Source: Dehalococcoidia bacterium (lineage in GTDB: Bacteria > Chloroflexota > Dehalococcoidia > UBA2979). Taken from it: 42,243 bases of DNA. The notes under the pieces are model-generated. The model did no database searches. It had not been told where the DNA came from and saw only the letters and a list, made by a program, of their open reading frames with translations. The DNA lies in NCBI GenBank assembly GCA_009692705.1, contig SHYR01000008.1, positions 1 to 42,243 on the forward strand, read 5' to 3'. Shown piece after piece: positions 1-42,243 of this stretch; positions within the stretch are counted from its first letter, which is position 1, and each line of letters opens with the position of its first letter. Made by a program: the position numbers and the translations under genes.

Positions 1-88
1 TGTGCTCGACGAGCTCACCGCGTGGTGCGAGGGCGAGGGGGTGAAGCGCCTTGATGAGATCGTCGGTGTAGCCCGCCGGCGCGACTGA
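1..88 (+). CDS. Partial CDS, C-terminal 28 aa, possibly dihydroorotate dehydrogenase (PyrD)
   Basis: Frame from base 2 reads VLDELTAWCEGEGVKRLDEIVGVARRRD*, which resembles PyrD C-termini. The TGA (86-88) overlaps the next ATG at 88. Confidence 0.4.
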   Translation, partial: VLDELTAWCEGEGVKRLDEIVGVARRRD

Positions 89-462
89 TGCGCCTGCCCG
101 TGCGTGTCCCTCTGCCCCGCCGTCTGCCGCTCGGCTCGCTCGCGCTTGGTGTGGTCGCCTGCGCCGCCTGGTACGTGACGGCGAGCCGGCTCGCGTACCG
201 CTGGGGCGTGCAGGATGGCGCGCCGGCTGTCGGCGCGATCGTCGCCTTCGCGGTGGCGGTCACGCTCTGGCGCTGGACGCGCGGCGACCACGAGCAGGCG
301 GCGCTCGCCGCGCTGCGCTGCCCGCGCTGCGGCGAGGCGCTGGCCACGGCGCATGATCACGCGCGGCCGGGCGGGGTCGGCGTGGGCGTGCAGCGCTGGG
401 CCTGCGCCGGCTGTGGCTACGAGCACGTCGAGGCGTTGACGTGCCCGCAGTGCGCCGCGTAG
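88..462 (+). CDS. Small membrane protein with C-terminal zinc-ribbon-like CxxC pairs
   Basis: 124 aa ORF; hydrophobic N-terminal half; CPRCG, CAGCG and CPQC motifs; start overlaps the upstream stop. Confidence 0.6.
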   Translation: MRLPVRVPLPRRLPLGSLALGVVACAAWYVTASRLAYRWGVQDGAPAVGAIVAFAVAVTLWRWTRGDHEQAALAALRCPRCGEALATAHDHARPGGVGVGVQRWACAGCGYEHVEALTCPQCAA

Positions 463-475
463 CGTCGGACCGGTC

Positions 476-549
476 CGGGGTGTAGCTCAGCCTGGCAGAG
501 CGCTGCGTTTGGGACGCAGAGGCCCGCAGTTCGAATCTGCGCACCCCGA
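476..549 (+). tRNA. tRNA-Pro(TGG)
   Basis: Acceptor CGGGGTG/CACCCCG; anticodon arm CTGCG-TTTGGGA-CGCAG; GTTCGAATC T-loop; CCA not encoded. Confidence 0.95.
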
Positions 550-595
550 CCACATTCTCAGGTGCAAAAGAGGGCTGCGAGCGGGCGTCGCGTAC

Positions 596-1699
596 TTACG
601 CGCCCCGGATGGCAGCGCCGAACGCCTGATCGATACGATCCGCGGTCGCCTGCCGCTGGGCGGCGAGGACGTGCACATACAGGTCGGCCGTGAGCGTGTA
701 GCTGGAGTGCCCGAGCATCTCCTGTGCGTCGCGGAGCGACCCGCCGGCTGCGAGCAGCGCGATGTAGAGATGACCGTACGCCACCAGCGAGCGCACCGCG
801 CGTGCGAAGCCGCTGTACAGCCGCTCAGGGTCGATCGTGGACTGCACCACCATCGCCACTTCGGCCAGGCCGGAGATCTTGGCCTCTCGACGCTCACGCA
901 GGCGCAGCAGCGCATCCACCTCCAGGCGGCGCGCCACCGCGTGGGAGAGGTGCGACAGCAACTCGACGTGACGGCTCCCCCAGCGCGCGCCGCACGGGGT
1001 CATGACGCAGAGCGTGGCGGCGATCGTCTGCCTGATCCCTGTCTCCGGTGCGCTGCCGTGCGGTGGCGCTGCGCCGGCCCGGTCCACGTCGAAGCACAGC
1101 ACCGGCGCCAGCACCATCGTGCCGACTCCGGCCGCGGCCAGCGCGTGCGAGAGCGGCGCCTCGCCGCCCTCGCCGAGCACGAGCGGGTGCCAGCGGTCGG
1201 AGACCAGTGCCGGGGCGCCGTGCAGGGCGCGTGCGATCGCGTCGCGCGACTCGTCGCCACGGTGGCGGGCGTAGAGCGCGAGCCGCTGCGGCAGTGCCGA
1301 GCGCTCCGGCCGGCGCAGGAGCGCGACCACCATGGCGTCCATCCGCGTGCCGGCCAGCGCCAGAGCGTCGCCGAGCGTCTTCGCGGCGTCGGAGGCGCCC
1401 AGCGCACGGTTGACGTCGCTGAGCAGCGCCGCGGCCATCGCGCCATCGAGCGCGTCGCGGCGCAGGCGCGCGTTCTCTCTCGCCATCCGCAGTTCGCGGC
1501 CGATCTCCGTCACGAGCGTCGCTGCGAGCAGGAGCACGGCGAGCCAGTGGTGCAGCGGGATCAATCCGGCGAGCGCGAGCAGCCCAGCGGCCAGCGCCGC
1601 GAGCGCGCCCAGCCGGCGCAGCTCGAAGAGCGCACGCGCGGCCTCGCGCCGCTCAACGCCGAGCGGCGCGTTGTCGCTCCGGGACGCCCTTGTTAGCAT
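596..1699 (-). pseudogene. Chimeric ORF: truncated GAF-domain membrane sensor fused to the C-terminal ~51 aa of a tyrosine recombinase
   Basis: C-terminal AAGGSLRDAQEMLGHSSYTLTADLYVHVL...ADRIDQAF matches the phage-integrase LGHSS...T.D.Y.HV block including the catalytic Tyr. The N-terminal part has TM segments, one GAF-like region and the beginning of a second (LVAYGHLYIALL). The ORF is open to 1714; M6 at 1699 avoids start overlap with the + strand gene. Confidence 0.7.
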
Positions 1700-1712
1700 C
1701 GTCGGGGGCCAC

Positions 1713-1916
1713 ATGCTCGAACGACTTCCTCCCTACGTCCTGGTCGCCCGCATCGGGTCGGTGCTGGGCATGTCGTTCTCGCTGGCGATCGGGCTCTTGC
1801 TGCTGCTCGGCGGGCTGTTGCTGCCCGCCGCGATCGCGTTCCTGCTCTTCGTCCCCTCGTTCGCGCTGATGCTGTTCGCCGAGCGCATCGCCGCCGCCAG
1901 CCTCGATCTCGAATAG
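1713..1916 (+). CDS. Small membrane protein (67 aa)
   Basis: MLERLPPYVLVARIGSVLGMSFSLAIGLLLLLGGLLLPAAIAFLLFVPSFALMLFAERIAAASLDLE: two hydrophobic helices, good start and stop. Confidence 0.45.
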   Translation: MLERLPPYVLVARIGSVLGMSFSLAIGLLLLLGGLLLPAAIAFLLFVPSFALMLFAERIAAASLDLE

Positions 1917-2094
1917 CGCCGTGTGACCGCGCGGCCCGCCGCCGCGCGGCAGGGCGCGCGCCCACTGGCGGGCTGGCATGCGGACCCCCCGCGTCTGAAT
2001 TGTCGGCGGGCATGCCCAGATTCCGCACGCCACGTCGCGAACGCGCGCCGGCAGTGGCCGCACGGGCTGAGCGCCGGCGGTGGCTGGCGCGAAG

Positions 2095-2904
2095 CTAGTT
2101 GGCCGGTTGCTCCAGGACCTCGATGCTGAGGATGCGCTCGCCGGGCGGCTGGCTCGCCTGCGTGCCGTCGCGAGGGGCGAGCGCCCGCAGCACGGTCAGC
2201 CCCTCCATCACCCGGCCGAAGACAGTGAAGTCGCCGTTGAGGAAGGGGGCGGGCCCGAGCGTGATGAAGAACTGGGAGCCGTTCACGTTTGGGCTCGACG
2301 GGTTGGACTTCGCCATCGAGATCACGCCGGCCTCGAAGTCCAGGCGGTTGCTGTCCTGCTGCACCTGGTAGCCGGGGCCGCCGAAGCCGGTGCCGGTGGG
2401 GTCGCCGCCCTGTGCGACGAAGCCCGGCACCACGCGATGAAAGGTCAGCCCGTCGTAGAAGCGCTGGCGCGTCAGGAACACGAAGTTGTTCACGAGCGTC
2501 GGCGCCTCTTTCGGCAGCAGCTCGATGCGCACCGTGCCGCGCGTGGTGTGAATCAGTGCCTGGTACTGGCGGCCGGTGTCGATGCCCATCGGAGGCGGGG
2601 CGCTGTATGAGCGCTGGATCGGCGGTTCGGGGCTGGCTGTGGCCGTGGCCGTCGCGGACACCGCCGGCGTCGGGGTGCGGTCGTCCTCGGTAGAGGTGTT
2701 ACTGGTGCCGGCCTGGATGCCGCAGAAGGCCGCGCCCAGGCTCCCTAGCATCACGGCGATGCCGATGATGTAGAACAGGCGCTCGTTGTGCTGGAACCAC
2801 CCCATCACGCCCTGGGGTCGCACGCGCCCCACCGGCTCGTACACGGGGCGCGTGCGGCGAGCGTTCTGGCGCGCCTGGCGGCGTTGCTGCTTGCGTTGGC
2901 TCAT
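2095..2904 (-). CDS. Membrane-anchored peptidyl-prolyl cis-trans isomerase, cyclophilin type
   Basis: 269 aa; N-terminal TM; FHRVVPGFVAQGGDPTGTGFGGPGY and NGSQFFITLGPAPFLNGDFTVFGRVMEG signatures. Confidence 0.93.
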   Translation of the reverse strand: MSQRKQQRRQARQNARRTRPVYEPVGRVRPQGVMGWFQHNERLFYIIGIAVMLGSLGAAFCGIQAGTSNTSTEDDRTPTPAVSATATATASPEPPIQRSYSAPPPMGIDTGRQYQALIHTTRGTVRIELLPKEAPTLVNNFVFLTRQRFYDGLTFHRVVPGFVAQGGDPTGTGFGGPGYQVQQDSNRLDFEAGVISMAKSNPSSPNVNGSQFFITLGPAPFLNGDFTVFGRVMEGLTVLRALAPRDGTQASQPPGERILSIEVLEQPAN

Positions 2905-3003
2905 CGATCCCCCTCGCCGGGCATCGCGACGGACTGTGGGTAGCGGGCGACCGCGGCCCGCCGCGCGCAGACGCGCTGCCGAAGCCTCGGAGCAAGCGGC
3001 TGG

Positions 3004-3076
3004 TACCCTCGGCAGGATTTGAACCTGCGACCCCTGGCTCCGGAGGCCAGTGCTCTATCCGCTGAGCTACGAGGGC
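3004..3076 (-). tRNA. tRNA-Arg(CCG)
   Basis: Reverse complement GCCCTCGTAGCTCAGCGGATAGAGCACTGGCCTCCGGAGCCAGGGGTCGCAGGTTCAAATCCTGCCGAGGGTA; loop CTCCGGA. Confidence 0.95.
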
Positions 3077-3129
3077 GCATCGCCAGTGTAGGAAGCACTG
3101 AAAGCGAGGCGCAACGGCCCCCCGGCGCC

Positions 3130-3273
3130 TCAGTCGTGGCCGCGGCGGCGGTACTGGATCGCCTCGGCCAGGTGGACGATCTCGATCCGGTCGGAGCCCG
3201 CGAGGTCGGCGACTGTGCGCGCCACCTTCAGCACGCGATGAAACGCGCGCGCGGAGAGCCCCAGCTGCTCCAT
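3130..3273 (-). pseudogene. Orphan C-terminal fragment of a ComM/YifB Mg-chelatase-like AAA ATPase
   Basis: [47 protein letters not shown] is the typical ComM C-terminus; upstream in-frame sequence is antisense-free relA coding in another frame with no ComM homology. Confidence 0.75.
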
Positions 3274-3281
3274 CGCCGTGC

Positions 3282-5441
3282 TCACACGTCGGCGCGGAAG
3301 GCGGAGATCACGCCGCGGATGCCCTCGAGGCGGCCGACCAGGCGCGCGAACTGCGGGCCCCCATCGGTTTCGAGCGTGATGTGCACGGTGGTTGTGCGGT
3401 CGTCGTGCTCCTCGGTGCGGACGCCCACCATGTTCACGCGCTCCTCGGCCACCAGCGTGCTGATGTCGCGCAGCAGGCCCACGCGGTCCCACGCCTCCAC
3501 GCGCACCGAGGCGGCGTACAGGTCGCCGACGGGGCCCCAGTCGCACTCCACGAGGCGCTCGGCCTCGGCGTGCGTCGCGTTGCGGCAGTTGAGGCGGTGC
3601 ACGGTGACACCGCGGGCGCGCGTGATGTAGCCGATGATGCCGTCGCCCGGCAGCGGGTTGCAGCACCGGGCGACCAGCACGTGCAGCCCGGCGGTGCCGA
3701 GCACGCGCACCCCGGTCGCGCCGCGCACCGGCACGTACGAGGGCAGCGCCACCACCGATGGCCGCGGCGCGGGCGCGCGCTCCGCCAGGCGGTTGCTGAG
3801 GTGCTGGAGCGAGACGTCGCCGTCCCCGATCGCGGCCAGCAGGTCGTCGACGGACTCGTAACCGAGCTGCTTCGGCAGGTCGTCGGGCATCGCCTCCACG
3901 CCCAGGCGCTTGCGCTCGCGCTCGAACAGCTCGTGGCCGCGCGCGATGTTCTCGTCGCGCTGCTGGCGGCGGAACCACTGCCGCACCTTCTGCCGCGAGT
4001 GGCTGGAGCCGAGGTAGCCCAGCGCCGGGATCAGCCAGTCGCGCGAGGGCCCGCGCTCGCCGCGGCCGCGCGTGATCTCGATCACGTCCCCGTTCTGGAG
4101 CTTGGTCGTGAGCGACACGAGGCGGCCGTTCACCTTGGCGCCCGAGCAGTGGTGCCCGAGGTCGGTATGGACGCGATAGGCGAAGTCGATCGGCGTGCAG
4201 CCGGCCGGCAGCACGATCACCTCGCCGCGCGGTGTGTAGACGAAGAGCTGGTCGCGGAAGACGTCGGTCTTGACCGACTCCAGGAAGTCGTCGGTGCCCG
4301 ACGACTCCTGCTGCCACTCGACGAGGTGGCGCAGCCACGCCATGCGCTCCTCGTACTGCTGGTCGCGCTTGCGCGGCTCCTCCTTGTACTGCCAGTGCGC
4401 GGCGACGCCGTACTCCGCGACCTCGTGCATCTCGCGCGTGCGGATCTGCACCTCGAAGGCATGCGTGCCGGGGCCGAGCACGCTGGTGTGCAGCGAGCGG
4501 TACAGCGACTCCTTGGGGTTCGCGATGTAGTCGTCGAAGCTGCCGGGGATGGGGGGCCACGTCTGGTGCACGACGCCGAGCGCGCGGTAGCATTCCTCCA
4601 CGGTGTTGGTGAGCACGCGCAGCGCCAGCAGGTCGTAGATCTGGTCGAGCGACTTCCCCTCGTCCTGGTAGCGCTTGATCTTCTCGTAGGTGGAATAGAG
4701 GTGCTTGACGCGCCCCGTGACCTCGGCGCCCTCCAGCCCCGCCTCGGCCAGCGCCGTGCGCAGCAGCCCCTCGACGCGCCGCACGAAGCGCTCGCGCTCC
4801 CCGCGCCGCGATGCCATCAGCTCCGCCACGCGCCGGTAGTCATCCGGCTGCAGGTAGCGGAAGGCGAGGTCCTCCAGCTCCCACTTGAACTGCCAGATGC
4901 CGAGGCGCGCGGCGAGCGGGGCGTAGATGTCCATCGTCTCGCGGGCCAGCGCGATCTGGCGGTCGGGGGGCAGGAACTCCAGCGTGCGCATGTTGTGCAG
5001 GCGGTCGGCGATCTTGACGATCACCACGCGCACGTCCTCTGCCATCGCCACGAACATCTTGCGGATCGTCTCGGCGTCGGCGGCGGTGGGGTCCTTGGCG
5101 CTGATCTTGTCGATTTTGGTCGCACCCTCGACTAGTGCTGCCACCTCCGGGCCGAAGCGCTGGCGCAGCTCGGTGGCCGGGATCGCGCAGTCCTCGATCA
5201 CGTCGTGCAGCAGCGCCGCCGCGATGGTCTGCGCGTCCATGCGCAGCTCCGCGACGAGCGTGGTGACGGCGACGGGGTGGGTGATATAGGGCTCGCCGGA
5301 GAGGCGCTTCTGCCCGCGATGGCTGCGCTCGGCGAACTCGTAGGCGGCGCGAACCGCGCTCACGCGCTCGGGCGGCAGATAGGACTCGAGCGCCGCGAAG
5401 AGCTCTGGCACGCCGGCCGGGGCACGATCAGAGACGACCAT
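3282..5441 (-). CDS. relA: Bifunctional (p)ppGpp synthetase/hydrolase, RelA/SpoT family
   Basis: 719 aa; HD hydrolase (HDVIEDC), synthetase, TGS and C-terminal ACT regions. Confidence 0.95.
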
Positions 5442-5571
5442 CCTCGGATGAGCCTAACACGGGCGTCGCCGGGCCGTCTGGAAGCCGCCGCGCCCCCTGC
5501 CAGCCACCGCCCCCCTCGCTCCCGCCATCGATGCCCTTCCGCAGCCTCGGAGCCGCCCGTAGAGTGGCCCC

Positions 5572-6861
5572 ATGGCTGACCTGCGCGCCCCGCGAGGCAT
5601 GAACGACCTGCTGCCGGAGGACGCGCCGCTCTGGCGCCACGTGCGTGACACTGCCGAACGCGTGGCCGCGCTCTTCGACTACCGCCCGCTCGCCACTCCG
5701 ATCGTCGAGGATGCCGCGGTCTTCGAGCGTAGCGCCGGCCAGGAGAGCGACATCGTCGCGAAGGAGATGTACCGCTTCGAGGACCGCGGCGGTGGCACGC
5801 TCGCGCTGCGGCCCGAGGGTACGGCGGCGGTCTGCCGCGCCTACCTCGAGCACGGCATGGCGAGCCGCCCGCAGCCGGTGCGGCTGTACTACCTCGGCCC
5901 GATGTTCCGCTACGACCGTCCGCAGGCCGGGCGCTACCGCCAGCTCTGGCAGTTCGGCGTGGAGTGCATCGGCGACCCCTCGCCCGCCGCCGACGTCGAG
6001 GTGATCGAGCTGCAGCAGACGCTCTACGAGCAGCTGGGCCTCGCGCCGCTAGGCCTCGGCAGGCTGGGCGGGCTGACACTGCGCATCAACTCCATCGGCA
6101 CCGCCGAGACGCGCCACCGCTACGTCGAGCTGCTGCGCGAGCACTTCCGCCCGCACCTCGCCACGCTCTCCGCCGACTCGCAGCGGCGCTTCGAGGCCAA
6201 CCCGCTGCGCATCCTCGACTCCAAGGAGGACGCGCGCCACACCGCCGTGCTCGACGCGCCGAGCATCCTCGACCACCTCGACGCCGAGGACGCGGCGCAC
6301 TTCGCGCAGGTGCGTGCGCTGCTCGACGCGCTGGGCATCGCCTACGCCGTGGACCCGCGCATCGTGCGCGGCCTCGACTACTACGCGCGCACGGTGTGGG
6401 AGTTCGAGCCGCCGGGCGCGGGCGGCCAATCCACCGTCGGCGCGGGCGGGCGCTACGACGGGCTGATGGAGCTGCTCGGCGGCCCGCACACGCCCGGCAC
6501 CGGTTTCGCCACCGGCATCGAGCGCATCGTGCTCAACCTGCGCGAGCGCGGCCTCGAGCGCGCGCCCGCCGCGCCCGACGTGGTGACGGTGCCGCTGGGC
6601 GAGGCGGGGGCGCTGGCGGCGGCGCGGCTGGCGCGCACGCTGCGCTCGGCGGGGCTGGTGGTGCGCGCGGGCACGCCGGGGCGCTCGCTGCGCGCGGCGC
6701 TGCGCGGCGCAGACGCCGTGGACGCGCGCTACGCCGTGATCGTCGGCAACGAGGAGGCGGCGGCGGGCACCGCGGTGGTCAAGACGCTGCGCGCCGGCGG
6801 CGAGCAGCGCACGCTCCCCGCCGACGAGGTCGCGGCGGCGATCAGGCGTGGGGACTGGTAG
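5572..6861 (+). CDS. hisS: Histidine--tRNA ligase
   Basis: 429 aa; RAPRGMNDLLP, LRPEGTAAVCRAYLEH and GGRYDGLMELLGG motifs. Confidence 0.96.
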   Translation: MADLRAPRGMNDLLPEDAPLWRHVRDTAERVAALFDYRPLATPIVEDAAVFERSAGQESDIVAKEMYRFEDRGGGTLALRPEGTAAVCRAYLEHGMASRPQPVRLYYLGPMFRYDRPQAGRYRQLWQFGVECIGDPSPAADVEVIELQQTLYEQLGLAPLGLGRLGGLTLRINSIGTAETRHRYVELLREHFRPHLATLSADSQRRFEANPLRILDSKEDARHTAVLDAPSILDHLDAEDAAHFAQVRALLDALGIAYAVDPRIVRGLDYYARTVWEFEPPGAGGQSTVGAGGRYDGLMELLGGPHTPGTGFATGIERIVLNLRERGLERAPAAPDVVTVPLGEAGALAAARLARTLRSAGLVVRAGTPGRSLRAALRGADAVDARYAVIVGNEEAAAGTAVVKTLRAGGEQRTLPADEVAAAIRRGDW

Positions 6862-6870
6862 TGCCATGCG

Positions 6871-7038
6871 GTGGGTGCCGGATTCGTGGCGTTGGCAGCC
6901 GTCGCCTTCACTGTCGGGGCGTTACAGGGCGGCCGTGGCGATGGCGCGAGTCGTTGCCTCTGGATGGGCGCCGCGTTATCAGTGCTGATTGCGGTGGTGA
7001 CCGGAGCACTTTGGCCACTGAGCGAATCGGGCTTTTAG
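6871..7038 (+). CDS. Possible small membrane protein or remnant (55 aa, GTG start)
   Basis: VGAGFVALAAVAFTVGALQGGRGDGASRCLWMGAALSVLIAVVTGALWPLSESGF*: two hydrophobic stretches; below the ORF track length cut-off. Confidence 0.25.
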   Translation: MGAGFVALAAVAFTVGALQGGRGDGASRCLWMGAALSVLIAVVTGALWPLSESGF

Positions 7039-7122
7039 CAGCGCATCCCGGTTGCGGTACGGCTCCCAATCTATCGTCGGAGAGTACGTGGCAACGACCC
7101 GCCTGCGTCCGTTGCCGCGCCA

Positions 7123-7933
7123 GTGGTGCATGACCAGGAAGAGCTCATTAGGACCGCCAAGGCATGGTTCCTGCCCACCTACGAACTGGCGTACGAATCC
7201 CTTTACGAAATCTACAAGAGGTTGCCCAAAGGCGGGGAATTGCCGCAACTTATCGCGATCCTCCTAAACAGGGCGGTCATTGAGCCAGCTGCCAGTGCGC
7301 AGACCGCGGTACAAAACCGGCTGAATGGCAGAGAGCAACGGACTCTCGACGTGCTCTGCGGTGACTTGATGAAAAGTATCAATGGCTCCTTGCGTGGAAC
7401 CTTTCTCTCGGCAGGCTCGCGGGCGTGCCCTTCGCCAGCACCGCGAAGTTCACAGAGTGGGCGACCGCGGACGAGAAGTTTCGTGACAGGCTGCGTGATT
7501 TGGTTGCCGGATCGTCGGTACCGGCGCTAGGCGACGCTGTTCGATGGGTCGGTTGGGGTGACGGGGTGCGGCGCGATCTCGCCAGCTACGACACCGAAGA
7601 TGTCAAACCATCGCCGGCAACCGGCACGGACGCGTCGGATCAGCGCGGGTCGCTGATCGTGGAGTCTGATGGCGTGCTGTGGCGACACACCGGCAACTAC
7701 GACTACGCTGGCAAACCAAGAGTCGAGGCAGAGTGTCCTCAGCACCGAGTGCCCTTGCTGACAGCGACTGGATATCTGCTGGTGGGCCACCGATCCCAGG
7801 GTTGCATCCAGGACTACTCTTCTGCCCGGACGGGCCGGACGGCGGGCACACTCTGACGTTTGCGCATTCCAACGGCGTGTGGGAAGCGAAGCCGCAGGCT
7901 GTGGCGCTGATGAGCGCGAAGCTCCGAGACTAA
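7123..7933 (+). pseudogene. Frame-disrupted hypothetical gene in a lower-GC islet
   Basis: Protein-like sequence runs across three frames: VHDQEELIRTAKAWFLPTYELAYESLYEIYKRLPKGG... (to ~7365), LDEKYQWLLAWNLSLGRLAGVPFASTAKFTEW...ECPQHRVPLL (to ~7750), then GLLFCPDGPDGGHTLTFAHSNGVWEAKPQAVALMSAKLRD*. Confidence 0.5.
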
Positions 7934-8002
7934 GGAACGTCGAGTTCATGATCGACGTCGATCTCCGTCTGTCCCAACCCGTTCCACTGCTATCCTGATC
8001 GC

Positions 8003-9070
8003 ATGTTCGAACGCTTGGCCGAGATCGAAGCGCGCTACGAGGAGCTGACGGCGCTGCTCGGCACGCCGGAGGTGGTCGCGGACCACCGCCGCGTGCAGGA
8101 GCTGGCGCAGGAGCGCGCGCGCCTCGAGGCCACGGTCGCGCTCTACCGCCGCCACCGCGATGCCGCGCGGGCGCTCGACGACGCGCGCACGCTCGCGGAG
8201 TCGCGCGACGAGGAGGAGCGCGCGCTGGGCCGCGAGGAGGAGGCGCGCCTCGCCCCCAAGGTCGAGCGACTGGAGCAGGAGCTGAAGCTCTCGCTGCTGC
8301 CTCGCGATCCCGCCGACGAGCGGGACGTGATCGTGGAGGTGCGCGCCGGCACCGGCGGCGACGAGGCGGCGCTGTTCGCCGCCGATCTCTTCCGCATGTA
8401 CTCGCGCTACGCCGAGCGGCGAGGCTGGAAGACCGAGCTGCTGAACACCTCGGAGGCCGGGGCCGGGGGCTACCGCGAGATCGTGTTCGAGGTGCACGGG
8501 CGCGGCGCCTTCTCGCGCCTCAAGCACGAGTCGGGCGTGCACCGCGTGCAGCGCGTGCCGGAGACGGAGGCGCAGGGTCGCATCCACACCTCGACGGCCA
8601 CGGTAGCGGTGCTGCCGGAGGCGGACGCGGTGGAGGTGGAGATCGATTGGTCGCATGTGCGCATCGACATCTATCACTCCGGCGGCGCCGGCGGCCAGAA
8701 CGTGAACAAGGTAGCGACCGCGGTGCGGCTCACGCACGCCCCCACGGGCATCGTGGTGACCTGCCAGGACGAGCGCTCGCAGGGCAAGAACCGCGCGAAG
8801 GCGGAGGCGGTGTTGCGCGCGCGCCTCTACGCGCTGGAGCGCGAGCGCGCCGCGGCGGCGGAGGCGAGCACGCGCCGCTCGCAGGTCGGCACCGGGATGC
8901 GCGCGGAGAAGATCCGCACCTACAACTTCGCGCAGGACCGCATCACCGACCACCGCGTGAACTTCACGCGCCACGGCATCCCGCGCGTGCTCGACGGCGA
9001 GCTGGACGAGCTGATCGACGCCGTCGCGCTGGAGGAGCAGGCGCGCCTGCTCCAGGCGGCGGCCTCCTGA
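8003..9070 (+). CDS. prfA: Peptide chain release factor 1
   Basis: 355 aa; GGAGGQ motif in HSGGAGGQNVNK; RVPETEAQGRIHTSTATVAVLPE. Confidence 0.96.
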   Translation: MFERLAEIEARYEELTALLGTPEVVADHRRVQELAQERARLEATVALYRRHRDAARALDDARTLAESRDEEERALGREEEARLAPKVERLEQELKLSLLPRDPADERDVIVEVRAGTGGDEAALFAADLFRMYSRYAERRGWKTELLNTSEAGAGGYREIVFEVHGRGAFSRLKHESGVHRVQRVPETEAQGRIHTSTATVAVLPEADAVEVEIDWSHVRIDIYHSGGAGGQNVNKVATAVRLTHAPTGIVVTCQDERSQGKNRAKAEAVLRARLYALERERAAAAEASTRRSQVGTGMRAEKIRTYNFAQDRITDHRVNFTRHGIPRVLDGELDELIDAVALEEQARLLQAAAS

Positions 9071-9077
9071 GCGGCGT

Positions 9078-10019
9078 GTGACCGCTCGACGCCCCCGGCG
9101 CTCCCCTGCCGCGCGGGCGGCGGCGACGCCCGCGCCGCCGCGCCTCGCCGCGCGCCTGCACGACACGGCGCAGCGTCTGCTTGCCGCGCGCGCCTCGTGG
9201 GGCCGCGACGAGGCGCGGCTGGAGGCGGAGCTGCTGTACGCCGAGGCGGCCGGCTGGGACCGCGCGAAGGTGATCGCCGAAGGGGCCGCGCCCCCCGACG
9301 CATCGACGCTCGCGCGCTTCGAGGCGCTGCTGGCGCGGCGGCTGGCGCACGAGCCGCTGGCCTACATCCTCGGCCGTCGCGAGTTCTACGGGCTCACCTT
9401 CGAGGTCGGCCCCGGGGTGCTGATCCCGCGGCCGGAGACCGAGACGCTGGTGGAGGCGACGCTGGCCGCGATCGCGGCGCACCGGCGCGCGCGGCGCCGC
9501 GTGCGCGTCGCCGACGTCGGCACGGGCAGCGGCGCGGTGGCGCTGGCGGTGGCGCGGCACGCGCCCTCGGCGGAGGTCACGGGCATCGATGCCTCGACGG
9601 AGGCGCTGGCGTGGGCTGGGCGCAACCGCGCGGCGCTGGGGCTGGTGGCGCGCGTGGTGCTGCTCGCGGGCGACCTGCTGGAGCCGGTGACGGAGCCGCT
9701 GGACGTGGTGGCGGCGAACCTGCCCTACATCCCGACCGAGGAGTACGAGGCGCTGCCCGCCGAGATCCGCAAGGGCGAGCCGCGGCTGGCGGTGGACGGC
9801 GGCGAGGACGGCCTCGACGCCATCCGCGCGCTCGTCGCACAGCTGCCCGCCCACCTTGCGCCGGATGCCGCGGCGGCGCTGTTCGAGGTGGGCGCGGGAC
9901 AGGCGGGGGCGGTGGCGGAGCTGCTCGCCTCGACGCTCGGGGGCGAGGCGAGCGCGGTCAGGACGCACCGCGACCTCAGCGGCACGCGGCGGGTGGTGGA
10001 GTGGCGGCGAGGGTACTGA
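9078..10019 (+). CDS. prmC: Peptide chain release factor N(5)-glutamine methyltransferase
   Basis: ADVGTGSGAVALAVA SAM-binding motif; LIPRPETETLVE; NLPYIPTEEY; directly downstream of prfA. Confidence 0.93.
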   Translation: MTARRPRRSPAARAAATPAPPRLAARLHDTAQRLLAARASWGRDEARLEAELLYAEAAGWDRAKVIAEGAAPPDASTLARFEALLARRLAHEPLAYILGRREFYGLTFEVGPGVLIPRPETETLVEATLAAIAAHRRARRRVRVADVGTGSGAVALAVARHAPSAEVTGIDASTEALAWAGRNRAALGLVARVVLLAGDLLEPVTEPLDVVAANLPYIPTEEYEALPAEIRKGEPRLAVDGGEDGLDAIRALVAQLPAHLAPDAAAALFEVGAGQAGAVAELLASTLGGEASAVRTHRDLSGTRRVVEWRRGY

Positions 10020-10052
10020 GGGCGGCGGTACAGCTCGTTGAGCACGTGCGAC

Positions 10053-10795
10053 TCACAGCAGCGCGAGGGTGTCCTTCGTAAGGTCGGTCACCCCGAGGCT
10101 GACGATCCCAAGCCATCCGATCCGCGCGGTCCACATCGTTGTCCAATGGCGGGCGTAGCCCGCTAACGACGGTGAGCGTGCGATAAAGCGACCCGCGACG
10201 ACGACCATGGCGGTCGGCACGATCAACAGCACAAAGAGCGACGGGAACAAGAAGACCAGCAGCGGAAGTAGTGCGAGCCGCGCCGGGGCTGTGCGGAACC
10301 ATCCCCCGGGTCGCTCGGCCCACTCGGTGGCCAGTGGTGCATGAAACCAAACAGCGCGGGGATCGCCACGAAGAGGGCGATCGCCAGCCATACCGGGCGG
10401 AGCCGGGTGAAGTCGATCCCCTCGGTGCCCACGAGGCCCGCACCCACCACTACGCCTGCCGCGAGCCCGCACCCGAGTACGCGCAGCCACCGGGGGCCAA
10501 TCAAGAAGCGCCGGACGGCGAGATAGACGAACGCGCCGATCACCCAGATTCCACTCGTAGACAGAATCAGGTTCGCGGTCCCAGCGAATGTGATCTCCCC
10601 GATCGGGAAGCCATCATCGGTGAGCACACCATGCATCGCTGGATCGGACGTCAGGAACAGCAGTCGCATCGCCAGGCGACTGCCGAGGCCACCGATCACC
10701 GCTCCCAAAAGGAGGCCGACCGCGGTCGCGGCGGCCAGCGTGCGGAGCAGCGGTTCAGAGTCCCTGAGGATGACGGCACCCGGAATGCGCCTCAT
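10053..10795 (-). pseudogene. Multi-TM membrane protein with one frameshift
   Basis: Frame 10795->10223 carries the N-terminal TM region to ...ALFGF; frame 10490->10053 continues HAPLATEWAERPGGWFRTAPARLALLPLLVFLFP...; switch at ~10344 in a TTT run. Confidence 0.6.
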
Positions 10796-10831
10796 CGCCA
10801 GGGAACTCGCGACCGCCCCGGGATCTGCGCC

Positions 10832-12037
10832 CTAGCCCCGCGTGCCCTGCGCGATCTGGTAGAGCTTGCCTTCAGTCTTGATCGCTGGTGCGATCACCAT
10901 GCGCGCCGTGTGGAACTCGCGGATGGTGGTCGCGCCGCAGGTCGCCATCGAGGTGCGCAGCGCGCCGAAGAGGTTCTCGGTGCCGTCGGTGCGCGAGGTC
11001 GGCCCCATCAGCAGCTGCCGCAGCGAGTGCTGCTGGCCGACGTGCACGCGCACCCCGCGCGGCAGCTCGGCGTTCGGCGTCGCCATGCCCCAGTGGTAGC
11101 CACGGCCCGGCGCCTCGATGGCGCCCGCGAAGGGCGAGCCGATCATCACGGCGTCGGCGCCCGCGCAGATCGCCTTCGAGAGGTCGCCGCCGGTGCGGAT
11201 GCCGCCGTCGGTGATGATCGGGATGTAGCGGCCGGTGCGCTCATAAAACAGGTCGCGCGCGTAGGCGGTGTCGATGGTGGCGGTGATCTGCGGGATGCCG
11301 ATGCCCAGCACCTCGCGCGAGGTGCAGGCGGCGCCCGGTCCGACCCCGACCAGCACGCCGTAGATGCCGGTCTCCATCAGCTCCAGCGCAGCCTGCACGT
11401 CGACAGTGTTGCCGACGAGCACCGGCACGGGCGCGATCTGCTTCACTAGCTCGTCGAGCCGCAGCCCGCGCAGCGAGCGCGAGACGTGGCGCGCGGTGGT
11501 GACGGTGGACTGTACGACGAAATAGTCAACGCCGGCCTCGATCGCGAGCGGCGCGAACTTCTTGGTGTTCTGCGGCGTGGCGCTGACGGCGGCGACGCCA
11601 CCGCCCGCTTTGATCTGCTGGATGCGCTCCCCCACCAGCCGCAGGTCCACCGGCCGCTCGTAGACGCGCTGGATCACGGCGGTGGAGTCGCCCTGGCTGG
11701 CGGCCGCGATCTCCGCCAGCGCGTCATGGGGGTCCGCGTAGCGGGTCTGCAGGCCATCGAGGTTGAGCACAGCGATACCGCCGAGCGCGGAGAGCGCGAT
11801 CGCGAACGCCGGGTCGACCACCGCGTCCATCGCGGACGCCATGATCGGCAACGCGAAGCTGAGTTCTCCAAGCGTGAACGAGGGATCGACCATCTCCGGG
11901 TTGGTGGTGACGGCGCCCGGTACGATCGCCACGTCGTCGAACCCGTACGCCTGGTCGAGGCTCTTGCGCGCTGCGCTGCTATTCGCCGTGAGTGCGGCGA
12001 GCGACTGCGGCTGCGTCCGGACGTCTCCTGCTACCAC
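10832..12037 (-). CDS. GuaB3-family IMP dehydrogenase-related protein
   Basis: 401 aa, no CBS domain; [20 protein letters not shown] catalytic loop, [30 protein letters not shown]. Confidence 0.88.
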
Positions 12038-12112
12038 GGCCGCCCCCCAATTCCATCGCCCCGTGTGGATGCCGAGCCCGCCAGGGCGAGGGCGCTCGTG
12101 CCCCGGAAACGG

Positions 12113-12141
12113 CGAGACCCCTCACAGTGCGAGGGGTCTCG
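12113..12141. other. Perfect 11-bp-stem hairpin upstream of the guaB3-like gene
   Basis: CGAGACCCCTC-ACAGTGC-GAGGGGTCTCG; no U-tract on either strand. Confidence 0.7.
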
Positions 12142-12287
12142 ATGGCACAGGCCTCCCCACGATACCGGGGGGCCGAAGAGCCGCGTTCCGAGCATGGGTG
12201 CCCGCCACCCCGTTGCTGGAAATGATTTCCCAGAGGTTACGCCCGCCCTCGGCGCCGGTCAAGAAATCGTTCAGCAATGTAAGCACT

Positions 12288-13179
12288 TCATGCGCGCCGA
12301 GCGAACGCCCCCGACTGGATCGCGTGGATCAAGAAAGCCGCAAGCACCACGGCAGCACGCGCCTCCTCGTCGGAATGCTGAGTGGGTTTCGACGGATCAT
12401 CGGTGCCATGCCGCTGGTGCGACTGCCACAGCAACGCGAGCCACGTGCCGAACGCCTCGACTCCGTCCACGGGCTGCTGCCCCTGAGGCGGTGTCGGTGT
12501 CAAGCGGACCGTATGCGCGCTCGCGTTCCGGCGCACCTGCATGATCATCTTTCCGAGTGTGGCCCCGGAGTCGTTCGGGATGGTAATCGGTTTCAGCGCT
12601 GCCTCGACAGCCTGCACGGCGTGCTGGTATGCGGCCGTTGCGTTGGGACTGCGCCCGAACGCCAGGGTCCAAGCGTTGCGCACGTGTTCCGCGGCGCTTC
12701 CTCCGTGGCCGATCACCGCGTCGACGGCAGCCGACAGCTCCGGGCTGACGCGGCGTGTGAGGCCGGCGTTCGCACCCCCGTCGAGCCGCAACTCCCATTC
12801 GAAACCGGCCTCATCAAGCGCTTTGTGCAACATTACACGCGAGATGGTATCGACATCGCACTCCATCAATAGGAAATCGACGGCCTCCAGCGCCGTCTCA
12901 CCCGAGCCTTTGAGGCACCATTCCATGAATGGTGCGAAGTGCGGTCTCGTCTGGGCGACCCAACGGTCCGAGATGCAGCACCGTTTCGATGCGCCGCAGT
13001 GTGTATTCGTCCGGGACGATCCATCCGTCGCCTGCTCTTGCGTGTGTGAGATTCTGCTCGATGAACCCTTGGAGAGTCTCACGCAGCCAAGGCGGAACCC
13101 CAGAATGGAGTGCGTCGTACTCCTGACGTGCGGGACCCTCCCGTGCGAACAAGGGGCGGAAGCCTTCCGAATCGACCAT
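12288..13179 (-). pseudogene. Frame-disrupted gene of unknown function, possibly related to abortive-infection C-terminal-like proteins
   Basis: Frame from 13179 (MVDSEGFRPLFAREGPARQEYDALHSGVPPWLRETLQGFIEQNL...RPDETALRT) continues in another frame as FMEWCLKGSGETALEAVDFLL...AWTLAFGRSPNATAAYQHAVQAVEAALKPITIPND...; switch at ~12927-12932. Confidence 0.5.
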
Positions 13180-13237
13180 CGCGCATGCTCTCCGACTGCG
13201 GGGACCGTCCTCTTACCCCATGCTACGATGCCGCCCG

Positions 13238-14914
13238 ATGCCCGACAGCCCTCGCACGATCCTCGTCTGCGTTGCGTGGCCGTACGCGAACACCCCCCTG
13301 CACGCGGGACAGATCGCGGGCGCCTACCTGCCCGCCGACATCTTCGCGCGCTACCACCGCATGCGCGGCGATCGCGTGCTGATGGTCTCCGGCTCCGACG
13401 CCCACGGCACCCCGGTGACGCTCCGCGCCGAGCAGGAGGGCACGACGCCGCTTGCGATCTTCGAGCGCATGCACTCCTCGTTCGTCGACACGTTCGAGCG
13501 CCTCGGCATCTCCTTCGACATCTTCACCTCCACCAACACCGAGGACCACGTGGAGGTGACGCAGGACATCTTCGAACGCCTGCTCGAGCGCGACTACATC
13601 TACGAGGCGGAGCAGACGCTACTCTACGACCCAAAGGCGAACCGCTTTCTCCCCGACCGCTACGTCGAGGGCACCTGCCCCCACTGTGGCGACCCCGGCG
13701 CGCGCGGTGACCAGTGCGATCACTGCGGTCGCGCGCTGGACGCCACCGAGCTGCTCCAGCCGCGCTCGCGGCTCTCGGATGCGACGCCGGAGCCGCTGCC
13801 GACGAACCACTTTTTTCTGCGCCTGAGCGCGTTCAACGAGCGCCTGCGCGAGTGGGTGGAGCCGCAGGCGCACTGGCGGCCAGCGGTGCGCAACTTCACG
13901 CTCGGGCTGCTGCGCGAGGGGCTGCACGACCGCGCGATCACGCGCGATATCGAGTGGGGCGTGCCGATCCCGCTCGAGGGCTACGAGCAGAAGCGCATCT
14001 ACGTGTGGTTCGAGGCCGTGATTGGCTACCTCTCCGCGACCAAGGAGTGGGCGGAGCGCTCCGGCGACCCCTCGGCGTGGGAGGCATTCTGGCGCGACCC
14101 GGAGGCGCGCTCCTACTACTTCCAGGGCAAGGACAACATCACCTTTCACACCACGATCTGGCCGGCGATGCTGATGGGCTACGAGGGGCTCAACCTTCCC
14201 TACGATGTCCCGGCGAACCAGTACGTCACGATGTCCGGCTCGAAAGCCTCCTCCAGCCGCAACTGGGCGGTGTGGATGCCGGACTACCTCGAGCGCCACG
14301 ACCCCGACCCGCTGCGCTACACGCTCACCGCGATCATGCCCGAGACCTCCGACACCGACTTCACCTGGGCGGAACACCTGCGGCGCAACAACGATGAGCT
14401 GGTGGCGCGCTGGGGCAACCTCGTGCACCGCGTGCTCACGCTCACGCGCCGCCATTTCGATGCGCGCGTGCCGGAGCCGCCCGACGAGCTCGCCGCGAAC
14501 TCGCGCGAGCTGCTGGCGCGCCTCGACGCGGCGTTCGATGCGGTGGGCGCGGCGATCGAGCAGGTGCAGCTGCGTCACGCGCTCGGCGCGGCGTTCGCGG
14601 TCGCGCAAGCGGCGAACCGCTACCTCGACGAGCGCGCACCGTGGACGGCGGTGCGCACGGACCGCGCCTCGGCGGCGGAGACGCTGCACACGGCGATCAA
14701 CGTGGTGAGTGGGATCGCCACGCTGCTGCAGCCGTTCCTGCCCTTCACTTCCCCCGAGGCGTGGCGGCTGGCCGGCAACGCGGGCTCGATCGAGGCCGCC
14801 GGCTGGCGCCGCACGCCCGTCGCGGCCGGAACGCCGCTGCCGGAGCCCGCGCCGCTCTTCCGCAAGCTCGACGACTCGATCGTGGCCGAGGAAGAGGCGC
14901 GGCTCGGGCGGTGA
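13238..14914 (+). CDS. metG: Methionine--tRNA ligase
   Basis: HIGH-like PYANTPLHAGQ, CPHCG/CDHCG zinc pairs, KMSKS-like MSGSKASSSR; start chosen at MPDSPRTIL. Confidence 0.94.
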   Translation: MPDSPRTILVCVAWPYANTPLHAGQIAGAYLPADIFARYHRMRGDRVLMVSGSDAHGTPVTLRAEQEGTTPLAIFERMHSSFVDTFERLGISFDIFTSTNTEDHVEVTQDIFERLLERDYIYEAEQTLLYDPKANRFLPDRYVEGTCPHCGDPGARGDQCDHCGRALDATELLQPRSRLSDATPEPLPTNHFFLRLSAFNERLREWVEPQAHWRPAVRNFTLGLLREGLHDRAITRDIEWGVPIPLEGYEQKRIYVWFEAVIGYLSATKEWAERSGDPSAWEAFWRDPEARSYYFQGKDNITFHTTIWPAMLMGYEGLNLPYDVPANQYVTMSGSKASSSRNWAVWMPDYLERHDPDPLRYTLTAIMPETSDTDFTWAEHLRRNNDELVARWGNLVHRVLTLTRRHFDARVPEPPDELAANSRELLARLDAAFDAVGAAIEQVQLRHALGAAFAVAQAANRYLDERAPWTAVRTDRASAAETLHTAINVVSGIATLLQPFLPFTSPEAWRLAGNAGSIEAAGWRRTPVAAGTPLPEPAPLFRKLDDSIVAEEEARLGR

Positions 14915-14918
14915 TCCC

Positions 14919-15782
14919 GTGACGCCACCCGCCGCGGTCCCCCCTCCCCTCCTGCCGCTCGACGCCCCGCTCGTCGACGCGCACGCGCACATCTCGTCGC
15001 GGGAGTTCGACGACGACCGCTCCGCGGTGCTGGAGCGCGCGTGGGACGCCGGCCTGGTGGCGATCGTGGAAGCCGGCACCGACAGCGCATCGAGCGAGCG
15101 CGCGCTCGCGTCGGCGCGCGCGCAGCCGAGCATCCACGCCACCGCGGGCCTGCATCCGCACGACGCCAGCCGCCTGGAGGCCGAACGGGGGCCGCTGCGC
15201 GTGCTGCTGACTGGCGGCGGCTTCGCGGCCGTGGGCGAGATCGGGCTGGACTTTTACCGCGAGCTCTCGTCCCGCGCAGAGCAGTACGCCGCTCTGCGCT
15301 GGCAGCTCGCGCTCGCCCGCGAGCTGGTTCTGCCGGTGGTGATCCACGCCCGCGAGGCGGACGCGGAGTGCTATGCGGAGCTCACCGTCTGGGCGGCGCA
15401 TGCGGGCCGCTATCTCGGCCCCGGGCGCGAGATCGGGATGCTGCACTGCTTCGCGGGGGACCCGGAGCTGGCCGCGCGCTACATCGAGCTGGGGTTCCTG
15501 ATCTCGGTGCCGGGCACGGTCACCTACCCCGGCAGCGAGCGCGGCCGCGCGGTGGCGCGCATGCTCCCGCTTCCGGCTATGCTGGTGGAGACGGACTGCC
15601 CGTACCTGCCGCCGCAGCCATACCGCGGGCGGCGCAACGAGCCCGCGTACGTGCGGCGGACAGTGCAGGCGGTGGCCGAGCTGCGAGCGTGCAGCGCGGA
15701 GGAGGTGGCCCGGGCGACGGCGCAGAACGCCGCCCGCCTGTTCGGCTTCACCCTCCCCGCCAGCGTGACGGGGTCCCCATGA
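14919..15782 (+). CDS. TatD family DNase
   Basis: 287 aa, GTG start; LVDAHAHI, AVGEIGLDFYR, VIHAREA, LVETDCPYLPP motifs. Confidence 0.92.
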   Translation: MTPPAAVPPPLLPLDAPLVDAHAHISSREFDDDRSAVLERAWDAGLVAIVEAGTDSASSERALASARAQPSIHATAGLHPHDASRLEAERGPLRVLLTGGGFAAVGEIGLDFYRELSSRAEQYAALRWQLALARELVLPVVIHAREADAECYAELTVWAAHAGRYLGPGREIGMLHCFAGDPELAARYIELGFLISVPGTVTYPGSERGRAVARMLPLPAMLVETDCPYLPPQPYRGRRNEPAYVRRTVQAVAELRACSAEEVARATAQNAARLFGFTLPASVTGSP

Positions 15783-16951
15783 CGATCACTCAGCGCGACA
15801 TCGACCGACGCCTGCTCGGCGGCGTCTGTGCCCGCCTCGCGCGACGCTACGACTACGACGTGACCGGGGTGCGCGTCGCCACCGTGGCGCTCGCGCTGCT
15901 CACCGCCGGGCTGGGCGGCGTGGCGTACGTGGCGCTCTGGCTGCTGCTGCCGCCCGCCACAGCGCCCATCGCTCCCGCCGCGCCTGCACCTGCCGCGGCG
16001 CTGTACGGACCGGTGGCGGGCGATCTTCCGCGCGTCGACGAGGCGCTGCGCGCGCTGGCGGAGGTGAAGTCCCCGTGGCTGCGACAGATGATCGAGACGG
16101 TCGTGGGCGGCGGCGGGAAGCGCATGCGCCCCGCGATCGCGCTGCTGGCGGGCCGCTTCGGCAGCTACGACCTCGCGCTGCTGGTGCCGCTGGCGGCTAG
16201 CGTCGAGCTGCTGCACACGGCGACGCTGGTGCACGACGATGTGATCGACGGCGCGACGCAGCGGCGGGGCCAGCCGACGCCGTCTGCGCTGTTCGGCAAC
16301 GCCGCGAGCGTGATGCTCGGCGACTATCTGTTCGCGCATGCCGCCGACCTCGTGGCGCAAACCGGCAACGTGCGTGTGATCCGCAACTTCGCCGCGACGC
16401 TGCGGGTGATGGCCGGCGGCGAGCTGCAGCAGGACCTCTCTGCCTTCGAGTACTCTGAGGACGTGCAGCGCTATCTCGAGCGCATCGGCGGCAAGACGGC
16501 GTCGCTGTTTGCGACGGCGGCGGAGGGCGGGGCAATCATAACGGGGGCGACGGAGGCCGAGGTGGCGGCGCTGCGGCGCTACGGCGAATCGCTCGGCACG
16601 GCGTTCCAGGTGGTCGACGATGTGCTGGACCTCACCGGCGACCAGCAGGAGATGGGCAAGCCCGTCGGCTCCGACCTGCGCGAGGGGACGCTGACGCTGC
16701 CCGCCCTGCTCTACCTGCAGGACGCGCCCGCCGATAACCCGGTGAAGCGGGCCTTCGACGACCCTTCAGACGAGGAACTGCTGGAGCGCGCGATCGCCGC
16801 GATCCGCGCCTCCGACGCGCTGCCAGGCGCGATGGTGGCGGCGCGCGGCTTTGGCGACCAGGCGCGCGAGGCGCTGGCAGCGCTGCCGCCGGGTGAGGCG
16901 CGCACGGCGCTTGAGGGCCTGATCGATTACGTTCTGGAGCGCCGCAGCTAG
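15779..16951 (+). CDS. PspC-domain/polyprenyl diphosphate synthase fusion protein
   Basis: 390 aa in one frame. N-terminal RDIDRRLLGGVCARLARRYDYDVTGVRVATVALALLTAGLGGVAYVALWLLLP is PspC-like. C-terminal LVHDDVIDGATQRRGQPT and FQVVDDVLDLTGDQQEMGKPVGSDLREGTLTLP are the two Asp-rich motifs of trans-prenyltransferases. ATGA overlap with the upstream gene. Confidence 0.9.
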   Translation: MTITQRDIDRRLLGGVCARLARRYDYDVTGVRVATVALALLTAGLGGVAYVALWLLLPPATAPIAPAAPAPAAALYGPVAGDLPRVDEALRALAEVKSPWLRQMIETVVGGGGKRMRPAIALLAGRFGSYDLALLVPLAASVELLHTATLVHDDVIDGATQRRGQPTPSALFGNAASVMLGDYLFAHAADLVAQTGNVRVIRNFAATLRVMAGGELQQDLSAFEYSEDVQRYLERIGGKTASLFATAAEGGAIITGATEAEVAALRRYGESLGTAFQVVDDVLDLTGDQQEMGKPVGSDLREGTLTLPALLYLQDAPADNPVKRAFDDPSDEELLERAIAAIRASDALPGAMVAARGFGDQAREALAALPPGEARTALEGLIDYVLERRS

Positions 16952-16986
16952 AGCGCGGCGACTGGGTGCTGGAGCGCCGCAGCTAG
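16934..16986. repeat. 18-bp direct repeat (35-bp period) duplicating the 3' end of the prenyl synthase gene
   Basis: CTGGAGCGCCGCAGCTAG at 16934-16951 and 16969-16986. Confidence 0.9.
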
Positions 16987-17795
16987 CGCGCGGCTCCCGC
17001 GTCGCGCTCGGCAGCGGCGGTCGCCGCCATCCCAGCCCGCCGCGCTTCCGTGATGAACCGCTGGCCGGTTAACTCGCGCTCCGCGACGCTCTCGACCAGG
17101 CGGTGCATCACGCGCTCCAGCGCGGCGGCCAGCGGCGGGGTGAGGCGGATGCGCGCCGCCTGCTCGTAGGGTCCGTCCTGGATCGCTCGCAGCACCTTCA
17201 ACGTGGCGGCATCCAGCGCAGCGGCATCAGGATGCGCGGGGCGGCACGCGGGGCAGACGAGGCCGCCGCCGAGCGCCGACCAGGCGATCGCCTCCGCCGA
17301 CACGGCCGCGCCGCAGCCGATGCAGTGCCGCCACTCGGGCCGGAAGCCGGCGGCGTCGAGCAGCGCCAGCTCGAAGCTGCGTGTGACGAGGTGCAGGCCG
17401 TCGCCGCGCGTGATCCGCAGCAGCGCGGCGTGTAGCAGCGCGTAGAGATCACCCGTGTCCTCCTGCTCGATCGTGAAACGGTCCGCCATTTCGGCTAGGT
17501 ACATCGCGGTGCTGAGGCGGTCCAGGTCTTCGTGCAGCCCGCCGAAGGCGTCGAGCGTCTGTGCCTGGGTGACGATGTCGAGCGTGCGGCCGTGCGCGAG
17601 CACCACCTCCACGCGCGTCGCGGGCTCCAGGTGCCCGGCGAGCTTGCTGCGTGGGCGGAGCACGCCCTTCGCGACGGCGTCGCGCTTGCCGCGGCCGGGG
17701 GTGAGGAAGGTGACGATGCGGTCGGCGTCACCGAGGCGGCGGTGACGCAGCACCAGCGCCTCGGTCTTGATCACGCGGGGAACGCGGGCGGGCAT
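16983..17795 (-). CDS. recO: DNA repair protein RecO
   Basis: 270 aa; TEALVLRHRRLGDADRIVTFLTPGRGKRDAVAKG, CIGCG/CPAC zinc pair. Confidence 0.9.
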   Translation of the reverse strand: MPARVPRVIKTEALVLRHRRLGDADRIVTFLTPGRGKRDAVAKGVLRPRSKLAGHLEPATRVEVVLAHGRTLDIVTQAQTLDAFGGLHEDLDRLSTAMYLAEMADRFTIEQEDTGDLYALLHAALLRITRGDGLHLVTRSFELALLDAAGFRPEWRHCIGCGAAVSAEAIAWSALGGGLVCPACRPAHPDAAALDAATLKVLRAIQDGPYEQAARIRLTPPLAAALERVMHRLVESVAERELTGQRFITEARRAGMAATAAAERDAGAAR

Positions 17796-17826
17796 CGCGG
17801 GGTGAGCGGCTGCGCTGCGGTGAGCG

Positions 17827-18036
17827 CTAGCGCCGCCGCCGCGCCTTCAGTTTCTCCGAGAGCCACAGCGAGCCGAGCACGGCCAGCGAGAACTCGGAGG
17901 CGAAGAAGAGCGTCGCTTCGAGCGACGCACGCTGGAAGGAGAACAGGATCACGACGGCCACGAACGTGATGCCGGCGCCCAGCCACCAGACCGCGCAGCT
18001 CCGCCACCAGCGGATGAGGCACCGCAGCAGGTACAT
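17827..18036 (-). CDS. Small membrane protein (69 aa)
   Basis: MYLLRCLIRWWRSCAVWWLGAGITFVAVVILFSFQRASLEATLFFASEFSLAVLGSLWLSEKLKARRRR; start abuts the recR stop. Confidence 0.55.
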   Translation of the reverse strand: MYLLRCLIRWWRSCAVWWLGAGITFVAVVILFSFQRASLEATLFFASEFSLAVLGSLWLSEKLKARRRR

Positions 18037-18659
18037 CAGCGCACCTCCTGCCGAAACTCGATCGCGCGCCCAAGCGTGAGGTCGTCGGCGTATTCGAGGT
18101 CGGCGCCCGCGGGGAGGCCGCGCGCCAGCCGCGTCACGCGCACGCCGAGCGGCTGCAGCAGTCGCGCGAGGTACATCGCGGTGGCCTCGCCCTCGAGGTT
18201 GGGGTTGGTGGCGACGATCACCTCGTGCACCTCCGTGTCGACGTCGCGCAAGCGGGCCAGCAGCTCGGCGATCTTGACATCCTCGGGGCCCACGCCGTCG
18301 GCCGGCGAGATCACGCCGTGCAGGACATGGAAGAGCCCACCGTAGCCGCGTGTGCGCTCGATCGCCAGCACGTCGAGCGGCTCCTCGACGACGCAGATCA
18401 CCGTGCGGTCACGCGAGGGGTCGAGGCAGATGGAGCAGGGCGACTGGTGCGAGACGTTAAAGCAGCGCTCACAGAGCCGCACGCGCTCCTTGACTTCGAT
18501 CAGGGCGGCGGCGAGCGTGCGCGCCTCCTCCTCGGGGGCACGCAGCACGTGGTAGGCGAGGCGCTGCGCGGACTTGGGCCCGATGCCGGGCAGGCGGTGG
18601 AAGGCCTCGATCAACCGCGCGATCGGCGAAGCGGTCGCGTCGGCGCGGCGGTCGTGCAA
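18036..18659 (-). CDS. recR: Recombination protein RecR
   Basis: HRLPGIGPKSAQRLAYHVL, four-Cys zinc finger, Toprim region (VIVATNPNLEGEATAMYLARLL). Confidence 0.95.
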   Translation of the reverse strand: MHDRRADATASPIARLIEAFHRLPGIGPKSAQRLAYHVLRAPEEEARTLAAALIEVKERVRLCERCFNVSHQSPCSICLDPSRDRTVICVVEEPLDVLAIERTRGYGGLFHVLHGVISPADGVGPEDVKIAELLARLRDVDTEVHEVIVATNPNLEGEATAMYLARLLQPLGVRVTRLARGLPAGADLEYADDLTLGRAIEFRQEVR

Positions 18660-18665
18660 GCGGCC

Positions 18666-20453
18666 CTACTCCTGCGCGCGGCGGGCGCCGAGCTTGAGCG
18701 CCTCGTCCACCAGGTGGCCGCCGCCCTGGGGCGTGGCAGCGGCGGCTGCGCCGGAGGGCTGGAGCGCTTCCCACAGCACGGGCTGCACCTCGATCGGGCG
18801 GCCGACGATCTCGGAGACCACCTCGCGGATCGCCTGCATCACCTTGCCGTCATCCACCGTCTTCACCATCTCCACCAGGTTGGCGTAGCGGAACCCGATC
18901 TGCAGTGTATCGGCGTCGAATGACTTGATGTAGCACGGCGAGTTCAGCAGCGCGCCAGCGCGGAAGTGGCGCTCGCGCGCCGCCTCCTGGATCGCGCCCC
19001 ACTGCGCGCGCACCGCGGCCAGCTGCGGCGACACTTCCCCCTCGCTGAGTGGCAGGAACGCGCGCGACGTGGTGCGGCCACCCCGGCCCTCGGGGGCGTC
19101 GGGCGGCGGTACGATCGCCGCCGGGCGACGCTCATCGCGCAGCTGCGGGCCCCGGGGCGCGGTCGGCGCGCGCGGCGCGCGGGGGGCACGCGCGGCGACC
19201 GGCTGCGCGTGCTCACGGGCGGTCGGCGTGGGGCGCGGGCGTTCGCGTGGTGCCTGCGCGGCGGGAACGGGCGGCGGGGGCACGGCGAGTGCGGCGTCGT
19301 CTGCCCCCACGGCCAGCGCGGCGAAGGCGATCTCGGCGGGCAGCGCGTCGTAGGCATCGCCGGCGAAGTCGACCTCGGCGAGCGCGCGCAGCGCCGTCAC
19401 CACGTCGTTCGCCGAGCAGCCGCTCGCGGTCGCGCGCAGCGCCGAGAGCTCGGAGTCGGCAAGCTTGAGCTGGGCCTCGCCGCCGGCCTTCAGCAGCAGC
19501 AGGCTGCGCAGCGTATCGACCACCTGGCGCAGGAAGGTGCGGATCTCGAGGCCGTCGTCGCGCGCACCGGAGAGCACGGCGAGCCCGGCCGCGAGATCGC
19601 GCTGCACGGCGGCGCGCGCCAGCGCGCCCGCGCGGGCGTCCACGGCTAGCCCGAGGCCGTCGCGGATGGCGTCCAGCGAGAGCTCGCGGCCGTGGTAGGC
19701 GGCAAGCTGGTCGAGCAGGCTCACGGCGTCGCGCAGCGAGCCGGTAGCCTGCCGTGCGATCAACTCGAGGCCGCCCGCGGCCACGGCCAGATATTCACCG
19801 CGCGCGATCGCGCCGAGGCGCTCCGCCACCGCGTCGAGCGCGATGCGACGGAAGTCGAAGCGCTGGCAGCGCGAGAGGATGGTCGCCGGGAGCTTGTGTG
19901 GCTCGGTAGTCGCGAGCACGAAGATCACGTGCGGCGGCGGCTCCTCGAGCGTCTTCAGCAGCGCGTTGAACGCCGGCTCGGTGAGCATGTGGACCTCGTC
20001 GATGAGGTACACCTTGTAGCGCGCGCGGTTGGGTGAGATGCCAGCGTTCTCACGCAGCCGGCGCACCTCGTCGATGCCGCGGTTCGAGGCGGCATCGAGC
20101 TCGATCAGGTCCAGCGGCTCCCCGGCGAGAAACGCGACGCAGGTCGCGCAGGTGTTGTCTGGCTCGCCGTCCTGTGGCGTGGGGCAGTTGACCGCGCGCG
20201 CCATGATGCGCGCGGCGCTGGTCTTGCCGGTGCCGCGCGGACCGGAGAAGAGGTACGCGTGCGCGGGCGCGCCCGCGCGCACGGCGTTGCGCAGCGTGGT
20301 GGTCACCGGTTCCTGGCCGACCAGCTCGTCGAAGCGGCGGGGCCGCCACTTGCGGTACAGCACCTGCTGGCGGACAGGCTCCAGCCGCGACGGACCGGCC
20401 GCCTCCGGTTCGAGTTCGGCGCCGAGCAGCGGCATGGTGATCGGGTCGGTCAA
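18666..20453 (-). CDS. dnaX: DNA polymerase III subunit gamma/tau
   Basis: YRKWRPRRFDELVGQEPVTTTLRNAV, SGPRGTGKTSAARIMARAVNC, zinc-binding Cys residues, IDEVHMLTEPAFNALLKTLEEPP. Confidence 0.95.
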   Translation of the reverse strand: MTDPITMPLLGAELEPEAAGPSRLEPVRQQVLYRKWRPRRFDELVGQEPVTTTLRNAVRAGAPAHAYLFSGPRGTGKTSAARIMARAVNCPTPQDGEPDNTCATCVAFLAGEPLDLIELDAASNRGIDEVRRLRENAGISPNRARYKVYLIDEVHMLTEPAFNALLKTLEEPPPHVIFVLATTEPHKLPATILSRCQRFDFRRIALDAVAERLGAIARGEYLAVAAGGLELIARQATGSLRDAVSLLDQLAAYHGRELSLDAIRDGLGLAVDARAGALARAAVQRDLAAGLAVLSGARDDGLEIRTFLRQVVDTLRSLLLLKAGGEAQLKLADSELSALRATASGCSANDVVTALRALAEVDFAGDAYDALPAEIAFAALAVGADDAALAVPPPPVPAAQAPRERPRPTPTAREHAQPVAARAPRAPRAPTAPRGPQLRDERRPAAIVPPPDAPEGRGGRTTSRAFLPLSEGEVSPQLAAVRAQWGAIQEAARERHFRAGALLNSPCYIKSFDADTLQIGFRYANLVEMVKTVDDGKVMQAIREVVSEIVGRPIEVQPVLWEALQPSGAAAAATPQGGGHLVDEALKLGARRAQE

Positions 20454-20524
20454 CGCGCCCCCGCAAGCCCGGGGGGAGTCCGGGCGCGGCCAGTGTACAC
20501 GAGGCCCGGCGGCGGCCGCGACGC

Positions 20525-21031
20525 TCAGGCGCGGTCCTCGTGCCCACGCCAGGCGTGTACGCGGGCGCCCAGCTCCAGCTCCTCGCGCGCGCGCATCGCC
20601 GCGTCCTCAGCGGCCGTCTCGTGGTCGTAGCCGAGCAGGTGCAGCAGGCCGTGCAGCGCGAGATGCGCTAGCTCCTCGTCGAGCGCCAGCCCCGCGCGAC
20701 GCGCTTGCCGCCGCGCAGTGGAGACCGAGACCGCGATGTCGCCGAGGTAGCGCGCGCCGCCTTCGGCCGGGTCGCCGCCGGGGAACGGCTCGCCCTCCGC
20801 GCCCTCCTCGCCTTCCGCGGTGGGGAACGACAGCACGTCGGTCGGCTCGTCGAGGCCGCGGTGCTCGCGGTTCAGGCGCCGCAGCAGGGCGTCGCCCGCG
20901 AGCACGAGCGTGAGCGAGGCGTCCCCCGCGCCCTCGGCCGCCAGCACGCGTTCCAGCAGCGCGCGCAGCGGCTCCGGGGCGAGGCCCCGCGTGGCCGGCC
21001 CCTGGAGCTCGATGGCGATTTCGGGTGGCAC
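20525..21031 (-). CDS. ybeY: Endoribonuclease YbeY
   Basis: HLALHGLLHLLGYDHE metal-binding motif; TDVLSFP; GTG start at VPPEIAIEL. Confidence 0.92.
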   Translation of the reverse strand: MPPEIAIELQGPATRGLAPEPLRALLERVLAAEGAGDASLTLVLAGDALLRRLNREHRGLDEPTDVLSFPTAEGEEGAEGEPFPGGDPAEGGARYLGDIAVSVSTARRQARRAGLALDEELAHLALHGLLHLLGYDHETAAEDAAMRAREELELGARVHAWRGHEDRA

Positions 21032-21063
21032 CGGTGTCGGGTCGGAGCGCCCGCGCCGCCGGG

Positions 21064-22527
21064 CTACTGCAGCGCCTCGGCGGCGCGCTGCGCGGCCGAG
21101 ATCAGCGGCGCGGGCACGAGGCCGAAGAACAGCACGCCGGCGGCCGCGAGCGTGAGCAGGCCCTGCACCGGCAGCGCCGCCGTTATGGAGGTGCCCTCCA
21201 GCGGCTCGTCGAGCACGATCGTGCGCGCCCAGCGCAGGTAGTAAAAGGCGGAGACGGCGGTGTTCAGCACCGCGACCACGACCAGCCAGACGAGCCACGG
21301 CTCGCCCGCCTGCACGGCGCCGTTGAAGATGTAGAGCTTGGCGAGGAAGCCCGCGGTGGGCGGGATGCCGGTGAGCGAGAGCAGGCAGAGCACGAGGATC
21401 GAGGCGAGCCATGGCGAGCGCCGCAGCAGCCCGGCGTAGTCCCGCATTTCGTCGGAGCCGATGCGCTCGGAGACCGCGATCACGGCGATGAACACGCCGA
21501 GGTTGGCGGCGGTATAGGTGCCGAGGAAGAACAGCACGCCGGAGGGCCCGATCGTGCTCCCGGCGGCGACTGCCGCCAGCCCGACCGCAATGTTGCCCGC
21601 CTGCGCGATCGAGGAATAGGCGAGCAGCCGCTTCACGTCGGTCTGGAGGATCGCGGCGGTGTTGCCGAAGGTCATGGAGACGCCCGCGACCACGGCGAAC
21701 AGCGCCGACCAGTCGTGGGAGATGATCGTGCCGCCGCCGCCGAGCCCGGCGTAGAAGACGCGCAGCACGACGGCGAAGGCCGCGGCCTTTGAGGCGACGG
21801 CGAGGAAGCTGGTCACAGGCGTCGGCGCGCCCTGGTACACGTCCGGCACCCAGGCGTGGAAGGGCGCGGTCGCCATCTTGAAGCCGAGACCAGCCGCCAC
21901 CAGCACGAACGCGAGGATCAGCGCCAGCCGCGTCTCCTCGTGCCCCGCGGCGACGTAGGCGGCGATGCCGGGCAGCGCGGTGGTGCCGGCGAGCCCGAAC
22001 AGCAGCGCGAAGCCGTACAGCAGCACCGCCGCCGAGACCGCGCCCGTCAGCAGGTACTTTAATCCCGCCTCCGACGAGCGCGCGTCGCGGCCGATCCCCG
22101 CGAGCACGAACTGCGCGATCGCGGTGGTCTCGAGGGCGATGAAGACCGAGACGAGGTCATTCGCCTGCGTGAGCAGCACCATCGCCCCGGTGGCGACCAG
22201 CAGCAGCGCATAGAACTCGGCGGCGTTGTCGCTGCGGCGCGCGAACTCGGTAGCGGCGACCGTCACCGCCGCGGCGACCGCGATCAGCAGGAACGCGAAG
22301 AAGAGCGCGAAGCGATCCATCACCACCGCGCCGTCGAAGGCCGTCCCCGCCGACCCGGTGAGCGCGTGCCAGAGCGTGTAGCCGAAGGCGGCCGCGAGCG
22401 TGAGCAGCGCGAGCGCGAGCACCGGCGCTCGGCGCGGCTGCACGAGGTCCCAGGTCAGCAGCGCACCAGCGCCGCCGAACAGCACGACGACGGGGCCGAT
22501 GAGGTGGAACTGGTCCCAGGCGCTCAT
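21064..22527 (-). CDS. nuoN: NADH-quinone oxidoreductase subunit N
   Basis: 487 aa multi-TM antiporter-like subunit; MTFGNTAAILQTDVKRLLAYSSIAQAG. Confidence 0.93.
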   Translation of the reverse strand: MSAWDQFHLIGPVVVLFGGAGALLTWDLVQPRRAPVLALALLTLAAAFGYTLWHALTGSAGTAFDGAVVMDRFALFFAFLLIAVAAAVTVAATEFARRSDNAAEFYALLLVATGAMVLLTQANDLVSVFIALETTAIAQFVLAGIGRDARSSEAGLKYLLTGAVSAAVLLYGFALLFGLAGTTALPGIAAYVAAGHEETRLALILAFVLVAAGLGFKMATAPFHAWVPDVYQGAPTPVTSFLAVASKAAAFAVVLRVFYAGLGGGGTIISHDWSALFAVVAGVSMTFGNTAAILQTDVKRLLAYSSIAQAGNIAVGLAAVAAGSTIGPSGVLFFLGTYTAANLGVFIAVIAVSERIGSDEMRDYAGLLRRSPWLASILVLCLLSLTGIPPTAGFLAKLYIFNGAVQAGEPWLVWLVVVAVLNTAVSAFYYLRWARTIVLDEPLEGTSITAALPVQGLLTLAAAGVLFFGLVPAPLISAAQRAAEALQ

Positions 22528-23996
22528 TACCCGGCCCCCACGATCGCCGCGATCGGCGCCACGCCGCTCTCGACGGCGGTAGTGAGCAGCGCCGGGTAGA
22601 CGCCGACGGCGACGATCGCCAGCACCATCCCCGCCATCACGGTGCGCTCCCACCATGCGGTGGCGTCGGTGAGCTGCGCCCAGCGCGCGGCCGGCGGCCC
22701 GGTGAAGACGCGCTGCAGGGCCCACAGGATGTAGCCGGCCGCGAGCACGACGCCGAACACGGAGGTGATCGTCGCGGCCGGGTGCGCGTCGAGCGCGCCG
22801 AGGAAGACCGTGATCTCGGCGACGAACCCGCTCAGCCCGGGCAGGCCGAGCGCGGCGAGCCCGGCGACGATCGTCACGGTCCCGAGCACCGGGAGGCGAT
22901 GCAGCAAGCCGCTCAGCTCTGGGAGCTGGCGCGTGTGCGTGCGGTCGTAGATCAGCCCCACGGTGATGAAGAGCAGGCCCGTGATCGTGCCGTGCGTGAA
23001 CATCTGCAGCGCCGCGCCGGAGAGGCCCACGGCTCCCATCGTCGCCACGCCGAGCAGCACGTAGCCCATGTGCGAGACCGACGAGTACGCGATCAGGCGC
23101 TTCAGGTCGCGCTGCTGGAGCGTGAGGATCGCGCCGTAGACCACCGACACCGCCGCGATCGCGGCGAGCAGCACACGGAAGTCACGTGCCTCACCGGGTA
23201 GGATCGGCAGCGCGATGCGCAGGATGCCGTAGCCACCCATCTTCAGCAGCACGCCGGCCAGCAGCACGGAGACCGCCGTGGGGGCGTCGGTGTGGGCGTC
23301 GGGCAGCCAGGTGTGGAACGGCACCACCGGCAGCTTGACGAGAAAGGCGGCCATCACCGCCCAGAACACCAGCGACAGCGGCACCAGCGCCTGCTGCGGC
23401 GGTTGGGCGGTGAGCACGGCGATGTCGAAGCTGCCGCCGGCGAGGCCGAGCACGAGGAAGCCGACGAGCATGAAGGCGGAGCCGACGATCGTGAACAGCA
23501 CGAACTTCATCGCGCTGTACTCCTTGCGGCCCGTGCCCCAGATGCTGATCAGCAGGTACATCGGTAGCAGCTCCAGCTCCCAGAAGAGGAAGAACTGGAT
23601 CAGATCCAGCGACATGAATACGCCGCCCACCGCCGACTCGAGCAGCAGCAGCCACGCGTAGTACTCGCGCGGGCGCAGCTCGACGCGCCACGAGACCAAC
23701 ACCGAGGCCAGCGACAGCAGCCCGGTCAGCAGCACCATCGGCGCCGACAGGCCGTCGACGCCGAGCGCGTACTGCACGGTGAAGCCGGACTGGTGCGTAT
23801 TGATCCAGGTGAAGCGGTCCACGAACTGGTAGCCGGCGATGTCTGGATCGAAGCGCACGAAGATCAGCACCGAGAGCGCGAAGGCCAGCGACGAGAAGAT
23901 CAACGCGATCCACTTCGCGCGCGCCTCGTCCGCGCGGCGCGTGATCGCGAGCAGAGCGGCGCCGGTCGCCGGCAGCAGCAGGAACAGCGTCAGCAT
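22527..23996 (-). CDS. nuoM: NADH-quinone oxidoreductase subunit M
   Basis: 489 aa; PVVPFHTWLPDAHTDAPTAVSVLLAGVLLKMGGYG; LIAYSSVSHMGYVLLG. Confidence 0.95.
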   Translation of the reverse strand: MLTLFLLLPATGAALLAITRRADEARAKWIALIFSSLAFALSVLIFVRFDPDIAGYQFVDRFTWINTHQSGFTVQYALGVDGLSAPMVLLTGLLSLASVLVSWRVELRPREYYAWLLLLESAVGGVFMSLDLIQFFLFWELELLPMYLLISIWGTGRKEYSAMKFVLFTIVGSAFMLVGFLVLGLAGGSFDIAVLTAQPPQQALVPLSLVFWAVMAAFLVKLPVVPFHTWLPDAHTDAPTAVSVLLAGVLLKMGGYGILRIALPILPGEARDFRVLLAAIAAVSVVYGAILTLQQRDLKRLIAYSSVSHMGYVLLGVATMGAVGLSGAALQMFTHGTITGLLFITVGLIYDRTHTRQLPELSGLLHRLPVLGTVTIVAGLAALGLPGLSGFVAEITVFLGALDAHPAATITSVFGVVLAAGYILWALQRVFTGPPAARWAQLTDATAWWERTVMAGMVLAIVAVGVYPALLTTAVESGVAPIAAIVGAG

Positions 23997-24005
23997 CGCG
24001 CTCCC

Positions 24006-25937
24006 CTACCGCTCCAGCACGTTACCGCTGAGCACGAAGATCGCCACCGCCGCCACGATCACGCCGAGCATGAACATCGACGTGTAGGCCTGCAGTTGCC
24101 CGGCCTCGGAGCGCCGCAGCGCGTCGCCTGCCAGGCGGGTAGCACGCCCCACCTCGTTGGCGAGGCGGTCGACGAGCTGGGTGTCGATCAGCACCAGCGC
24201 GCGGCCGATCACGCCGTTGAGCAGCCCGCGTACCACCACGGTCTCGGCGAGGTCGTCGAGGTAGTACTTGCGCTCCACGATCCGCGGCAGCGGTCCGAGC
24301 CGCGAGCGGATCAGCTCCGCGGCCGGCCGGCGGTAGAGGTAGATCGCGGTCGCCAGCCCGATGCCACCGAGCGTGAACAGCGTCGAGGCCGCGACCACCA
24401 CGGCGTCGACCTCAATCTCGAAGGTGCGCAGCCCGGCGGGCAGCGCACCTTCCGCCAGCGTGCCGAAGCCGCCGCCGAGGTTCACCCAGCCGGCCGCGAC
24501 GGCGGGCACGGTGAGGATCGCCAGCGGCACCCACATCGTGCGTGGCGACTCGTGCGGAGCGCCGGCATGGCCGTCGCCGTGGCCCGGCGCGGGCGCCTCG
24601 CCGCCGCGGTACGCGCCGAAGAACGTGAGGTAGACGGCGCGGAACATGTAGAGCGCGGTCATCCCCGCCACCGCCACGCCGGCCACGAAGAGCAGGCGGT
24701 TGTGATGGAGCGCGTCGAGCAGGATCTCGTCCTTGCTCCAGAAGCCCGCCAGCGGAAAGACGCCGGCCAGCGAGAGCGAGCCGATCACGAAGCTGGCGAA
24801 GGTGACCGGCATCGCGAGGCGCAGCCCGCCCATGCGCCGCAGGTCGAAGCTGTTCGTGGCGTGGTTCACGGAGCCGGCGCCGAGGAACAGCATCGCCTTG
24901 AAGAACGCGTGCGTGAACAGGTGGAAGATCGCCGCCACGTACCCGCCCAGCCCCAGCGCCATCACCATGTAGCCGAGCTGCGAGATCGTCGAGTACGCCA
25001 GCACGCGCTTGATGTCCGTCGCCGCCAGCCCCATCGAGGCGGCCAGCAGTGCGGTGAACCCGCCGGTGTACGCCACCACGTCGCGCACCTCGGCGGGGGC
25101 GGCCTCGAAGGCGGGAAAGAAGCGCGCGATCAGGTAGACGCCCGCGACCACCATCGTGGCGGCGTGGATCAGCGCGGAGACGGGGGTGGGGCCCTCCATC
25201 GCGTCCGGCAGCCAGATGTGCAGCGGGAACTGCGCCGACTTCCCCACCGCCCCGGCGAGCAGGCCGAGCGTGAACCCGGTGAGCACCGCCGCGGAGAGTG
25301 TCGGCGCCAGCGCGTTGATGGCGGCGATGTCGAACTCGCCGGTCTTGCTCCAGATCAGCAGCAGCCCGACCAGGAACCCGAAGTCACCGAAGCGCGTGAC
25401 GATGAACGCCTTTTTCGCCGCCGCCGCCGCCGCCGGCCGGTGGAACCAGAACCCGATCAGCAGGTACGACGAAAGGCCCACCAACTCCCAGTGCACGAAG
25501 AGCTGCAGCAGGCTCGACGACAGCACCAGCCCGAGCATCGCCGCGGTGAACAGCGACATGTAGGCGAAGTAGCGCGCGTAGCCATGGTCCCCGCGCATGT
25601 AGCCGGTCGAGTAGACCTGCACCAGCAGCGAGACGCTGGTGACCACCACCAGCATGATCGCGGTCAGGCCGTCGAGGCGGACGCCCACCGGCACTACGAG
25701 GTTGAACAGCGACACCCAGTTGTGCGGCGCGATGTCGAGCGCCTCGCCGTCGACCGCGAGCGAGCTGTCGAGCGCCCACAGCGCCAGCAGCCAGGACACG
25801 CCGACCGCGAGCACGGTCATCCGCCCCGCGTCGAGCGGCCGGCGGCTGCCGATGAGCAGGGTCGCGACCGCGAACGAGAGCAGCGGGGCGAAGTAGATCG
25901 CCCACAGCGCAGCCTCGGGGATCGTCGGTAGCAGCAT
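24006..25937 (-). CDS. nuoL: NADH-quinone oxidoreductase subunit L
   Basis: 643 aa; QFPLHIWLPDAMEGPTPVSALIHAATMVVAGVYL; DIKRVLAYSTISQLGYMVMALG. Confidence 0.95.
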   Translation of the reverse strand: MLLPTIPEAALWAIYFAPLLSFAVATLLIGSRRPLDAGRMTVLAVGVSWLLALWALDSSLAVDGEALDIAPHNWVSLFNLVVPVGVRLDGLTAIMLVVVTSVSLLVQVYSTGYMRGDHGYARYFAYMSLFTAAMLGLVLSSSLLQLFVHWELVGLSSYLLIGFWFHRPAAAAAAKKAFIVTRFGDFGFLVGLLLIWSKTGEFDIAAINALAPTLSAAVLTGFTLGLLAGAVGKSAQFPLHIWLPDAMEGPTPVSALIHAATMVVAGVYLIARFFPAFEAAPAEVRDVVAYTGGFTALLAASMGLAATDIKRVLAYSTISQLGYMVMALGLGGYVAAIFHLFTHAFFKAMLFLGAGSVNHATNSFDLRRMGGLRLAMPVTFASFVIGSLSLAGVFPLAGFWSKDEILLDALHHNRLLFVAGVAVAGMTALYMFRAVYLTFFGAYRGGEAPAPGHGDGHAGAPHESPRTMWVPLAILTVPAVAAGWVNLGGGFGTLAEGALPAGLRTFEIEVDAVVVAASTLFTLGGIGLATAIYLYRRPAAELIRSRLGPLPRIVERKYYLDDLAETVVVRGLLNGVIGRALVLIDTQLVDRLANEVGRATRLAGDALRRSEAGQLQAYTSMFMLGVIVAAVAIFVLSGNVLER

Positions 25938-25965
25938 CAGTGGCTGGCGGGGGCGGCGGTGGACA

Positions 25966-26154
25966 TCAGATCTTGTTCAGCACCTCGCGCGCCACGTGCG
26001 TCTTGCCGTCTGGCACCCAGATCTCGCGGGGCAGTTGCATCGAAGCCACCTCGAGCGGGGGCACCACGCGCACCGACAGCGCCTCGGCGAAGAACAGCTC
26101 CTTCCAGATCGCGGCGGCATAGCCGTCCGGGACGTCCATGAACTTCACCCACAT
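25966..26154 (-). CDS. Small protein (62 aa) inserted between nuoK and nuoL; weakly DUF2007-like
   Basis: MWVKFMDVPDGYAAAIWKELFFAEALSVRVVPPLEVASMQLPREIWVPDGKTHVAREVLNKI*; co-directional with the operon. Confidence 0.6.
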   Translation of the reverse strand: MWVKFMDVPDGYAAAIWKELFFAEALSVRVVPPLEVASMQLPREIWVPDGKTHVAREVLNKI

Positions 26155-26168
26155 CGCGTTCCCCCGCC

Positions 26169-26510
26169 CTACCAGCGCATCAGGCTGATGCGGTCGAGAT
26201 CGACGGTCTCGCGCCGGCGGTAGACCAGCACCGCCATCGCGAGTGCGACCGCGGCCTCCGCCGCGGCCACCGTGAGCACGAAGACCACAAACGCGTGCCC
26301 GGCGAGCGGCTCCGTGCCGCCCGCGAAGGCGCCGAAGCGCGAGAACGCCAACAGCGCGAGGTTCACGCCGTTGAGCATCAATTCGACGCCCATCAGCACC
26401 GCGATCGCGTTGCGCTTGGAGAGCGCGACCGCGATGCCGATTCCGAAAACCACCCCCGACAGCGCAAGGTAGTGCGCCAGCGTCACCGTCAGCGTCTCCG
26501 GCAGGCTCAC
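26169..26510 (-). CDS. nuoK: NADH-quinone oxidoreductase subunit K
   Basis: 113 aa; RNAIAVLMGVELMLNGVNL; AAAEAAVALAMAVLVYRR. Confidence 0.93.
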   Translation of the reverse strand: MSLPETLTVTLAHYLALSGVVFGIGIAVALSKRNAIAVLMGVELMLNGVNLALLAFSRFGAFAGGTEPLAGHAFVVFVLTVAAAEAAVALAMAVLVYRRRETVDLDRISLMRW

Positions 26511-27019
26511 GAGCGGTCCTCCCGCACCAGCACGATCGCGCCGAGCAGCGCGGCGAGCAGCAGCACCGACGCCATCTCGAACGCCAGCAGGTAGGGCCCG
26601 AGCAGCGCGTCGCCAATGCCGCGCACGGTGTCGGCGAACGAACGTGCGTCCAGCGCCTCGCCGGCGACCTGCGGCCAGTCCACGTTGACGGCGGTGTAGC
26701 CGACGACGGCGGCGAACGCGGCGCCCAGCGCCACGCCCGGCAGCACGAACAGCGAGTTGGCGTTGTCGCGTGCGGCGAGCGGCGTGAGCATGACCGCGAA
26801 CACCATCAGGATCGAGACCGCCCCAGCGTAGATCAGCATCTGCGCGACCGCGATGAAGTCGGCGGAGAGCGTGATGAACAGCCCCGCCATGCCGAGGAAC
26901 GACGCCACCAGGAACACCACGGCGTGGATCAGGTTGCGCGACAGGAAGACCGCCAGCGCGCTCCCGACCGTGAGCGCGGACAGCACCCAGAACGCGGCGA
27001 CGACGCCCGGGGAGTCCAC
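26507..27019 (-). CDS. nuoJ: NADH-quinone oxidoreductase subunit J
   Basis: 170 aa; SRNLIHAVVFLVASFLGMAGLFITLSADFIAVAQMLIYAGAVSILMVFAVML. Confidence 0.93.
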   Translation of the reverse strand: MDSPGVVAAFWVLSALTVGSALAVFLSRNLIHAVVFLVASFLGMAGLFITLSADFIAVAQMLIYAGAVSILMVFAVMLTPLAARDNANSLFVLPGVALGAAFAAVVGYTAVNVDWPQVAGEALDARSFADTVRGIGDALLGPYLLAFEMASVLLLAALLGAIVLVREDRS

Positions 27020-27022
27020 CGT

Positions 27023-28471
27023 CTACGCCCCGCTCGCGCTGTCAGGGGTCGCCTCGCGCTGCAGGCGTTGCGCGGCGAGCAGCCCGCCGACGGCGGTGGT
27101 GAGCCGCGGGCGCAGCAGCCGCTCGCGCTGCGGCCGGTAGCCCAGCGCGCGTGTCCACGCGCGCGCGGCAACGATAGTGAAGCCGAGGTTGAAGAGCGTG
27201 ATCAGGCCGAGCGAGACCACGCCCGCCACCTCCCAGCGGGCGGCGATCGAGCTCTCCACGGCCACTACGAAGGTGTTCAGGATCGACAGCGGGATCAGGT
27301 ACTTCCAGGCGAAGGCCATCAGCTGGTCGAGGCGGAAGCGTGGCAGCGTGCCTCGCAGCCAGATGAACAGGAAGTAGACCGCGCTCACTTTCACCGCGAA
27401 GATCGCATAGGGTGGCACCCATTCCTCCAGCCCGAACGCGGACCAGCCACCGAGGAACATCGTGGTGACGAGGGCGGCGACCGCGGTGGCGTTGCCCATC
27501 TCGACGGCGTAGTAGAGCCCGAACTTCATGCCCGAGTACTCGGTGTGGAATCCGGCGATGATCTCCGACTCCGCCTCCGCGATGTCGTTGGGCGTGCGGT
27601 TCAACTCCGCGGTGGAGGCGAAGAAGAATGTGAACAGTGCCAGCGGGAGCATCGGCGCCAGCCAGAGGTTGTGGTCCGCCTGCCATTCGACGATCCCGCC
27701 GAGGCTCATCGAGCCGGTGATCAGCACCACCGGCAGCAGCGCGATGCTCTGCGGGATCTCGTAGGAGATCATCATCGCGATCGTGCGCATCGCGCCCAGC
27801 AGCGCGTAGTGGTTGTTGGACGACCACCCCGCCATGAAGATCGCGAGCGTGGAGAGCGAGCTGACCGCGATCACGTAGAGCACGCCGACGTTGAGGTCGA
27901 GGTAGATCATGCGCGGCGCCCAGGGCAGCGCGCCCATCACCAGCATCAGCGGGATGAACACCAGCAGCGGCGGCAGGTAGTACATCAGCCGGTCCGCGCC
28001 CCGCGGGATGATCGTCTCCTTCTGGATCAACTTGATCGCATCGGCCACCGGCTGCAGCAGGCCGAACGGCCCCACGCGGTTCGGTCCGCGCCGGATCTGC
28101 ATGCGCGCCAGCACCCGCCGTTCCACCCACACCAGCACCAGCAGCACGAGACCCACGAAGCCGAGGATGCCGGTGGCGCCGATCAGCGCGCTCGCCACGT
28201 AGGAGACCGCCGGGTCGAAGCGCTCGTCCAGCCGTCCGCGCAGGTGCGCCATCGCGATGCCGAGGTCGCGGAGGTCGTACCAGCGGCCATCGAGCACACC
28301 GCTGACCACGACCACGCCGATCGCGATGCTCACCGCCACCAGCACCAGCGCCGCGAGCGCACCGGCGACCCGCAGCCCGCGCAGGCGCGGCACGGCACGC
28401 GCACGCACGCCGATCGGGAACGACGCTGGCCCCATGGCTCGCAGCGCCTGCCACGCCGCGAAGCGGCTCAC
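27023..28471 (-). CDS. nuoH: NADH-quinone oxidoreductase subunit H
   Basis: 482 aa, GTG start; [69 protein letters not shown]. Confidence 0.94.
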
Positions 28472-29571
28472 CGGTCGATCTCCCCCACCACGATGTCGAT
28501 CGAGCCCAGCGCGACGATCGCGTCCGGCAAGGAGGCGCCAACCGCCATCTCCCTCAGCAGCGTGAGGTTGATCAGGGAGGGCGCGCGGATGTGGAAGCGG
28601 TACGGCGCCGGGCCTCCGTCCGAGACCAGGTAGAAGCCGAGCTCCCCGCGCGGGCCCTCGACGCGCGCGTACGCCTCCCCCGGCTCGGGCCGCAGCGCCA
28701 GCGGGATGTCGGTCTTGTGCGCGCCGGGCGGCAGGCCGTCGAGCGCCTGGCGCACGATGCCGACGGACTGGCGCACCTCCTCCATGCGCACCATGAAGCG
28801 GTCGTAGGCGTCGCCGGCGCGGCCGACCGGCACCGCGAAGTCGAAGCGGTCGTAGCCGCAGTAGGGCTCCGCCTTGCGCAGGTCCCACGGCACGCCGGAG
28901 CCGCGCAGCATCGGGCCTGCGAGCGAGGCGTTGATCGCATCGGCCGCCGATATCACGCCGACGTTGCGCGTGCGCGCCAGGAAGATCTCGTTGTCCACCA
29001 GCAGCTCCGTGTACTCCGCGATGCGCGCCGGCAGCTCGTCGAGCAGCGCGCTCGCCGCCGGGAAGAACTCCGGCGGCGGGTCGAAGGCCACGCCGCCGAT
29101 GCGCATGTAGTTCGTGGTCAGGCGCGCGCCGCAGGTCATCTCGAAGAGGTCGAGAATCTTTTCGCGCTCGCGCCACATGTACAGCAGCGGCGTCTGCCAC
29201 GCCCCGGCGTCGCTCACCAGCTGGCCGTTTGCCATCGCGTGGCTCGCGATGCGCTGCAACTCCGCGAAGATCACGCGCAGGTAGGAGGCGCGCTCGGGCA
29301 CCTCGACCCCCGCCAGTTGCTCGACGGCGAGGCAGTAGCCGAGGTTGCCCGACATCGCGGCGAGGTAGTCGGCACGATCGGTGAAGGGGATGTTCTGCGT
29401 GTACGTGCGCTCCTCGGCGAGCTTCTCCATCGAGCGGTGAAGGTAGCCCACGATCATGTCGATGTCCCGGATGCGCTCGCCGTCCATCACTACGCGCACG
29501 CGGAACACGCCGTGCGTGGAGGGGTGCTGCGGACCGATGTTGAGCACATATGGTTCGCTGGCGGCGGTCAT
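28468..29571 (-). CDS. nuoD: NADH-quinone oxidoreductase subunit D
   Basis: 367 aa; LNIGPQHPSTHGVFRVRVVMDGE; YLHRSMEKLAEERTYTQNIPFTDRADYLAAM. Confidence 0.95.
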   Translation of the reverse strand: MTAASEPYVLNIGPQHPSTHGVFRVRVVMDGERIRDIDMIVGYLHRSMEKLAEERTYTQNIPFTDRADYLAAMSGNLGYCLAVEQLAGVEVPERASYLRVIFAELQRIASHAMANGQLVSDAGAWQTPLLYMWREREKILDLFEMTCGARLTTNYMRIGGVAFDPPPEFFPAASALLDELPARIAEYTELLVDNEIFLARTRNVGVISAADAINASLAGPMLRGSGVPWDLRKAEPYCGYDRFDFAVPVGRAGDAYDRFMVRMEEVRQSVGIVRQALDGLPPGAHKTDIPLALRPEPGEAYARVEGPRGELGFYLVSDGGPAPYRFHIRAPSLINLTLLREMAVGASLPDAIVALGSIDIVVGEIDR

Positions 29572-30080
29572 CGCGCCTGCTTCCCCGGCTCCTCGAATGG
29601 GAACCGCGGCAGGCCGGGGTGGTGCCCCGCGATCTGGAGGAAGTTCTTGCGCAGCGGATGGCCGGGGAAGCCCTCCCACAGGAAGAGCCGCCGCAGATCC
29701 GGGTGGCCCTCGAAGTGGATCCCCATCAGGTCGTAGACCTCGCGCTCCTGCAGCAGCGCGCCGCGGTACACGCCGTATACGCTCGGCAGCGACGGCTGCT
29801 CGCGGTCCAGCACCGCCTTCACCACGATCAGGTGGTTCTGGTCCAGTGATTGCAGGTGGTAGACCAGCTCGAAGCGGTCGTAGCGGTCGACGCTGCACAG
29901 GCTCGAGAGCTGGGCGGCGTCCAGCGCGGGGTCGTCGTGGAGCCAGCGCAGCACCTCCGCCACGCGCGGCGCGGCCACCTCCACCCACTCGTCGGTCGCG
30001 CCCGCCACGGCGTCCGGCATCGCCGCGCGCAGTCGCTGCGCGACCTCCCGGCCGTCCAGCTGGCGTGGACCGCGCGGCAA
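29568..30080 (-). CDS. nuoC: NADH-quinone oxidoreductase subunit C
   Basis: 170 aa, TTG start; QEREVYDLMGIHFEGHPDLRRLFLWEGFPGHPLRKNF. Confidence 0.93.
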   Translation of the reverse strand: MPRGPRQLDGREVAQRLRAAMPDAVAGATDEWVEVAAPRVAEVLRWLHDDPALDAAQLSSLCSVDRYDRFELVYHLQSLDQNHLIVVKAVLDREQPSLPSVYGVYRGALLQEREVYDLMGIHFEGHPDLRRLFLWEGFPGHPLRKNFLQIAGHHPGLPRFPFEEPGKQAR

Positions 30081-30081
30081 G

Positions 30082-30456
30082 CTAGCTCCACTCCAGGGCG
30101 CGGCGCCGCCAGGCGTAGGCCAGTCCGAAGGCGAGCACGCCGATGAACAGCGCCGCCTTCAGCAGCGCGGAGAGCGCGAGCGTGGCGTGTTGGACCGCCC
30201 ACGGGTAGAGGAAGATCACCTCGACATCGAAGATCACGAACCCGATCGCGAACAGGTAGTAGCGCGCGTTGAACTGCCCCCAGGCCGTGCCTTCGCTCTC
30301 GACGCCGCACTCGTAGGTGGCGTTCTTGATCGGATCGGGGTGCTCCGGCCGGAGGCGCAGGCGGTAGAGCAGATGGGAGACGAGCAGCGGCAGCGCGGGG
30401 AAGGCGAGCGCGAAGCCCACCAGCACCGCTGCGCGGCCAAACTGCTCCGGGATCAC
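30082..30456 (-). CDS. nuoA: NADH-quinone oxidoreductase subunit A
   Basis: 124 aa, GTG start; YECGVESEGTAWGQFNARYYLFAIGFVIFDVEVIFLYPWAV. Confidence 0.94.
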   Translation of the reverse strand: MIPEQFGRAAVLVGFALAFPALPLLVSHLLYRLRLRPEHPDPIKNATYECGVESEGTAWGQFNARYYLFAIGFVIFDVEVIFLYPWAVQHATLALSALLKAALFIGVLAFGLAYAWRRRALEWS

Positions 30457-30538
30457 GAAGCTGTCCCATCAGTGCGTGGCGGCGGGCGGCGCCACCCGGG
30501 CGCGGGCCGCCGCGGGCGCCGTCCGAGAATCGAGCGGG

Positions 30539-30567
30539 ACTGTAGCACGGGCCCCTGCTGGGTTCAA
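30539..30567 (-). promoter_or_regulatory. Candidate sigma70-type promoter for the nuo operon
   Basis: Minus strand TTGAAC, 17-nt spacer, TACAGT, ~80 nt upstream of nuoA. Confidence 0.5.
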
Positions 30568-30626
30568 TGAAACCGTAACTATCCCTCACCGCACGTGTCG
30601 GGCGCGTTTGATACAGTGCGCGCGAT

Positions 30627-30899
30627 ATGGACACCCTCCCCCTACTGCTAGTGCTGCCGGCGCTTCTGGCGCTCTGGGTGTTCTTCATCTGGGCCAGCGC
30701 GGGAGTCGCCCGCAACAAGGGACGTAGCCTGATCATCGGTGGACTCATGGGTGGCGTGTTCGGCGTGCTGGGCCTCGTCCTGATGTGGTTGATGCCAGTA
30801 AATCGCGAAGTCGTCGCGCGCCGAGAGCAGGAGTTGAGAGCGCGACTGAGAACCGAAGGGCGAGGCGCTCTCGGGTCAGACCACGCCGGTGCACCCTAG
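30627..30899 (+). CDS. Small membrane protein (90 aa)
   Basis: MDTLPLLLVLPALLALWVFFIWASAGVARNKGRSLIIGGLMGGVFGVLGLVLMWLMPVNREVV...; divergent from nuoA. Confidence 0.65.
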   Translation: MDTLPLLLVLPALLALWVFFIWASAGVARNKGRSLIIGGLMGGVFGVLGLVLMWLMPVNREVVARREQELRARLRTEGRGALGSDHAGAP

Positions 30900-31117
30900 C
30901 AGCATGAGTGGATCACCTCGGAAGAAAGACACCCCGCGACCCTCATGCGAGGACGCCCGTGCGCGCCGGGCCGGGGGTGCTGCCGCCGGCCGCATTGACC
31001 ACCTCGTGCACCTCGCCTTCGCGGAGCGCTGGGTGCCGCGGCCCCCCGCGTTGTGCGCAACGAGCGCGCGCCCCGCAGGGTGGCGATGCCGCGCCGATGC
31101 TGAGACGATACGGGACG

Positions 31118-31885
31118 ATGCTGGTCGATCTCCACACCCACACTCACCCGTTCTCGTGGGATTCCTTCCTGCACCCGGACGAGCTCGTGGAGCGGTCGCG
31201 CCAGGCAGGCCTCGACGCGATCGTGCTCTCGGAGCACGACTGGGCGTGGAAGCCGGAGGCGGTGCGCGAGCTCTCGAAGCGGCACGACTTTCCGATCTTC
31301 GCTGGCATCGAGGTCAACACTGAGGATGGTCACGTGCTGAGCTACGGCCTGCACGAGTACGTCTTCGGCATGCACCGCGCGCACGAGCTGGCGGGCCACG
31401 TGCGACGCGTCGGCGGCGTGATGGTGGCGCCGCACCCCTATCGGCGACAGCTGCCGTGGCGCCTCGATGACGAGGCGGAGTACGCGGACGCCTTGCGCCG
31501 TGCGGAATCGAACCCTGCCTACCGCTTCGTGTCGGCGCTGGAGGCGGTCAACGGACGCGGCACGCTGCGTGAGAACACCTTCTCGCAGCAGCTCGCGCGT
31601 GCGATGGGCATGCCGACCACCGGCGGCACCGACTCACACGAGCGAGGCGACATCGGCAAGACCGCCACCTACTTCGAGCGTGAGCTGCGCTCGGAGCAGG
31701 CGCTGATCGAGGAGATCCGGGCGGGCCGTGTGTGGGCGCTGGACCGCACCGGCGGCCAGCTCAGCGCCGACCCCGTCTACCGTGAGCTGCCGCCAGACCT
31801 CGCCGCGGCACGCGCCGAGCTCACGGCGATCCGCGAGCGGCGCGCCCTCGAAGGTGCGCCGGAGTTCCGCGGACGGGCCGGCTAG
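31118..31885 (+). CDS. PHP-domain metal-dependent phosphoesterase family protein
   Basis: 255 aa; MLVDLHTHTHPFSWDS, LSEHDW, VMVAPHPYRR, GGTDSHERGDIGKTATYF. Confidence 0.88.
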   Translation: MLVDLHTHTHPFSWDSFLHPDELVERSRQAGLDAIVLSEHDWAWKPEAVRELSKRHDFPIFAGIEVNTEDGHVLSYGLHEYVFGMHRAHELAGHVRRVGGVMVAPHPYRRQLPWRLDDEAEYADALRRAESNPAYRFVSALEAVNGRGTLRENTFSQQLARAMGMPTTGGTDSHERGDIGKTATYFERELRSEQALIEEIRAGRVWALDRTGGQLSADPVYRELPPDLAAARAELTAIRERRALEGAPEFRGRAG

Positions 31886-31932
31886 CCCGCCGCAGTGCGC
31901 CTCGATCGCGTGTGGCGGCCGGCCGAGCGGCG

Positions 31933-31956
31933 GGTAGTGTCCTTTAGGACACTACC
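31933..31956. promoter_or_regulatory. Perfect 11-bp inverted repeat, candidate operator or transposon-end relic
   Basis: GGTAGTGTCCT-TT-AGGACACTACC, flanked by 10-bp direct repeats CCGAGCGGCG (31923-31932 and 31955-31964). Confidence 0.6.
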
Positions 31957-31971
31957 GAGCGGCGTCTTTCA

Positions 31972-32000
31972 TTGACAGGCGGCAGGTGCCTGCTTATCGT
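31972..32000 (+). promoter_or_regulatory. Candidate sigma70-type promoter for the SDR pair
   Basis: TTGACA, 17-nt spacer, TATCGT, ~45 nt upstream of the SDR start. Confidence 0.5.
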
Positions 32001-32046
32001 TCCGCGGGCCCCGCGCGGCCCAGCACGGAGCCGGAAGGAAGGCGAG

Positions 32047-33030
32047 ATGGGGACGCTGGACGGCAAGGTCACCGTGATCACCGGTTCGGGCCGCGGCATC
32101 GGTCAGGGGATGGCGAAGCTGTTCGCGCGGGAAGGCGCGAAGGTCGTGGTGAACGATCCGGGCGTCAACGTGGACGGCACCAGCCACGACAACGGACCGG
32201 CCGACCAGACGGTGGCCGTGATCAAGGCCGCCGGCGGCCAGGCGGTCGCGAACTACGACAGCGTCGCGACCGCCGAGGGCGGCGAGCGCATGATCAAGCA
32301 GGCGGTTGATACCTGGGGCCGCATCGACGTGCTCTGCAACGTCGCCGGCATCTTGCGCGACCGCATGATCTTCAACATGACGCCCGAGGAGTGGCGCGCG
32401 GTGCTCGACGTGCACCTCACCGGCCAGTTCCACACCATCAGGCCTGCCTCCGTGCAGATGCGGCAGCAGCGTAACGGCCGGATCATCAACTTCTCATCCA
32501 GCACCGGGCTGTTCGGCAATGTCGGCCAGGCAAACTACGGCGCCGCGAAGTCCGCCGTCGCGGGGCTGACACGCATGATCGCGCGTGACCTCGGCGGCTA
32601 CGGGGTCACCGCCAACGTGATTGCGCCGTCCGCGTCCACGCGCCTGACCGCGTCGGTGGGGGATCAGACGAGCTTGTTGGCCTCGATCGCGGGCCAGCCG
32701 GAAGCGGCGACGCGGCCGCAAGCCGAGCGCACCAGCGGATGGGGCGCCGCGATGGGCGGCCCCGAGTACATCGCGCCGATGTGCGCCTACCTGGCGTCGG
32801 ACGAGGCGTGGGATATCAACGGGCAGGTCTTCCACGTCGTCGGCGGGCGCGTCTCGCTGGGCGTGCACCCCACGCCGCGGCGTACGATCGTGAAGCACGG
32901 GCTGTGGACGCTCGCGGAGCTCGACGATGCGGTCCAGTACGTGCTGATGAGAGGGATCCACAACCCGCAGCCGCCGCGTGACGATGTCGAGGTGCCGGGA
33001 CGGAACACCCCGGCACGCGCGCTCGCCTAG
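32047..33030 (+). CDS. SDR family oxidoreductase (copy 1)
   Basis: TGSGRGIG cofactor motif, NVAGI, YGAAK catalytic motif; 327 aa with a C-terminal extension. Confidence 0.92.
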   Translation: MGTLDGKVTVITGSGRGIGQGMAKLFAREGAKVVVNDPGVNVDGTSHDNGPADQTVAVIKAAGGQAVANYDSVATAEGGERMIKQAVDTWGRIDVLCNVAGILRDRMIFNMTPEEWRAVLDVHLTGQFHTIRPASVQMRQQRNGRIINFSSSTGLFGNVGQANYGAAKSAVAGLTRMIARDLGGYGVTANVIAPSASTRLTASVGDQTSLLASIAGQPEAATRPQAERTSGWGAAMGGPEYIAPMCAYLASDEAWDINGQVFHVVGGRVSLGVHPTPRRTIVKHGLWTLAELDDAVQYVLMRGIHNPQPPRDDVEVPGRNTPARALA

Positions 33031-33063
33031 ACCGCGCACGGCGCGCGAAGGGAGAACGGAGTC

Positions 33064-34050
33064 ATGGGCGCACTGGACGGACGCACCGCGGTGCTCACGG
33101 GGGCCGGTCGTGGCATCGGCCGCGAGGTGGCGCTGCTGCTCGCGAAGCATGGCGCAAACGTGATCGTCAACGACCCGGGCGTGAACATCGACGGCACGGG
33201 GCACGACGACGGCCCCGCCACGCAGGTCACGAGCGCGATCGTCGCGGCCGGCGGGAAGGCGCAGCCGAACTTCGACACCGTCGCCACCGTCGAGGGCGGC
33301 GAGAACATGATCAAGCAGGCGCTCGACGCCTACGGCCGCGTCGACATCGTGGTGCACCTCGCCGGGATCCTTCGCGACCGCATGATCTTCAACACCACCG
33401 AGGAGGAGTGGAACGACGTGATCGCGGTCCATCTCGACGGTTACTTCAATGTCGCGCGTCCGGCCTCCGTGCTGATGCGCCAGCAGCGATACGGCCGCAT
33501 CATCGGCTTCACCTCCGGCTCGGGGCTGGCCGGCAACTCCGGGCAGGCGAACTACGGCGCCGCGAAGGCCGGCATCGTGGGCATGACCCGCTGTCTGGCG
33601 CTCGACCTCGGCCGCTATGGCGTGACGGCGAACGCGGTCGCACCCGGCGCTGCCACGCGCATGGCCGCCGCCGGGATGGCGGCGCGCCGGCTGCACACTC
33701 AGGCCGTCCTCGGTGCCGCGGGGAGCGCCGCCCCGGCCTCAGCGGCGGCCTCGGCGACGCAGCGGGGGCCGGGCGGCGGCATGAGTGGCCCCGAGTACGT
33801 GGCGCCGATGGTTGCGTACCTGTGCACCGAGCAGGCGTGGAACATCAACGGCAAGGTGTTTTACGTCGCCGGCGGCGCTGTGAGCCTAGCCCACGACGAG
33901 TACCCGGTGCGGCTGATCGAGACCGACGGAATGTGGGAGCCGGGCGAGTTGCGCGAGCGCGTACCTGCGCTGCTCTCCGACCTCCGCAACCCGGCACCGC
34001 CCGCCCCGGACCTCGTGATCCCGGGACGCCCGGCGCCCGCAGGCGGATAG
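33064..34050 (+). CDS. SDR family oxidoreductase (copy 2)
   Basis: TGAGRGIG, HLAGILRDRMIFN, YGAAK motifs; colinear similarity to copy 1 along its length. Confidence 0.92.
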   Translation: MGALDGRTAVLTGAGRGIGREVALLLAKHGANVIVNDPGVNIDGTGHDDGPATQVTSAIVAAGGKAQPNFDTVATVEGGENMIKQALDAYGRVDIVVHLAGILRDRMIFNTTEEEWNDVIAVHLDGYFNVARPASVLMRQQRYGRIIGFTSGSGLAGNSGQANYGAAKAGIVGMTRCLALDLGRYGVTANAVAPGAATRMAAAGMAARRLHTQAVLGAAGSAAPASAAASATQRGPGGGMSGPEYVAPMVAYLCTEQAWNINGKVFYVAGGAVSLAHDEYPVRLIETDGMWEPGELRERVPALLSDLRNPAPPAPDLVIPGRPAPAGG

Positions 34051-34073
34051 CGCCGCCCGGCTCCGCCCGGGTG

Positions 34074-34664
34074 TCAGCGCCCGGGCGGAGCCCCCCGCCC
34101 CTCGTCGCCGGCGCGCTCCCGGTCCTGCGCCTCGAACTCGTCGGCGAGCATCTCCATCAACACGAAGTCGTAGCCGCGGCGGTGCACCTCGCGTACGCGG
34201 CGGAATCCCGCGCGCGCGAAGGAGGCCTGCGCGCGGTGGTTCCACGTCAGCGTGTGGAGATAGACGCGGCGCAGCCCCAGCTCGCGGAACAGGTAACCGA
34301 GCAGCGTGCGCACGGCGTCGCGGCCGAAGCCCAGCGCCCAGTACTCACGCAGGCCGATCGTGATCCCCAGCTCCACCTCGCGCAGCGTGGGATCGTATCC
34401 GTAGTACATGACGTTGCCGATGTGGCGGCCGTCGGCGCGATCCAGAATCGCGAAGTTGCGCCGCAGGCTGCTCGGCGCCTCCAGGTCGTCGGCGACGGTG
34501 GCGATGAAGGCGTGCAGCGACATCGTGATCGGCAGCGCGGCGTCGTAGGCCGCGAGCTCCGGGTCGCGGCGCCACTCGTAGTCCTGCGCCAGGTCCTCGA
34601 TCAGCTTCTCGCGCAACTGCACGAGCCGTCCGGTGGCGACGATCTGCGGCCTGGTGGCGGTCAT
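34074..34664 (-). CDS. GNAT family N-acetyltransferase
   Basis: 196 aa; LGITIGLREYWALGFGRDAVRTLLGYLFRELGLRRVYLHTLTWNHRAQASFARAGFRR. Confidence 0.88.
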   Translation of the reverse strand: MTATRPQIVATGRLVQLREKLIEDLAQDYEWRRDPELAAYDAALPITMSLHAFIATVADDLEAPSSLRRNFAILDRADGRHIGNVMYYGYDPTLREVELGITIGLREYWALGFGRDAVRTLLGYLFRELGLRRVYLHTLTWNHRAQASFARAGFRRVREVHRRGYDFVLMEMLADEFEAQDRERAGDEGRGAPPGR

Positions 34665-35110
34665 GGGTGCTGCCGCGCCGCGATCAGGTCGAGTGCCCGC
34701 TCCAACATCAGGCGCTGCGACGGGAAGGTCAGCACGCGCAGCGCCTCGTCGGCGTCGAACCATTGCACCAGATCGTACTCGCCATCGTGCCTGCTGAGGT
34801 CGCCGCCGCGCGCCTCCATCAGGAAGTGGCGCACCTCCTTGCGCACGCGCGCTCCCTCTGCGGCGGCCGTGAACCAGTAGCGGTCGGACCCGACCTCGCC
34901 CACGATCGCGACCTCCAGCCCGGTCTCCTCCGCGACCTCGCGCAGCGCCGTCTGCTCCAGGCTTTCGCCGGGCTGGGGACGGCCCTTCGGCAGCGCCCAG
35001 AACGCCCCGCCGTCTCGCCCCACCAGCACCACCTCGATGCGGGGGCCGCGGCGGCGATAGACTATTCCGCCTGCGGACATCGAGTCGCGCACGGGCAGCG
35101 GTTGCGTCAT
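34661..35110 (-). CDS. NUDIX hydrolase
   Basis: 149 aa; Nudix box GESLEQTALREVAEETGLE. Confidence 0.92.
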   Translation of the reverse strand: MTQPLPVRDSMSAGGIVYRRRGPRIEVVLVGRDGGAFWALPKGRPQPGESLEQTALREVAEETGLEVAIVGEVGSDRYWFTAAAEGARVRKEVRHFLMEARGGDLSRHDGEYDLVQWFDADEALRVLTFPSQRLMLERALDLIAARQHP

Positions 35111-36123
35111 CGCTCGTCGTCCTCGCCGCCGCCGCCGCTGTCAAAGGTCAACGCGAGCGCGCGCAGCCCATTCAGCGCCTCCTGCGCGGCGCCGGCGAGA
35201 TGGCGCTCGCGATGGCCCAGCAGAGCGGTGAGCACACGCTCCGCATCGAGGCCGCCGATCTCACCGAGCGCGCCGATCGCCGCCAGCTGCACCTCCTCGT
35301 CCGTGTCCTCGATCAGCTCCGTCAACGGATCGATCGCCGCTCCCATCAGCAACTGGCCGGCGGAGGTAGCGGCCGCCGCGCGGACGTCCACGTCGTCGTC
35401 GGTGAAGCAGTGTGTCAGCACCGGCAGCCAGCGGTCGTCACCGTTGCGCCCCATCGCACGCAGCGCCGCGATGCGCATGCGCTGGCCCCCCGTCTCGTAC
35501 AGCTCGGCGATCAGGTCAGTGACTGATTCGTCTGAGCTGGCGCCCAGCGCCTCCAGCGCGCAGGCGCGCACCTCCTCTTCCTCGTGCATGTCTTCGACGG
35601 CCTCGCGCAGGGTCGCCGCGAGCTGTTCGGCGTCCTCCTCGGAGAGCAGGCCGAACTCCGCGCTGACGACCCACGGCGCGAGCGCCAGCGCGATGGCGGC
35701 GCGCACGGTCGCCTCGCTGTCGCGGCGCAGCTGATCGAGCAGTAGGTCCATGTACTCGGTGCGCTCCTGCTCCCAGAGTCCCTCGACCGCGAGCATGCGC
35801 GTCGCGGGGTCGGGGTCACGCAGCGCCGAGAGGTGGATGCGGTGGAAGTCGAGCGTGGCATCGTCCTGCGCCAGCCGGTGCAGGCGCGCCAGCACCTCGC
35901 GACGGCGCTCCGGCGCCAGCCGCGGCCACAGCGATACGAACTCGCGCACGACGGCGTCGGAGGGGCCGGCGAGCGCTCGCAGGTGCTCGGACGGCAGGGT
36001 GTCTCCGCGCTCGATCTCGGCGATCACCTGCGCCGGCGCCACGCTCGGCGCGCTGTCGTCACCGCCGTCGCCGTCGTCCGGCAGCGGGTCTCGGTCGGGG
36101 TCACGGCCTCGGTCGCTGGTCAC
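35107..36123 (-). CDS. HEAT-repeat-like protein
   Basis: 338 aa; repeated Ala/Leu-rich helical units (VRAAAATSAGQLL..., VQLAAIGALGEIGG...). Confidence 0.75.
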   Translation of the reverse strand: MTSDRGRDPDRDPLPDDGDGGDDSAPSVAPAQVIAEIERGDTLPSEHLRALAGPSDAVVREFVSLWPRLAPERRREVLARLHRLAQDDATLDFHRIHLSALRDPDPATRMLAVEGLWEQERTEYMDLLLDQLRRDSEATVRAAIALALAPWVVSAEFGLLSEEDAEQLAATLREAVEDMHEEEEVRACALEALGASSDESVTDLIAELYETGGQRMRIAALRAMGRNGDDRWLPVLTHCFTDDDVDVRAAAATSAGQLLMGAAIDPLTELIEDTDEEVQLAAIGALGEIGGLDAERVLTALLGHRERHLAGAAQEALNGLRALALTFDSGGGGEDDER

Positions 36124-36207
36124 GGCGCCGGTCTCCCTCAGCTGGCGCTCACGTCGCGAGCGCGCTCCGAGTGTAGCAAGGCCGGCGCGAGCACTGCCGG
36201 GCCCGCT

Positions 36208-37254
36208 CTAGCGCGGGCGCTCGCGCGCGGCGGACGTGTCCGGGGCCGGCCGCTCGGACGTCGGCTCGCGCTCCATCAGTCCGGAGACGGCGTCGCGTGG
36301 CGTGAGCGCACCCGCGAGCACGGCATCGAGCGCCTCGGTGATCGGCATCTTGACCCCCAGCCGTCGCGCGAGCTGCAACGCGGCCGGCACGGTCGACGCC
36401 CCCTCGGCGGTGGCCGCGAGCGTCTCGAGGGCACGCGGCAGGGGCATGCCGCCGCCGATCAACTCGCCGAGGCGGCGGTTGCGGGAGAGCGGGCTGTAGG
36501 CGGTGGCCATCAGGTCGCCGACCCCGGCGAGGCCCTGGAACGTTAGCGCCTCCGCGCCCGCGGCCACACCGAGGCGGGTCATCTCGGCGAGTCCTCGCGT
36601 GAGGATGGCGGCCTTGGCGTTGTCGCCGAGCGCGAGCGCGTCGGCCATGCCGCCGGCGATCGCGATCACGTTCTTGAGCGCGCCCCCCATCTCCACGCCC
36701 ACGATGTCCGCGGTGGTGTAGACCCGGAAGTGGGTGGAGTGAAAGGCGCGTCGCACCGCCTCCAGCGAGGCGGCGCGCGAGGCGATCACGGTCGTTCCCG
36801 GCAGTCCCGCCGCCAGCTCGCGCGAGAGGTTGGGGCCGGAGAGCGCCGCCACAGCGTGGCCCGGCAGCACCTCCGCGAGCAGCTCCGACATGCGCCGCCC
36901 GTCGCGGTCGATGCCCTTGGTGCCGCTGAGCAGCGTCGCATCGGAGGCGATCCGCTCCGCGACGGCGCGCGCGTTCTCCGCCAGCGCGGTCGACGGCACC
37001 GCGAAGCAGACCAGCTGCGCGGAGGCGAGCGCGCCGGCATCGGCGCTGACCTCGACCGCGGCGGGCAGCTCGCTGCCCGGCAGGCGCCGCTCGTTGCGGC
37101 GCGTTGCGGCGATGCGGGCGGCCTCAGCGGCGTCCCGCGCGAGCAGCAGCGTCGGCACCGCGTTGCGGGCCAGCAGGATCGCGAGCGTGGTGCCCCAGGC
37201 GGTGGTGCCGACGACGGCCGCGCGCGTGATCGCGCCACCGCCCGCCGGCGTCAC
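36208..37254 (-). CDS. gpsA: Glycerol-3-phosphate dehydrogenase [NAD(P)+]
   Basis: 348 aa, GTG start; AWGTTLAILLARN, GTKGID, SGPNLSRELAAGLP, GGALKNVIAIAGGMADAL, GVGDLMATAYSPLSRNRRLG. Confidence 0.93.
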   Translation of the reverse strand: MTPAGGGAITRAAVVGTTAWGTTLAILLARNAVPTLLLARDAAEAARIAATRRNERRLPGSELPAAVEVSADAGALASAQLVCFAVPSTALAENARAVAERIASDATLLSGTKGIDRDGRRMSELLAEVLPGHAVAALSGPNLSRELAAGLPGTTVIASRAASLEAVRRAFHSTHFRVYTTADIVGVEMGGALKNVIAIAGGMADALALGDNAKAAILTRGLAEMTRLGVAAGAEALTFQGLAGVGDLMATAYSPLSRNRRLGELIGGGMPLPRALETLAATAEGASTVPAALQLARRLGVKMPITEALDAVLAGALTPRDAVSGLMEREPTSERPAPDTSAARERPR

Positions 37255-37916
37255 GCCCCGCTCCGCCGGTGCCGCCCGCCGCCCTGGCCGAGCTTCGGCT
37301 CCGTGCCCGCGAGCAGGCGCCGGATGTTCTCGGCGTGGCTCAGTTCGACCAGCAGTGTCACCAGCACGCCGAACAGCAGGTACTCCGCCGGCAGCCGCAG
37401 CCCCGCCGGCGCGCGCTCGGTGACGAGCACGGCCAGCACGACAAACCCGCTCAGCACGCCCACCGTCGACATCAGCGAGACGTAGCGCGTCGTGGCCAGC
37501 ACCGCGCCCGCGGCGGCGAACACCGCCAGCGCCGCGAGCGGCGACATCGCGAGGAACGCGCCGAACGTGGTGGCGACGCCGCGGCCGCCACGAAACCCGG
37601 CGAACAGGGTCCAGTTGTGCCCCGCCACCGCGCACAGGCCGGCCAGCGCCGTCGCCCACGGGTCGTCGAAGAGCGTGCGCGCCAGCACCACCGCCAGCGC
37701 CCCTTTGCCGATGTCCACGGCGACCGTCACCAGCGCCGGCCCCACGCCGAGCGTGCGCAGCGTGTTGGTGAAGCCGGTCTTGCCGGAGCCGTACTCGCGC
37801 AGGTCGATGCCGCGCCGACGCGCAACGAGCAGGCCGGTTGGGATCGAGCCCAGCAGGTAGCCACCCAGCGCAGCGAGCGGCAGCGCCAGCGGCGCGGGCA
37901 GCGTCGCCGGCGTCAC
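37251..37916 (-). CDS. plsY: Glycerol-3-phosphate acyltransferase PlsY
   Basis: 221 aa; GYLLGSIPTGLLVARRRGIDLREYGSGKTGFTNTLRTLG; GHNWTLFAGFRGGRGVATTFG. Confidence 0.92.
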   Translation of the reverse strand: MTPATLPAPLALPLAALGGYLLGSIPTGLLVARRRGIDLREYGSGKTGFTNTLRTLGVGPALVTVAVDIGKGALAVVLARTLFDDPWATALAGLCAVAGHNWTLFAGFRGGRGVATTFGAFLAMSPLAALAVFAAAGAVLATTRYVSLMSTVGVLSGFVVLAVLVTERAPAGLRLPAEYLLFGVLVTLLVELSHAENIRRLLAGTEPKLGQGGGRHRRSGA

Positions 37917-39247
37917 GGCGGCGCCTCGTGGCGATCCTCGGAGCGGCGGCGGAACACCATGCGGATCGCAGTGCCCTCGAAGCCGAACGCCTCCCGCAGG
38001 CGGTTCTCGAGGTAGCGGCGGTACGAGAAGTGCAGCAGCTCGGGGTCGTTGACGAAGAACACGAAGGTCGGCGGGGCCACCTCCGCCTGCGTCGCGTAGA
38101 GCAGCTTCAGGCGCGAGCGGCCGACGGTGGGCGGCGCGTGCTCCACGAACGCGCGGTGCATCACGAGGTTCAGCTCCGAGGTCTGCGCTCGCCGCCGCCG
38201 GACCTCGCCGATGTGCACCGCCAGCTCCAGCAGCTCGCGCACGCCCTCGCCGGTGAGGGCGCAGGTGAACAGCACCGGCGCCCACGGTGTGAAGCGGTAG
38301 CGGAGATCGATGCGCCGCGCGAAGGCGTGACGGTCCCGGTCGCCGGCGAGGTCCCACTTGTTGACGACCAGCACCATCCCCTTCGTCCGCTCGTCGACGT
38401 AGCCCGCGATATGGGTGTCCTGCGCGACCATCGGGTCCGCCGCGTCGATCACCAGGAAGACGACGTCGGCGCGATCGATCGCGCGCTCCGCGCGGCTGAC
38501 GGCGTGGCGCTCGACGCCCGGCTGCACGCTGCCGCGGCGGCGGATGCCCGCGGTGTCCACGAGCGTGAGCGCATGGCCCTCGAACGCCAACGGCGAGTCG
38601 ATGGCGTCGCGCGTGGTGCCCGGCAGCTCCGAGACGATCGCGCGCTGCTCGCCGAGGATCGCGTTCACGAGCGATGACTTGCCGACGTTCGGCCGCCCCA
38701 CAATCGCGATGCTCAGGCGCTCGGTCGCCGGCGGCGCCTCCGCGCCGGGCACGATCTCCAGCAGGCGGTCGAGCAAGTCCCCGATGCCCGCGCCGTGGTA
38801 AGCGGAGATGGACATCGCCTCGCCCAGCCCCAACTCGAACAGCTCCACGAGGTTCGCGGCGGTTGCCTTGCGGTCGGCCTTGTTGGCCACCAGCAGTACG
38901 GGCGCGGCCGAGCGACGCAGCAGGTCCGCGACGTCGCGGTCGGCCGCGGTCAACGGCTCGGAGCCGTCAACGAGGAAGAGGATCGCGTCCGCCTCGGCCA
39001 GCGCCTCCACCACCTGCGCGTGCACCAGCGGCGTCAGCGGGTCGCTGTCCGGGCCCTCCAGCCCGCCGGTGTCGACGACTCGCAGGTGCCGGCCGCCCCA
39101 CTCCACCTCGCCGTAGATGCGGTCGCGTGTGGTCCCCGGGAAGTCCTCGACGAGCGCGTTGCGGCTGCGCGTGAGGCGATTGAAGAGCGCGGACTTGCCG
39201 ACGTTGGGGCGGCCGATGATGGCCACCAGCGGTGCGTAGGAAGTCAT
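37913..39247 (-). CDS. der: Ribosome biogenesis GTPase Der
   Basis: 444 aa; two GTPase domains (AIIGRPNVGKSALFNRL and AIVGRPNVGKSSLVNAIL). Confidence 0.96.
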   Translation of the reverse strand: MTSYAPLVAIIGRPNVGKSALFNRLTRSRNALVEDFPGTTRDRIYGEVEWGGRHLRVVDTGGLEGPDSDPLTPLVHAQVVEALAEADAILFLVDGSEPLTAADRDVADLLRRSAAPVLLVANKADRKATAANLVELFELGLGEAMSISAYHGAGIGDLLDRLLEIVPGAEAPPATERLSIAIVGRPNVGKSSLVNAILGEQRAIVSELPGTTRDAIDSPLAFEGHALTLVDTAGIRRRGSVQPGVERHAVSRAERAIDRADVVFLVIDAADPMVAQDTHIAGYVDERTKGMVLVVNKWDLAGDRDRHAFARRIDLRYRFTPWAPVLFTCALTGEGVRELLELAVHIGEVRRRRAQTSELNLVMHRAFVEHAPPTVGRSRLKLLYATQAEVAPPTFVFFVNDPELLHFSYRRYLENRLREAFGFEGTAIRMVFRRRSEDRHEAPP

Positions 39248-39270
39248 GCCAGCCTCCGGGCGGTGCGCCC

Positions 39271-40532
39271 TCAGGGCGCCACCTCAAGCGTAACGGAGAG
39301 GATGGAAGGCTGCACGGCCGCCGTGATGCCGGTCGATGCGGTCACGATCGGTTGCACGAGCGACGCCTGAGCACGAGGCCGGACACATCGACCGTGACCC
39401 GCACCGCATCCGTGTTAAGCGCGTTGAGCTTCGGCAGCGGCCCCTGCAGCGTCACGGTCACGCGCGACTGCGAGAAGCGCGCGGTCAGGCCGCGCGGCAC
39501 GCCGGTGGCCGTTGGCGCCACGGAGAGCTGCAGCGTGCCGTTGATCGGGCCGATCGGCACCACCACCATCGCGGTCAGGCGGCCGGTCGGCCGTGCGCCC
39601 GCCGGCGGCTGGAGCGTCGCTTCCTGCGTGACCTGGCCCTCGCCCGCACCGCTCACGGCGATCGGCGTGCGCAGGATCGCCTCCAGCCCCTGCAGCACTT
39701 CGATTGTGCCGCGCACGTTCACGGCCGTGGCGGTCGCGCCCGCCACGGCCGTGAACGTGGTAGCCCGCGGCGGGATGGCCCGTGATCGGGGCCTCGAGCG
39801 GCAGCGTGCGCGTGAGCAGCGACTGTTCCACGGCCACCGTGACCAGCAGCGTGGGCGGGTTGATCTCCGCACCGCGGATCTCGCCGCCGCCCTCCCCGCG
39901 CGCCGTCAGGCTCACCGCCTGAGTGAGCGAGGTCGTGAGCCCGGTGACGTTGAAGTCTGCTACCGCTTCGCGCACCAGCTCGGCCAGCGATTGCGGCCCG
40001 CTCACCCCACGGTGTCGCGCGCGTGCCGCGCATCACCGACCTGGTAGCCGAGCGGCACGGTGCCGACCAGGCGCGAGGCGACTGGCACCGTCTTGCGCGT
40101 GAAGGGCCCGAGGTCCATCACGATCGAGCCGGGGATCGTTTCGACCACCCGCACCGCGCTGATGCCCCTGACGTTCACCTGCACCGGCAGCTGCTGCAGG
40201 CGCGCGCTGGAGCCGTTGAGATCGACGAAGGCACGGAAGTTTCCGGAAGTGAGCCTGTCCCAGTGGTCCTCGGTCGTCACCACCCGCACCTGCACCGACT
40301 GCAGCGGGCTTGCCACCGCCAGCGAGGAAGCGACGTTCACCGCCTCGACGTTGATCGAGACCGGGAAGAGGTCGACCTGGCGCGGGTTCTCGGCGTCGGT
40401 CACGAACACGCAGAGGGCACCGCCGAGCAACAGCGAGAGCAGCAGCAGCCTCGGTGACTGCTGCACGCGCGACGCGGGCGCGGCGCCCGAGGTCGCGCGT
40501 GATCGCCAGCGCGCTCGCCGCGGTGGCGCCAC
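39271..40532 (-). pseudogene. cdaR: YbbR-domain protein (CdaR-like), disrupted by about three frameshifts
   Basis: LLLLSLLLGGALCVFVTDAENPRQVDLFPVSINVEAVN... continues in other frames as VSGPQSLAELVREAVADFNVTGLTTSLTQAVSL..., then TAVAGATATAVNVRGTIEVLQG..., then QASLVQPIVTASTGITAAVQPSILSVTLEVAP*. Confidence 0.7.
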
Positions 40533-40552
40533 GGCGCGGTGGTCGCCGCACG

Positions 40553-41398
40553 CTAGGAAGCCCGGTGCTCGCCGTCCGCTCCGGCCGCCGTCTCCCGCTC
40601 GGCCAGCGCCGGTTGCTCGCTCTCCAGGTCGAGCAGTCGGTCCAACTGGCGACGGAGCCGCGCCTCGTCGAGCTCCGGCATCATGCGGCCGTTGGATGCG
40701 AGCGAGACCTCGCCGTGCTCCTCCGAGACGACGATCACCACGGCATCGGTGGACTCGATGACGCCGAGGCCGGCGCGATGCCGCATGCCGTACTCCGACG
40801 GCAGCGGCGATTCCGATAGCGGGAGCGTGCAGCCGGCGGCGACCACCGTGGCTCCACGCACGATCACCGCGCCGTCGTGCAGGGGCGAGTTGGGCGCGAA
40901 GATGCTCTCCAGCAACTTCACGGAGATCTCTCCGCCTGCAGCGTGATGCCCGTATCGATCACCTCCTGTAGCCCGGTCTCGCGTTCCAGCACGATCAGCG
41001 CGCCCGTGCGCTGCCGCGCCAGCCGCATCGCGGCTCGGATCACGCGTTCGTTCGTGTAGCGCTGGCCCTCCTGCCCCAGCACCGAGCGCAGGCCGGTGCG
41101 GCCCACGCGTTCGGTGCGCCCGCCGGATCTCGCGCTGGAAGACGATCGCGATCGCGATCACGATGCCCGCGACCGAGTGGCGCAGGATCCAGCCCAACAC
41201 CTGCAACTCGAGCACCCGGCTGAGCAGGAATGTGGCGATCAGCAGCAGCGCCACGCCGCGCAGCACCGTCATCGCCGTGGTCCCGCGGACCAGCAGCAAC
41301 AGCCAGTAGATCGACAGCGAGATGATCAGCATGTCGAGCACGGCGGCCGCGTTCACGCGCCCCAGCGCGTCGCTCACACCTGTGGGGAGGCCGGGCAC
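40553..41398 (-). pseudogene. cdaA: Diadenylate cyclase CdaA, with an out-of-frame central segment between two indels
   Basis: Same-frame ends: TM region ...FQREIRRA and SVKLLESIFAPNSPLHDGAVIV...EYGMRHRAGLGVIESTDAVVIVVSEEHG. The middle (GRTGLRSVLGQEGQRYTNERVIRAAMRLARQRTGALIVLERETGLQEVIDTGITLQAE) is in another frame (ORF 40918-41106). Confidence 0.78.
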
Positions 41399-41446
41399 CG
41401 CGATCGCCTTTCCGCGCGGTGCCTGTGTGCGCCTCGCGGCCTCAGC

Positions 41447-42243
41447 CTAGATGGAAGGCCCAGCCAGCACCAGCGACAGCACGGCCTGCTGCACGTGCAG
41501 GCGGTTCTCGGCCTGCTCGAACACCACCGCCCGAGGCGATTCCATCACCTCGTCGGTGATCTCCTGCCCCCGGTGCGCGGGCAGGTCGTGCATCACCAGC
41601 GCGCCGGCTGGTGCGCGCTCAAGCAGCTCCGCGTTGAGCTGGTACGGCCGGAAGATATCGAGCCGTTCCGCGAGGCGGTCTTCGTGGCCCATTGACGCCC
41701 AGACATCGGTGTAGACCGCGCTGGCATCGCGCACAGCCGCCGCGGGATCGTCGAGCTGGCGCACCGTCCCGCCCCCGGCCAGTGCGCGCGCGCGCGCCAG
41801 CACCGGCTCAGGCAGGCCGTAGCCGGGCGGCGAGGCGCACACGAACTGCATGCCGGCGAGCACACTGGCGTAGGCCAGCGAGCGCGCCACGTTGTTGCCT
41901 TCGCCAAGGTACGCGAGCCGCACGCCGCGCAGGTCGCCAAGGCGCTCGCGCAGCGTCAGCAGGTCGGCCAGCGCCTGGCAGGGGTGCTCGTCGTCGCTCA
42001 GCGCGTTGATCACCGGCACGCTCGCCCACCGCGCCAGCTCAACGATGCGCGCGTGCTCGAAGGTGCGCGCGGCGATGCCCTGCACCATCCGCGACAGCAC
42101 CCGCGCCACGTCGCGCACCGGCTCGCGCTCGCCCATGCGCACCTCGTGCCCGGCAAGGTAGATCGCGTGTCCACCGAGGCGCAGCATCGCCATCTCGAAG
42201 GACACGCGGGTGCGCAACGACGGCTTCTCGAAGAGCAGCGCGA
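41447..42243 (-). CDS. argF: Ornithine carbamoyltransferase, 5' end beyond window
   Basis: Reads ALLFEKPSLRTRVSFEMAM from the window edge; SDDEHPCQALADLLTL; VMHDLPAHRGQEITDEVMES. Confidence 0.92.
   Translation of the reverse strand, partial: ALLFEKPSLRTRVSFEMAMLRLGGHAIYLAGHEVRMGEREPVRDVARVLSRMVQGIAARTFEHARIVELARWASVPVINALSDDEHPCQALADLLTLRERLGDLRGVRLAYLGEGNNVARSLAYASVLAGMQFVCASPPGYGLPEPVLARARALAGGGTVRQLDDPAAAVRDASAVYTDVWASMGHEDRLAERLDIFRPYQLNAELLERAPAGALVMHDLPAHRGQEITDEVMESPRAVVFEQAENRLHVQQAVLSLVLAGPSI

What the first reader, a model, noticed from the sequence alone, without database searches (positions are those of the whole stretch)
15779..16951. PspC domain fused to a polyprenyl diphosphate synthase
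Seen: one uninterrupted 390-codon frame, ATGA-coupled to tatD, joins an N-terminal PspC-like ~60 aa (RDIDRRLLGGVCARLARRYDYDVTGVRVATVALALLTAGLGGVAYVALWLLLP) via a Pro/Ala linker to a full trans-prenyltransferase with both Asp-rich motifs. Known: PspC proteins are membrane stress-response components; polyprenyl synthases are normally soluble and make quinone or undecaprenyl precursors. Inference: membrane-tethered prenyl chain synthesis possibly coupled to envelope stress. I do not know of a described system with this architecture.
Basis: partly seen in the sequence, partly recalled or inferred. Interest (0 to 1): 0.72.

Follow-up and report, generated by a model that had tools for sequence, protein, structure and literature searches.

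The report
Membrane-anchored quinone-tail synthase with PspC domain
In one family of uncultured Chloroflexota bacteria, the enzyme that builds the long isoprenoid tail of a respiratory quinone has a membrane-binding PspC domain fused to its front; the fusion is real, old and kept by selection, but it most likely just holds the enzyme at the membrane where its greasy product is used.

Summary
Window 15779-16951 is one open frame of 390 codons, with a PspC domain at residues 6-59 (Pfam 4.7e-14) and a complete long-chain trans-polyprenyl diphosphate synthase at about residues 75-390 (2.2e-64). It starts by ATGA overlap at the tatD stop codon. The same fusion occurs in eight genomes of five genera of one family of Chloroflexota; I found it nowhere else. 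The eight fused PspC domains form one clade (98/98), but the synthase tree needs at least three changes of state: the simplest reading is one origin and repeated loss. PspC evolves under purifying selection, while the linker is mostly unconstrained.

The genome encodes MenD, MenH, MenA, MenC and MenE, a separate UppS, and one divergent second synthase. The fusion therefore most likely makes the menaquinone side chain.

The link to envelope stress is not supported: PspA was found in 1 of 27 family genomes searched, and in only one of the eight fusion carriers. I favour PspC as a membrane anchor that brings the synthase to MenA. Topology is the open problem: charge bias would place the synthase outside, so the hydrophobic segment probably forms a kinked hairpin. 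No description of this architecture was found in the held literature.

The parts
15779..16951 (+). PspC-polyprenyl diphosphate synthase fusion gene, 390 aa plus stop
15794..15955 (+). PspC domain (residues 6-59)
   Evidence: Pfam PF04024 E 4.7e-14; NCBIfam TIGR02978 1.3e-8, below its cut-off
15860..15946 (+). Predicted long hydrophobic helix (residues 28-56) with a central Ala-Gly motif
   Evidence: AlphaFold2 helix H28-56, low confidence; KD19 maximum 2.01
15956..16000 (+). Pro/Ala linker (residues 60-74), variable in length and sequence among relatives
16001..16948 (+). Long-chain trans-polyprenyl diphosphate synthase part (residues 75-390)
   Evidence: Pfam PF00348 E 2.2e-64 over residues 99-340; PDB relatives 3mzv, 4jxn, 9k99
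16235..16249 (+). First Asp-rich motif DDVID (residues 153-157)
16616..16630 (+). Second Asp-rich motif DDVLD (residues 280-284)
14709..15782 (+). tatD-like gene (mechanical ORF; the TatD domain begins at its residue 89) immediately upstream; its stop overlaps the fusion start (ATGA)
   Evidence: PF01026 E 1.4e-71
13220..14914 (+). metG, methionyl-tRNA synthetase, upstream of tatD on the same strand
   Evidence: PF09334 E 1.8e-145

Best explanation
The gene encodes a menaquinone side-chain synthase that carries its own membrane anchor. The C-terminal part is an all-trans polyprenyl diphosphate synthase that extends an allylic diphosphate with isopentenyl diphosphate to a long chain. The N-terminal PspC domain inserts into the cytoplasmic face of the inner membrane and, through a flexible linker, holds the catalytic domain at the membrane surface. 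There the very hydrophobic product can leave the enzyme into the lipid phase and be used by the integral membrane enzyme MenA. Shown here: the fusion, its domain families, its conservation and selection, and the presence of menaquinone genes in the same genome. Inferred: the membrane location, a topology with both ends in the cytoplasm, the product length, and delivery to MenA.
For: Both domains exceed family cut-offs and the frame is intact. Eight genomes in five genera keep the fusion, with invariant PspC positions G14 G15 V16 C17 A21 R23 V31 R32 A43 G44 Y50 A52 W54 P58. dN is below dS in the PspC part in all five pairs tested (dN/dS about 0.15-0.33 in the four unsaturated pairs), whereas the linker keeps only 5-38% identity in four of the five pairs and its dN exceeds dS in one. 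The PspC domains form one clade, 98/98. The synthase groups with known long-chain enzymes: decaprenyl 3mzv, octaprenyl 4jxn, solanesyl 9k99, and the small residue Ala148, five before the first Asp-rich motif, is invariant as in long-chain enzymes (interpretation from own knowledge). The same genome has menD, menH, menA, menC and menE matches in one cluster, one other, divergent synthase, and a separate UppS. Complex I genes lie downstream in the window. PspA was not found in G000 nor in 25 of the 26 other family genomes searched, which argues for PspC as an anchor and not a Psp relay.
Against: No experiment shows membrane location or product. Twenty-one family relatives whose DNA was read have the same enzyme without PspC, so the anchor is dispensable for the enzyme. 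A single-pass helix with the Arg-rich N-terminus inside would put the synthase outside the cell, where it has no substrates; the linkers carry no net positive charge, so the positive-inside rule does not favour the required topology. AlphaFold2 confidence in the PspC part is low. The genome is 77% complete, so another long-chain synthase could be missing.
Confidence: 0.62

Rival explanations
1. PspC acts as a sensor. It responds to membrane stress, curvature or potential and changes the activity or chain length of the attached synthase, so that quinone tail synthesis is tuned to the state of the membrane.
For: PspC is conserved at its signature positions and under purifying selection. E. coli PspC has been proposed to change topology in response to membrane state (PMC3068692). 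PspC is fused to signalling domains elsewhere (PMC11237479).
Against: PspA was not found in nearly all family genomes searched. The linker is variable in length and mostly unconstrained, which suits a tether better than a signal relay. Several sublineages lack PspC with no visible replacement.
Confidence: 0.13
2. The PspC part mainly promotes self-association or recruits another membrane protein (for example MenA), forming a quinone synthesis complex; membrane binding is a by-product.
For: Synthases of this family work as dimers (own knowledge), and PspC interacts with other Psp proteins in E. coli, in part through its membrane region (PMC3068692). MenA is encoded in the genome.
Against: MenA is in a different gene cluster and no direct evidence of contact exists. 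Variable presence among relatives argues against an obligate complex.
Confidence: 0.15
3. The fusion is a neutral accident of gene joining, kept by chance with no function for PspC.
For: It is missing in most relatives and was probably lost several times.
Against: PspC is under purifying selection while the neighbouring linker mostly is not, and the eight copies form one old clade spanning five genera.
Confidence: 0.06
4. The architecture is an assembly or annotation artefact.
For: The source genome is an incomplete, fragmented assembly (58 contigs, 77% complete).
Against: Eight assembled genomes in five genera show the same in-frame fusion after tatD.
Confidence: 0.01

Closest known systems
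Long-chain all-trans polyprenyl diphosphate synthases (IspB octaprenyl, solanesyl and decaprenyl synthases; PF00348)
   Same: Full-length homology, both Asp-rich motifs, same fold (TM-score up to 0.94 over the target), role inferred in quinone tail synthesis
   Different: Known members lack an N-terminal PspC domain (own knowledge; none of the PDB relatives aligns before residue 71); here about 75 extra residues with a hydrophobic segment precede the enzyme
PspC domain proteins (PF04024)
   Same: Signature GGVCxGxA, conserved Arg, hydrophobic stretch ending in WxxxP
   Different: Classical PspC acts with PspA and PspB; catalogued fusions are with signalling or membrane domains, not with a lipid-biosynthetic enzyme; PspA was not found in nearly all of these genomes
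Heptaprenyl diphosphate synthase HepS/HepT of Bacillus (menaquinone-7 tail)
   Same: Synthase part matches HepT (TIGR02748, 2.4e-69, below its cut-off); inferred pathway role is the same
   Different: Bacillus uses a separate component I (HepS); here the extra part is a PspC domain in the same chain, and no component I was looked for

Membership tests
Polyprenyl synthetase (PF00348), long-chain trans type | Match above the curated family cut-off over most of the domain | tested here: met
   217.5 bits against cut-off 27, profile 2-249 of 251
Polyprenyl synthetase (PF00348), long-chain trans type | Two Asp-rich motifs | tested here: met
   DDVID 153-157 and DDVLD 280-284; their Asp residues are invariant or nearly so across 30 aligned homologues
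Polyprenyl synthetase (PF00348), long-chain trans type | Long-chain product (C35-C50) | not testable with these tools
   Best relatives by sequence and fold are long-chain enzymes but no NCBIfam equivalog cut-off was reached; needs an assay
PspC domain (PF04024) | Match above the curated family cut-off over the full domain | tested here: met
   52.4 bits against cut-off 25, profile 5-57 of 58
Classical PspC of the phage shock system (TIGR02978 equivalog) | Score above the equivalog cut-off | tested here: not met
   34.7 bits against cut-off 104
Classical PspC of the phage shock system (TIGR02978 equivalog) | PspA encoded in the same genome | tested here: not met
   No PF04012 match in G000; among 27 family genomes only G013 has one; G000 is 77% complete
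Menaquinone side-chain synthase | Menaquinone pathway present in the genome | tested here: met
   MenD, MenH and MenA above equivalog cut-offs; MenE and MenC matches below theirs, in the same cluster
Menaquinone side-chain synthase | No other long-chain synthase candidate in the genome | tested here: inconclusive
   One other PF00348 gene, divergent, chain length unknown; genome incomplete

The most novel reading that the evidence does not exclude
The PspC part senses membrane state and directly controls the flux or chain length of quinone tail synthesis, making this a one-protein link between envelope condition and respiratory quinone supply that works without PspA.
Probability: 0.12. Interest if true: 0.72.

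Novelty: new variant of a known kind. Interest (0 to 1): 0.42.

Why it matters
Long-chain polyprenyl synthases make products that hardly dissolve in water, and how these reach membrane enzymes such as MenA is poorly settled (own knowledge). A natural fusion to a membrane domain, with close relatives that lack it, is a ready comparison set for asking whether membrane tethering changes product release, chain length or quinone yield. It also extends PspC from stress signalling to a biosynthetic enzyme, and it could serve as a natural anchor for menaquinone engineering.

Tried and rejected
Artefact of assembly or frame: rejected by seven further genomes. Undecaprenyl synthesis: rejected as the main role because a separate UppS is present. 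Separate PspC gene next to an unfused synthase in relatives: none was seen; the stand-alone PspC matches lie on other contigs. Internal start giving a soluble form: candidate start codons in the linker differ between genomes and are absent in two of eight, so there is no conserved internal start. Fusions outside the family: none among 80 synthase loci from public genomes other than L065, which is evidently the already counted G017, nor among 17 further long-frame PspC loci fetched by hand; this was not exhaustive outside the class. The first PspC tree contained one mis-extracted row (L064) that broke the clade; the rebuilt tree gives one clade. Amphipathicity of the first helix: no consistent signal. 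Literature searches for the combination or for a membrane-anchored synthase gave nothing relevant.

Full report
Observation. The frame 15779-16951 on the + strand is open throughout and encodes 390 residues. Pfam places PspC at residues 6-59 (4.7e-14) and polyprenyl_synt at 99-340 (2.2e-64), both above their curated cut-offs. The start codon overlaps the stop of the upstream tatD-like gene (ATGA). metG precedes tatD on the same strand, and recO follows on the other strand.

Distribution. Searching 99 related genomes with the protein found the long-chain synthase in 36 of 44 genomes of the same family by my count of the table. I read the DNA of 29 of these family loci: eight have PspC fused in frame and 21 do not; in the latter the synthase has only a short N-terminal tail. 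The eight are G000 and G001, G002 and G017, G007 and G021, G013, and G025, from five genera. A profile of the fused PspC (A2) run over 393 genomes of the class gives these eight at 93-120 bits; the next match, 77.5 bits, is a stand-alone PspC elsewhere in the window's own genome. Over 400 genomes of the phylum nothing outside this family scored above 55 bits. Seventeen further loci with PspC in long open frames hold no synthase. Outside the class this sampling is not exhaustive.

History. The eight fused PspC domains form one clade against 51 stand-alone PspC domains, support 98/98 (an earlier run with one mis-extracted row gave a broken group). On the tree of the synthase part the fused state needs at least three changes, forced by well supported branches, and fused members sit near the base of subclades. 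One origin in the family followed by losses fits both trees; transfer of the N-terminal part by recombination is not excluded.

Selection. In five pairs of genomes PspC keeps 71-80% identity with dN below dS. The linker keeps 5-38% in four of the five pairs (80% in the closest pair) and has dN above dS in one. Linker length varies widely, from about 15 residues in the window to about 70 in G013. The pattern is that of two constrained domains joined by a free tether.

Pathway. The genome (77% complete) has MenD, MenH and MenA above their NCBIfam cut-offs, and MenE and MenC matches below theirs, in one cluster. A single other PF00348 gene is divergent and carries a different first motif (DDIED). 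UppS, the cis enzyme for the cell wall carrier, is separate. Synthase relatives with solved structures are decaprenyl, octaprenyl and solanesyl synthases. Hence the product is most likely the menaquinone tail. Chain length itself was not tested.

Structure and topology. AlphaFold2 gives a confident synthase fold (240 of 390 residues at pLDDT 90 or more) and a low-confidence PspC part with helices 5-24 and 28-56, followed by a disordered linker. The hydrophobic stretch runs over about residues 28-58 with a conserved central Ala-Gly. The N-terminal part is Arg-rich while the linkers are neutral or acidic. For a single-pass helix the positive-inside rule would export the synthase, which would cut an enzyme off from its cytosolic substrate IPP. 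A hairpin or monotopic insertion with both ends in the cytoplasm is therefore inferred. This is compatible with published uncertainty about PspC: predictors disagree for E. coli PspC and a switchable topology has been proposed (PMC3068692), and a 2024 survey describes two membrane helices, the first cryptic (PMC11237479).

Stress link. PspA (PF04012) was found in 1 of 27 family genomes searched, G013, and in none of the other seven fusion carriers. Together with absence of PspC from the same enzyme in sister lineages, this speaks against a classical Psp response and for a simple anchoring role. A PspA-independent sensing role is not excluded.

Novelty. The survey of PSP architectures contains no mention of prenyl or isoprenoid in its main text, and full-text searches for the combination returned nothing relevant. 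Both domains are well known; the combination appears undescribed and, as far as sampled, confined to one family. I rate it a new variant of a known kind.

Noticed in passing
L001 (G000:C16) and L043-L056: Stand-alone PspC proteins of this family are often followed by a long Ala/Glu/Arg-rich helix-like tail (for example ELHELGDRLAETARGLAERAREAAEEIAEIAELARRV in G000), although PspA was not found in nearly all of these genomes; what PspC does there without PspA is unclear.
   Followed up: partly
window 20528-29988, - strand: Complex I-type genes (Proton_antipo_M proteins, NADHdh, Complex1_49kDa) lie convergent to the metG-tatD-fusion genes; with the men cluster this supports a quinone-based respiratory chain.
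   Followed up: partly
window 10835-12037, - strand: IMP dehydrogenase/GMP reductase-type protein between prmC and metG.
   Followed up: no
L004, L005 (G002, G017), first 60 codons of the fusion: In this genus the fused PspC lacks the usual RD-(I/V)-(D/E) start and three residues before GGVC, and sits on a long branch (1.54) in the PspC tree, suggesting relaxed or changed use of the domain.
   Followed up: no
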